Source: Onthophagus taurus
Taxonomy: Eukaryota; Arthropoda; Insecta; Coleoptera; Scarabaeidae
NCBI RefSeq assembly: GCF_036711975.1
Contig: NC_091966.1
Location: forward strand, 35,223,501 to 35,287,500
DNA: 64,000 nt
Reading direction: 5' to 3'
Shown here: positions 1 to 64,000 of the stretch, piece after piece
Layout of the letters: the number at the start of each line of letters is the position of its first letter
How positions within the stretch are numbered: the first letter of the stretch is position 1
Notes under the pieces: model-generated
Told to the model about the DNA's origin: nothing
What the model saw: only the letters and a program-made list of their open reading frames with translations
The model's database searches: none
Made by a program: the position numbers and the translations under genes

Positions 1-3000
1 CACGTAAAGCTACATCAATACTTTTATATTTTTCTTTTTTAACAATAGCCCATCTCATCCATGGCGTTATCAAATTTTCATCAACTTCTTCCTTTTCATT
101 CTTCGTAATCCAACTTACAATCATTCCAACTATAATGACCGTTAATACTCCGATTAACGAATAATAATAATAAGTTATTTTGAATAAAAAGAAAACATCA
201 TTTTGTACAAATTCTGTTTTTGTGTTTGTTAATGTTGTCGAATTTGTTATAATACAACCATCCGCTGATGTTGGTTTTGGGATGTATTTTATAAGACCTA
301 TTGATTTATAGTAATATGATCCTATTACGATCCAAGATACGAAAATTAATGATGTTATCGATCCAGCTAAAGCACCCTAAAAAGTGAAAATTACATATTA
401 GTAGAGGGGTTGAAAATTATTGGTTTGGATTTACTTTTGCGTTTGCTGAAGGAAAAAATAATCCTAAGATAAATAAACCAACTAATGATCCAGATGTAAT
501 ACTTGAAAAGCTTATGGATAACGGTAAAAGTCCTCCTAATTTCTCAACAACAAAGACCATGAGAGTTCCAATTACTCCAATTATTACAACCAAAAGTTTT
601 AAAATGTTACTAACTGTTTTATCTTTTATATCTTTTGGTGTAAACCTGGATATGAAATCTTGGTAGATCACTCCTGATAATGAATTCATTACTGCTGATA
701 ATGTACTAAAAAAAATATAGAATATTTATTTTAATTAGTTGATTTAATATTTTATGAAAGGTAAAGATAAAGTTTAGTCATTTTGGTCAGCAAATAATTT
801 TTGTAAGCAAGACTACGAAGTTTTTGTTTCAAATCAAAGCGATTGAGAATGCTGAAGTCAGGAAAAATGGTTGTGATTTGACGACATGTCCTGATCTTGT
901 CTGTTTTGGGTAGTTTTATGTTGTAGTAATTTTTGCAAAAATTGCTGTTTTTGTGTCTTATAATAGGTGTTGAAGAATTACTTTTACAATTTACGTGCTG
1001 TTATGAATGTGTTTGAATTGTGGTAGAGTCAAATTCTTATACTTAATTGAAACAACTCATTCAAAACATTTTGGCAATATGTCGGCGTAGAGATGGGTTA
1101 GTGAAGCGATTATAAGAGCCTCCTCTTAGCGTCTCTGTTGAGAGAGGCAGTTAATGATGACGTACGGAATCTTGTGAGCCTTTGAGGTTGGAAGAAAGTA
1201 ACGTCGGACAAGGGTGAGATTTTGGCTATAATTAAAGTCAAGTCATAGTGGAAGAAGTATAATAAGTCTAGAATATTTTCCGAAAGTTCTAAATCAATCA
1301 GAGTAGTAGTCTAGTAGAGAGACCCTAATATCCTATGGTTTGCCTTTGATTGAAATCTCTACGTTGTGTCCCCTTTATTGATTTTGGTCCTTTGTAGGCT
1401 CTGTAATAATTTGGGAGTTATTTAATGGCTTTTGGAATAAAACTATACGAATCAGAAATTGACTCCTAATTGATCACATTTGGTCATAAAAGTTGTTCCA
1501 GAAGCTTCTCTCCGTAACATGGAATAGTCACGGTTTGGGACAGACGATAAAAATAGCTTTTGCACTCTTGCTAAAAACCAAGGTTTCTTGTGATAATGAA
1601 GCCTTTTCAAATTACAAAGCATTACGTTATTTGAAAGATCCTTGAGAATCAAAAAGCCCTTTAGAATTTCGAGATACCTCAACTTAGAATTAGCTCTAAC
1701 TCCTACGCTCGGTCATCATTGCATATCGAGATCTATGAACTTAGCTTCATGTTTGATCTGCTTTTATTTCGTTTGTATCATAAAAATCACAAAACGAATC
1801 ATCCCACTCGAACCAAAACCAATCCATTCCAAAGCAAATTAATGCATGAACAAATAATTTTAACAAAATCCAATCTTTAACTACAAAGCTAAGCTAAGCT
1901 AACTCAACCCAAATACAAAGGACTCCAATCCAATTGCAAAGCAACCGAAGCTAGCCGTGAAACAACATTGTCCAACTACGCAGAATGTTAACTGTAATGT
2001 AATCCATCTTTAAAGCAAGCTACACCTTACAGGAACTAAACCACACACTAAAAAATCTATCTGAAAATGCAGCTAATTAACCGCAAAATAACTTAATTAC
2101 AAAGTAATTCAACTCTAAAGCAAGCCAACATAAAAGCAAGCCAACTCAGTTCATTGTAATTCTAACTTGATGCAAAATGAAGGTAATGTATCCCAAAAGC
2201 AGATACCCCAGTTCATTGTAGTTCAAACTTGATACAGAATGAAGTTAACTCTGAATTACAATAGACTGGGGTTGGCTTGCTTTTGGTATACGTTGGTTTG
2301 GAGTTAACCCCAGTTCATTGTAATTCAAACTTGATACAGAATCAAGTTAACTCTGAATTACAATAGACTGGGGTTGGCTTGCTTTTGGTATACGTTGGTT
2401 TGGAGTTAACTTGATTCTGTATCAAGTTAACTCTAAACCAACGTATACCAAAAGCAAGCCAACCCCAGTCTATTGTAATTCAAACTTGATACAGAATCTA
2501 GTTTACTTCAAACTAAGGTAACCCCAATGCAAGCCAACCTAGTCAATTGTAGTTCCAATTAGATGCAAAATCAAGATAATTCTCTAAGACAGCGTAACCT
2601 AATCTAACCGGAAAACACATATGTACATGAATCTGCAATATAACATCAAGGTATTTTCGTAAGATTCGTCAGACTCCACTTTATCGCCTTAGTTGCTTCA
2701 ATCCTAAATGTTTTTAACTACTATAATAGTATTTCTTTCTCCATCTTTGCTATAACTTTACTCTCATTCCGGTCTATTATATAGTTCATCTATTTGCACT
2801 CGACTATCGAAATTAATCTCACTTTACACCTTTGATTAAGACAAGGTTATTTCGTGAAGAAATCCCAATATATTTTGCAATATGTTCCAGTTATTAGAGC
2901 AAACATCTCATACTTTTAGTATGTGTTTTTATGCATTCTGAACAGCCGATCTAACACATAGTGTTAAAGCTTTCGCTTACGAAAAGTAGTAGAGTCATTC

Positions 3001-4633
3001 CAAGGAAAGCAAATATAAGTTGTGAAACTCCGATCACAGCTCTGAGTTGGAATTTCTACATATAAACTCACCAGTCAGCATTTTTTGGTAAATATACAGT
3101 GTTGCATTCAGCGTTATTGAACATCCAATAATTTTAACTCTACCCCATATGGACCTCACTTTTGTGACCAACGAATCTTTTTGCAACCCGACAATTTGAA
3201 ACTAAAAAAATCATCTTGAATGCGTTTTGGAGATTCTTAAACATTTGACCTTGATTTATTATTGCTTCACCTTTTGATAGTAAAATTTCAATATATACTT
3301 TATTATTGACACTTTCGTGTAACATTTTGAACCTTAACACTTCCCTAATCCTGAAAACTTCGGCTGTGGTTACAAAAGTTTGATGGGTTTTCAATTATTG
3401 AAAATAAATTAAATTTGATTAAGCATTTATACCCAATTGGTTAATGTTTTTAGTCACATTATAATACTTTACCTTAAGGCAGCACAAAAAACTCCTGCTA
3501 TAAACAATCCAGATAATCCCGGAATAGAACTAGCAACATCAATTACATAAAATGGTAAAAGTTGATCATTTTGCGTAATTTTCTTGGTTAAAAATGGATC
3601 GCAGTTGTAATATTTTGAATAGATAACAAGTCCTGTACAAACGCTAACAAATTTACACAGTACAATTCCAATGCAAAAAGTTAAAGTAGCCTTCCTGATA
3701 TCCCCCATACTTGGTAGTGATAAAAATTTTTGAACCGTTCCTTGATTAACACTAATGTGCGAAATCCAATTGACCGTCCAACCAATTGTTACCGCCCAAA
3801 ATGTATCACGTTTTGTTGGATCTATGTCAAAATCGATGTCTAAACGTCCACCTTTTGCAGATATTTCCCAAACCGACCCAATTCCGCCGACTGATTTTAT
3901 TCCGATGTAAAAAACAGCTAGCATTGCTCCAATCATTGCTGAAAATTGTAAAGTATCCGTCCAAACGACAGCTTTTATACCACCGATTGTTGTATAAAAT
4001 ATACAAATTGAACAAATTATTGGATTCACATAATGTAAATTTACTGGAGTAGCTAAAAAATCAAAATAAATTAATACCCTGAAATGAAATCTTTAAATTA
4101 TTTTTTTACCTTGTGCTAGAGCTAAAGACGGTGCATAAATAACAATAGGAAGATATAATAAAACTGAAATTGCGTATAAAAGTGAAGCCATTAATCTAAT
4201 TTTTCCATCAAATCTCATTAACAAGTATTGATAAGCACTGGTTAATTTTAAATTGTAAAAAACTGGCATAAAAACGTATGCAACTAAAACGCAGTTTATA
4301 ATTACGCTTAAGAATTGGAAAACGTAATTTGAACCAAATTTGTAAATGTCCGCGGGGATTGCTAATATAGTTATTCCGGAAACGTGACTGAAAATTGAAA
4401 CGAAAATTGAAATTTGAAAATCGAAACGAAAATGTTTACTATAAAAACCTTGCTACTAATGAAGTTGCAATTGGGAAAATGTTCATGGTTCTTCCTCCAA
4501 ATAAATATTCGTTGGCAGAGGATTGTTTTTTTCCGAAACATCCGAAATATATTCCGATCATTACACTTAACATTAACATTAACCCAAATAGGGTGTAATC
4601 AAAAAATTGAAATTTTTGAATGTTTTCAGACAT
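1..4633 (-). CDS. Copy 1: SLC5/SSF sodium-coupled solute transporter, 3' end outside window
   Basis: Exons on the minus strand are 4633-4449, 4387-4110, 4052-3473, 705-435 and 376 to beyond the left edge. Every junction is GT-AG and the phases agree with the paralogues. The ATG at 4633 was chosen because the paralogues also start a few residues before the first hydrophobic segment (F-D-Y-T-L-F); an in-frame ATG at 4717 would add an unmatched hydrophobic leader. Family signatures include GGIKAVVWTDTLQF in exon 3, GLFIAGVFCAALR at the end of the fused exon, and the MNSL-type segment with YQDF that follows. By family this should be a multi-pass plasma-membrane Na+ symporter for small organic anions or vitamins; the substrate is unknown. 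It is odd in two ways: exon 3 (580 nt) equals three exons of the other copies fused (220+141+219), so two introns are missing, and the 2.8-kb intron 706-3472 holds a long hairpin repeat. Confidence 0.88.
706..3472 (-). other. Large intron of copy 1
   Basis: This intron lies between the fused exon and the 271-nt exon of copy 1. It has a GT donor at 3472-3471 and an AG acceptor at 707-706. It contains no ORF I can relate to a protein family. Its middle part (about 1900-2560) is a repeat-rich tract with recurring AAAGCAAGCCAAC-like words and a 62-bp hairpin, described separately. Confidence 0.7.
2206..2482. repeat. Tandem 102-bp repeat ending in a 62-bp-stem hairpin
   Basis: Two direct copies of a 102-bp unit start at 2206 and 2308 (each beginning CCCCAGTTCATTGTA). 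The second unit runs into an inverted copy. Arms 2354-2415 and 2421-2482 are complementary over 62 nt with one mismatch and a 5-nt loop. Related degenerate words continue on both sides, from about 2100 to 2560. It lies inside the large intron of copy 1. Confidence 0.88.
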
Positions 4634-4739
4634 TTTTAAAAAAAAAATTGTTATAACCTTAAAAGTAATAATAAATAAAATTATTAATATAAAATTAAAA
4701 TAAGAAACTATTTTCATTTAAGATTACTTACATAAATTT

Positions 4740-5450
4740 TAATTACTTAAGTTCTTGTATACCCTTATTAAGATACGCAAGTACTAAAATATAATATTTT
4801 TGTCTGAAAGAAATTAGTTTATATTTATATTTTTAAAAGATAAGAATCACTCCTGTATTAAGGGTTGTAAATCGTTCTCTATTATCTCTAAAGTAAATTT
4901 TACATAAATTTGAACTGTTACTTAATGTTTTTGAATAAATTAAGAATTAATCTAATTTTAATTTAACGTAATACAATTTTTTTACAAAACAAGGATATTC
5001 TCAGTTATTGACTTTGGGCGAAGAATCAGGGATCCAAGATTTTTGGTGAGCATTTGCATTGTATCTTTAATATTTTGATATTGTAAATTTTTGTAAAGCA
5101 TGTCATAACACTTATTAACATTTCATCATCCAATTTATCTGCGGAAAATTATTAAAGGTTTATGGAAACTTGTTAATTGTTTAAACTTTTCCAGCGTAGA
5201 CATATACGTAAATACGCCAACTATAGATACAAAAATTGGTTGATTTTGTAGCCCTAGAACTTTGTAATTACTTTGTAATAATACTTAATTCTTCGTTCAA
5301 ATTGTGAAGCGTATATTAAGTAGAGTATCATATACTATATTATTAATGAAAATTCTCGTTACAGAGATGATTTGCATTCTGCAAAAGTTACTGTATGGTT
5401 CGATGTGGCTGAGAGGTGATTCAAATTTTTTTACCTGCTGAATTGTAACG
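4740..5450. other. 5' flank of copy 1, AT-rich, no gene seen
   Basis: No ORF of note is present. This stretch should contain the copy 1 promoter, but I cannot place a convincing TATA box or initiator in it. Confidence 0.4.
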
Positions 5451-5459
5451 ACTGGGAGT

Positions 5460-5790
5460 AAAATTTATCGATTTGGGGTTTCAGCAAGATGGATGAGCAT
5501 AACATACTAAGAAACATGTTTCCTGGACGACTTGTATCCCGACATGGTGATTTTAATTCGGTGCCATGGCTACCAGTTTTAATCAGTCCTGATTTCTTCT
5601 TATGGGGATATTTGAAAAGTAGGGTTTTCGCAAAGAGACCTTAAGTGGTTGAGAAACCACGAGATACTGCTAGGAGTTACATAGAATTTTCAGTAACGAC
5701 TTCAACTACGTTTAGACAAACGTGGTGGCTATTTCCAAAATTTAATTGTCATGAATGGTTGTTAAAACTGCATTATATGGCATTGGTCGT
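5460..5790 (+). mobile_element. Tc1/mariner-like transposase remnant (3' part)
   Basis: Broken plus-strand frames resemble the C-terminal part of a DDE transposase of the insect Tc1/mariner-like type. GFQQDG appears near 5477, followed by FPGRLVSRHGD, then SPDFFLWGYLKSRVF near 5590-5635. Frameshifts and stops interrupt it, so it cannot make an active enzyme. The family name rests on the FFLWGYLK and QQDG motifs. The same architecture recurs in the remnants at 59420-59880 and 60350-61200. Confidence 0.65.
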
Positions 5791-5799
5791 TTCATTACT

Positions 5800-7060
5800 A
5801 TAACCATAATAACATTCTAAAAGTCGACACTACTCTGTAAGCAGCTTCATCATGTGATAGTGGAAAGTATTTAATATTTTTAGCGATTTCACCTACCAAA
5901 GTAAAATCTACTTCCCTATAAACTGGGATTCTCATCACGGAATGTCCCTCTCGAAGCTTTAGCTGATGTAGAGAGCTGCCCACGTCCTGAGTTACTCTTG
6001 GAAATAGAACGAGTATTTACTCGATGTTGATTCAGACTTCTACTGGCGTCCCCAACATTTGCAGGGTGTCTTAATTGAGTAGATTTGTTGCGTCACGCAA
6101 CTTGCGTGTTACCAGTACTCGGTGTCAACGGGCTCTTTCATCAACAAGTGTGATTTTCTCCGCTTTCGAAGCTTAGTACTAGATTTTATTACGATGAAGT
6201 ATGGACAGCAAACCAAATCTTCTAGGGCTTTAATACACCCAACCTCAATGGCTAATAATAATATGCTCCGGGATGTTTTTGAGCCTTTTTGAGAGACTGT
6301 TTATAGTCGCGATAATTTCCCATATTCCTTTTAGAGCCAGAAAGTCATTCTGAAATGGAGATGCAGACAAATCAGTTACTTGGGTAATGTTTGTAGATGT
6401 GACCTCAGGAAGAAGTAGCGAAGAGTTAGGAAGAAATTAAATTTCCATTAATAAATTTTGAGCTTTTACTCGCAACTGAGATGATTAAGCTAAGCTTTCA
6501 TCCTCAGGAAATCATAAGATACTAAAATGAAAGCAGAAAGGTTAGATAGAGGCATTTTTGGTATGGAGATGGATTAAGGTATTCTTGGACTATCTATGAG
6601 GTTGCATTGAGACATACTAGGATGAAGACTGTTTTGGAATGTCAGTATAAGATGAGCTTACGTTATGCAAAATAGTTTTGGAGAGTTGAACTATTTATGA
6701 GGTTGGATTGTGTTATGGCGACATTAGATTCAGATATTCGTATTCGTTGGATAGATTCTGTTCTAAATGAGATTCCAACAAAGATTTAATTTGAGCTAAG
6801 GTTTCATATAGTTTTATGATTAGAATTATGTATTCATAAATTGGTTATGATATTGGGTTCAGATATTCTTGGATTTAGATGAGGTTAAATCGAAATGAGA
6901 TTGGAATAATTCTGTTTGAAATGGAAGTTTTTGTACACAATCTTTCATTCAATAAATCAACTTTACAACAGAATATGTATCACGTCTTGGCCTATATTTT
7001 AAAAAACATTTTTTCCATACGTAAAATGTATGATTTTATTTTATAAAATAAATACAAAAA
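5800..7060. other. Spacer between copies 1 and 2
   Basis: No gene was recognised. From about 6530 to 6930 there are loosely recurring words of the type GAGGTTGGATTG and GAGATGG, suggesting a decayed low-order repeat. The short ORFs here lack any recognisable motif. Confidence 0.4.
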
Positions 7061-7069
7061 TGTATAAAA

Positions 7070-8402
7070 TTATATATCCTCGCTTTCTTGTTTAAGTTTA
7101 GTTAAATCACCATTCGAATTTTTTTGATTTTCTTTTTCAACTTGTAAGATATTAAGAGCTTTATCAACTGAGTAATATTTTAAATTCTTCTCTAACTGAT
7201 TTTCTTCCGGAATAGCCCAATGCATCAATGGTGTTATTAAGTCACTATTTAATGGTTTATCTTGTATGGTAAAATAACTTATTAATAATCCCATTAAAAT
7301 TGTTATAGTAGCTCCAGTAAATGTATAGTAATAATAAGTAACTCGGAATAGAAAGAAAACGTCTTCACCATTACTGTATCAAAAACAAAATTAATTTAGT
7401 AATTACTTTTCGTTTTAAATGTATAACTAACTTTTCATCAATTGCTTCTGGTACAGTTCCATTGAAAGGTACTGCACAACCATCTACAGAAATCGGTTTT
7501 GTTACATATTGATAATAATCATTTAAACGGCAATATTGGCTCCCAATCGTCATAATAGATAATGTTACTAAAGCGATTAATCCGCCATAAAAAGCACCCT
7601 AAAAATAATTATTTTTCGAAATAGTAAGATAATTTTAAAAGTTTTTTTAAATTACTTTTGAGTTAGCTCTCGGAAATACCATTCCTAAAGTAAACAATCC
7701 AACAAGAGGACCGGAAGCGACACTTCCCAAACTCATCGCTAAAGGAAAAAGATTTCCTAACTGTTCTATCAAAAAAACTAAACCGATCGAAATTAATCCT
7801 GTGATAACAACAATAAGTTTTAAGATATCACTGATCCGTTTCTCGGTGATTGTTTGTGGCATGTGTTTTTTTAAGAAATCTTCATAGATTACTCCTGAGA
7901 TGCAATTCATCACTGCTGAAAGTGTGCTAAAATAAAAGAAAAAAAATTTTATTTTTACATTAAGTATAATTAAGTAATTGTACCTTAACGATGCACAAAA
8001 AACTCCTGCAATAAACAATCCCGGTAAACCTGGAAAACTTGAAGCAATGTCCATAACGAAATAAGGAATAAGTTGATCAGCTTTTTCAACTGCTCCGGTT
8101 ACTATCGGATCACAATCTTTGTACATCGTATAAATCATCAATCCGGTCATAACACTAAATGTTTTATTTAAAATCATACCAATACACATGATAATAGTAG
8201 TTCTAAAAAGAAAAATAAATTACCAACAAATTGGTTGTGAATAATATCGTTCTTACTTTTTGCAATCACTCATTGTTGGTAACGATAAAAACTTCTGCAC
8301 AGATCCTTGTCCAACACCAATATAAGCAATCCAATTTACACTTATTCTTTTATTCTTCAACCCATTTGCGAGAATCGTTTCGTTGTAAGATTCCATCTTG
8401 CT
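7070..8402 (-). pseudogene. Copy 2: 5'-truncated SLC5/SSF transporter
   Basis: Minus-strand exons matching the second half of the family are 8202-7984, 7926-7656, 7598-7432 and 7373-7070, with good GT-AG junctions and a stop at 7070. The segment includes GLFIAGVFCASLR and the YEDFL block and ends in SEDI. Upstream, 8402-8257 is homologous to the 141-nt exon: it keeps IGVGQGSVQKFLSLP, but its start (the TTKR region) lies in a different frame, so a frameshift separates the two parts, and its length is 146 nt instead of 141. Exons 1-3 are not found between here and copy 3. I infer a truncated pseudogene. A shorter expressed protein from an unrelated upstream exon is possible but unsupported. Its C-terminal region resembles copy 1 (TPLMHWAI against TPWMRWAI). 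Confidence 0.72.
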
Positions 8403-8659
8403 CTACAAAGGCAAACAAATGAGAAAAAAAATCAATTTAATTTTAAATCTATTTCCGTTGGTGTTAAACGATTTTTACCGTTTAAAATTGGATTCGAATG
8501 TTTAAAAAAAATCGCACTTAAATTCACTTTATATCCTTTGTTATTTATAAAAAAAGATGTCGAAGTATTTGCTTCTACATGAGTGATATTGCAGAGGGAA
8601 GGTGCACTTGTGTAGTTGATGAAACTTTCCAACAGAACAGATCCAAAAATCATGGTCCT

Positions 8660-11600
8660 ATTTATTAAAAGAAGCCATTTATTTGTTTAAGAATTGTATA
8701 TTATTCCAGTATTTGTTTTAGATTATACTTTTGTGGCAGTTTACAATTGTTCCCCAAAGAAGATAGAGATATAAATGTATACATCATCTTAGTATAAATA
8801 CAAAATAGTTCTTGTTGAAACGAAATCGTAGTTTTGATTTCATCATCAATTTAATAAATTTGAATTTGTTAAATTTCAAAATAATAATAAAGTGTTTTTA
8901 TTTAATCATTTTCATTTTCTAATACTTTAAATTATTCACATTTTAACACAATCGCTGTAATTTTCCATTAATTTTAACACAACTTTGTATTTACCAACAT
9001 GAGGTGACTTAACTTTATTTTAACAGAAAAAAACAAAGTAAAATAAAAGTAGGAACAATGGAAACTCCCTTTCATTTTTGAATAGTAATTTTAAAGTAAT
9101 TCATTGTAATACCACTACAATTATTAAACATACATATCACTAAAAACTTGTAAATTACACTAATCATCTTCGAAAATAAGTTAAACCAGTTTTTATTTTT
9201 TATATAATCATTCAGTTATATCTAGTTAATACTTGTATCTTAATTTAATTACACGTGTAATATATTTTTTTACCAAAAATAAACCACGTAGACATTAATG
9301 GGCAAGATATAATATTTAAATATTGCGAAACACAATATAAATATTTAATGTAGTGTTATTTATAGAAATATTTTTTTAAATAAATTTTTCGTTTATTTTC
9401 TAAGCGATGTGCTACTGCGCAATTAATAAGTGTATGCGTATAATGTGATAGAAAGGTACCTAAGTGAGTTAAAAGAAGAATAAATAATTAAAATTATTGA
9501 ATTAATTAGAACACAATGATAATCTTATTGATATTAGCCAAATTTTTATGTTAAAATGTATTACATTGAAAATTTGCCAGCTTTTTATCGAAAAACTTTG
9601 ACTTTAGAGTTTGGCATCCATAAAACTGGATATACATTTTTTATTTACAATTCACGTCTTTGACTTATGTATCTAGTCCGTATCCCTATCATTTCCAAGA
9701 TAATTGCTCAAAGATACAAAGCTCTGTCAAGGTTAATCGGAAATACTCATCTTTGAAGAGTAAATTCGATTTTTGCTAGGATAGTTGTTAATCACCATGG
9801 CACAGATCGAGGTTTTCATAAATGCAAAAATTCACCCTTATTAGGGGTTCCTAATGATCCTTGATAATGGAAAATTTTAATTGGAGACCTTTAACAAAGC
9901 ACACTTTCAGTTTTAGGGGTCTGGGCGCAAAATCTAATCCGGATGTCATTTCTCGATCATTCAATCACTGAATATCACAATATTCTGTGACTCAATCGTT
10001 TGTATTGTCGGATCATAATGCTTCAAGACAGATTTATGGTAGGCAACTTTAATGACATTTTAACTTTAAAGATTTTTCACACAATATTAGATATTTTGAT
10101 ATTCCTTTTCTTTCTGATTGGTTTCAGCCAGGAAATAACAGTCTGATTATCGAATAATTCATAATCTTAATTTTTCACGGTTTTCTTTCACGATCACCAT
10201 GATTCTATTAAAACATTATTTGTCGTTTCTAATATCATGTTGTAACCTTCTTCAGAAACAAGTTCAAAAATAACAAAATCGGTGGAAAGTTTATAATCCA
10301 TACTCTAGTAGTTAGAGCAACTGTGAGACTCACTATTCCACTAGTAATTGACTTTACCTTCTATGTAGGACATGGTAACTCTTCTGATACTTTACATTAA
10401 ATTTGTTTTCTCCAAGGCTTGTTTTGTCTTGATATGGAATTCAAAATTATAAGATGTAGTTGTAAATATTGAAAAAGCAATATAGCTCACGAATTGTTAA
10501 TCTTTGTTTTAATAAATACAAAGTCTTTGAACTAATAATGACAAATATTCAAAGACTGCATAAATAATGCAGATGCGATCCCACTGAATTGTAAAGTGTG
10601 GTGATTGAGAGCTATATTGAACTACTACATTGAATATGTTTAGGATCAATGAAATCTACACTGCTATCTCTATTTATTTTTTATGAATATGTTTTTCAAT
10701 TATCTCGATATTCAAAATTTTGCTTAGTTGATGCCAACTAGGTATTCTAAGTTGTGTAGCATACTTTTAGAAGTCATTTTTGACGTGATATTATTAACAA
10801 CTGATCCAGATTTAAGTGTTTGTGTTGATAACCTTAGTTGGATATATTTTTTCATTATCCCTCAAATGTATTTTGCAAATATTTGTTTACATAATCAACA
10901 TTCTCACATTTTGATATGATACTAACAGACTAACGAAATTTTGCAATACATTCATTATCATCAGATGGAAAATTAATGCAAATTTTAAAAAAACCCTAGT
11001 TTATTATTTATTTATGATGCATATGCGACTTAACATAACTTGGTTAACTTATTTTTTAAGATAGTAGGTACCTTTTTTTTCTTTATTAATGAAAAGAATT
11101 TTATAATAAAAATTTTAGAGATTATAAATTAGACCTTTAAAATGAAATAAAAAAATAATTTGAATAATGGTTTCAATTTAATCATATATTTATGAACAAT
11201 TTACGTTGTTTAATGAACGTTTCTCAAACGTTATCTGGTAAAAACCAGATTACGCACGAACCCTGTTTGTTTAAAACTTATATTTTTGACGTATTAGCGC
11301 CTCTTGTAATAATTTTAATTATGTTGTTTGCTGTCTTGAAAATTTCTTGGCGCTCTGCTTAAAAAATACAACTTCGTAAAGAATTTGCGTCATATCAGTA
11401 GGTTTCATAAAAATTAACAGAAATAACAGTGTATGAAAAAAACAAATACCTACCTACCAGGATTTTTATACGATAACAAAGAGGTTGAAATAGGTAAAAT
11501 TTTTTTTCACAAACAAATTTTTAAGAAATGTTTTTGTTTATAAGAGAAAATTACATTTTATACAAACAGTAATAAAAACATAAAAAATAAGCAATAATAA
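8660..11600. other. Long AT-rich spacer between copies 2 and 3, no gene seen
   Basis: About 2.9 kb with many stops in all frames. I looked here for the missing exons 1-3 of copy 2 and did not find them. The only longer frame (10728-10919) has no recognisable motif. Confidence 0.5.
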
Positions 11601-11617
11601 ATTTTATTTAATAAACA

Positions 11618-14573
11618 TTAATTGGTATTGTTTATAACAATATTTGCTGCTTTATCTATGGTATAATACGTAGGCGGATGTTTTTCCGATTTTACAAAAC
11701 GTTGAGAAATAGGAGCAATGCAATCCTTATTTAATGTTTCGTCGCTTTTAGTAAAATAACTTACAGCAATACTAACAATAAAAACTATTATTAATCCGAG
11801 TAAAGTGTAAAAATAAAATGACACTTTGTAAATAACAAAAGGTTCTTCTGGTTCAGAAAGGTTCTGAAACGGCGTTGTAGAGATCCTAAAAAGATAATAT
11901 TTCAGGTTAAAATTAAAACAAATTAGCGAAAATTACGTTTCGTTTAGAGTGTTTAAAGTAACATTACATCCGTGTGTAAAAGCGGGTAAAGGTGGATATT
12001 TTATTACACCTTTCGTTTTGTACCATTGAGAAGTAAGTACGATCCAGGTCATAATAATTAGTGAAGTTATCCCACCAGTTAACGCACCCTAACAAATTAA
12101 GATAAGTATAAATTATGAAAATACTATATCATTTATTTACAATGCAATTAACCATCGGCACCAACATTCCAACGGTAAATAAACCAAGTAATGGCCCAGC
12201 TGTAATACCAGTAAAACTCAAAGATAGAGGTAAAATATTTCCCAATCGTTCGACCACAAAAACCAAAATCGTACAAATAACACCAACAGTTACAACCAAA
12301 AATTTGAGGATTTTGCTTACAGTTTCTTGCGATATATTGTTGGGCATAAATAATGAAATAAAGTCTTCGTAAATTGTTGCTGATAAACAATTTAATGATG
12401 CAGATAATGTACTAAAATAAAAAAAAATGTATAATAATAATTGAAAAATATGATATTCGACTTTATAGTATCACAAAATATATGCTATGCTCTGCTATTT
12501 GTTTTGTTACATATAAAGGATCTTTGTATGTGAAGTGTAGAAAAACAGACACATTTCGTTATTCAATTTAATCGTGTGTAAAGTGTTTAATTTTATTTCC
12601 CATTAAAAACTGTAAGGTTTCTGTGGTTGTTATTTTATATAGTGTAGCGTGCTCTCAACATGAGAAGCAATGCTTCATGTCCAGAATAAAAACACCACTA
12701 TTTAAATATCTTTATAAAGATTGTGTATAATTGGATTTAAAAGTTTGTCCAAAGTCATTCGACGAATTTCTTTCTTTCAGAAATTTAGAAACGTTATTTG
12801 TGGACGCACCAAACAATTTAATTTAAACCATCATTGCAAAAAGAAAAAGAATTATTTCCGCATATATGCTAAATGTACCATGCGAAATCTATTTGGAATT
12901 CGGATCCGGTTTTTTCAATTTTCCTCACTTGCATATTAAGTTGGTTTTTCTTTTGAAGCTGATCGATGCTTCCTTGATTTGAATGTTAATGTCGATGAAA
13001 TCCTGCAAGGATTTTATATGAACTAATATCACATTTTCTTCTTATTCATTTTAAAAAGGTGTCATCTGGATAAATGTGGTATCTTTCATCTCAACGATAA
13101 GAAAACTGTCCCCTTCTTCGACACTACCTGCATGTCACCAGATCCTCATAATCTCAAATTTTGACGGTTTTTAAGCATTAGTTCAAAGAGCAACAATGAA
13201 AGCATTGAAAATATATGCCAATTAGGTTGGATGATAAAGGTCACGAGAAAACACGTGCGTTAAGAAGATCCGATTTGATGAAGTTAATTTTGTGTGAAAA
13301 ACTAAAATATGATTACCTTAAAGCTGCGCTAAACACACCAGAAACGAATAAACCCGCTAATCCTGGTATTGAATGTGCCACATCCATAATATAATACGGT
13401 AAAAGTTCATCTGGTTTTTTAATTTTATCTGATTTAAGAGGATCGCAACCGTAATATTTTGCGAACATTATAAATCCCGACCAAGCACTAAAAGTTACCA
13501 TTAAAAACATAGCGATGAAAAATAGAACGTAAGCCCTAAAAACAAAATTAATTAAATAAATTCTTTAATGTTATTAATTATTAAAAAAAAAAACTCAACG
13601 TTTTAATATGTTTAAACGATGGTAATGATAAACATTTTTGTACGCAACCTTGACTAACTCCGGCCACCATTAGGAACATAAAAGAATTGCCGATACTTCC
13701 GGCCCAAAAAGAATCTCGTTTTGTTAAATCCAAATCAAATCTGGAATAATAGTTTTTTTGTAAAATTTGTATTTTGAATTATAATTTTTTATTACGGAAT
13801 ATCCAATCGTCCCGTTTGATAATTTAAGTCCCAAATTTTTGAAATTCCACCAACTGAACCAACTCCCATAATAAAAACGATAGCAACAGAACCCAACATA
13901 ACAAAGAATTGTAAAGCATCCGTCCAAATAACGGCTTTAATCCCACCAAATGTGGTATAAAAAATACATATTCCGCATAATGTCGCTGTTATGTAATGGG
14001 TATTGATTCCGGTTACTAAAAATAAGAAAAGCATATCATGCCATGTCATCAAGTTAATTAATTGTTACCTTGTGAAAGAGCTAACGCTGGTGCATATATG
14101 ACAATTGGAAGGTAGAATAAATTATAAATCGTAAATAATATAGATGCCAATAATCTAATTCTGTTGTCGAAACGGATTTTTAAATATTCATACGTGCTGG
14201 TGATTTGGAGTTTATAGAAAACGGGTAAATAAATTTTATAAGATACATATAAAACTAAAGAGAATAACGGTATAAAAAGCCAATAACAAATTCCGTAATT
14301 ATAAACATCGGCAGGAAGTGCTAATAAAGTTAATCCAGAAATTGAACTGAAATTTTGACACAAATTAAAATTAATTTTTTTTTGATTCAATTCTTACCTT
14401 GATGCCAAAGACATAGCAACTGGCCAAACGGTCATTTGTTTGCCTCCAAGTAAATAATCATTAGCAGTTGATTGCTTTTGGAAAAATCCATAATAAATCC
14501 CGATCAAAGTACTTACAACTAACATAGACACGAATAAAGCGTAATCGATCCACGAAAATAAAATCTCCGCCAT
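11618..14573 (-). CDS. Copy 3: SLC5/SSF sodium-coupled monocarboxylate/multivitamin transporter-like
   Basis: Eight exons: 14573-14398, 14346-14069, 14015-13796, 13740-13600, 13535-13317, 12411-12141, 12088-11937 and 11885-11618. Together they make 1725 nt, 574 aa plus stop, a normal length for SLC5 proteins. The start MAEILFSWIDYALF is shared with copies 4 and 5. Landmarks in order are LLGGKQMTVWPVAMSLAS at the end of exon 1, SGLTLLALPADVYNYG in exon 2, GGIKAVIWTDALQFF in exon 3, CVQKCLSLPSF in exon 4, GLFVSGVFSAALR ending exon 5, and IYEDFI followed by GLFTVGMLVPMVN in exon 6. Many long hydrophobic segments fit the multi-pass SSF fold. By family it would drive uptake of small organic acids or vitamins with Na+ at the plasma membrane; the substrate is not readable. 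A TATA-like box lies at 14621-14627. No internal stop was seen. Confidence 0.92.
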
Positions 14574-14620
14574 TTCGAAACTTTACGTTTAGTCACCTTT
14601 CGTTGTCTGCAACATTCTTT

Positions 14621-14627
14621 TTATATA
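14621..14627 (-). promoter_or_regulatory. TATA-like box of copy 3
   Basis: TATATAA reads on the minus strand 48 nt upstream of the ATG. Copies 4 and 5 have the same box in related surrounding sequence, at 20049-20055 and 28147-28153. Confidence 0.5.
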
Positions 14628-14638
14628 ATCCCGGTGTG

Positions 14639-14900
14639 ATGAATTTAAAACGGGGGTAATATAGATAAAACAAAAATTGCGCAAAATTTTAATCATTTAT
14701 TATCATTTAAATTAAAAAAAGGTAGTCTTAAAATTAAGCTGTATTTATTCTTATAAATTGTTAAATTAGTCTATGTAGGAATTAACTTTACGATCATTCC
14801 ATGACAATATTTACGGTTTCGTCGACATCGTGATACGAATTCTCGTTTTCTTTATCTGATAAAGGAAAATGGACGACCGGACTTAGCTAACCCTTATTTA
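14639..14900 (-). pseudogene. Orphan C-terminal exon remnant resembling copy 8
   Basis: This stretch matches the end of copy 8 and its 3' flank (about 44010-44290). The shared start is GGGTAATATAGAT, and the coding remnant retains ENENSYHDVD, as in the copy 8 C terminus. The frame has a premature stop where copy 8 reads NKDYISPV (here NKG, stop, LSPV). No other exons accompany it. It sits directly upstream of copy 3, so the copy 3 promoter region abuts a dead copy-8-like tail. Confidence 0.75.
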
Positions 14901-15629
14901 CTACCGCTACGATAGTCTTTAGAGCTATTGAAGTGGAGTTACCCATCTTTTTGATGTAGTAGATGGATAAAATCCAAAAGTGGTGAGGATTTAACAAAAT
15001 GGATTAAAGATTATGTTAAAGCCCAAGAAATTATTGCGACAATAATGGAGAGAGAAGTAATAAAGCTTTTGAAAATAATATTACAGCTTTAGCAGTAAAA
15101 TCTGTTGTTTCAATAGATCACAATAAAGGTCAAAAGATTTGTTTAAAAAGAAATCATATAACAAATAATTGCTTCTATAGGAAAAAGACTAAAAACAAAA
15201 AGATCAATAACAATAAATAAATATCAGTCTTCAATAATAAGAAGAAACTTAACAAACTCTATATTTTGCAGATCTTGTAAAAGGACTGGACACAAGATAT
15301 AAAATCGTTTGTTCAAGAATAGTGGAAGAGAAAATAATACGATAAGAATTGATATTAGAATGAAAGTAAATTTTGTTGTGGAGGGTTTGGAGTGAAATTA
15401 CACGGCCGGAAAGCTGTTCCTCAAAGTCTTCATGGTGTAGAGCCATGTATGCCTGGTGGCAGCGTCTTGCTGGAATCACAAATCCTCCAAATTCAGTTTA
15501 TCCAGTTTCTGTCTAAAGATGCTAACATCGTTCAACATGGTCCAGTACCGTCCGTCAGTCACGATTGCCGTGTTTCCATTGTCGTCTTCAAAAAACTATG
15601 GCCCAATTACATGTTCTGAGTAAAACAGT

Positions 15630-15860
15630 GCATCATGCTCACTTTTTGTGGATGGAGTGGTGTCCCATGGAGAACACGAGGATAAACAAAGAAGGGAAGT
15701 CTTACGACACGCATAGATAAGAGATAGATGAAACGACGAACACAGAAGAATGAAGACAGGTTGTGGTGAAGGTGTTAAAATAAATTGTTAAAGACACGTT
15801 GAAGTGTTTCTTTAGTTAAAGACAGGTGGAGTTTTTGTTCTTTATTTTAATAAAAACCAT
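15630..15860. repeat. Dispersed repeat fragment shared with 24040-24500
   Basis: GTGGTGTCCCATGGAGAA, the TTGTGGTGAAGGTGTTA word and the terminal TTTATTTTAATAAAAACC block occur here and again at 24040-24500, each time just beyond the 3' end of a transporter copy (copies 4 and 5). It is probably a transposon 3' end carried along when the unit was duplicated. Family not identified. Confidence 0.55.
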
Positions 15861-16139
15861 AAAAACATATAACTTGTTTATAAAAGAAAAATCCATATAA
15901 AATCCAGTCTGTCGACAGGAGACTACGACAACGCACTGAAGATGCCAGGTGAGATCTTGGCAAAACGTTTGCCCCTTTCCAAAGGGAACCAACAGGAAGA
16001 ACGGATGAAATCTCGGATCGACCACAACAACACATACTTCTCCATCCGTGAAGCACGTATTACCAAGAAAATTACATTTTATACAAACAATAATAAAAGC
16101 ATAAAATAATAAGGACTAATTAAGCTTATTTAATAAACA

Positions 16140-19100
16140 TTAATTGGTATTGTTTACAGCAATATTTGCTGCTTTATCTATGGTATAATACGTAGGCGGA
16201 TGTTTTTCCGATTTTATAAAACGTTGAGAAATAGGAGCAATGCAATCCTTATTTAATGTTTCGTCGCTTTTAGTAAAATAACTTACAGCAATACTAACGA
16301 TAAAAACTATTATTAATCCGAGTAAAGTGTAAAAATAAAATGACACTTTGTAAATAACAAAAGGTTCTTCTGGTTCAGAAAGCTTTGGGCACGATGTTGT
16401 AGATATCCTAAAAAAATAATATTTTTGGTTAAAATTAAAATAAATTAGTGAAAATTACGTTTCGTTTAGAGCGTTTAAAGTAACATTACATCCGTGTGTA
16501 AAAGCTGGTAAAGGTGGATATTTTATTATGCCTTTCGTTTTGTACCATTGAGAAGTAAGTGCGATCCAGGCCATAACAATTAGCGAAGTTATCCCACCGG
16601 TTAACGCACCCTAACAAATTAAGATAAATAAATAAATTACAAAAATACCATATCATTTATTTACAATGCAATTAACCATCGGCACTAACATTCCAACGGA
16701 AAATAAACCGAGCAATGGCCCATTTGTGATACCAGCAAAACTCATAGCTAGAGGTAAAATATTTCCCAATCGTTCGACCACAAAAACCAAAATCGTGCAA
16801 ATAACCCCAACCATTACAACCAAGAATTTGAGTATTTTGCTTACAGTTTCTTGCGATATACTTTTGGGCATAAATAATGAAATAAAGTCTTCGTAAATTG
16901 TGGCTGATAAACAATTTAATGAGGCAGATAATGTACTAAAATTAAAAAAAAAATTATTGAAAAATATTATTGACTGATTTATATTCGAATTTATATCATA
17001 TTCACTTCTATTTGAAAATATTATTTTTGTGCTTACCTTCCGCTATTTGTTTTGCTTAAATATGAAAATAATATTTAGAATAACAGACACATTTTGTTAT
17101 TCAATTTAATGGTATTAATAAAGTGTTAGTTTTTATTTTCTATTATAAACTGTAAGTGCTCTATCGTTTTTATTTTGCATTTTATTGTGTAGCGTGCGAA
17201 TGAAGAAGTAATGCTTCATGTCAAGAATAAATGCCCTTCGATTTCTTTCAGGAAGTTTCTTTCATTGCCGAGTTTTTTGATTTTATAATTTCGATCCATA
17301 AAGATCGGCAAGTATTCCTATTTTTAGAATCAACTCAAACATATCAGTTTGTTTTATTTAACGAAGAAGCATTGATTTTCAAAGTTAACCATCATTGAAT
17401 AAATTTTTAAAGGCAGTTCTATTATCATTCATAAAATCTTCTAATTTGTTAGGTTCTATATATTTAGTAGTAGTTAACACCCAAGTCATGTATGAATATC
17501 TTATTTCTATCTTTCTCATCAAGGTGTTATTTTGGTTTTTAATCTACTTAATTTATTTTTCGAGATTTATGTCGTATTATTATAAAGGTGGCTATCGAAT
17601 GCATTGTTTAATTTGTAATTCTATAAGCTATTTCAAAGGGATAGTTCAACCAGAAGATGGGGTGCTTTTTATTTGGAGAAATGCTCAGACAAAATTGCTG
17701 ATTGTGTTGAACACATTGAAAAATAATAAGAACCCGTTGAATTGCAGAATGTCAAACGTATTGTTAGAGTGTCTCTCAAGTCCTTCTTATGAGAAACTTT
17801 AGAATACTTATTGGTGAATTCAAATGTTGCATTTTGCATCAACAATTTCAATTATCTTGCTTTGAAAGATAATCTAACAACGATCATTAGAACTTAGAAC
17901 ATGAAATTAAAATTTTGGAACAAAATAAAGACTTCATTTTATACTTCTGTGATTATAATTAAACAAAATCCATCATACTTGAACCATATTTGTTTCAGCA
18001 ATAAATGTACATTTTTCTTCCACATATAATTTCATCGTTACTATCAGTATTCTTAGCTTTGTTAATACTCCTCAATTAGGTCACTACTAAGTGGCCCAGA
18101 TGCGTTCATGTTTAGCCTTCCAACTCAAAATCAAACTATTTTGTCAGCTCGACATCATTGATGGTATCACAGTAACCATCTAGGTTACGGCGAGAAGCAG
18201 ACTACAAACCTTTCTAAATTCTAGATCGAAGGTAATTCATCTATGGTCTGACATAGACACATTGTATCAAAATTGTTTTTTTAAACGTAAAAACCGTTAT
18301 ATAAAACAACAATAATAAATGCTCAGCTATATGCCTCCACAGGAAATATACCTTTTCGTTAACAAAGAATAAGACTCGCTTAGGATATGAACCAAAAATA
18401 TTAAAGTTCGGGAATTTAATTATTATAAGGTGTCATTCAATCATTTTTGTTGCGATCAACTTTGTCAACCTCCATTTATATTCAGCGACGACGATTTTCT
18501 TCCAGCAAACAAGGAATTGTCTTCGTGTAGCACACCAGTTAAAAAATACATGTTCATCAAATTGGATGATAAAGCTGACAAGGTTTCAGCCAATTTTAAT
18601 GATGACACGCCTACTAAGAATATTCGAGTTGATGAGGCTAATTCTGCTATATGTGTGGATGTATATCAGATTATGTGAAAAACTAAAATATGATTACCTT
18701 AAAGCAGCGCTAAACACACCGGAAACGAATAAACCTGGTAATCCTGGTATTGAATGTGCCACATCCATAATATAATAAGGTAAAAGTTCATCTGGTTTTT
18801 TAATTTTATTAGATTTGAGAGGATCGCAATCGTAATATTTTGCGAACATTATAAATCCCGACCAAGCACTGAAAGTCATCATTGAAAACATTGCAAAGAA
18901 AAAAAGAACGTAAGCGCTAAAACAAAATAAGTTAAGTAAATTCTTTAAAAGCTATTAATTATTTAAAAAAAAATACTCAACGTTTTAATATGTTTAAATG
19001 ATGGTAATGATAAACATTTTTGTACGCAACCTTGACTCATTCCGGCCACTATTAGGAACATACAAAAATTACAGATACTTCCGGTCCAAAAAGAATCTCT

Positions 19101-19954
19101 TTTTGTTAAATCGAATGCAAATCTGGAATAAATTTTTTTTACAAAATTTGTGTTTTGAAAGATTTTTTTTTAATACGGAATATCCAAGCGTCCTGTTTGA
19201 TAATTTAAGTTCCAAATTTTTGTAATTCCACCAACCGAACCAACCCCCATAATAAAAACGATAGCAACAGAACCCAACATAACAAAAAATTGTAAAGCAT
19301 CCGTCCAAATAACGGCTTTAATTCCACCAAATGTGGTATAAAAAATACATACTGTGCATAATGTCGGTGTTATGTAATGAGTATTGATTCCGGTTACTAA
19401 AAATAAAAAAGTATTTCATGCCATGTCATCAAGTTAATTAATTGTTACCTTTTGAAAGAGCTAACGCTGGTGCATATATGACAATTGGAAGGTAGAGTAT
19501 GTTATTGATCGTAAATAATATAGATGCTAATAATCTAATTCTGTTGTCGAAACGAATTTTTAAATATTCATATGTGCTGGTGATTTGGAGTTTATAGAAA
19601 ACGGGTAAATAAATTTTATAAGATACGTATAAAACTAAAGGGAATAATGGCAAACCAAGCCAATAACAAATTCCATAATTATAAATATCGACAGGAAGTG
19701 CTAATAAAGTTAATCCAGAAATTGTACTGAAATTTTGATACAAATTTAAATTAATTTTTTCAATGATTTAATTCTTACCTTGATGCCAAAGACATGGCAA
19801 CCGGCCAAATAGTCATTTGTTTACCTCCAAGTAAGTAATCATTAGCAGTTGATTGTTTTTGGAAAAATCCATAATAAATCCCGATCAAAGTACTGAGAAT
19901 TAACATAGAAAGGAATAAAACGTAATCGATCCACGAAAATAAAATCTCCGCCAT
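16140..19954 (-). CDS. Copy 4: SLC5/SSF sodium-coupled monocarboxylate/multivitamin transporter-like
   Basis: Eight exons: 19954-19779, 19726-19449, 19396-19177, 19122-18982, 18916-18698, 16935-16665, 16610-16459 and 16407-16140. All have exactly the lengths of copy 3, giving 574 aa. The ATG at 19954 (MAEILFSWIDYVLF) is preceded in frame by TTG-ACA, so no earlier ATG competes. The same signatures are present (LPVDIYNYG, GGIKAVIWTDALQFF, GLFVSGVFSAALR, MPKSIS before the sixth-exon membrane segments), and the C terminus AANIAVNNTN is nearly that of copy 3. Intron 5 is expanded to 1.76 kb (16936-18697). No premature stop or frameshift was seen. The function is inferred from the family alone: Na+-coupled uptake of small organic solutes. 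Confidence 0.92.
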
Positions 19955-20048
19955 TGTCAAACTTTATGTTATCACCTTTCTTCAACATTAAATTAAACGT
20001 TTTTGATATTTTCGCGTAATATGTTATTGTCTCTACCATAGGTACTCT

Positions 20049-20055
20049 TTATATA
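20049..20055 (-). promoter_or_regulatory. TATA-like box of copy 4
   Basis: TATATAA on the minus strand, 95 nt upstream of the ATG. The flanking sequence on the 5' side (CTATACCCCACCAC) is shared with copy 5 at 28165-28180, so the promoter region was duplicated with the gene. Confidence 0.5.
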
Positions 20056-20157
20056 AATTCTTATGCTATACCCCACCACACTTCATTTGTGAATATGCAT
20101 GACAAGTGCATTTTCTGGTAATTCCAAAACTACTTAAAAAATTTTATTTTTTTTTAA

Positions 20158-21941
20158 CGGCACAATATATCGTCCTATTACTGCCAAAACTCACTAATTG
20201 TAAGTGACATTTTGGAGAAAAACACTTCTAAAGATTATTGATAGCTTGTAAATCAGTATTCAAATGTAATATTTTATTTCTTATATTTTGAATTATGTTA
20301 TGTTGTTAGGTATTAGTTTATAATCTTATAGCAATTTCACAAAGTCCTATAGGAACAAAAACTAAAAAAATTGTAGTTAGTTAATTTTAGCAATTAAAAT
20401 AATAAGCACATTTGCAGTAATAAATCATTATATTATATTAAGGATACAAAGACAACGTAAAATAAACACAATCTAATTAACAAAAAAGAATATACAGTTT
20501 TAATGATCTTCTTCAGATTCATCGTCCTCTTCACTTATTGCTGGTTCAGTGGTTGTCTCTTTTATTTTGTTATCTGCAGGTAGCGGTTCATATCACGGTG
20601 TAGTTTCTGCGGTATAATTTCTTTACGACAAAGATTTAGCAGATCATTTTTTTTCTGCGTACTGATAGGAATTAGCTTATTGTATGCTTTTCTGATACTA
20701 ATCTGGCTTATGTTTGGATTTCTTCCTCAGCCAAGTATACTCAGTGTATTGTAGAGGCCGTACCGAAACTTGATTTTGCCAGGGTATTGTTTTTCATAAC
20801 GTAAACATTTAATACGCAACCAATTAACTTTATTCCCATTTTCGTCTTTGACACGATTTTTTATAATTTTTTTAGATAAGTCTTTTAGATCCATGATATC
20901 AGTAAATGTTAATTGGTGCACATTGTAGGTACAGTTCACCGGTTTCTGGCCGATCTCACTCTTCTCATAATGTTCGTCCAGTCAAATACTGAATAGACAG
21001 GTACAAAACGTTGTTCTTTTTCGATAGCACTATGCATACTATCTACCTGCATAAACGAATGACGTGACTCTAAAAAATTTTGCTCTATAACGTTTAAATG
21101 AGTAGTTTGAGTAAGGTAGAGGAATAATGTCGCGAGATATTGGTTACGGTTTTGTCCGTAAATAGGTATCCGAAAATATAGAAATCTCGTTAACTGTATC
21201 TGGAAGTTGATTAATCCAATGCACTATTGCAGTTCCAATTTCACTACTGCCCCTTTTACCGTTTAATTCTGACCATACCACACAGTGTGCATCGTTGGGA
21301 GGCTTTGACTCATAAATTGTAAAATTGTGCATGCATAGTTTTCGGGAATAATAGAGAAGTGATTCGCTAGCGGACGGAATCTGAAGAACTTTTTGTAAAT
21401 CAACAGTTACAGACAAAAATGCTGGATTCGTAGTTGATTGTTCTCGCTGTCCTCTAAATTCATTAGTTCCAAGCATGTTTACATACTTGAAATATTTAAG
21501 TAACTAGTCGTACGTTTTAAAGTCTAACACTACGTTTAATTCACAAAATACTTGCTGAAAATCTACAACACGAGGTTAACTGATCAAGGCAAAATCTCTA
21601 ACTGGTATGTAAACAAAGTGTAACTAATTCATTTCTAGTAAAAGCGAAAACGCACTTAGTGTTGGTGAATTTTTGCATTTACGATTTACTCAATAACTAC
21701 GAAACTTGCATTAAGCGAACCTCACTAACTCAATTGATTAGTTTTGCTTTTAAAATAATTTTCGAGAATTTCACTTAGTGACTATTAACTGCCCGAAACA
21801 GGCTTATTCAGTACGTTATCGTAGTTAATTATTTTTCCCATAAATACTCCTCTTCAAAATGCAGTTAGTGGTTAAGGTATTCCGATTTTCTTAAAAATGT
21901 CAATTAGTGCATTTTGGCAGTAATAGGGCGATATATTATGT
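20158..21941. mobile_element. DNA transposon with about 40-bp terminal inverted repeats and TTAA flanks
   Basis: The left end (20158-20201) and right end (about 21896-21941) are inverted copies of each other around ATATATCG, CCTATTACTGCCAAAA and CACTAATTG, with a few mismatches. TTAA lies immediately outside both ends (20154-20157 and 21942-21945), as expected for a TTAA target-site duplication. Repeated CACTTAGTG/CACTAA words lie in the subterminal parts. Inside is a broken minus-strand gene (20727-21476). TTAA duplications are known for the piggyBac and Kolobok superfamilies; which one applies cannot be settled here. Confidence 0.75.
20727..21476 (-). pseudogene. Broken transposase-like gene of the TTAA element
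   Basis: Three minus-strand frames join into one protein of a type that is multicopy in arthropod genomes. 21476-21144 holds FLSVTVDLQKVLQIPSASES and VVWSELNGKRGSSEIGTAI, ending at IFSDTY. About 21160-20945 holds GQNRNQYLATLFLYL and SRHSFMQVDSMHSAIEKEQ. 20939-20727 holds VHQLTFTDIMDL and CLRYEKQYPGKIKFRYGLY. Paralogues read SDTCGGQN continuously where this copy changes frame, so it is frameshifted, and the N-terminal part is missing. SD...GQN looks like part of a DDE-type nuclease core; that is inference. It lies inside matching terminal inverted repeats, which supports a transposase role. Confidence 0.65.
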
Positions 21942-21949
21942 TTAATAAA

Positions 21950-22300
21950 TTTCATTTTTCCTAGGTTAGAATGTCGATTTCTTTGGCGAATGTTGTTCCT
22001 GAGGGCCTGGAGGGTAAGCAACTCTATAGAAAGTAGTCTGGGGTCGTCAGATCTCAATCCCCTAATCGAGAAATCGATTACCAGCTTGGAAAAGTGTTCC
22101 TCATGTACCGTTGCTACACACCGCAATAAAATGAAAGGGTTGATAAGGAAAATAAGATATTAGTAAAAGTAGCGAAAACTTATTTAAAAAAGTTTTCGCA
22201 GAAAGTTGAATAAATCGTCTTAGGTTAAATACTCTTACATATTAAACAGCGGATATGACCTATGGTAGAAGAATGCAGTTACATCATTTCATAGTTTTTT
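21950..22300. other. Junction sequence, no feature recognised
   Basis: Short frames only, including 22126-21872 on the minus strand, with no motif I recognise. Confidence 0.3.
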
Positions 22301-22309
22301 GTAGTAATG

Positions 22310-23220
22310 TGTCTGTGCATAAGGCAATTTTCATACATCGTATTAAGAATTCAGTAGATTTAATAAACAAAATTAAAAACATAAAAATTGAAAAACATAC
22401 AAAACTTATTTCTTTTGACATCAAAAACTGATACACAAATGTTCCGATATCTAAGACCATCGATATAATAGAAAAATTCCTAGCCACTAATAAAACTAAA
22501 TTAAACTTACAACATAATGAAATATATAGTTTCGTAAACATTCAAGAAACAAGTCACTTAAATTTAGCATATTTAGAAAAGATACAACAAACTGCATTAT
22601 TCCAAAGAATTCCTTTCACTGTCGACAACACAAAGAAGCGGTATTCTTATTTAATCGTTTAATCAGTACCATTAGATGAAAACTCATTTAATTCGGAACT
22701 TGGTAAAATCATAAAAATAGGCTTAGATAATGGATATAGCTTCCCAGAAATGCAAAATATATATTACAAAATGCATAATAATAATATAAACAACATTATA
22801 TTTCCAAGATTTTACGCCAAAAACAGTATATAATTTTACCCTATCACCCTAATCTAGAAAATAACTTTAAAAGTAAGAAATACAACATAACCCCTGCCTT
22901 TAGGTCCAATAACAGCGTAGGACACCTATTAGTTAACAACGGACATAAGTTTCAATTTTGGGAAAAGAGCGGGGTATATAAGATCAAATGTGATAGTTGT
23001 GATATGTTCTACATAGGCCAAACAGGTAGAAATGTAAAAACTACCTACAAAGAGCATATCTCAAAGAGTAATTCGGCGTTTTTTACACACATTAAACAAA
23101 ACTTTAAATAAATCTTAAGAAATGGATTTGTAGGAAGAGTACTATATAAAAATACATGAAAGAGAAGGTCTATTAAATGACATAACTGAATTTAATAATA
23201 ACTGATATTTTAAAAATTTG
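22310..23220 (+). mobile_element. Penelope-like retroelement remnant
   Basis: At 22320-22540 a plus-strand frame reads KHTKLISFDIKN, a stop, then YTNVPISKTIDIIEKFLA, the pattern of the catalytic-domain start of Penelope-type reverse transcriptases. At 22970-23110 another frame reads GVYKIKCDSCDMFYIGQTGR, the GIY-YIG endonuclease signature found downstream in Penelope-like elements. Between them are NSVGHLLVNNGHKF and further broken frames. Stops and frameshifts make it non-functional. It lies between copies 4 and 5. Confidence 0.75.
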
Positions 23221-23540
23221 TGGACATAACAACACAAATTTTAACTATTTATAGTGAGTTTTATGTAATTTTAACTTTTTACTTTTCAATTTGTAGTGTG
23301 TTTATTGTATCTTTGTGACCTATTTATTTACTAAAAGAACGCGTAATTGTCTGTTTAAAAAAGCGAAATTGTTGGTTCGTCGTGATTTCTTTTCCACCTA
23401 CACTATCAAAACTTGTTATTGACAATTAGACGGTAAGACCAATTAGTAATAGTACCGAAACAAATTTGTAGCACCGATAATTAAAAAATAAAGTAACATC
23501 TTTTAAAGAAAATATTGTATTTTCAATACATATAATTAAA

Positions 23541-24098
23541 ATGTTGCAGAATAAATTGGAGGACTCACATAGGGAGCAGATACATGCGAAGAAATCATTT
23601 GGAAAAGTGGAAGATGTAGTAATAAAACTACAAGTCAAAAAAGGGGAGCTGAAGGCGACAGCGAAAGCTAAGGAACAGATAGCGAAGTTGTGGAAAATGT
23701 TAAAAACCAGGGAAGTCGAAACATATAGAAAAATTGAACATTTTGGGAAAGTGATTTTGAAGGGGCAGGATGATAAGTTAAGGGAGGTTATTATTGAGGA
23801 ACGGTAAACGTCTTACCCCGCTGTGACGGAGAAGAAGAGGAGAAACGCTAGGGTTGTGAAAGCAGAAGGACAGGGAAATTATAACAAGGGTAATGATAAA
23901 AACATTGTAAATTTAATATCTCCACATACTGAGATATTTGATGTCAAAAACAGAAGTTATTTTGACACAACCTCAAAGGAATTTATATGGCAGGAAATTG
24001 CGGAAGAATTAAATAAATGTGATGACTATACTCAGTTTTTGTGGATGAAGTGGTGTCCCATGGAGAATACGAAGATAAATAAAGAAGGAAAAGCTTAG
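23541..24098 (+). mobile_element. Retroelement ORF fragments (charged coiled-coil type)
   Basis: Two adjoining frames are very rich in Lys and Glu: VEDVVIKLQVKKGELKATAK and LWKMLKTREVETYRKIE, then TEIFDVKNRSYFDTTSKEF. The first block recurs at 29090-29290, so it is a dispersed repeat. The composition suggests the ORF1 or gag-like region of a non-LTR element; the family was not identified. The second frame ends in WCPMENTKINKEG, which overlaps the repeat also seen at 15630-15860. Confidence 0.45.
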
Positions 24099-24587
24099 AG
24101 CAAGAAGGGATTCGGTATCAGAGTTGTAATGCCCACAACATAGTAATAAGTTTTGGGTTGATGTCATAAATACTGTTACTTACATGCTACACAACGGATA
24201 TGGGTTATGAAACAAAAAAACAGTAAATATATGTAGGAAAGATTTGGGAAGCTCGAGACTTTTCGAGTGTACTTGGTCTAGGGCTCGAGGCGATCTATAG
24301 AAGTCGAGAAGAAGATTCAGTTAGAACATAACACGCATAGATAAAAGATTTACAAAGAAGACTACACGACCAGAAAATTCACCCAGAACACAGAAAAAAG
24401 AAGACACGTTGTGGTGAAGGTGTTAATAATAAACTAGTTAAAAACAGGTAGGTTTTTTTATTTTAATAAAAACCCTACAGAAATGTTTTTGTTTATAAAA
24501 GAAAATTACATAAAATAATATAAAATATTAATAGAAGTAATTAAAAATAATCAAATATAAGGAATAATTAAATTTATTTAATAAACA

Positions 24588-27500
24588 TTAATTGGTATTG
24601 TTTACAACAATATTTGCTGCTTTACGTATGGTATAATACGTAGGCCGCTGTTCTTTCGATTTTATAAAACGTTGAGAAATAGGAGCAATGCAATCCTTAT
24701 TTAATGTTTCATCGCTTTTGGTAAAATAACTTACAGCAATACTAACGATAAAAACTATTATTAATCCGAATAAAGTGTAAAAATAAAATGACACTTTGTA
24801 AATAACAAAAGGTTCTTCTGGTTCAGAAAGCTTTGGGAACGATGTTGTAGATATCCTAAAAAAATTAATATTTTTGGTTAAAATTAAAATAAATTAGTGA
24901 AAATTACGTTTCGTTTAGAGCGTTTAAAGTAACATTACATCCGTGTGTAAAAGCTGGTAAAGGTGGATATTTTATTACCCCTTTCGTTTTGTACCATTGA
25001 GATGTAACTACGATCCAGGTCATAACAATTAGTGAAGTTATCCCACCGGTTAACGCACCCTAACAAATTAAGATAAATAAATAAATTACAAAAATATCAT
25101 ATCATTTATTTACAATGCAATTAACCATTGGCACCAACATTCCAACGGTAAATAAACCGAGTAATGGCCCATTTGTAATACCAACAAAACTGAAAGTTAC
25201 AGGTACAATATTTCCCAATCGTTCGACCACAAAAACCAAAATCGTGCAAATAACCCCAACCGTTACAACCAAGAATTTGAGGATTTTGCTTACAGTTTCT
25301 TGCGATATATTTTTGGACATAAATAATGAAATAAAGTCTTCGTAAATTGTGGCTGATAAACAATTTAATGAGGCAGATAATGTACTAAAATTTAAAAAAA
25401 GAAATTGAAGAATATTATTGACTGATTTATATTGGAATTTATAATATCACAGAAATATTATTCACTTCTATTTGAAAATATTATTTTTGTGGTTATCTTT
25501 CGCTATTTGTTTTGTTTAAATATAAAGATTTTTTTTATTTTATGGCATATAAAATAATAATGGCATTCTTCCTCGTGAAAACAAAAATAATTTTAAAAAT
25601 CTCAAAACAATTTCTGTTTAAAATCGTTACAACATCAAATGGCACGGAGAAACCATGCAATAGCAAAGAACTGATGAATTCCGGCCTATATGATTCGTAT
25701 TTATCGCTGTTGAAAAATATATAATCCAAATCCCCCATCTCAAACCCACATGAACAATTGAAACACTGTAAAATATTAATTTTATTTAGATGGGCACTGT
25801 AACATCCATGGCCCGACCCTCAGCCTGACAACAGTTGAAAAAAAATTCTGGAAACGTCACGTCCACTATATTAATGGTAAAATGGTAAAGTATACGAAGA
25901 TTAACTCGAATGTATTGAGTCTGCCTGTGCTGATATGTTTGATTCCAGTGTCTGCACCAGACCTCCTTTACAAGTTTCTCCTTGCAGCTAGATAAGACCT
26001 CAGAAGAAGAAAGTTCGTTTTTAACTAGCTTGCCGTCCCGGAAGGCCTTATCTAGCTCATCTACACGCTCATGATGGACAAAACCAGCGGAGCTTTTACC
26101 CATAAAAGTTTTACCATATGGCCTTGATCATTCAACGTAGTGACATTGTTCAATATTTCCACTATAACAGGTCGGTACTTTGAGAACTGTTTCCTGTGTT
26201 TTATAGATAGTAGGACACATTTTGAATCGGTGAATATACCAACCTTACTATTTGGGCGTATATTTCTATTTAATCTATATAATTTAAGGCCTCCAAAATT
26301 GCTATTGTTTCTGCCGCAAAAATACTAGTGGATAAATTAAGTTTAAAATGGGCATGGTAATCAATGGTGGTTATCAAAAAAGCACAACCAACACTACCAC
26401 TTGCAGATTTGGAAGTATCAGTATGAATAACCAAACTACCCTCCATCAACTGCAGGATCTCAACAAACCATTCTTCTACCCCTGACCTCCACTGCTAACT
26501 TAGCGACCTTAGCATGAAACGTTTTATGGTTCGAAGCTGACAGTTTAACCATTTGTTTCGTTGACAAGAAATTACATCTGAAGATAAGTGGGGGTTCTAT
26601 GGCTTCAACGTTAAGCGTTTCAATAGGACTAGACTTCATTGCGCCTAAACTATCTCATGCATATTAGTAGATTTTCTAGTGAAGAGGATCTAATCCATTG
26701 CAATGTCTTCACCTAACACATCAGTTGAAAAAGATATGCCTATTAAGTTGAATGATAAAGCTCACGTGCAAACACGTGCGCTAAGAAGATCTGATTTGAT
26801 GAAGCTAATTCTGTGTGAAAAAGTAAAATATGATTACCTTAAAGCAGCGCTAAACACACCGGAAACGAATAAACCTGCTAATCCTTGTATTGAATGTGCC
26901 ACATCCATAATATAATAAGGTAAAAGTTCATCTGCACTTTTAATTTTACCGGACTTAAGAGGATCGCAACCGTAATATTTTGCAAACATTATAAATCCCG
27001 ACCAACAACTGACAGTCACCACTGAAAACATCGCGAGGAAAAATAGAACGAAAGTGCTAAAAACAAAATAAGTTAAATAAAATCTCTAAAAGTTATTAAT
27101 GATTAAAAACAAAAAAACTCAACGTTTTAATATGTTTAAATGATGGTAATGATAAACATTTTTGTACGACACTTTGATTAATTCCGGCCACCATTATGAG
27201 CGAAAAGGAATTAGCGATACTTCCGGTCCAAAAAGAATCTCTTATTGTTAAATCCAATTCAAATCTGGAATAAATGTTATTTTGCAAAATTTGCGTTTTG
27301 ATTTATTATTTTTTAATACGGAATATCGAATCGTCCCGTTTGATAATTTAAGTCCCAAATTTTTGAAATTCCACCAGCTGAACCAACTCCCATGATAAAA
27401 ACGAAAGCAACAGAACCCAACATAACGAAGAATTGTAAAGCATCCGTCCAAATAACGGCTTTAATCCCACCAAATGTAGTATAAAAAATACATATTACGC

Positions 27501-28093
27501 ATAATGTTGGTGTTACGTAATGAGAATGGATTCCGGTTACTAAAAATAAAAAAGCATTTCATGTCATGTCATTAAATTAATTAATTGTTACCTTTTGAAA
27601 GAGTTAACGCTGGTGCATATATGACAAATGGAAGATAGAGCATATTTTGAATCGTATATAATACAGATGCTAATAATCTAATTTTGTTGTTGAAACGGAT
27701 TTTTAAATATTCATAAGTGCTGGTTATTTGGAGTTTATAGAAAACAGGTAAATAAATTTTATAACATATATATAAAACTAAAGGGAATAATGGCATACAA
27801 AGCCAATAAGAAATTCCATAATTATAAATATCGCCAGGAAGTGCTAACAAAGTTAATCCAGAAATTGTACTGAAATTTTAACACAAATTAAAAATTTTTT
27901 TTTGATTCAATTCTTACCTTGATGCCAAAGACATAGCAACTGGCCAAATGGTCATTTGTTTGCCTCCAAGTAAATAATCATTAGCAGTTGATTGTTTTTG
28001 GAAAAATCCATAATAAATCCCAATCAAAGTACTGAGAATTACCATAGAAAGGAATAAAACGTAATCGATCCACGAAAATAAAATCTCTGCCAT
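24588..28093 (-). CDS. Copy 5: SLC5/SSF sodium-coupled monocarboxylate/multivitamin transporter-like
   Basis: Eight exons: 28093-27918, 27869-27592, 27539-27320, 27264-27124, 27056-26838, 25384-25114, 25059-24908 and 24855-24588. Sizes are the same as in copies 3 and 4 (574 aa). Start is MAEILFSWIDYVLF, and the signatures include ALPGDIYNYG, GGIKAVIWTDALQF, VVQKCLSLPSF, GLFVSGVFSAALR and TVGMLVPMVN. Compared with its two neighbours it has changes in otherwise shared blocks, for example GINQSVVQK for GVSQGCVQK and RKAANIVVNN for DKAANI, but no stop or frameshift. Intron 5 (25385-26837) contains a minus-strand non-LTR fragment. The function is inferred from the family; the substrate is unknown. 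Confidence 0.92.
25786..26470 (-). mobile_element. Non-LTR retrotransposon fragment (RNase H region) inside intron 5 of copy 5
   Basis: Minus-strand frames spell an RNase H domain of a non-LTR element: LVIHTDTSKSASGSVGCAF near 26410, LNLSTSIFAAETIAILEALN near 26310, and WVKSSAGFVHHERVDELDKA near 26080. These match the usual order HTDGSK, then the AE-A-I-L helix, then the HxGxxxNExAD end. The frames are interrupted. It lies in the intron in the same orientation as the gene, so it does not touch the coding sequence. Confidence 0.65.
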
Positions 28094-28146
28094 TGTCAAG
28101 CTTTATGTTTAGTCACTTATCGGCAACATTACTACTAACATACTCT

Positions 28147-28153
28147 TTATATA
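28147..28153 (-). promoter_or_regulatory. TATA-like box of copy 5
   Basis: TATATAA on the minus strand, 54 nt upstream of the ATG, in a block conserved with copy 4 (CTCTTTATATAAA and then CTATACCCCACCACA). Confidence 0.5.
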
Positions 28154-28249
28154 AATCTTACGCTATACCCCACCACATTTCATTAGTGAACATGGCAAGT
28201 ACATTTTGTTGTAATTCTAAAACGAATTAAAATATTTATTTATTATACA

Positions 28250-28900
28250 GGATGTCCCGTTACATTTTTACTACTTTTTACTTTTTTTGCATGTTACAAA
28301 ATAAATTAGTTCTTTCACTAAATGACTCCAAGCGATATAATTGTAATGATGGAATTAATACATTAGCTTGTATTATGTTTATTATGTTACTCTGCACATA
28401 GTTTTTATTTAGTTTTCCTTTTATCGTTGTTTTCAAAAATAAATAATGTATTTCTTAAACACATAATTTTTTGTTTTTATTTTTGTTCTTACAAGGTACT
28501 AAGGGTGTTAGTAAACCAAAGCTTACTCACATAATTGAATTTGTAAAAAAAGTACTACAAAATTATAGTTTATTTGATTAGTTATTTTTTCAAAATTTTA
28601 CTTGTGACCTAAGCTTCCACTACCTACCGCTAGTTGGCGTCCCCCTTTCCGCGTACAGAAATCTCATGGGTTTAGTTTCACTACCTACCGCTAAAAAGAA
28701 ACAAACATAAGCTCTGCGGGAGAGGGGGGTTCCGTCCAATCGGAAAAGATGGTGCATTCCAGACAGTACGTCGCGCCTTTATCTTACCTATGTAAAGAAA
28801 TAAAGGTGCGACGTTCTATTTCTGGAACACACCAAAAAATTAGAGAGACATAACTTTGAAAAACTGATAACGGTAGGACAAACACAATTATTTGTCATAT
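28250..28900. repeat. Repeat-rich spacer with an inverted repeat at 28750-28834
   Basis: TCACTACCTACCGCTA-like words occur at about 28615 and 28677 as a direct repeat. Arms 28750-28782 and 28800-28834 form an imperfect hairpin (GGTGCATTCCAGA against TCTGGAACACACC, and GTCGCGCCTTTAT against ATAAAGGTGCGAC). No coding sequence was seen. Confidence 0.5.
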
Positions 28901-28984
28901 TTTGGTTAACATCGCGTTGAAATCTTTTTTGTCGCAATTTTTTTTATCGGCTGTAAAGTGGCGTTGACTTTTGGCATCGCTAGT

Positions 28985-29295
28985 AATCGCACGAGAACTA
29001 AATTGGATGACCTGGAAGCGTATGGAGAGATGGAGGGGATTTAGAGGAGTTAAATTTGGTACTGGTGGAAAGAAAGAAGGTGGAAAAAATGTTGAGGAAT
29101 AAATTGGAGGACTTATATAGGGAAGTGATATATGTAATATTCTAGAATCACTTGGGAAAGTGGAAGATGTAGTAATAAAACTACAACTCAAAAAGATAGC
29201 GAAAGCTGAGGAACAGATAGCGAAATTGTGGAAAATGTTAGAAACCAGAGAAGTCGAAACATACAGAAAAATTGAAGAAGTGTGACGACAGCAAT
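28985..29295 (+). mobile_element. Retroelement ORF fragment related to 23541-23700
   Basis: Plus-strand frames read LDDLEAYGEMEG, then VEKMLRNKLEDLYRE, then VEDVVIKLQLKK and LWKMLETREVETYRKIEE. The later blocks match 23541-23740 closely, allowing for deletions and stops. Confidence 0.5.
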
Positions 29296-29565
29296 GACTG
29301 ATTCTGAGATGGAATAATTAAGAATAAACTTAAAGCGCACAATATACAAAACAAAAATTGCGCAAAAAGTAGGTTGTGTATTATTTTTGATAAACGAACA
29401 CATACCACATTGTTTTTAACCTTCGATATTTAAATTCCTGCATATCTTATATATTTAGGCCTATTACAAGTTTTCTTACACTTACTAGCCTCGCATACAT
29501 CGCTCGTATTCATATATTTATTACAAATTTAAACAAAAACACTAAAGTTTTACTATTCATTAAAA

Positions 29566-32500
29566 ATGTTTTTGTTATTTTCATGGTTTGATTACACATC
29601 ATTAATTTTAATGCTCTTAATAAGTACGGTAATCGGAATTTATTATGGATTTTATAATAAACAATCTTCAGCAAAAGATTATCTTCTCGGTGGTAAAAAT
29701 ATGAACGTTTGGCCAATTTCTTTATCTTTGGTATCAAGGTAAGACAATTTTAGTTTAATTAATTTAGATTTCTTTGTGTTTAAATACAACTTTAAGCTAA
29801 TCATTTACACTTTTCTTTAATTTAATATAGTTGTAGTTGTATATCTGGAGTACCTCTTTTGACATTTCCTGTAGAAATTTATAGTTTCGGAATCATTTCG
29901 CGTATTATTTGTGGTAACACGACCGCATAAATTATAATTTCATAATACTTTCAAGAATGATAAACTTCAAATAAATCAAATAACGTCTTACCTTCCGGAA
30001 AATATTTTCCTAAAAACAAGGAAAATTACAAAAATACCTTCGATAACCTTCAATAAACATTAAACATTTCTTTCACCTGATTGTTTGTCATGCCAAGAAT
30101 TTTTTAACTTATTCTACATCATTGGGCGTATTGTTTGTAATAAACGATCACATAAAATAAAATTTCGTCCTTATTTTATTCATAACATGCTGTCTAAATT
30201 CTATGTTTTTTTAACCTTCCATACTTTACATTCCGGTTTATTTTATACATATATTGAGACCTATCGATAATTTCCTTTCGTAGTATTTCCTATGCACCGC
30301 TCGTTTCCTCTAGTATTTATATCGTCTTAACTTAAAAAAATCTTTCTTAAAAATGTGTTTATTATTCTCATGGTTTGATTACTTCTTCTTCTTTCTCTTA
30401 CCCCCATTTATACCTTACCATGTTGGGTTTTGGATCCATCTTTCATACATCTTTCTATTTCTGGCCATAGTACTTCGGCGAGTTTCTTTCAACCATCTTC
30501 TCAATCTCTCCCTGCCATTGGGCTCTTGATCTACCACGCTTTCTCTGTCCTTCTGGCCTCATATTGAACATTTTTTTAAGTATTCTATCTTCTTTCATTC
30601 GAACCAAATGACCATACCAACTTAGTTGTTTTCCTTCTATTTCTTGTACCAGCTTAGTTCTTTTCTGATGTTCTTGTTCCATACCCTATCTCTTCTGGTT
30701 TTCCCCCATATCTTGCGTAGGTACTTCATCTCTGCTGCTGTTCTTTTTTATTTCGGTTGTCCAACATCGACCTAGTTTCTGATCCATAATTAAGTGTGGG
30801 TATATAGAGTGTAGGTTTTATTAATTGTATTTTTGCTTTAGTGTTCAATTCCTTCTTGCCTACGAGGGTGTTGCTCTTGCTGTTCTGTTGTGTATTTCCT
30901 GATCTATCTTTCCATCCTTACTTGTTGTGGTTCCAATATATTCGTATTTTTCTACCACATCCAATCGTTGCCCCTCTATTCTTACGTCAATAACTAATAA
31001 TTACACATTAATCTTTTAATATTTTTTTATCATTTACACTTTTCTTTAATTTAATATAGTTGTATATCTGGAGTACCTCTTTTGGCTTTTCCTGTCGAAA
31101 TTTATAGTTTCGGAATATCAACTGCTTTGGTTACATTTGAAATGGCAATAATATTTTTGTCTACATATTTCATATTTTTACCCGTATTTTATCAATTACA
31201 AGTGACGAGTATGTACGAATATTTCCAACTAAGATTTGATAAAAAAATGAGGATGCTGGCATCTATAATGTACACTGTTTACATGGCTTTATATTTACCG
31301 TTAGCGATTTATGTGCCATCTTTAGCACTCTCTCAAGGTAAAACATCAAATTTAGGTAAAAAGTAATTCAAAAATTTCGCTAATTATTTCAAATAAAAAT
31401 TTTAGTTACTGGAATTTCAGTTGGATTTTTTAGTCCAATTTTATGTGGAATATGTATTTTTTATACAACTTTAGGAGGAGTTAAAGCTGTCGTGTGGACG
31501 GATGCTTTACAATTTTTCTTTATGATCGGTTCGATGTTTGCTGTTGTTGTTATTGGAATAACGCATGTCGGTGGAATTCGAAATCTATGGAAATTGGCTT
31601 CAGAAAATGGAAGATTAGATTTAACGTAATAATAATAACAATAATTTTTATTTTAAAAATCGTTTCGAATTATTTTTTAGTTTCGAATTAGATCCCACCA
31701 TAAAGGATAGTTTTTGGAGTGGAGCAATTGGATTTCTTTTCGTTTGGTTCACTACGGTTGCTTTAAATCAAGGAACGATTCAAAAATGCATGTCAGTTTC
31801 TTCTTATAAAAAAGTCAAAAAGTAATTCTTTTATTAAAACAATAATTATTTTTTGAATGATTTGATTTTATTCATTACACAGAGCTTTATTAATATCTTG
31901 GATAACTTTAAGCATTCTTTTATTCTTTATATTTTTCGCCGGTTTAGCGATGTACGCAAAATATTTCGATTGCGATCCTTTACTATCTAATAAAATTCAA
32001 AAACGTGATCAAATGCTTCCTTATTACGTTATGGATGTTTCTAAGAATATACCAGGACTTGCTGGGTTATTTATAGCAGGAATTTTAAGTGCAGGTTTAA
32101 GGTAATATTTTATTTAATAATTTAATTTAATTTTTCTTGTATTAATTTAAATTTAGCACATTATCAGCTGGAATGAATTGTTTAGGAGCTACAATTTATG
32201 AAGATTTCATCAAATCATTTCTCGGTGATAACATATCGGATAAAAAAACTAGTATTATATTAAAATTAATAGTAGCAGCAATTGGGGTGTTATGCACAGC
32301 TTTAGTTTACGTCGTTGAACAACTTGGAAATGTGTTACCTCTTGTTTTAAGTGTTTTTGGTGTCGCTGGGGGCCCAATTACAGGACTTTTCACCGTTGGG
32401 ATGATGGTACCAATGGTCAACTCAATAGTAAGTTAATTAAAACAGGAACTTTTTTAGTAACGATTTATTCCTTACTACAATTTTTAGGGTGCTCTTATAG

Positions 32501-32886
32501 GAGGAATAGTTTCTTTAATAGTAATGTCTTGGATTGTTGTTGGCACACATATATACCGAAAAAGCCATCCTTATTCACTTCTACCAATATCAATAAACGG
32601 TTGTCCATTAAATGGAACTTTGGGTGTTTTAAACACAACTAAAAATGTTTTTGTCAAAGACGATGGATTCTTTTTATTTAGGATTTCACCAAATTACTAC
32701 GCATTAATGGGGTTTTTGATTGTTGTCATTTTAAGTATTGCGATTAGCTGTGTTATTAATAAGAAAAATACTGTTGTTAATAAGGATTGTATCACTCCGT
32801 TCATGCAGTTCTTGTTACCTAAAACTGAAAAGTATATTTCCATTGAAGAAATTGTTAAATTCACTGATGAGTACAATAAAATTTAA
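29566..32886 (+). CDS. Copy 6: SLC5/SSF transporter with a probable replaced first exon
   Basis: Proposed exons are 29566-29738, 31060-31337, 31406-31625, 31681-31821, 31883-32101, 32157-32427 and 32488-32886, 566 aa. Exon 1 (MFLLFSWFDYTSLIL to SLSLVS) is intact with a GTAAGA donor, and its phase fits exon 2. Signatures are SGVPLLAFPVEIYSFG, VKAVVWTDALQFFF, TIQKCMSVSSYKK, GLFIAGILSAGLR, and TIYEDFIKSF followed by TVGMMVPMVNS. There is no intron in the last exon. The 1.3-kb first intron is not ordinary: it contains a piece of exon 2 (29837-29892), a copy of the copy 7 upstream region (29947-30352), a broken exon 1 (30353-30382) and a non-LTR insertion. If splicing skips all this the gene is functional; otherwise it is dead. 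Exons 2-7 have no stop. Closest to copy 7. Confidence 0.78.
29837..29892 (+). pseudogene. Truncated exon 2 fragment
   Basis: It reads CISGVPLLTFPVEIYSFGI after an AG acceptor, then homology stops where the intact exon 2 continues with STALVTFE. With the exon at 29566-29738 it is the remains of a separate transporter copy broken in exon 2. Confidence 0.75.
29947..30382 (+). pseudogene. Original promoter region and start of exon 1 of copy 6, cut off by a retroelement
   Basis: 29947-30352 is an inverted copy of the sequence upstream of copy 7 (38035-38423), including CCTATGCACCGCTCGTTTCC. It ends in ATG at 30353 and ten codons (MCLLFSWFDY) of exon 1. Exon 1 then stops at 30382, where the non-LTR insert begins. 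Confidence 0.82.
30383..30999 (-). mobile_element. 5'-truncated non-LTR retrotransposon insertion in exon 1 of copy 6
   Basis: The minus-strand frame 30682-30455 reads QLSWYGHLVRMKEDRILKKM and RGRSRAQWQGEIEKMVE, the typical C-terminal end of an endonuclease/reverse-transcriptase polyprotein. The 3' tail is GAA-rich at 30383-30397. ATTAC flanks the insert on both sides (30378-30382 and 31000-31004), a target-site duplication. After the right ATTAC, ACACATTA-type exon 1 sequence continues for about 20 nt and then joins intron sequence, so the rest of exon 1 was deleted. Confidence 0.85.
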
Positions 32887-33109
32887 TAATAAATTGATTA
32901 TTAACTTATTTCTATGTTGAACCTTGATTTTACTTTCTTTAACAATAAATTACAAATGAAAAATTTTGCATGAACATAACAAGAATTTCACATTTTCAAA
33001 ATGATAATAATATGAATACCTAGATGGCTTTAAGTTGTTGTTATTGCATAACAAAAATCTTTTAATGGAAAGAAAAAAATTCTTTCTTTTTTCAATTGAT
33101 TGTGTTAAT

Positions 33110-34030
33110 AGTATTTAAGGGAAAGAGACGTAGCAATAAATTTAGCGAGCTAAATAAATACCTTGTATTAGGCAATTACGAAACTATTCGAGAAAGCAAA
33201 ACTGCTTCCAAGAACTATTAAACCAAATGGATACCCAAGGTGAACTGAATATAGACTATAGAATAAATTAGAGACCAGAGGAACCTGATATAAAACCAAA
33301 CGGTGGTTGGATTGGGTTGGGTGGTTGGTAAACATCCAAAAAGTACTGAGATCGCTAAATAATGAAAGAGCGCCAAGAATAGACAACATCCCAGCAGAAC
33401 TCTTCAAGTATGGGGAAGACCCAATTGCAGGAGATATGTACAGTCTAATAAAATAAAATATGGGTTAGTGAGAAGATACAAGACGAATGGAAAACAAATT
33501 ACTATGTGAAAACTATAGACGTATATTACCACTTAGTAATGCCTACAAAGTATTCATTAACGTCGTTAAAGACTATTTGAAACCTTTGGCAGAAAGAATG
33601 TTGGAAGAGTATCAGGTCTTTAGACATATTCCATTTATACATCGACCTGAAAATAGCTTAGGATAACGTAGACAGAAGTAAACTTCTATCAACACTGTTA
33701 GACTTCGACATTCCATCAAAGCTGGTTAGAATGATACGCATAACATTGAATAAAGAATACAACAAGTAGAGAAGATTGATGGAAAAATCGGAGAAACAAA
33801 AGATTTGAAGTCTCACAAGGCCTGAAACAGACCGATGCAAAATCAAAGTTTACAATCTTTTATGCTATAAATAACAGCTTAACACCGACAGCGGCGTCTA
33901 CATCGGAACTTAGAGTTGTGTTAAGTGATAAATTCCGATTCTGCTTGAGGATATACAATGGTCGTATGAAGGTCAGACGAAGACTTGAGGAACGTCACAA
34001 TGGAAATGCTCACACCAAACTGTGAGAATC
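33110..34030 (+). mobile_element. RTE-like non-LTR reverse transcriptase remnant
   Basis: Broken plus-strand frames match the reverse-transcriptase order: SLNNERAPRIDNIPAELFKY near 33350, LPLSNAYKVFINVVKDYLKP near 33520, PLAERMLEEYQ, then DVDRSKLL-like and IPSKLVRMIRITLN near 33710, and KIGETKDLKSHKA near 33800. Many stops. It lies in the spacer between the converging copies 6 and 7. Confidence 0.68.
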
Positions 34031-34419
34031 TGTAGTCTGGGGTGTTATAACTTATGGAAGTATATCTCTTTTGGTATTTCTCAGAGGTAACATGAATCAA
34101 TAATATATGTGGATGAAATAAAAGAATCCCATATTCTTCCGCTATTGGAAAACTCACTTTTCCTATAGGATAAGACGTTACCCGATTTTTCGCCCATCGA
34201 GGATGTTCGGGAGAAAACTGAAAAATTCTACATAATGTCTTTCAGGTTGCTTGGAAAACAATACGTCAAAGGATTTATTCCACGAATAGTGGGAGAATAT
34301 TTTAAGAGCACTAAGAGTATATCGTACTACTCTACTTGTACTATTATATTTATAGCATAACATCTTCTTTTGTACCTTTATAACAAGACAAACTACACTA
34401 ATGTCGGAGCTTAGTTCTA

Positions 34420-35560
34420 TTTAATCTTTTTTTTACTTCCCATTTTCTGTCCAGCTTCTTTTTTCTCATCCCAGAGAAGCTTGACAAAAATTTAGCTTTC
34501 CAGTTTGTGTTCAGCTTCTTTTTCCTACGATATTCCTTTCTTTCCAGCCACTGTTCAGTCTCCCTCTTCTGTTACAAATTTCCTTTCCACCATTTCAATC
34601 CTTATCAAGTCTTTTTCTTGCCTTTGTAGGCCCGTTTCAGGTATCTTTCTTCCTTAATTTTTTTTCTTTTATTACCTGTATCCACCTTCCTTTTCCAGTA
34701 TCTTTCTTCTACTACCAGTTTCTTTACAGTGTTTTCTACTCTTTTCTTTTCTTTCCAGTTTTTGATCAGTTTCAGTCCAAGATGTGTCCTAATTTTTAAC
34801 TAAGAGTACGTTTGGGGTTTTAGTTCCAGAAATCATGGAAAATAGACACGGCAGGGGAAGAGAACAGTTGGGCAGAGGTAGAAAGTTGGGTTGAACCTTG
34901 AAATCAAAGAATTTTGGCGAAAACCTAAGTGGAGTTCAAACTGGAGATCTAAATGACGAAGGTTGAATGTAGGAAGAGTGTGGTAGAGATGAACACAGCT
35001 AGGCATGATGATGTTATTGATAATTTAATTATTTTTATAAGATGTTTAGAAGCTTTAACACGTTCTGGAATAGTAGTATTAGTATTTTGATTTCTGTCTT
35101 TCGAGATTTTTGTTGCAAATTCATTTTTCATTTTTGACCATTATATAGTTTTATCCATTCATCGTTCTTCAGTTTGTTTTTATTTCTTAGTGTTTTCATT
35201 TTGTTACCAACTATCAAGAGTTCTTTTTGTTGTTTCAGTCTCTCCCATCGTATAGATTTTTTTTCCTCTTATTCTTATTTATCCTTTTTTCCTTCTCATC
35301 TCTTGAATTTCCCCTTGAGCATTTTGTTTTCATTCGTCAATTGCTTCAATTGTTTACCATTCTGTTCTTACAATTCATTAAACTTTTTTACTGTATCTTG
35401 TATTCTCAACTTAGTACTTTATGTCTCCTCCTGTTTCTTCTTAGACTCCTTTCAGAGCTTATATATTTCTTGCTATATTTCTTTTCATGGGTGATCTTAG
35501 TTGTTTCTTACTTTTCTTAGTAATTTCGTCACCATCGTCTTCTCTTTTTAGTCAAGTTAC
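34420..35560. repeat. Pyrimidine-rich tract
   Basis: The plus strand is strongly enriched in C and T (runs such as TTTCTTCC, CAGTTTCTTT). On the minus strand it reads as Lys/Arg/Glu-rich broken frames, as in the coiled-coil ORF1 of a non-LTR element, but I could not assemble a protein. Plus-strand frames at 35174-35520 are only Phe/Ser/Leu-rich shadows. Confidence 0.45.
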
Positions 35561-35854
35561 AGGACGATCAAAAACATCAGTTATAGAGTGGCTGGGATCT
35601 GGATTCCATGGTGCGTTTGTTATCATTATTCATTCATGTTCATGTCAAAATCACTAAGAATTGTGTTATTTTGTTCATTTTTTATAAAATTTTAATCAAT
35701 TGGTACTTTTTAGTAGTTAAAGATTTCTGCCAAATTTAGCCAAAAAATGCATACTCCTTCTGGATGTTATCCAGAAGGTGTCTGTCCACACAACTGCTTT
35801 CATTAAACATAATTGGTGTAAACGACGCAACCTCAAAATCTTATTGTTATTATT

Positions 35855-35903
35855 ACATTGCACTGAGCATTAACATTAAAATAAGCAAGGTATAATCAAC
35901 ACA
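35855..35903 (-). pseudogene. Short exon 1 remnant of a transporter copy
   Basis: About 45 nt match exon 1 of copy 8 around TTAACATTAAAATAAGCAAG (48640-48680), in the same orientation. It lies just past the stop codon side of copy 7. Nothing else of that copy is visible here. Confidence 0.6.
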
Positions 35904-35984
35904 AACATATTTACTTTAATGTCATGTTACACAAGCAAAAAAAATCATTTTGGTTATTAAATAAAGAACTCGGTCATATTAAAT

Positions 35985-38034
35985 TTATAATTGAATTTTA
36001 TTATACTCATTATCTTTATCGGTTAATTTAACAATTTCTTCCACTGGAAAATACATTTCTGTTTTAGGCAATAAAAATTGCATAAAAGGAGTGATACAAT
36101 CCTTATCAACAATAGTGTTTCTCTTCTTAAAAAGAAAACTGATCACAACACTTAAAACTACGACAATTAGGAATCCCATTAATGTATAATAATTGGGCGA
36201 AAGTCTAAATAAAAAGAATCCATCGTCTTTTACAAAAACGTGTGCAGTTGTATTTAAAGCACTCAAAGTTCCATTTAACGGACAACCATCTGTCGATATT
36301 GGTAAAAGTGAATAAGGATGGGTTGTTCGATAAATATGTGTACCAACAACAATCCAAGACATTACTACTAAAGAAACTATTCCTCCTATAAGAGCACCCT
36401 AAAAATTATATTAACGAATAAATTCTTACTCAAAAAGGTTGTTTTAATTAACTTACTATTGAGTTTACCATTGGAACCATCATTCCAACGGTGAAGATTC
36501 CTAAAATTGGACCTCCAGCAACACCAAAAACACTTAAAACAAGAGGTAACACATTTCCAAGTTGTTCAACGGCGTAAACTAAAGCTGTGCATATAACACC
36601 AATTGCAGCTACAATTAATTTTAGTAATAGACTAGTTTTTTTATCCGAGATATTAGCACCGAGAAATGGTTTCAGGAAATCTTCATAAATTGTAGCTCCC
36701 AAACAGTTCATTCCAGCTGATAATGTGCTAAATTAAAATTAATAAAATATAATTAATTACGAATTCAAATTAAACTTAATTACCTTAGAGCTGCGCTTAA
36801 GATTCCTGCTATAAATAACCCAGCAAGTCCTGGTATGTTCTTAGAAACGTCCATTACAAAATAAGGAACCATTTGGTCACGTTTTTGAATTTTGTTAGAT
36901 GCTAAAGGATCACAATCGAAATATTTTGCGTACATCGTTAAACCAGTAAAGAAAACGAAAAATAAAAGGATGCTTAACGTTATCCAAGATGTCAATAAAG
37001 CTCTAATAATAATAATTGAAAAATTAAAAAAATATTAATATTTTTAAATAAAAGAATTACTTTTTGACTTCTTTGTAGGAAGAAAGCGACATGCATTTTT
37101 GAATCGTTCCTTGATTTAAAGAAACCACGGTGAACCAAACGAAAAGGAATCCAACCGCTCCACTCCAAAAACTATCTTTTATGGTAGGATCTAATTCGAA
37201 ACTAAAAAAATAATTTGAAACTATTTGTAAAATAAAAATTATGCGTTATTACGTTAAATCTAATCTTCCATTATCTGAAGCTAATTTCCAAAGGTTTTCA
37301 ATTCCACCAGCATGGATTGTTCCAACGACTACAACAACCAACATCGAACCGATCATAAAGAAAAATTGTAAAGCATCCGTCCACACGACGGCTTTAAGTC
37401 CACCCAAAGTTGTGTAAAAGATACATATTCCACATAAAATTGGACTTAAAACTCCAGCAGCAATTCCAGTAACTAAAAAAAATATTTAAAATAATTTACT
37501 ACATTTTTGAATTTGATGTTTTACCTTGAGAGAGTGCTAAAGATGGTACATAAATAACTAATGGTAGATACAAAGCCATATAAATAGTGTATAATACAGA
37601 AGCGAGAATCCTCATGCTTTTATCGAATCTTAATTGAAAATATTCGTACATACTTGTTACTTGTAATTGATAAAATACGGGTAAAAATATGAAATATGTA
37701 GAACCGAATATTATTGCCATTTCAAAAGTAACTAAAGCAGTTGATATTCCAAAACTATATATTTCCGTGGGAAACGTCAAAAGAGGTACTCCAGACACAC
37801 AACTAAATTAAATCAATACATTATATATTTCTTTTGAAGATATATTAAAAAATAATCTTACCTTGACACTAATGATAAAGAAATTGGCCAAACGTTCATG
37901 TTTTTACCCCCAAGAAGATATTCTTTCGCTGAAGTTTGTTTTTGGAAAAATCCATAATAAATTCCGATTATGGTGCTTATTAAAAGCATTAAAATAAATA
38001 ATGTGTAATCCAACCATGAGAATAATAAAGACAT
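35985..38034 (-). CDS. Copy 7: SLC5/SSF sodium-coupled solute transporter
   Basis: Seven exons: 38034-37862, 37802-37525, 37472-37253, 37201-37061, 37002-36784, 36727-36457 and 36398-35985, 571 aa. Start is MSLLFSWLDYTLFIL; signatures are SGVPLLTFPTEIYSFG, LKAVVWTDALQFFF, TIQKCMSLSSYKEVKK, GLFIAGILSAALR, IYEDFLKPF and TVGMMVPMVNS. All junctions are GT-AG in conserved phase and no break was seen. The C-terminal exon is one piece; copies 2-5 have an intron there. It converges on copy 6, and the homology extends about 400 bp upstream of both starts, so the pair arose by inverted duplication. The role (Na+-coupled uptake of small organic solutes at the plasma membrane) is inferred from the family. 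Confidence 0.92.
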
Positions 38035-38429
38035 TTTTAAGTTAAGACGATATAAATACTAGAGGAAACGAGCGGTGCATAGGAAGTACTACAAAAGGAA
38101 GTTATCGATAAGCCTCAATATATAAAATAAACCGGAATGTAAAAAATGGAAGGTTAAAAAAAACATAGAATTTAGACAGCATGTTATGAAAAAAATAAGA
38201 ACGAAATTTTAATTTATGTGATCGTTTATTACAAACAATACCCTCAATGATGTAGAATAAGTTAAAAAATTCTTGATATGACAAACAATCAGGTGAAAGA
38301 AATGTTTAATGTTTATTGAAGGTTATCGAAGGTATTTTTGTAATTTTCCTTGTTTTTAGGAAAATATTTTCCGGAAGGTCAGACGTCATTTGATTTATTT
38401 GAAGTTTATAATTCTTGAAAGTAATTGTT

Positions 38430-39110
38430 TTTTTCAAAGTCTGGAACAATACGTCGTATGTTATTGAGAGAATCAAGTTGTAAGACCACTTTGCAAATAA
38501 AACCGTTTAAGCTCTAGACAAACATAGTGAAAATCGATGCAATTTGGTACGGAGATAGAATGGACCAAAATGAGATTTACATCTTTTTATGTATGTGCGG
38601 TAAAAGCCCCTGCGGCGAGTATTGGATTTTGAGAATGAAAACTATGGAAATGTGGTTAAAAGAGGTAAAGTATATCTAGTTTTTAGAAATAATTTGAAAA
38701 TTCCCAATCGGTTTTGACTGGGTGTCTTAAATAGTAAAGATGGAGTGAAGTCGTTATCAAGTCTCGAGTAAAAACTATATTTAATAATACATGTGTTGAA
38801 TTTTTTGATACAGAATTATTTTCAATTTCGAGAAGTATAACGAGTTATATTCACGTGTTTGCTTTAAACATGCACAAATTCATAGAATTATAAAATATTA
38901 TCATAAATTTACCGAGAAAATTTATGAAATTATTGAAGTCAATTACTAATAGCTAGGTATGGTGGAATTTAATTCTTTGTGCATAATGTTAGTGTAATAT
39001 TTTACCCGTTAAGTGATATTGAATATTTATGGGTGAGTGCAAAATCTGTAAATGTTGGTAATTCTGTAAATTTGGGAGTAAATAAAAATTCTCGAAACAA
39101 ACAATGGTAT
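38430..39110. other. Spacer beyond the inverted-duplication breakpoint, no gene seen
   Basis: Homology with the copy 6 side ends near 38423. What follows has stops in all frames and no recognisable motif. Confidence 0.35.
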
Positions 39111-39760
39111 ACAAAACACCAGAAGAGAAGAACGCAGAAATTAGAAACATAAAATGGAAATTTTGGGTTGGATATACCTTCGAAGTCGAACATGACTTAT
39201 ATGGACTGCAAAAGAAAGTATGGGGAATGATAACAAGAAGGAAACTCGAAGCAGTGGAGTATATACAAATACAACAAATCTGAGTCCTGTTGGAAAACTT
39301 ACTTTAAGTAATTGTACGCGGATGCCCCCAAAAAGAAGAACGAAGAAGACGATAAGGATAAATATCGAAGAACTGCCAGAGATACCATATGAAAAGTGTG
39401 CTGTCCAAGCATTTTTCTGGAAGAATACTCCCCGAACTTTTATCGAATTTCTTCTTTTATGTGCACACATAACGTGTGTACTGTAGATTAAGTGTATGAA
39501 TAAAAGGGCAAAAGTACGATATACAAAACCTGTGTTAGACCCAGAAAAGTATTTTCTGAACAACAAAAATGAAGATATTCAGAAACATTTCAGAGATATA
39601 TATATCACAGGTATAAGACGTGAATGTAAGATGGTAGACATAATTAGATGGGGACGTAAACGTATAAGACCTTGGAATGATCACGTGGGGACTTCGTGGA
39701 AGATCTCCAAAGAGATGGATAGAATCATAGACACCAACATCTGAAGAGAACTGATGAGTT
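39110..39760 (+). mobile_element. Non-LTR retrotransposon-like fragments
   Basis: Plus-strand frames include EEKNAEIRNIKWKFWV near 39125, LQKKVWGMI near 39210 and MVDIIRWGRKRIRPWNDHVG near 39630-39690. The spacing and sense resemble a degraded endonuclease/RT polyprotein, but no diagnostic core motif is left, so the assignment is tentative. Confidence 0.35.
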
Positions 39761-39859
39761 GGAAATTACAGGCCCTAGACCTACAATATGTGGAAGAAAA
39801 ATGCACGTCTGAAACACATGGCAAAAAACTTTAACAGGCTCGAAACGTCGAAAGTACGG

Positions 39860-40830
39860 TGAATGCAAAGATCTTAAGCAATAGATTGGTTCTGTCTAAT
39901 TTGAATTGTTATATCTCTTGTAGTTCTTTTCATCAGCCTCAAATAAATATCGCATTCAAAAAATGCAAAATTCTTACGTGCGTTCCAAGATCTTGTGTGT
40001 GTCGAGGCATCTTAGATTGTTCAAACATTAACTGTTTTGTTTCGAATGGTTAGTGTATAAGAAAATTATTACACGTTATTTTTATGATAAAATAAGGTTC
40101 CGTAGGAATATCGCACTAATTTAAAGAAAAAAATTATTTTGCTATCATAAAATAATTAAACTATTAAAATAGTAATACAAGAAATTAATCACTTATGGTA
40201 ATGTTGAAGGAATGTGTAGTTCTTTGGTGGATCTGTCATGTATTTGTTTTTATCTGCCAGGGTTTTTAATTTTCTTTTTTTAATGTCATGCGAACTTCTC
40301 GAAGCTGAGGGCATTATTGTAGATTATCGAAAACTTCTCTAATTTCCTTGTTTAATTAGAAATAAATCAATATCGTTCTGCATAAAAATTGCATGTAACA
40401 GTGCATCAGATTTGCTTTAAGAATTCATAACGTTTTTATACAGTTCTTAATAAATTTGTATTAATTCTTGGAAATCTGCCTTAAATATGCATTTTACATT
40501 GAGTTAATACATGCATTAAGCCTCCATCCAGTTTGATTTTTAATTTAAATCATCCCGGCATTACATATAGAGCTCTATTATATAAAGTCTACATCAACAA
40601 GTCTCTACAGAATTAAGTATTACTGAAGTATACATCATATCAAAGTTGAGTATACATAAAAACTGCACTTAACAGTATGATCAAGCAGTGTAATAAAGTT
40701 TCATGCAATCTTCATACAGTATTCATCAAATTTGCATTAATTTTTGAAAGTCAACCTCAAGTATCCATGATATGTTTTATGATAATAGACCCTAGACAAA
40801 ACATAATTTGCAAATATTGTGATTCAAAGT
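39860..40830. repeat. AT-rich spacer with a diverged tandem repeat
   Basis: Two stretches near 40380-40500 and 40640-40760 share the order CATAAAAACTGCA-like, AACAGT, CATACAGT..TT and TTTGCATTAAT, suggesting an old repeat of about 260 bp. No gene seen. Confidence 0.35.
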
Positions 40831-40838
40831 GTTATGTA

Positions 40839-42086
40839 CAGGTTGGTTCAAATTCGATGTCCGAATAGGATATCTCGGAAACTATAAGAGTTAGAAAAAA
40901 AGTAGCTTACATATGTCATGATCTCGTTTTTCGAGAAACTGCTAATGCCAAAAACTTCAAAGCGGTATCGTCTTTTGTTTTTCCCCTAGACGCCAAAATT
41001 GAAAATGTAAAACCAGCAAGTGCAATTATCTTGGTTATTATTATAGGTGGAGTATTATAGCTAAGATAATGCCTTAGTTATCGACACTTTTTTACAGAGA
41101 ATTTGATGACGTAATTAAAAAAAATTTTTCGGTTTTAGATTTTGAGATATTATGACAATTTTCGTTTTTTTAAATGGAAACAACCACTTATTATTCGCTT
41201 ATTAAATTCGTTTTTTTTTCTGATTACTAAAATATGGGGTTAGATAGGTCTATTTCTTATTGTTTTAGAATAAAGCTAAAAATAAAGTTTTTTTTAGTGT
41301 CGTCAAAGAAATTAAATTTACAGTTTCCTGTAAATAACGGTACTATAACTAAAAATTATTCTACTAAAAATTTATGTAAAATTTACTTTATTTTCTAATA
41401 TGTAACATTCTAACATGTTAAACATTTCGTAATGTTCGTAATCCATCTTAAAAACAGGATTTTGAATTTGACACTTTTTTTGACAAATTTTTGAATACAA
41501 ACAAATGTTGCTATGTTTATTTAAATTCAAAAAAAATATATATGAGCGCCATCTATCAATAATTTATTACGCCATTTAATAATAATATTAAATATTAATA
41601 AAAAATGTGAAATAATGCAATCTATTCCAACTTTTCTGTAAAACAAATATAAATTAAATAGTTTAACAAATGTATTTGTTTCAAATATCAGAAATATGTT
41701 TTTTTAACTTTTAATTATAATTTACAGGAAACTGTAAATTTAATTTCTTTGATGACACTAAACAAAAGTTTATTTTTAGCTTTATTCTAAAACTATAAGA
41801 AATAGACCTGTCAAACTTTATATTTTTGAAATCAGAAAAAAATAGCGAATTTAATAAGCGAATAATCAGTGATTGTTTCTATTTAAAAAAACGAAAATTG
41901 TCATGATATCTCAAAATCTAAAACCGAAATTTTTTTTTGACTACGTCGTTAAATTCTCTGTAAGAAAGTGTCTATATAATGTCTTAGTTATAATACTCCA
42001 CCTATAATAATAATCAAGATAATTGCACTTGTTGACATATAAGCTACTTTTTTTCTAACTCTTATAGTTTCCGAGTTAGCCTATTC
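40839..42086. mobile_element. Foldback element 1 (long terminal inverted repeats)
   Basis: It begins CAGGTTGGTTCAAATTCGAT after TA, and its end is an inverted copy reading CTAACTCTTATAGTTTCC, then CCTATTC, cut off at 42086. Arms of roughly 500 nt each (inner boundary around TTTACAGTTTCCTGTAAAT) flank a centre of about 350-400 nt. No transposase frame. A second, short piece of the same left end occurs at 42093-42126. Confidence 0.82.
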
Positions 42087-42205
42087 CCGGGTACAGGATG
42101 GTTCAAATTCGATGTCCGAATAGGCTACATGTGCCATTTTCCTTTACTCTGCGAATGTGAAAATTTTAACAGAATAGCTAACGATGAGTCAATAAGGGAG
42201 TTGTA

Positions 42206-43610
42206 CAGGGTGGTTCAAATTCGATGACCGAATAGGCTATCTCCGAAACTATAAGAGTTAGAAAAAAAGTAGCTTACATGTCATGATCTAGTTTTTCGAG
42301 AAACTGCTAATGCCGAAAACCTCATAGCGCTATCGTCTTTTGTTTTTCCCCTAGAGGCCAAAATTGAAAATATCGTAAAACCAATAAGTGCAATTATCTT
42401 GGTTATTATTATAGGTGGAGTATTATAACTACGACATTATATGGACACTTTTTTACAGAGAATTTCATGACATAGTCAAAAAAAAATTTTCGGTTTTAGA
42501 TTTTGAGATATCATGACAATTTTCGTTTTTTTAAATGGAAATAACCACTAATTATTCGCTTATTAAATTCGTTATTTTTTTATGATTACAAAAATATAGG
42601 GTTCGACAGGTCTATTTCTTATTGTTTTAGAATAAAGCTAAAAATAAACTTTTTTTATACAATTTCCATCTAGTGTCGTCGAGGAAATTAAATTTACAGT
42701 TTCCTGTAAGTTACAGGGCGGTAGGTAAAATCTAAAAAGTGAACAATTAAATACGAAGATTACTTCTGGTATTTAAAAACAAATAATTTTTTAATATGTA
42801 ACATTCTAACATGTCAATCTTTTCAAAATTTTCGTAATTGATCTTAAAAACAGGATTTTTAAAGTGACACTTCAGAAAATTTTTGAATACAAACAAATGT
42901 TGCTATGTTTATTTGAATTAAAAAAAAAACATATGAGCGCCATCTATCTATAATTTATTAAGAAATTTAAAAATAATATTAAATCGTAATAAAAAATGGG
43001 AAATAATGCAATCTATTCCAACTTTTGTATAAAACATATATAAATTAAACTGTTCAACAAATATATTTGTTTCAAATATCAGAAATATGTTTTTTTAATT
43101 TTTGGTTATAGAACCGTAATTTACAGGAAACTGTAAATTTAATTTCTTCGACGACACTAAAAGAAAAGTTTATTTTTAGTTTTATTCTAAAACAATAAGA
43201 AATAGACCTCTCAAACCCTATATTTTTGTAATCAGAAAAAAATAACGAATTTATTAAGCGAATAATCAGTGGTTGTTTCCATTTAAAAAAACGAAAATTG
43301 TGATAATATCTCAAAATCCAAAACCGACAAAATTTTTTTGACTACGTCATCAAATTCTCTGTAAAAAAGTGTCCAGATAATGTCTTAGTTATAATACTCC
43401 ACCTATAATAATAACCAAGATAATACATTTGCGGGTTTTACGATATTTTCAATTTTGGCCTCTAGGGGAAAAACAAAAGACGATAGCGCTATGAGGTTTT
43501 CGGCATTAGCAGTTTCTCGAAAAACGAGATCATGACACGTCAGCTATTTTTCTTCTAACTCTTATAGTTTTCGAGTTAGCCTATTCGGACATCGAATTTG
43601 AACCACCCTG
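42206..43610. mobile_element. Foldback element 2 (complete, 1405 bp, TA flanks)
   Basis: The left end CAGGGTGGTTCAAATTCGAT and right end ATCGAATTTGAACCACCCTG are exact inverted copies. TA lies directly outside both ends. Arms run about 42206-42715 and 43110-43610 and are near-complementary; the centre holds GAGCGCCATCTATC, also in element 1. No coding capacity, so it must be mobilised in trans. TA duplication fits a Tc1/mariner-type enzyme; that is inference. Confidence 0.87.
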
Positions 43611-43614
43611 TACA

Positions 43615-44150
43615 TTCGATGGTTTCGGATTTATGACGCCAGAAGAATAATTAAATTTTGTATCCTTCCAGTATTTGTGCATTTTCGAAGAATGTTATTT
43701 CTAATAGTTATTTCTGTCATTTTGGAAGAAGCAGTAGAATGTTCAAAAGAACAAACTCGCTGTCGCCTTGTTTTGCTAATACTGTTGTGAGTTATAGTTT
43801 ATTTCATTATCTAGAATCCCATGAATTCTTGTCGCCTATAATCATTGTTTTCATCTGTTCCTTTCCTGATATATTAAATTGTCGTAAGCCAGATAGAGTA
43901 CGCATAGCTTTTTAACTTCGAGAATAAACCTTTTCAGAATAACACCATATAATTCAATTAGATCGATTTGTATTTTGTAATAAAACTATAATTTTTTGTA
44001 AAGCCACACAAAATGAATTTAAGATGAGGGTAATATAGATACAAAAGAATTTACACAAAATATTTTATTAAAATAAAAAAGTCGTCTTAAAATTAACCTA
44101 CATTAATTAATAGAAAATATCATGAATAATAACTTCTAGCGTATGTGAAA
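43615..44150. other. 3' flank of copy 8
   Basis: No gene. The last part (about 44010-44157) is the sequence that also occurs upstream of copy 3 at 14639-14770. Confidence 0.5.
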
Positions 44151-44157
44151 ATGATGT

Positions 44158-47100
44158 TTAGGATCTTTCCATAACAATAGTTAATGCTTTGTCGACGTCA
44201 TGATACGAATTTTCGTTGTCTTTACCTGATAAAAGAAAATGAGCGACCGGACTTATATAATCCTTATTTACCACCGTCTCCTTGTCTTTCGTAAAATAAC
44301 TCACTATGACACTAACAACAATAACAATCATTACCGCTATCATTGAATAATAATTATGTGATATTGTATAAAGAAAAAAGCCATCTTCACTTTCTTGATC
44401 GGGTACGCTTTGAGTCAATTTTGTTATTGTATTATTAATGCAAGAATTTGTTGAAAGTGGTAATGGAATATAAGGATATTTACTTCTATGGATGTACCCT
44501 CCGATTGTAATCCACGCCATTATTATTAGTGATGCCGTACCACCGCAGAGTGCCCCCTAAAAAAATTTACTCATTTTCTGTGAGATATAAAAATGGAATA
44601 AAAACCTTTGAATTAACCATTGGTATTAACATTCCAATCGTAAAAAGACCCAATAAAGGTGCTCCTGCAACACTCATAAAACTGATAACTAAAGGAAATA
44701 AGCTTCCTAAATGTTCAACTGCGAAAACTAATGCGGTTGAAATTAGTCCAATAAATAATACCAACAATTTCAATATAAAACTTTCTTTTCTTTCTGAAAT
44801 ATCTTTTTTCATAAATGGTTTTATGAAATCTTCATACATTGTTGCCGCTAAACAGTTCATTGCAGCTGATAGTGTACTGAAAAAAAAATTATTTCAGAAT
44901 TTTTCACTAAACCAAAGCCATGAAATTTAAATTTAAACTAACATAGTAATGAATCTTGCTATTATGGATTAACTGGGATTAGATATTGAATAAAGAATTA
45001 CAATTAAAAGATTATCCAACAAAAAATGTATCACTCTATGCTTTTGTACTATTTTGATATGTTTGAATTTCCAATAATTTTTGTAAAAATTTCTCGGTAT
45101 ACAATTGCAGCATTCATAGTTTGCATACTTGTTATTATGATAAATATATTTGTGTACTCATACAATTTTCTTTTCGTTTCTGACGTTTGTATTATCGTAT
45201 TATTAATGACAACTTTCTCTTACATTATATTTTCCAAGATGTTTCTGTAATTTTATTTCAATCTTTATATTCTCGCATTATTTTCTGGTAAGCTATCTTG
45301 AAATAGAAAAGATCCATAGGGTTTTCGGGTTAGCATGTGTCCAAACAAAGCTTGAGATGGAGTCAATCTAGTACTTGTAATGCTCTTCTTATAAGTTATA
45401 ATAACGGCTCTTATTTTTTATTTATCGTAATAATTTAGGTCTCCTCATCTATGCAACGTATGTAACTTCGTATATATTTCCTTGCGATTTCAGTTTCTTT
45501 ATTGTTGTAACGTGCAATTTATGTCGTTGATTTTAATTAGTTTTTTAATCATTTTGTTATCAAATTCTGTTCATGTGTCTGCGCATATTTCACTTTACTA
45601 TTCCATTACATAACTAGTTAGACATGAAGTAGGACTTCAGTATGCCTCTAAATATCTTCTCTTTTGAATCTTATAATTCTCTATTTCAGTTACAGAATGT
45701 TCTGGGATCTCTATATCAATCAGTTGTTGAAGTTTTATCTCCATTCTTAATTTTTAATTAAAAGATCTAATTTGGAAATACGTAATACTGTTTTTCGTCT
45801 GTTAAATCCATGACATAATGAATTGTCTGTTCTCCTAGCTGGTTTCACTTCTTCATCCTTTAATTTACCATCATGTTTTAGTACCATTATAGTCATATTT
45901 TCTGATTATTGCTTCCAGCACCAAATTGAATGGTGTAATCAACAGCGCATCATTCGCGTCATTTCTCTCTGTAAGAACATTTCTTTGGTCATCATTACAT
46001 GTATTTATTTTAGGCCTAAAAACTGTCGTACTTTTTTTTTCAGCTTCCTATAGAAACCTACACTCTTGTTTTTGTTGTGATAATCTGCCATTTGTTGTAT
46101 TTTTCTGTTAAAATCCTCTCTCTTCTTCCTTCTACATATTCTAGACACCGTTCTTTTTTGGTTATAATTGTTTCTATTTACCACTATTCATTCCTTAGTT
46201 TTCTGTATTTCACAGTACTACTTGCTGTCTCAATGATTGAATTTTTTATGCACGACCGTTCTTTATCTACGTCCTCCGTGCGATCTGATGTTCTGGATGG
46301 AAGCACCCCCAATCTTACAGACTAATACACGGTTTATTTCATTGATCTCGTTTGTTACCGGTATCTGCCACTTTGCTTTGTATATATTTTCCGTGGGAAA
46401 CAAGTATTCTTGACTAAGTTACTACTTGAGACAAATTTAGCAACTCTGAATCTTACTTACTTACTACCTGTCTCTTAGTGGAAGCTGGATTTGTAAAACA
46501 GTTCCATCTGCAAGGTTAAATATTAAAAGTTTAAACCAAAATTTTCCCACATACGGTTTGTAGCTCATTATAGAAGCTTTCTGCAACATCTTTCGCTGTC
46601 TCAGTTGGAGCATGCATATTGATTGAAGATGTGTTGTGGAGTTACTCTTTTATTCTTTTAACGTATAGTTTATTAGATATTGGATGGAATCCCAAAATTG
46701 ATCCACGAATTCTTTCGGTTATTATAAATCGAACCCGCATTCTCCTTGTCTGTCTTCGTTTCTAGAGAAATACAGCAAGTAATCTCTTTTATTTATGATA
46801 CCCTTACTTTTCAATCTAATCTCCTAAATTGCTATAACAGCAATCACATATCTCTTGGACCTTCGGCTATGTTAATCATAGAACATGATTCGGACGTTCT
46901 AGATTCCAATCTGGAACGCAATCTTGCATTAATCGTTGCTTAGGTCGGTTCTGAAAAGAGCTTTGAGCTATTGATAACCATTTTTGAGCTACTCTTTCTA
47001 CGCTTTCTACGTCTAAAAAGATATCTTAGAGTGCAATTAATTTATAAGGGTGAATAGAAAGGAACAAAATTGTTGGTTTGTCAAAAATTAATGTTGAGTT

Positions 47101-48695
47101 AAAACTCAATATAATAAATCTTGTCTAAGACATCGTCGAATTGCTTATCACCAATGTTGTGCACAAAATTCTTTCTAATTTTGGTCATGATGTTAAGATT
47201 TTAATAGCATAAACCAGCTATTTCACTTTACCTTTTAGTTTGGTTTAAAACATCATAAGTAGTATAGAACTTAATATTTTGCAATTTGAAATAGGATTTA
47301 TTACTGGGATCACTAAATCAGGAGACAGTTTGAAAACATTCAAACATAACTAATAACTTAAAATAATTAATGACGAAAAGCTTTGAATGGCTCAGTTTAG
47401 AACTAAGTATTCAAATACTGATATAATAGAGAATGCTTGCTAACACCGTAAAAGTAATTTTCCTGGTTCAATTTAGACTAACACTTAATAATAATCACCT
47501 TAAGCCAGCACTTAAAATTCCCGAAACGAATAATCCTGGCAATCCAGGAATGTTTCTTCCAACATCCATTATGTAATAAGGTAACAATTGATCAGGTTTC
47601 TTTATTTTTCCACTTTTTAGCGGATCGCAATCGTAATACCTTCCAAACATAGTCATTCCACATATACATATAAACGCGACTAAAACCGTCATACCAGTGC
47701 CAAAAATAATTAGCGCCTGTTTAACTTTTTTAAACGTGGATAATGATAAACATTTTTGTATCGTGCTTTGATTGATACAAATTAAACTGCAAATGAAAAA
47801 TAAATTTCCTATACTGCTGTTCCAAAATGTTGTTCTTAATCTTGGATCAAGATCAAAGCTGAAAATTAATATTTATCTCAGTAAGCTTTTTGCGTTTTAT
47901 GATTAGTAATTTACTCGAAATCCAAGCGGTTTGTTTCGTATAACGTTTTCATAATAAAAGGTAATCCACCGGCTGCAATTATTCCAACGATAGCGATAAT
48001 CATCATTGAGCCGATCATCACAACAAATTGTAATGAATCCGTCCAAACAACAGCTTTCATTCCACCCAAAGTAGTGTAAAAAATACAAACACCGCAAGTT
48101 ATCGGTGTTATTAAATAAATATTAATTCCTGTAACTGATAAAAAAATACAGAAAAAAAAAATATTAAAAATTTTTTGTGTTACCTTGAGCTAACGCAAGA
48201 GCTGGTACGAAAATAACAACAGGGAGATAAAGAAGCATGTAAATAGTATAAAAAATCGATGCTAATATCCTGATTTTATTGTCAAATCTTAGTTTTAAAT
48301 ATTCGTAGGTACTGGTTAATTGGAGTTTATAAAACACCGGGATATAAAAGTAATATGTGAATAGTGTCGCTATTATTACCAAAAAAATTCCCAAAATAAA
48401 TTGGATACCGAAGTAATAAATTTCAACAGGAAATACTACTAAAGGAAGTCCAGACATTGTACTAAAACAATTTAAATGAAAAATTATTTCAATTTAATGA
48501 TTAATTACTAAAAAATATTTACCTGGATATTAATGATAGAGCTATAGGCCACACTGCCATTTTTTTACCTCCTAGTAAATACTCTTTAGCTGAAGATTGT
48601 GATTTAAAAAATCCATAATAAACTCCAATTACTGCACTGAGTATTAACATTAAAATAAGCAAGGAATAGTCAACCCAAGAAAAGTAGATATCCAT
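44158..48695 (-). CDS. Copy 8: SLC5/SSF sodium-coupled solute transporter
   Basis: Six exons: 48695-48523, 48461-48184, 48134-47915, 47858-47499, 44876-44606 and 44556-44158, 566 aa. Start is MDIYFSWVDYSLLIL; signatures are SGLPLVVFPVEIYYFG, MKAVVWTDSLQFVV, TIQKCLSLSTFKKVK, GLFVSGILSAGLR, MYEDFIKPF and TIGMLIPMVNS. The exon 47858-47499 is 360 nt, exactly the sum of the separate 141- and 219-nt exons of other copies, so one intron has been lost. The 2.6-kb intron 44877-47498 contains a degraded minus-strand non-LTR element. No stop or frameshift. The C terminus ends ALTIVMERS and is the parent-like version of the orphan remnant at 14639-14900. Function inferred from the family. Confidence 0.92.
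45500..46960 (-). mobile_element. Non-LTR retrotransposon remnant (endonuclease region) in an intron of copy 8
   Basis: The minus strand reads ILGFHPISNKLYVKRIK near 46690, then NTSSINMHAPTETAKDVAES near 46600, the early block of an APE-type endonuclease (cf. INxHAPTE). Further on, INEINRVLVCKIGGASIQNI occurs at about 46300-46370, where such elements have the RSRRGAD-type end of the domain. Stops and frameshifts throughout. Limits are approximate. Confidence 0.62.
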
Positions 48696-48699
48696 TATT

Positions 48700-49010
48700 T
48701 AAGTTTTGTATTACACTCAAAAATAATAAAGCCAACTAAAAATTTAATGGCTCGTGCGAAGTATAATATAAAAACTTATTGGCATTTATATTATTATAAC
48801 AATGTTGAAAATTTATTGAAAGGATTTGAAAAAGGTGTCACGTTCATCAACTTTTATTTATTGTTAAAAAATAAACCGTTTCTAATAAAGCCGCAGAATT
48901 TTAAAAATTATATTTTTTTAAAACGTTAAATATTCTTTCAGGTTAAAATATTCTTTTTGTTAACACATTTATACTATTATGTCATTATTGTATTTATAGT
49001 TGAGTATTAT
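48700..49010. other. 5' flank of copy 8
   Basis: AT-rich, no recognised promoter motif; the short frame at 48747-48929 has no motif. Confidence 0.35.
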
Positions 49011-49014
49011 TGGG

Positions 49015-49260
49015 TTGATAATCATTAATTAACTTAATAATTTCTGCAATGGGAAAATTCCGTTTAATTTTAGGTAACAAAAAATGCATAAACGATGTGA
49101 TACAATATTTGCTTTGTGGTAAGAAAACTAATCACAAGACTTAAATTAAAAATCATTAAAATATAATATAGCTTAATTTTAAATAAAAATACTCAATCAT
49201 CTTCAACAAACTTATTTTTAGTTATGTTTAAAAAATAAATTGATGTAAGTAAAAGTGAAT
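49015..49260 (-). pseudogene. C-terminal exon remnant of a copy 7-like transporter
   Basis: It aligns with the last exon of copy 7 on the minus strand: the AATTTCT..ACTGG-type block, AATTGCATAAA..GTGATACAAT, AAGAAAACT..TCACAA and the ATCATCTT block (cf. 36010-36240). Several deletions destroy the frame. No upstream exons of this copy are found next to it. Confidence 0.65.
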
Positions 49261-49837
49261 AATGATGGGAGAGATAGATAGTAGTAGATATGTCCATTCT
49301 CAATTAAACCACTACATTTCTTCCTGACACCGCAAATTTTGGACACACCTAAATTGCTTCCTTACATCTTCAAAAGTAGTTACGCGAAATGACCAAATGG
49401 ACAAAACGTTTATGAATTAAAGTAGGTTTAGATACACAAAATCTGAATAAGTCAACTTTACATTAAATAGATATTCTTCCTATTATAACAGTAATAAATA
49501 TTTATCTATGTATATTAATGAACTGCAAAAAATTTAGGGGACTATTAGTCAAGTCGTGTGTTAAACTCCAACAGTTTCAATCTAAAGTATTGCGTTAAAA
49601 TGAACCATGTAGACTTGGACATTTCTGCACTTACAGAAATCATAAAAGAAACAACCATGCATTATGCCATAAACGAAAAAACACCCTAATGTGCTGGGAA
49701 GAAAATAAAAATGTAATTCTTTGAATAATAGTTATTTATATTACAAGTGGGCTAGAAACATAATTACTGTACAAGTGTGGAGAATGTAATCACACGAGTA
49801 CTGTAATTATGCACTAGCCTACGTGTGATATACAGCA

Positions 49838-50605
49838 TTTTATCTACGACTGCTAAAAATTACTAAAAAATCGATTTCTTTAAAAAAGTCTATTTGACAT
49901 TTATAAAAATATTTTGAAATGATTGTTGACAATTTTGAATTGTCAGTTTCAACAACATGTTTACTCTTCTGGAATAAGTGTTTCGAAATGTAAAAATATA
50001 ACAATTAATGTTTATAATAAATAGTATTGTTTCTCTTTAAATAGGTAGCACTTTTTCTTTTGTATTGTTGCTCGTTTTAACAAATTGAGTCTGTTCTGAT
50101 TGGGCTAAAAATGCGTCACGTAATGAAACCAGTGCGGTAATGAACTTCATTACGTAACTCAAATCACCTCAAATGAGTGTGGTAATGATGTCTTATCCAA
50201 GCAGTCGTAGATAATAGTATATTATTCAACAAGCGTATAATGGCGGCTGTTACCCACGAAGATGAAGTAATCTGTAGTAATGTAATCTGAGTGGGTAACA
50301 TCCATTATACGCAAGTTGAATACTATACTTTATCTACAACTATTTAATTTTGAAAAAAAATCAAAAAAAAACGAAAAAAAATAAACTTGATGGACATTTC
50401 AGACATAACCTCAATATAAGAAAGCTGTCATTTCTGTTAATATTTTATTTTTTGATTAGTAGGCCGTGTCAGAACTGTGGTATAATGGCTTCATTATTCA
50501 ACACTTTGTCAGTCATGGGTAATGCATGTCATTACCGTCAAAAATCAAATGTATAATGAATAGATAATTCAATAGTTGTAGATAAAAGAATTTTATTCAA
50601 CAATT
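49838..50605. repeat. Cluster of palindromic (MITE-like) sequences
   Basis: The word TTTATCTACRACTR occurs in alternating orientation at about 49838, 50204, 50328 and 50572. The second and third lie at the ends of an imperfect palindrome 50204-50345, with arms containing GCGTATAATGG and GTTACCCAC. GGTAATGA/CATTACGTAA motifs recur between. No coding sequence. It looks like two short inverted-repeat elements inserted next to each other. Confidence 0.55.
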
Positions 50606-50641
50606 CAATTTTTGTAAATTATCGTTTTTATTATTTTTCAG

Positions 50642-51057
50642 AGCTTTGTTAACATTTTGGACATCTTTAACCTTTCTTTTATCGATCATTTTCTTTAAGG
50701 GTTTTACAACGTACGCAAAATATTTAATTGCGATCCTTTAGCATCTAATAAAATTCAAAAACGTGACCAAATGCTTCCTTATTACGTTGTGGATGTTTCC
50801 ACGGGACTTAAAGAGAATATACCGGACTTGCTGGGTTATTTATAGCAGGAATTTTAAGTGCAGCTTTAAGACAACATTTTATAATCAATTTTAATTTGAA
50901 ATTTTCATTAATTAAATTTTATTCATTTTAATTTAGTGCATTATCAGCTTTAATGAATTATGTAGGAGCGATAATTTACGAAGACTTTACCAAAGCATTT
51001 CTTGGTAATAATATTTCTGACAAGGAAACTAGGCTTTTATTAAAATTAATCGTAGTC
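50642..51057 (+). pseudogene. Transporter pseudogene fragment (exons 5 and 6, copy 6/7-like)
   Basis: 50642-50870 matches the 219-nt exon (ALLTFWTSLTF, then RDQMLPYYVVDVS and LFIAGILSAAL), but a deletion in the TYAKYL-CDPL region shifts the frame, a small insertion follows DVS, and the donor is AAGAC instead of AAGGT. 50937-51057 matches the start of the 271-nt exon (ALSALMNYVGAIIYEDFTKA) and stops abruptly. No exon 1-4 or last exon on this strand nearby. Confidence 0.85.
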
Positions 51058-51099
51058 AATTAACACCAATTAACCTTGCACGATTTGCAAGTCTAACAT

Positions 51100-51700
51100 T
51101 GCAGACATCTAGCGAGTGCAATTTTAAGGTTGGATCCTGCTGAACTCGAGCTCGTACGGACTCTAAACACAACATGACAATAGTAGATAAAATTAATTGA
51201 GTGCATATAATATATAAATTCTTAGTGCACGCAATAACATATAAAAAACAACTAACAAATAAGTTATCAAGAAATAATAAATTTCCTGTTTTTCAAGTTT
51301 GTTATATCATAACAACAACATTTAAACATCTAACTCAACAACTTTTGTTTTCATAAAACCCTTAGTATTCATATTATTATAAGTATTCAACGAAGTGTAG
51401 TGTTTCAATTTCTAGTAGTACACAGAAACATTTTTTAAATTTTTTAAAATTTTTTTTTTGCATGTTCCAGAAAGAATTTGACTTATCTTTAATTTACAAT
51501 TCAATGTTATTATATTCGTCATTATAACTTTATTTAAGTATTTCTTTAAAAGATTTGAAATATTTCATTTTGAAAGAAGGTCTTAAATTTTTCAGCGTCA
51601 CCTTTTTTGTATTTTAAACCGTTCTTTTTTACAGATATCTTACTACAGAGAACTATTCTTAATCTCTACACTTCAAGTGTCTACATGGTACCACGACTAA
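51100..51700. other. AT-rich stretch after the truncated pseudogene
   Basis: No frame or motif recognised. The break in the pseudogene at 51057 lies at its left end. Confidence 0.3.
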
Positions 51701-53920
51701 TAATAGAACTCTCCTAATCAGAATTTGCCAAATAACATCCTTGGAGTAGCTAAACCATTTATGTCTGCCACGAGAATATTTATGAATTCTCGGAATTGCG
51801 AAGAAAGATAACTGTTTAAATTCGAACGGAGGTAAACCTTCTTTATTAATTCAAAATATCATAGCAAATATAAGGTTCTAGGCGACACGACTGCAGCTAC
51901 AATAAAGGCTTTAGAGCAATCAGTCCTGGACTCACTATTCTTGGGAAGAGTCACCGAATATCTCACCACTATGTTACTCAATTAAGAGTAATTTAGTGCA
52001 ACCTGCGTCACAAGAGACCAACTGCTACTGTCATTCTCATACCATCGATCTTTTAATCTAAGGTACATAATCGCAACCAAACTGAGCGCATTCCCTGAAG
52101 GAGAGATGTTGTTAAATTTAGATTAGGTACCAACATTTGGATAATTAGAACCAGCTGATAGCTACTTAATATGGGAATACAAATCTTCTCTAATTGGAGA
52201 ATTGTCATTCTTTAACCTTATCATATATCATACAAGAAGGCTTGTCTTCTCAGCAAGAGGCAAAATTCGGGTGATGCAACCATTTGGTGATGTTCTAACT
52301 TTATCAAACTTAAGCGGGAGTTGTGGACTGACTTTAATAAATACTCTACCTCATCCCGAGAAATCTTTAGCTTGAAGAAAGTGGTTGTTTCGAATCAACA
52401 AATAAGAGAATAGCTTTGGGAGTCTTCATTAACGTTTAAGGCGATTTTGATAAAGTCCTCTCTACAATTAGCAAATCTTTATTAAAGTACAATGTGCAAC
52501 TGCGATTCTTTTTGAATGTATTGTGAGAACTTTAAGATATAGAAACGTTAAGTTAAGGCATGGCTACCCTTATGGAAAACCATAGAACATCTAAACCTAG
52601 ACGGTTTAAAAACCGTGGGCTACGCAGAAGCAATGAAGCAAGACAATGAGATCATGCGGTGTCTCGAATAGTATGCTAGTGAACCAATGTTTTATGATGA
52701 GAATAGCAGCAGTTGAGAGAATTTCTAACGCGCTCAATATTCCTGAATTTGGACCGAAGGGCATTGTTTCAAAATTTAAAAAGATCTGGAGTTCGTACTG
52801 TCAAGAGTTGAAGAATTCCAAGAAGAATTCCATTATCAAGAGTCTCCTGACACACCTTAATTGAGAGTTATTACATCAACTTTCAATTAAGGTCCAATTT
52901 TTTTCTGCCAACATAAGAAAGCGGAAATATTTCTTCTTATACACAACTTAAACGTTCTACAGAGATTAAGTACTTGGAATTAATGCAAAAAAATAAGTTG
53001 AGATGTAAATTTCATGTAGAAAATAGAGTAAATAAGGCTTGCGGCACTTTCGACCAGTGACGTATGACTGACGCGGAGTTTTGGAGTTCGTTTTCCAAGA
53101 TAGTTTGGATCAATACGGTTGTAATTCGACGAATGCTAACTTATGCTCTAAACTACACAATTCACCGCCACCGCCTTACTTAATAAAACAGAAACTCGCG
53201 TGTTTGTATGTTACAGGCGCATTGGAATTAATCACTACATTAAACCCATAGAATTTACAGCCACTATACCTATATATTCAGGAGGTGACATTGATAACCA
53301 TGTTAAAACCTGCAATCAAGAAGAATTGGGAACGCTAACAGTAGTATGACAATAGTAGGAGTAGTGATTAACACATCCTTTGTCGAGTGTAAAACGGAAT
53401 ATACAAATTGTAATCTATATATAATCTATGATTGACATTGGAAAAGGCTTCGAAGCACAATCACGCCATAATTCAATGGATTAAGAGGCATTCTGGCTAA
53501 ACGAGCCATCGGCAGAACGTCCAGAGTTAATAATCACCCCCTCTTTATCTACTCATACTGAATCGATTAAGCACATCACCCATAAAATTCTTTAACTGAT
53601 CGGACACAGCCACGAGTGGTCTTTTTTTCTCGCACAAATAGTTACAGGTCTCATTACGGGAAACTACTAGAGAAAAAAACACAAACCGATGAACATTCCA
53701 GGTGCGTTATAAGTTTCTGCAAGCACTTCTTAACCCTACAAACATGCTGTTATGATATAATTCACACCTTGTCTTTTAATTTTCGTTTCAAACTGATTTC
53801 TTGCACTTTAAAAGAGACACGTAATCTTAATTGGGAAATACCAAGTGAATCATCTTCTTTTTCGATAATTACCAAAACGTGTCTGAACATAATTTATTGA
53901 TTATATACAGCTAAGAAATC
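51700..53920 (+). mobile_element. Degraded non-LTR retrotransposon of R1/Jockey-like type
   Basis: Plus-strand pieces in the expected order: KRIALGVFINV, a stop, then GDFDKVLSTISKSLLKYNVQ near 52400-52500 (cf. the reverse-transcriptase ALGVFLDVEGAFD block), RNVKLRHGYP near 52545, then KQKLACLYVTGALELITTLN near 53190-53250 and LQPLYLYIQEV (cf. RLACLxITGAxxTTP and PPLxxYI of such elements). A His/Cys-containing end follows near 53600-53760. Every block is broken by stops. Limits are approximate. Confidence 0.6.
52646..52864 (+). other. MADF-like reading frame inside the retroelement debris
   Basis: The frame reads VERISNALNIPEFGPKGIVS, then KFKKIWSSYCQELKNSKKN, resembling the second half of a MADF (Myb/SANT-like) DNA-binding domain (helix, then xKxxWxxxRxxYxxELxKxxxS). 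The first half is not in the same frame. It is either a fragment of another element or chance similarity. Confidence 0.3.
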
Positions 53921-54179
53921 TGTATGAGGCAAGGATAGCACTATATTAGTTTACTTTGTCTTTATTTAAGTACTACGTCAAATTTCTCGATATACTTTGG
54001 ACAAATCATTGAATTAATGAGGTTGTCATCATTATTAAAACTTTTAATATTCACAAGATTATAAATTTTTATCAAACCCAAGTAAAAAAGCACATAATAT
54101 TTTATATGGAATTTTTAAGAATAAATAATTACTTTATTTATATCCCTACAATTTTATATAACGAATTCCAAGACGGGTA

Positions 54180-54490
54180 GTAACCGTTAACCATTTTAAC
54201 CACGATGCGACGGACGAAGATTTCCATTCCGAAACGGCACAGAATGTCCATAAAAGCTCCCCACATCTGCGCAGGTCACGGGTGAGATTGGCGGGCTAAA
54301 GCTCTCACGTTGGTCCGCACGTAACGATGTAGCGATCAGTACTGAAACGAAAAGCTCGCTAGATAGTCAGTACACCTAGAGCTTTAACGGTTTTTGCAAC
54401 GAAAGCTCCGTGCGTTAAGTGTTTCGAAGCGGGAAAGCTCGCAACAAAAAGGGGAATTGAAAAGAAAGGTTTCAGGGGTAAGTTTGATTG
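54180..54490 (+). promoter_or_regulatory. GC-richer block, possible promoter and non-coding first exon
   Basis: This stretch is clearly richer in C, G and CpG (CGATGCGACGGACGAAG, GCGCAGGTCACGGG) than the surrounding AT-rich DNA. It has CGATCAGTACTG and TAGTCAGTACAC, which resemble arthropod initiator (TCAGT) sites, near 54332 and 54367, and a GTAAGT donor-like site at 54478. It could be the 5' end of a gene whose coding exons lie beyond the window, but no acceptor or coding exon was identified. Confidence 0.3.
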
Positions 54491-55679
54491 AAAGTATTTT
54501 TGTGTTCAAAAGATTCGAATAAAAATGGGATAAAAAAAATTTAATTAAAGAAAAGAAACTGAGAGAAGAGAGAAAAAAAAACAAGGGATAACAAATTGTG
54601 GAAAAAAGCTTTTGTTGTAGTACTCGGATCTCGTTAAAAGCTCTTTTAATCGTTCATAGTCACGTGCGCGCTGTGTTATTAGTGAGGAGCAAAAAAATAA
54701 TAATCTCTTTTTAGAATATTTTTTATACAGTGCAAAAATTAATGAGAAATCGGAATTTCGCGTCAGCTTAATTACCGTTGTTTAAAACTGGAATACTCCA
54801 TCAACTCGAAGTCTAATGTCCAAGAGTTTTGTAATAAATGAGTTTCCTTCTGAGCAAGGTACCCGAGGCAAGGTATCATTTTTACTGGTTAATGTTACAT
54901 AATTATCTTGTGTTAAGGTCTAGAAAAGCCATTTTAACAACTTCATTACGCTTCAGGAAGACATTAAACTTGCGTAGATGTAACTTTAGTCTTAAAAAAA
55001 ATGTAGATGAAGAGTAAAGTCTCGTTTTAATAGCTATAAATATTGGATACGATTCAATTAAAAAAAATAATTCTACTACATTCTTTCAATGTAAAGAAAC
55101 GAAAACACCTGTGTGCTGAACCCAATCCAATAAAGCACTAGAAACAGCCGATCGATTAAGAGACAAATAGTAGGAGGAATCGCCACCCCCACAATTACAA
55201 TTTCCTTTTCTCGGTGTGTTTGGTTAAGAGAAAAAAATTACCCTTTCCAATTAAGTTCGAAGTTTAAAGGAAGAAGTTAAATTTGAGAAACGACAGGAGG
55301 AAAATTAACGATCGAAATTTATAAATTATAAACATGTACGAGGAAATTTATATTTCATAATCCTTATTATTCACAACCCCTTAGTGTGAAGCACGAAAAG
55401 CAAACGATTTAAATTATGAACGTCAAACACATCGCAAAAGATAAACAGAAGCAAAAGATACAGTTTACAAACCACCAAGGAGATATGAGATTTTGGTTTC
55501 CTTTTGGGATCTATAAATTTGCAAGATCACAAATCCGAATCGAAAAGCTATTTATCAAGAGAGTAAAATTGAAATAAATTCATTTTGCAGAACAATATGA
55601 CGTCATATTTTAATTTTATTTGTAATATTAAAGAAATAAGTTTTTCACAGTAGAAATGATAATAATAATAAATAAAATA

Positions 55680-56690
55680 TTATTACCCTATTTCTTCTTT
55701 CTGTTGGACTCCATTGCATCGCTTTCTTCTTGGACCCATTCTTTGAACGTGACCGTGCCAATGGAGCTGTCTTCTTTGAACTTCGTCGACTATCGCTGTT
55801 TGCCCCCATCACCTCTCGTATATCGGTATTTCGTACTCGATCTACTTTAGTCTTGCCAGCTGCTTTTCTCCAGAAATCCTTTTCAACTGCCAGTAGCCGA
55901 TTCTCTATTTGTTTATTTAATTGTCAGATTTCGCATCCGTACAGCGCCACGGGGATAAAGATAGTGGAATATTGTTTTATTTTTTTTGAGATCTTTTTTG
56001 ACCAAAGAAGGGAATTTATGGCTTTTATTCTGTTTTTCCCCGTTGTAGTCGGCTTCCTATTTCTGCTTCACATCTTCCACTGTGGCCCATCTTAGTTCAC
56101 TCTTCGCATCATTTAATTAAGGTGTTATTATTTAGCACGAGATCTTTTGCAAATATACTGTGTTTTTGCTACATTAGTAACCAAGCACACCGGCCGTATA
56201 CTTCGATTAAGCGTTGTTTATTCATCCAATTCTACACCCATCCTTCTACATTTCTTTCTCCATTCTTCAAGAGCAATCTGCACATATATGTTGAATAATA
56301 GAGGTAACAGTGTGCTTCCTTGTCGGAGGCCTTTGGTGATGTAGAAGCTTTCTGATATTTGTTTGTTTATCTTTACTGCTGCTTCTGCCCCTCTGTATAA
56401 TTCTTTTGACATTTATTGACATTTACGATAGCGCTTGAAACAATTTTTGTTGAGGAATGGTGTCATATGCCTTGGTGAGATCCACAAATAAGAGATATGT
56501 TGTTCTTCCTGTAGCTACTTTCTTCTCTGTGATTTGGTTTAGACTGAATATATTATCCATGCAGGTTCTACCCGCTCTGAATCTCGCTTGCTCTTTTATT
56601 TCACATGGTGCCCATTCTTCTTGTATCAAATTTTTCATTATTCGAGTCTGCTTACAGAATTTGTAACTGTTAGACATCGACAGTTATTGC
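55680..56690 (-). mobile_element. Non-LTR retrotransposon remnant (RT and C-terminal region)
   Basis: Minus strand, in order: EQARFRAGRTCMDNIFSLNQ and TTYLLFVDLTKAYDTIPQQK (56600-56440), SESFYITKGLRQGSTLLPLL and FNIYVQIALEEW (56400-56240), then ALYGCEI and NKQIENRLLAVEKDFWRKAA (55960-55870), and after a frameshift QRRQLHWHGHVQRMGPRRK (about 55790). The catalytic YADD block between 56220 and 55990 is not recognisable, so the middle is deleted or decayed. Confidence 0.8.
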
Positions 56691-56699
56691 TTTTGAATT

Positions 56700-57690
56700 A
56701 TAAGAAGCCATTTTCCATCTATTTTTATATGACTTTTATTACACCAACCCTAAATCAAATCATATATAACCTTTTCAAACATATTGTTATTAATTTAAAA
56801 ATATTTTTTATCATTTTTATTTTCAAGAAACGTTAAATTAAAATTGAAGATTGCAAAAATATTTGTGTCAAAAACCGTTCAGCTTAGAAACTTAAAATTG
56901 GACTCAGGCAAACATCAAACAATCTTTTGTAATCTCAAAAAGGTTTTCTTTGTAATTCCAAACGATTTTGAACAAAGGAAGTTTTTCCTTATCCTTCTTT
57001 TCAATAAACGTCAAATTTAAATCGACTCTTTTTAATGTTTTTTATAAAAAAAACTGTTCACTCTGGAAGCTTCGAAGTTGATATAACCTAATCTCTAATA
57101 TTCTTTTACCACCACAAAATTTTTTTATTTCTAATCCATTTGGAGAAAAAAATTTTCTTTAAAGTAATTTTATACATATCAGTGGTAGCTACTGTAGCCG
57201 AAAAATGCGGTGGGAGCAAGCCCTTTTATTACCCTGTATATTAAAAATATCTGTCCAAGTTGAGCTTTTAAAATTTGTTATAACAACCTCAAATAATCTT
57301 TTGTCCACGACTACCTTATAATATATACTTTATGAATGAGTTTTCTAAAACAAAATGGTAGTCATTTTTCACGGAGTGAATAATAGCGGTGAATAATAAT
57401 CAATATTCACGGGTAGCCATCTTGACCAGACTAATAATAATTATTTGAAACGTTAAAAGTTCAAAAAACGTCAATTTAATTCAATTTTTTAGGAGTTTCT
57501 AATTGTTTGACATTAAAAAACCTAAACAAATTCCGGTTAATCAGGTTAATTATGCCACTCGCTACGCTCGTGACATAAGCTTAACCTTCGTGAATAATAG
57601 CCCTCATTATATGCGCATATAATAATATACTATTATAATCCCAAAACGTTTTGTTTTACAATTTTAATGTATTTGAACTATCATTTTTAA
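56700..57690. other. AT-rich spacer, possibly with a small inverted-repeat element
   Basis: No gene. At 57370-57660 GTGAATAAT words occur around an ATATGCGCATAT palindrome at 57609-57620, loosely like the 50.2-kb palindromic cluster. Confidence 0.3.
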
Positions 57691-57696
57691 CTAATA

Positions 57697-58654
57697 CAGC
57701 GAAGTCCGGTTATAACAAGCACGTGATATAACGAGTATGTCTTCAGGCCTCGTTAAAAGTCCTATCCTTACAATGTTAAAAATCTTGGTTATAACGAGGA
57801 TCGGCTATAACGAACTAATTTTGCATGTTATAAATCCGCCTATAACGAGCGGATGAGGTAAAGTCATGCATAAACCACAGAACTGTACGTACGAAAGAAA
57901 ATCTTTCCAGTTGGGCAGAAAAAAATGGTTTAGATATCGATGAGCTACATTTAAATTTATGTAATACTATTGACGACGACGTTATAACTGGTGGAATTCT
58001 ATCCGAAACCGAAATAATGTCTAACGTTAGACATTATTTCGGTTTCGGATAAAGATATAGATAAAGATGATGAATCCGATAATGAGTCAGATGAGGAAAT
58101 TATAGAAAGAATTATAACAATAAAAGAATTTCTAGAGACTTTCTCTACAGTATCACGTTACATTGAAGCCAACATCTACATGCGATATAATAAACAGTAA
58201 TTCAAAAGGAATTATTGCGCAAAAACTTTAAACAAAAAAACATCAAAGAATATTTCACTTTAAATAATTGTATAGTATAGTTGTTTAGTTAATTTCTTTG
58301 TTATTTTGTTATGTATTACATACACGTATTGCCAACCAAGATTGCCAAATATATAATCTAAACTTAGTAAAAAGTAGTTAACCGTGGTTCTTAAACGGAA
58401 AAATTTATTTTAAACTATACTTTATTTTATTCTAAACTAAACAAATGTTTATCACATACTATTCACACTTATACTTTTGTTAAATAAAGTAATAAGAAAA
58501 TAATAAAAATAAATTTTTCCGTTTAAGAACCACGGTTAACTACTTTTTACTAAGTTTAGATTATATATTTGGCAATCTTGGTTATAACGAGGCATCGCGT
58601 ATAACGGGCGATTTTTCCGCTCCCTTGGATGCTCGTTATAGGCGGTCTTCACTG
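57697..58654 (+). mobile_element. pogo/Tigger-type DNA transposon remnant, TA-flanked
   Basis: The left end CAGCGAAGTCCGGTTATAAC and the complement of the right end CAGTGAAGACCGCCTATAAC match, with TA directly outside both. This is the CAGTG..ATAACG end type of Tigger/pogo elements. Inside, a plus-strand frame reads LSSWAEKNGLDIDELHLNL, then IDDDVITGGILSETEIMS (57900-58030), as near the C terminus of these transposases; the rest is missing. It carries a perfect 50-bp palindrome at 58001-58050 and a perfect 78-bp inverted repeat (58334-58411 / 58506-58583). Confidence 0.83.
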
Positions 58655-58659
58655 TACTT

Positions 58660-59420
58660 CATTTGTAAATATCATCACTTGACACCCAATCAACATTGAC
58701 TCACCCTGTATATTAAAATTCATTTTTTTTATACAAAATGAACATTTTAATTATTTTCTTTTTCAATTTTAGTATTTTCTTGTTTTCAAGAACATCTATA
58801 AAATGTTGTTTCAAAAATAACCAGAAAATGTACCAAGTAAATATTTAAATTACCAAGTAATAACACGACTGTGAAAAGGGACCAAGCTATGACCAAGCTA
58901 GTACAATGTGTTAAATTCAAGCTTTCACAAACATAACTAACTGTGGAAACCTACGTAACATTTTGAGTAAAGTTTGCTTTAGCGAACATAATTTTGCTAT
59001 TATATCAAACACAATCTAATTGAATAAAAATAGTCTGTCTTTATATATAATCATTTCTTCATAATCAATCATCCGTTGAGAGCTAATAAATGGGAAAAAG
59101 TTGCCAATTTACCACTTTTGTCTCTTTCATGATCGTATATAGTTGGTGAATTTTATCATCCCCAACAATTTCTTTATTATAATTAGTCATAAAATTCATT
59201 TAGAATGGAGATTATGATTGACAAATCATGAGAAATGTAAAGTAATTATCAAAAAATATTTTGTTACGTTGAATGGAGTTCTTTTTTGCCTCCTATTCTC
59301 ATCCTGTGAACATTTTCTTGTAACTCCTCGGATATAAGTCTTTGAAAGCACAATTTGTGTCCTACCACCTATAGCTTGTTCAAACTGCATCTCGTAGATG
59401 ATATTAAGAGTAAACTTTTG
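58660..59420. other. AT-rich spacer, no gene seen
   Basis: Short frames only. The minus frame at 59226-59423 has no recognisable motif. Confidence 0.35.
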
Positions 59421-59439
59421 CACACAGGTATTAAGCGAA

Positions 59440-59880
59440 AATCACAATAACCTGACTTTTTCCATAAGATTTTGTTCAGTGATGAAACGGATTTCAATCA
59501 AGAAGAACTTCACCACAACCATGAATAGTGGCACTATGACAATTGTAAAAAAAGGTTAGGTTGTGAATGTTTGGATTGAAATTTCCAGAAGGGTCCATAT
59601 TTTTTGCAAAGAAAATTGAATAGTGAAACTTATAGTATTTTTTACGAGACCACTTTAAGGTCGTTTAGAAGACATTTCTTTACGACAGCATGGAACAATA
59701 TTTTTTTCAACGCGATGGAGTTCCAGCATATGTTACATTACGAGTTCGAGAAATTTTGAATCATTATTTCTGTAATAAACGTAATGGGCGGGGTGAGTTA
59801 ATAGCGTGGCAACTCCGCAAACCATTATTTAACTTTTACATTGAGTTCGTAATGAGGAATTGCATTTTGTGAAAATTTTT
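59440..59880 (+). mobile_element. Tc1/mariner-like transposase remnant (central part)
   Basis: Plus-strand frames read ILFSDETDFNQ near 59468, with the DD(E/D)-type DE(T/A)xF start, then QRDGVPAYVTLRVREILNHY near 59705-59765 and RNGRGELIAWQLRKP, matching the FQxDGAPAH and WPPRSPD region of such transposases. Stops and frameshifts are present. Confidence 0.68.
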
Positions 59881-60349
59881 CTATATCACATCCAGTGTAA
59901 CCTGATACTACCTAATTAAACTGAAAACGTACCTTTTTGATTTAACCAATACTGGGTTTGTCATCACTTTACTGGGTTTTTTGTGCATCCTGACAGAAAA
60001 AGTCGAATATTGATTCATTTGTTCCAAAAAAAAAGTTTGCAGCTGTTCTAAATAAACAAAAAAAAAAATCTGTCAGTGTTTTGCATTTATTTGTTCCCTA
60101 ACACAGTAGCAGTGGAGATTAATTAATGTTTAAATTGTAATTAGATTTAGATTTACCAATTTCAAATGCAAATTAAACAGCTTTAATGATTTTGATGTGG
60201 TAATAACTCTATATTGATATTGACTTCTTGCACAAGTTTGTTTCATGTTCGTCGTTGCTAAAAAGGTGCATGTTCATACTTCTCTATATGATTTTACATT
60301 TTCAACAAGAGAATTCGTTCATTGTAAAAACCGTAGTTATCTATGCGAG

Positions 60350-61200
60350 GTGGGGAGAAATGTTTTAGAATGGCTGATATACACTCGTTCTTAGATGCCA
60401 TGCCGGTTGACATGGTGCAGTCGATTGAACAACGCGTCTTTGTTTACGAAGTGTTTGTTGCAACAGGTAATTCGGTACTGCAAACACAGCGACGATTTCG
60501 ATCTCACGTCAATATTGGCCGATGGGCACCGTCCCTTTTCGCCCTACATTATTGAAATGGTTAAACAACTTTAAAACGAAAGGATCTGTTGTTAAGAGTT
60601 CAACTTCGTCGTTCAGCGACGCACGCGCTCGATCTTTATGCATATCAAACACGTCAGTTCGCAGAATTTTGCTCTTGAACCTCTACTTTCATCCCAATAA
60701 AATTATGGCCATTCAAAAAATGAAGGGAAGCGACTATGGACGACGGTTTACGTTTGCAGAAACAATGCTGGAAATCTTAGGAAATGACCGTATTCTGATA
60801 ACGACTGACGTGGCTAATTTTCGCTTATCGGGTGTTGTAAACAAACAAAATTGCCAATATTGGTCCACGGGATCAACGGGAAGTCCATGAAAGGTAATCT
60901 GTATAGTGAGAGCAGTAACTGTGTGGTGCAGAATTGCCTAATTTGGCATAATTGGCATACTTGTTTTCGAGAAAACGGACGTACTGTGATGGTCAACTCA
61001 CAGCATTACGTTACGTTCTTGCAACACTTTTTACTGCCTGAGACGACATCGGATTGACCTCAACAGAATTGTTTTCAACTAGTTGGGGCTAGTTGTCATA
61101 CATCAACATAATGCATGGCTTTTCTATGGGAACATTTTCCCAGCTACCTCATTTTATTGTCAGAGGATTCTTCCAACCACACCAACTTCATCTAACATCA
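60350..61200 (+). mobile_element. Tc1/mariner-like transposase pseudogene, nearly full gene
   Basis: Plus strand, in order: VQSIEQRVFVYEVFVATGNS and VLQTQRRFRSH (60415-60510), TLLKWLNNFKTKGSVVKSS (helix-turn-helix region, 60548-60605), SVRRILLLNLYFHPNKI, TFAETMLEILGND, a DVANFRLSGVVNKQN block (DEANF type) near 60810-60850, then ENGRTVMVNSQHYVTFLQHF (60970-61030) and a FQ-DG/HNA-type remnant near 61080-61120. At least three frame changes and stops break it. Confidence 0.8.
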
Positions 61201-61209
61201 TAGTTATGG

Positions 61210-61670
61210 TGAAAATAGGCATTAATAAAACTTAATTTTAAAATTTATTAAGAAATATGCATCTTAGGCTGGTTAAGGTTTCACTTGACAATTAAATTGA
61301 TGTCAAAATCCACTACAAAACCTAAGTCTTCTAATGCTGTATTAATTCTGAAACAAATTTCAAGTCTAACTCCAGAAATTATGTTCCAAGTGTTATTTAA
61401 TGCATGAATAAAAACATTACTATTACTTCATATTTCTGATAAAGGAATAAATATGTCCATAAATATCATAAACTTCATCTGACTATTAAATGAGCTAAAT
61501 GTCACTTTCGTATAAAAATCAATAAATTTGTATTCATGTCCCAAATGACATTAAAATAATGATTAATGATTGTAAATTGATTCAGATCGTTGAAGTGTTT
61601 CTTTTTCGTCAACTTAAAGTAGATTCGATTTCAAGGAGGAGTTCTTTCCGCAATTTAAAATTTCAATAAC
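61210..61670. other. AT-rich spacer, no feature seen
   Basis: No ORF or repeat that I can name. Confidence 0.3.
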
Positions 61671-61678
61671 CTTTGAAA

Positions 61679-62270
61679 TATGTATTACGTGACCGCGTTC
61701 GGGTCGAACTTTGGGGTAAGGGGAGGGGGAAAGACCGATTCTCGTGATTCCGAACACACGCGCTGCCTAAATATAGGAGGAGATAAGGGAACCTTTTGGA
61801 ACCTTGCGCTTTCGATGAAGCCGTGACCTAGAAAAGGTCATTGAAATACCCCGCAAACGTTTTTATCGTAATCACTCAAAAAGGGCATCTTCGTCGTATT
61901 TTTAAACAGTTATTTGTTCTTTCAATACAATAAATCCCTGGCGCTCCCAAAAAATTGTTTTACTAACTCACAGAAAATATTTATAACGTTATCGTACAAA
62001 GAACGTTGAAAAGTGCGATCAAAGCGATCGTTTGTAAAACTACGGAAACTGAAGATTTTTGTATGTGTGTGTGAGGACTGTATGGTGGGCGAAAAGTAAC
62101 GTCGAAGGGCGGCCGATTCGTTCGATACGATCAAGGCCCCCCACCAACCTTAGGCTTGAAAACGTGAATGTGAAAAGGGTCGGTTCAAAACCTATTAATA
62201 GAGTCATGCATGCATGAGGCTCCTACTCAAAACACGATAACGCCAACGCACACACACAATAAATTCGTTG
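61679..62270. promoter_or_regulatory. GC-richer block of unknown role
   Basis: Higher GC and CpG than the surroundings (GACCGCGTTCGGGTCGAAC, GGCGGCCGATTCGTTCG), a G-rich run GGGGTAAGGGGAGGGGG at 61712, and TAAATATAGG near 61768 as a weak TATA candidate. No coding frame. It could be a promoter for a gene outside the window or another repeat. Confidence 0.25.
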
Positions 62271-62327
62271 TTTAGATAACATCAGAGATGGCATTATAGA
62301 TTTTATAACATTGTTATTATATATATG

Positions 62328-62420
62328 GTAAAACCTCGATATAACGGACAAAATACGTTGTCAGACGCACGAAACTTTCTAGTTTTAGGGCCAGTGTTAG
62401 TTCTAGTTATAATTTAGTGC
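62328..62420. mobile_element. Isolated pogo/Tigger-type terminal sequence
   Basis: GGTAAAACCTCGATATAACG at 62328 matches the general CAGTxxAACCTCGATATAACG end of pogo/Tigger elements. No matching second end was found before the next element, so it is a lone end or deletion derivative. Confidence 0.4.
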
Positions 62421-62513
62421 TAAATTGTTGTATATTATACATTAATAAGAGTTTTATTGTTTTCTTTACATTTACAATTTTCCCTTTCCTAATATAATAC
62501 ATTCTAATATATA

Positions 62514-63134
62514 CAGTGTGACCCATTAGAAAGAGGAGGACCCTCATAAAATCTGTATTTATTATTCGATTTCGACAATTTCTTTTTTGAATTGTAGAGC
62601 GTAAGAAACTGTACACCTTAGGGCAAAGAGTCATATTTTTTTGAAAAAACCAAGGCCTACCATTCCACTTTTTAGGTGCAAAAAATGAAGAAATCATATT
62701 GGGAAATTTTTTACAAAAAGTCTGAGTACACCACTACATTAAGCGCCGTTTGAAATGGGCATATACCAAATTTCATCAAAAATGGTTACAAATTAACACC
62801 GTTACAGCTAATTAAAAAATATAACTTTTTATCAATTAATTTCATCTGTAACAAATGTAAATAGTTTTTGTATTATTGTCTGCATTTAATTACCTTTTTT
62901 GGCATGATTTACTAGATCAGATCAAATAAATTCATAAAAAATGATATTTTTCAATTATTTGTAAGTAACGGTTTTAATTTCTTACCATTTGTGTACTCAG
63001 ATGTTTTGTAAAAAATTTCCTAATATGATTTCTTCATGTTTAGCACCTAAAAAATGAAATAGTAGTCCTTGGTTTTTCTAAGAAAAATATGACTCTTTGT
63101 CCGAAAGTACAGCTTTTCGCGGTCCTACAATTCT
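62514..63134. mobile_element. Foldback element 3
   Basis: Arms 62594-62815 and about 62965-63134 are imperfect inverted copies. Shared blocks include CAAAGAGTCATATTTTT, AAAACCAAGG, TTTTTAGGTGC, ATGAAGAAATCATATT and TCTGAGTACAC, each found complemented on the other side. It may start at CAGTGTGACCC (62514); the right end seems cut by the non-LTR fragment. No coding sequence. Confidence 0.75.
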
Positions 63135-63139
63135 CGTAT

Positions 63140-64000
63140 CTGTGACCTTCTTTCCTGCCTCTGTATGTCCCTGTCCCTATCTCTCAGTTCTCTCCACATT
63201 TCACCTCTTTCCGCTCTTCTGTTTTCGATCCCAGTTGGTGAGTAACCCACTCCTTCCATAATATTCTTCCCTGCCTCCTCTCTTTAATTTCCTTCCGGCA
63301 CTCTCCTAGGATCCTACAATGCGCTCTTGTTTCCACTATCATTTTCTCATACTTCACTGCTCTTCTCCCAGCCGCCACCCTTACTGCACCCACCTTAACC
63401 TCCTCCATCACTACGTACGCTGGAGTCTCCCTTGCTAACCCTAGTCTAGTACGCATCTCCAATACCGTGTTTGTATATCCTCCAGCAAACCTTCTTCTCT
63501 CCATCCCCATACTTCTGCGCCATACATAATTGTGCTCCTTACCAAGCCATCAAACAACCTGTCTTTTTCCCACGTCCCTCCCAAAAGTTTTTCCCCCCAT
63601 CCCCAAACCTGTCCCATCACCCTGTTCGCTCTTTTTGCCATCGCTCTCATGTGCGCTTCGACCTTATTACTTATTATTACTTATACCTCTCCTTCCCATT
63701 TCCTCCCACAACTTCTCTCTATCCACGTTATCGAATGCAGCCTTCAGGTCAATAAACAATCCATACAGTTTTCCTCCCTTCTTGTTCAACTTCCTATCAA
63801 CCAGGTGTTTCAGAATGCATATATTGTCAATTGCCCCTCTTCCCTTCCTAAATCCCGCCTGCCCATCCGGCAACAATTCGCCCCTCTCCATTTCCTCTTC
63901 CAACCTCTCCAGCAGTATCTTTGCATAAATTTTGAATGTTGCGTCCAACAGGGTGATTCCTCTATAATTCCTCATCCTCCACCTGTCCGGAACCCTCTCC
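63140..64000 (-). mobile_element. Non-LTR retrotransposon fragment with the RT core deleted
   Basis: The minus frame 63975-63667 reads MRNYRGITLLDATFKIYAKI, GQAGFRKGRGAIDNICILKH and GLFIDLKAAFDNVDREKLW: the start of a non-LTR reverse transcriptase. It is followed directly by ANRVMGQVWGWGEKLLGG, STIMYGAEVWGWREEG and QTRYWRCVL (63640-63440), the region downstream of the RT, then with a frameshift GLARETPAYVVMEEV. The YADD catalytic block and neighbours are missing at about 63660, so it is an internal deletion. It continues past the right edge. Confidence 0.85.

Follow-up and report, generated by a model that had tools for sequence, protein, structure and literature searches.

The sixth copy of a transporter gene (copy 6) in a cluster of Onthophagus taurus is, in the reading that we favour with some confidence, an ordinary working member of the cluster, which has its own exon 1, later took up debris in intron 1 and is spliced from 29738 to 31060. 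Coordinates are those of the window, the whole 64,000-nucleotide stretch of contig NC_091966.1 that was analysed.

Copy 6 gene model and predicted product

The anatomy given in a preliminary description of this DNA was confirmed. The exon 1 that it called intact, with a good donor and a matching phase, is 173 nt long, starts with ATG and ends at the donor AAG|GTAAGA in phase 2. Joining 29738 to 31060 gives the full frame that it had predicted: the translation of the seven joined exons (1,701 nt, 566 aa) has no internal stop, and every intron is GT-AG. The features of copy 6, all on the forward strand and with the exons open in the joined frame, are:

29566–29738, +, exon 1, most likely the gene's own
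29739–31059, +, intron 1, 1,321 nt (59 nt in its copy 7 counterpart), with the distal acceptor at 31059|31060
31060–31337, +, exon 2
31406–31625, +, exon 3
31681–31821, +, exon 4
31883–32101, +, exon 5
32157–32427, +, exon 6
32488–32886, +, exon 7, including the stop codon

The predicted product carries the Pfam SSF (sodium:solute symporter) domain PF00474 at residues 39–442 (145.7 bits; cut-off 22.8), and human SMCT1 (7sl9, 7sl9_A) ranks first of 14 solved sequences, aligning with residues 6–500 (E 1.6e-99). A protein search of nr with the product scored 7,997 candidates, of which 307 reached E ≤ 0.001; in the best 120 of these, the name sodium-coupled monocarboxylate transporter is common. 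By its domain and its closest solved relative, the product is thus classed as an SLC5/SMCT-like transporter. In sequence it resembles the SLC5A8/A12 monocarboxylate transporters, through the SSF domain and the SMCT1 alignment; it differs from that system in that its gene belongs to a tandem cluster of a beetle and has the opposite orientation to copy 7. Among the papers listed by literature searches, nothing on this transporter locus was noticed.

Exons 2–7 carry no disabling change. The chance of their remaining intact if unconstrained since the repeat described below was formed is 0.004–0.053 across six settings, in a drift calculation in which the divergence of the repeat or tract serves as the clock and indel rates are assumed. 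Pairwise omega between copies 6 and 7 is 0.165 overall. Selection on the copy 6 branch alone was not upheld as a separate claim, since a three-branch test, with a saturated outgroup, did not reject omega = 1 there (2 delta lnL 1.6).

Distances to copy 7

The comparison that bears on which exon 1 is native uses the neighbouring copy:

35985–38423, −, copy 7 (exons 38034–35985) with a 5′ flank matching the block in copy 6 intron 1

Over 571 aa, the copy 7 protein matches the O. taurus database protein P0002 without a single difference. The preliminary description took 30353–30382 to be the original exon 1 of copy 6 and 29566–29738 to be borrowed. The distances point to the opposite assignment. 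Exon 29566–29738 differs from copy 7 at 23/173 positions (13.3%), as does the copy 6 body in exons 2–7 (197/1528, 12.9%; Fisher p = 0.90), with dS of 0.506 for exon 1 and 0.439 for exons 2–7. Introns 2–6 differ at 48/270 (17.8%). The tract that leads up to the broken exon, 29946–30352, has only 17 differences in 388 ungapped positions (4.4%) and is closer to copy 7 than the introns (p = 2e-8) and the exons (p = 3e-7) are; the broken exon start itself differs at 2/30. These distances group the upstream exon with the body of copy 6, and the start of the broken exon with copy 7. The upstream exon is further tied to copy 6 because the intron-1 end and exon-2 start that adjoin it are near-identical to those of copy 6.

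Equal distances of exon 1 and body favour one origin and are no proof, as a sister copy of copy 6 would look alike; the counts of 2/30 and 17/388 speak against the broken exon as copy 6's own, and conversion by copy 7 could mimic them. The upstream exon differs from the broken exon start at 3/30, against 3/88 in the repeat, a difference that is not significant (p = 0.17), and the 5′ flank of the upstream exon differs from copy 7 at 49/136, more than the introns do (p = 7e-5). Taken together, 29566–29738 is most likely copy 6's own exon, and the polarity of the preliminary description is probably reversed, with the broken exon being neighbour debris inside an enlarged intron.

Several other parts of the cluster were noted. 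Copy 8 (48695–44158, minus strand), whose protein differs from the nr protein P0007 at 2/566 residues, has an intron of ~2.6 kb at 44877–47498, where copies 6 and 7 have 55–56 nt. Fragments of a further copy 6/7 relative lie at 50591–51055 (+), with exons 5–6 ~78% identical to copy 6, and, as a C-terminal piece, at 49015–49291 (−); these are possibly remains of a lost copy that was the source of the broken exon 1. Another dispersed repeat (33165–33700; 25 genome matches including itself) lies 3′ of copy 6. There also seems to be a second cluster of the family on the same contig, as three exon-1-like matches (L006, L008 and L009) lie 1.7 Mb away, at ~33.56–33.57 Mb of C1.

The block inside intron 1

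The long intron 1 has the following parts:

29800–29893, +, left direct repeat, spanning the end of intron 1 and the start of exon 2
29831–29930, +, decoy exon up to its stop codon
29894–29945, +, short flank-like piece, diverged and not in the copy 7 order
29946–30352, +, copy-7-type promoter and 5′ UTR
30353–30382, +, copy-7-type exon-1 start, 10 codons
30383–30999, −, non-LTR-like insert of 617 nt, in the opposite orientation to the gene, with ATTAC on both sides
31000–31028, +, exon-1-like remainder past the insert
31029–31116, +, right direct repeat, matching the left repeat

The repeat copies, 88–94 nt long, stand one on either side of the block and are identical at 85/88 positions, with one 6-nt gap. 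Between them, 29946–30382 matches the copy 7 5′ region 38423–38005 over 438 aligned columns (91.1% with gaps counted), and a genome search with 29894–30382 gave two places only, itself and copy 7. The ATG of the broken exon opens a hydrophobic frame of 58 codons (30353–30526) that enters the insert and stops there.

The insert was correctly described as flanked by ATTAC: the target-site duplication, short at 5 nt, lies at 30378–30382 and 31000–31004, and copy 7 has the uninterrupted order GATTACACATTA at the insert site. The loss of the rest of the broken exon also stood up, as only ~23–29 nt of exon-1-like sequence are left between the insert and the intron-1 end. The 23 nt past the insert align to the upstream exon 1 with one mismatch and three gaps, and to copy 7 with three mismatches and two gaps, too short a stretch to be assigned to either type.

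In keeping with a non-LTR element, the insert combines the target-site duplication with genomic dispersal, with at least 46 genome matches (itself counted; 40 of the 98 candidates were scored). Its frames resemble the end of a putative protein of non-LTR reverse-transcriptase type; the class and orientation are assigned from the sequence and from the general features of such elements. Against a majority sequence of the eleven best-scoring among the 45 other matches, it differs at 41/605 positions and has 8 indels, 7 of them frame-shifting; a star-like tree of the insert and these eleven gives it a terminal branch of 0.088. Unless its source element had already diverged, the insert thus appears to be of greater age than the 4.4% distance between its flank and copy 7 would suggest.

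The piece at 29894–29945 is likewise at odds with the tract that follows it. It differs from copy 7 at 9/49, like the introns (p = 1.0) and unlike the tract (p = 0.001), and 29892–29941 matches copy 7 at 38251–38203. A partial tandem duplication of the copy 6 5′ end, which predicts that this piece lies ~3% from the upstream flank, is disfavoured: 4/27 positions differ plus a gap, with a probability of 0.013 under such a duplication. The match of the piece to the upstream flank was reached by 1/300 shuffles. A single recent insertion of the whole block is weakened by the diverged piece and the age of the insert; because the insert's divergence exceeds 4.4%, such an arrival fits poorly without later conversion by copy 7 or a diverged source. 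The block is perhaps a mosaic, in which copy 7 sequence later replaced the promoter and first codons of an old, broken 5′ end.

A database protein of the same make-up

The first nr match among the best 120 of the 307 is P0001, an O. taurus protein of 569 aa named 'sodium-coupled monocarboxylate transporter 2-like isoform X2' (98%), with 560 of 569 aligned positions identical to the copy 6 product and three gap positions. Names with 'isoform X' are automatic models, often RNA-guided. P0001 joins the same exon 1 type to the same body as copy 6. At the nine exon-1 residues that distinguish the upstream exon from copy 7, it agrees with the upstream exon at eight and with copy 7 at one; of the 71 positions within residues 58–560 that separate copies 6 and 7, it shares 68 with copy 6 and one with copy 7, and two match neither. 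It differs from copy 6 by six substitutions and by three further residues near its C terminus. At 32850–32886, copy 6 is without these three residues, an in-frame length difference.

A separate genomic locus for P0001 was rejected on DNA searches. These covered 290.8 Mb in 33 contigs and found exon 29566–29738 at one identical place, with copy 7 next at 87% (9 matches), and the copy 6 body at one identical place, with copy 7 next at 85% (19 matches); neither search revealed another genomic home for P0001. The published HiFi assembly of O. taurus is given as 290.0 Mb (PMC10942260). From the residue pattern and these matches, P0001 looks like another version of the copy 6 gene. The make-up expected of the 29738/31060 junction is therefore present as a database model. 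As a database entry, P0001 does not prove that the rearranged haplotype splices in this way.

Duplicated acceptors

Splice sites were scored with a matrix trained on introns 2–6 of copy 6 and introns 1–6 of copy 7, which supply 11 donors and 11 acceptors. The donor at 29738 scores 11.88 (training range 8.1–11.9), and the acceptors at 29830 and 31059 score 9.40 each (5.2–15.7). Three further AGs in intron 1 exceed the training minimum (29796, 8.78; 30794, 6.90; 29767, 6.64), and between 29745 and 31054 no GT exceeds 4.43, against a donor training minimum of 8.1.

The preliminary description had also placed a decoy exon-2 fragment near 29837–29892, and this was borne out: 29834–29893 is identical to 31057–31116 at 57/60 positions, and 36 nt across the acceptor are repeated exactly. 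With the intron ending at 29830, or at a second AG at 29836, the frame stops at 29930 and would yield 90 or 88 aa. The decoy intron, at 92 nt, is near the size usual here, compared with 1,321 nt for the distal one. Use of the decoy as a cassette exon was rejected, as 30469 is the sole GT to score above 4, and translation would still end at 90/88 aa.

Weighing the explanations

In the favoured reading, copy 6 would have kept its own first exon at 29566–29738. About 1.1 kb of paralogue debris (29894–31028), bringing a copy-7-type promoter, the first exon-1 codons and the non-LTR insert, would have entered intron 1, stretching it to 1,321 nt and leaving an intron-1 end and exon-2 start on both sides. 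The pre-mRNA would then be spliced from 29738 to 31060, skipping the acceptor at 29830, and encode the 566-aa transporter. The anatomy, the open frame, the divergence pattern and the database protein of the same make-up are observed; the nativeness of the exon, the later entry of the block, use of the distal acceptor in RNA and transport by the product we infer, and the 29738/31060 splice is probably used.

In the account of the preliminary description, copy 6 lost its own exon, 30353–30382, to the insert and a deletion, and splicing recruited an exon from a broken copy upstream; this strikes us as unlikely. In its favour, the broken exon adjoins copy 6 exon 2 and carries an insert of old appearance, the joined exons form an open frame, and 29894–29945 is as distant from copy 7 as the introns are, as a native old flank would be. 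However, a flank only 17/388 from copy 7 then requires conversion by copy 7, the 85/88 identity of the repeat beside the upstream exon to copy 6's own sequence requires recent shared origin or conversion, and the remainder of exon 1 must have been deleted separately, which makes for more events than the favoured reading. Of the accidental chimeric repair proposed there, the restored frame and the matching database protein stand, and the borrowing is the less likely reading. At the same low probability, a retrotransposon would have destroyed the gene's exon 1 and a dead relative's upstream exon would have substituted for it as a spare part, with no non-functional stage.

It is less probable still that the decoy acceptor wins in this haplotype, making copy 6 a recent pseudogene that gives the 88/90-aa product or none. 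The equal acceptor scores, the much shorter decoy intron and five AATAAA/ATTAAA words within intron 1 are consistent with such an outcome, but the lack of any adequate donor past the decoy, the intact exons 2–7 and the existence of P0001 argue against it, as does a decoy product for which a database search found no relative (1 candidate, none scored). Most improbable is that transcription also begins at 30353, driven by the copy-7-type promoter inside the intron, which would give copy 6 a second RNA set. The tract does retain the copy 7 5′ region at 17/388; the frame from its ATG, however, ends inside the insert, and the same dearth of donors applies there.

Discussion

Intron enlargement and splice-site duplication are known from rearrangement among tandem paralogues. 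Copy 6 intron 1 resembles such systems in having a duplicated acceptor, a paralogue fragment and a transposon together, and differs from them in that its single 1.1-kb block has parts of different apparent ages. Were the spare-part reading true, the substitute exon would be spliced over 1.3 kb, past an identical decoy acceptor.

The locus illustrates how a mistaken polarity can give the appearance of a repair by borrowing, the distance to a third paralogue here pointing to the native exon. It is also a natural setting in which to test how an acceptor is chosen, as two identical ones lie 1.2 kb apart and one alone would lead to the full-length protein.
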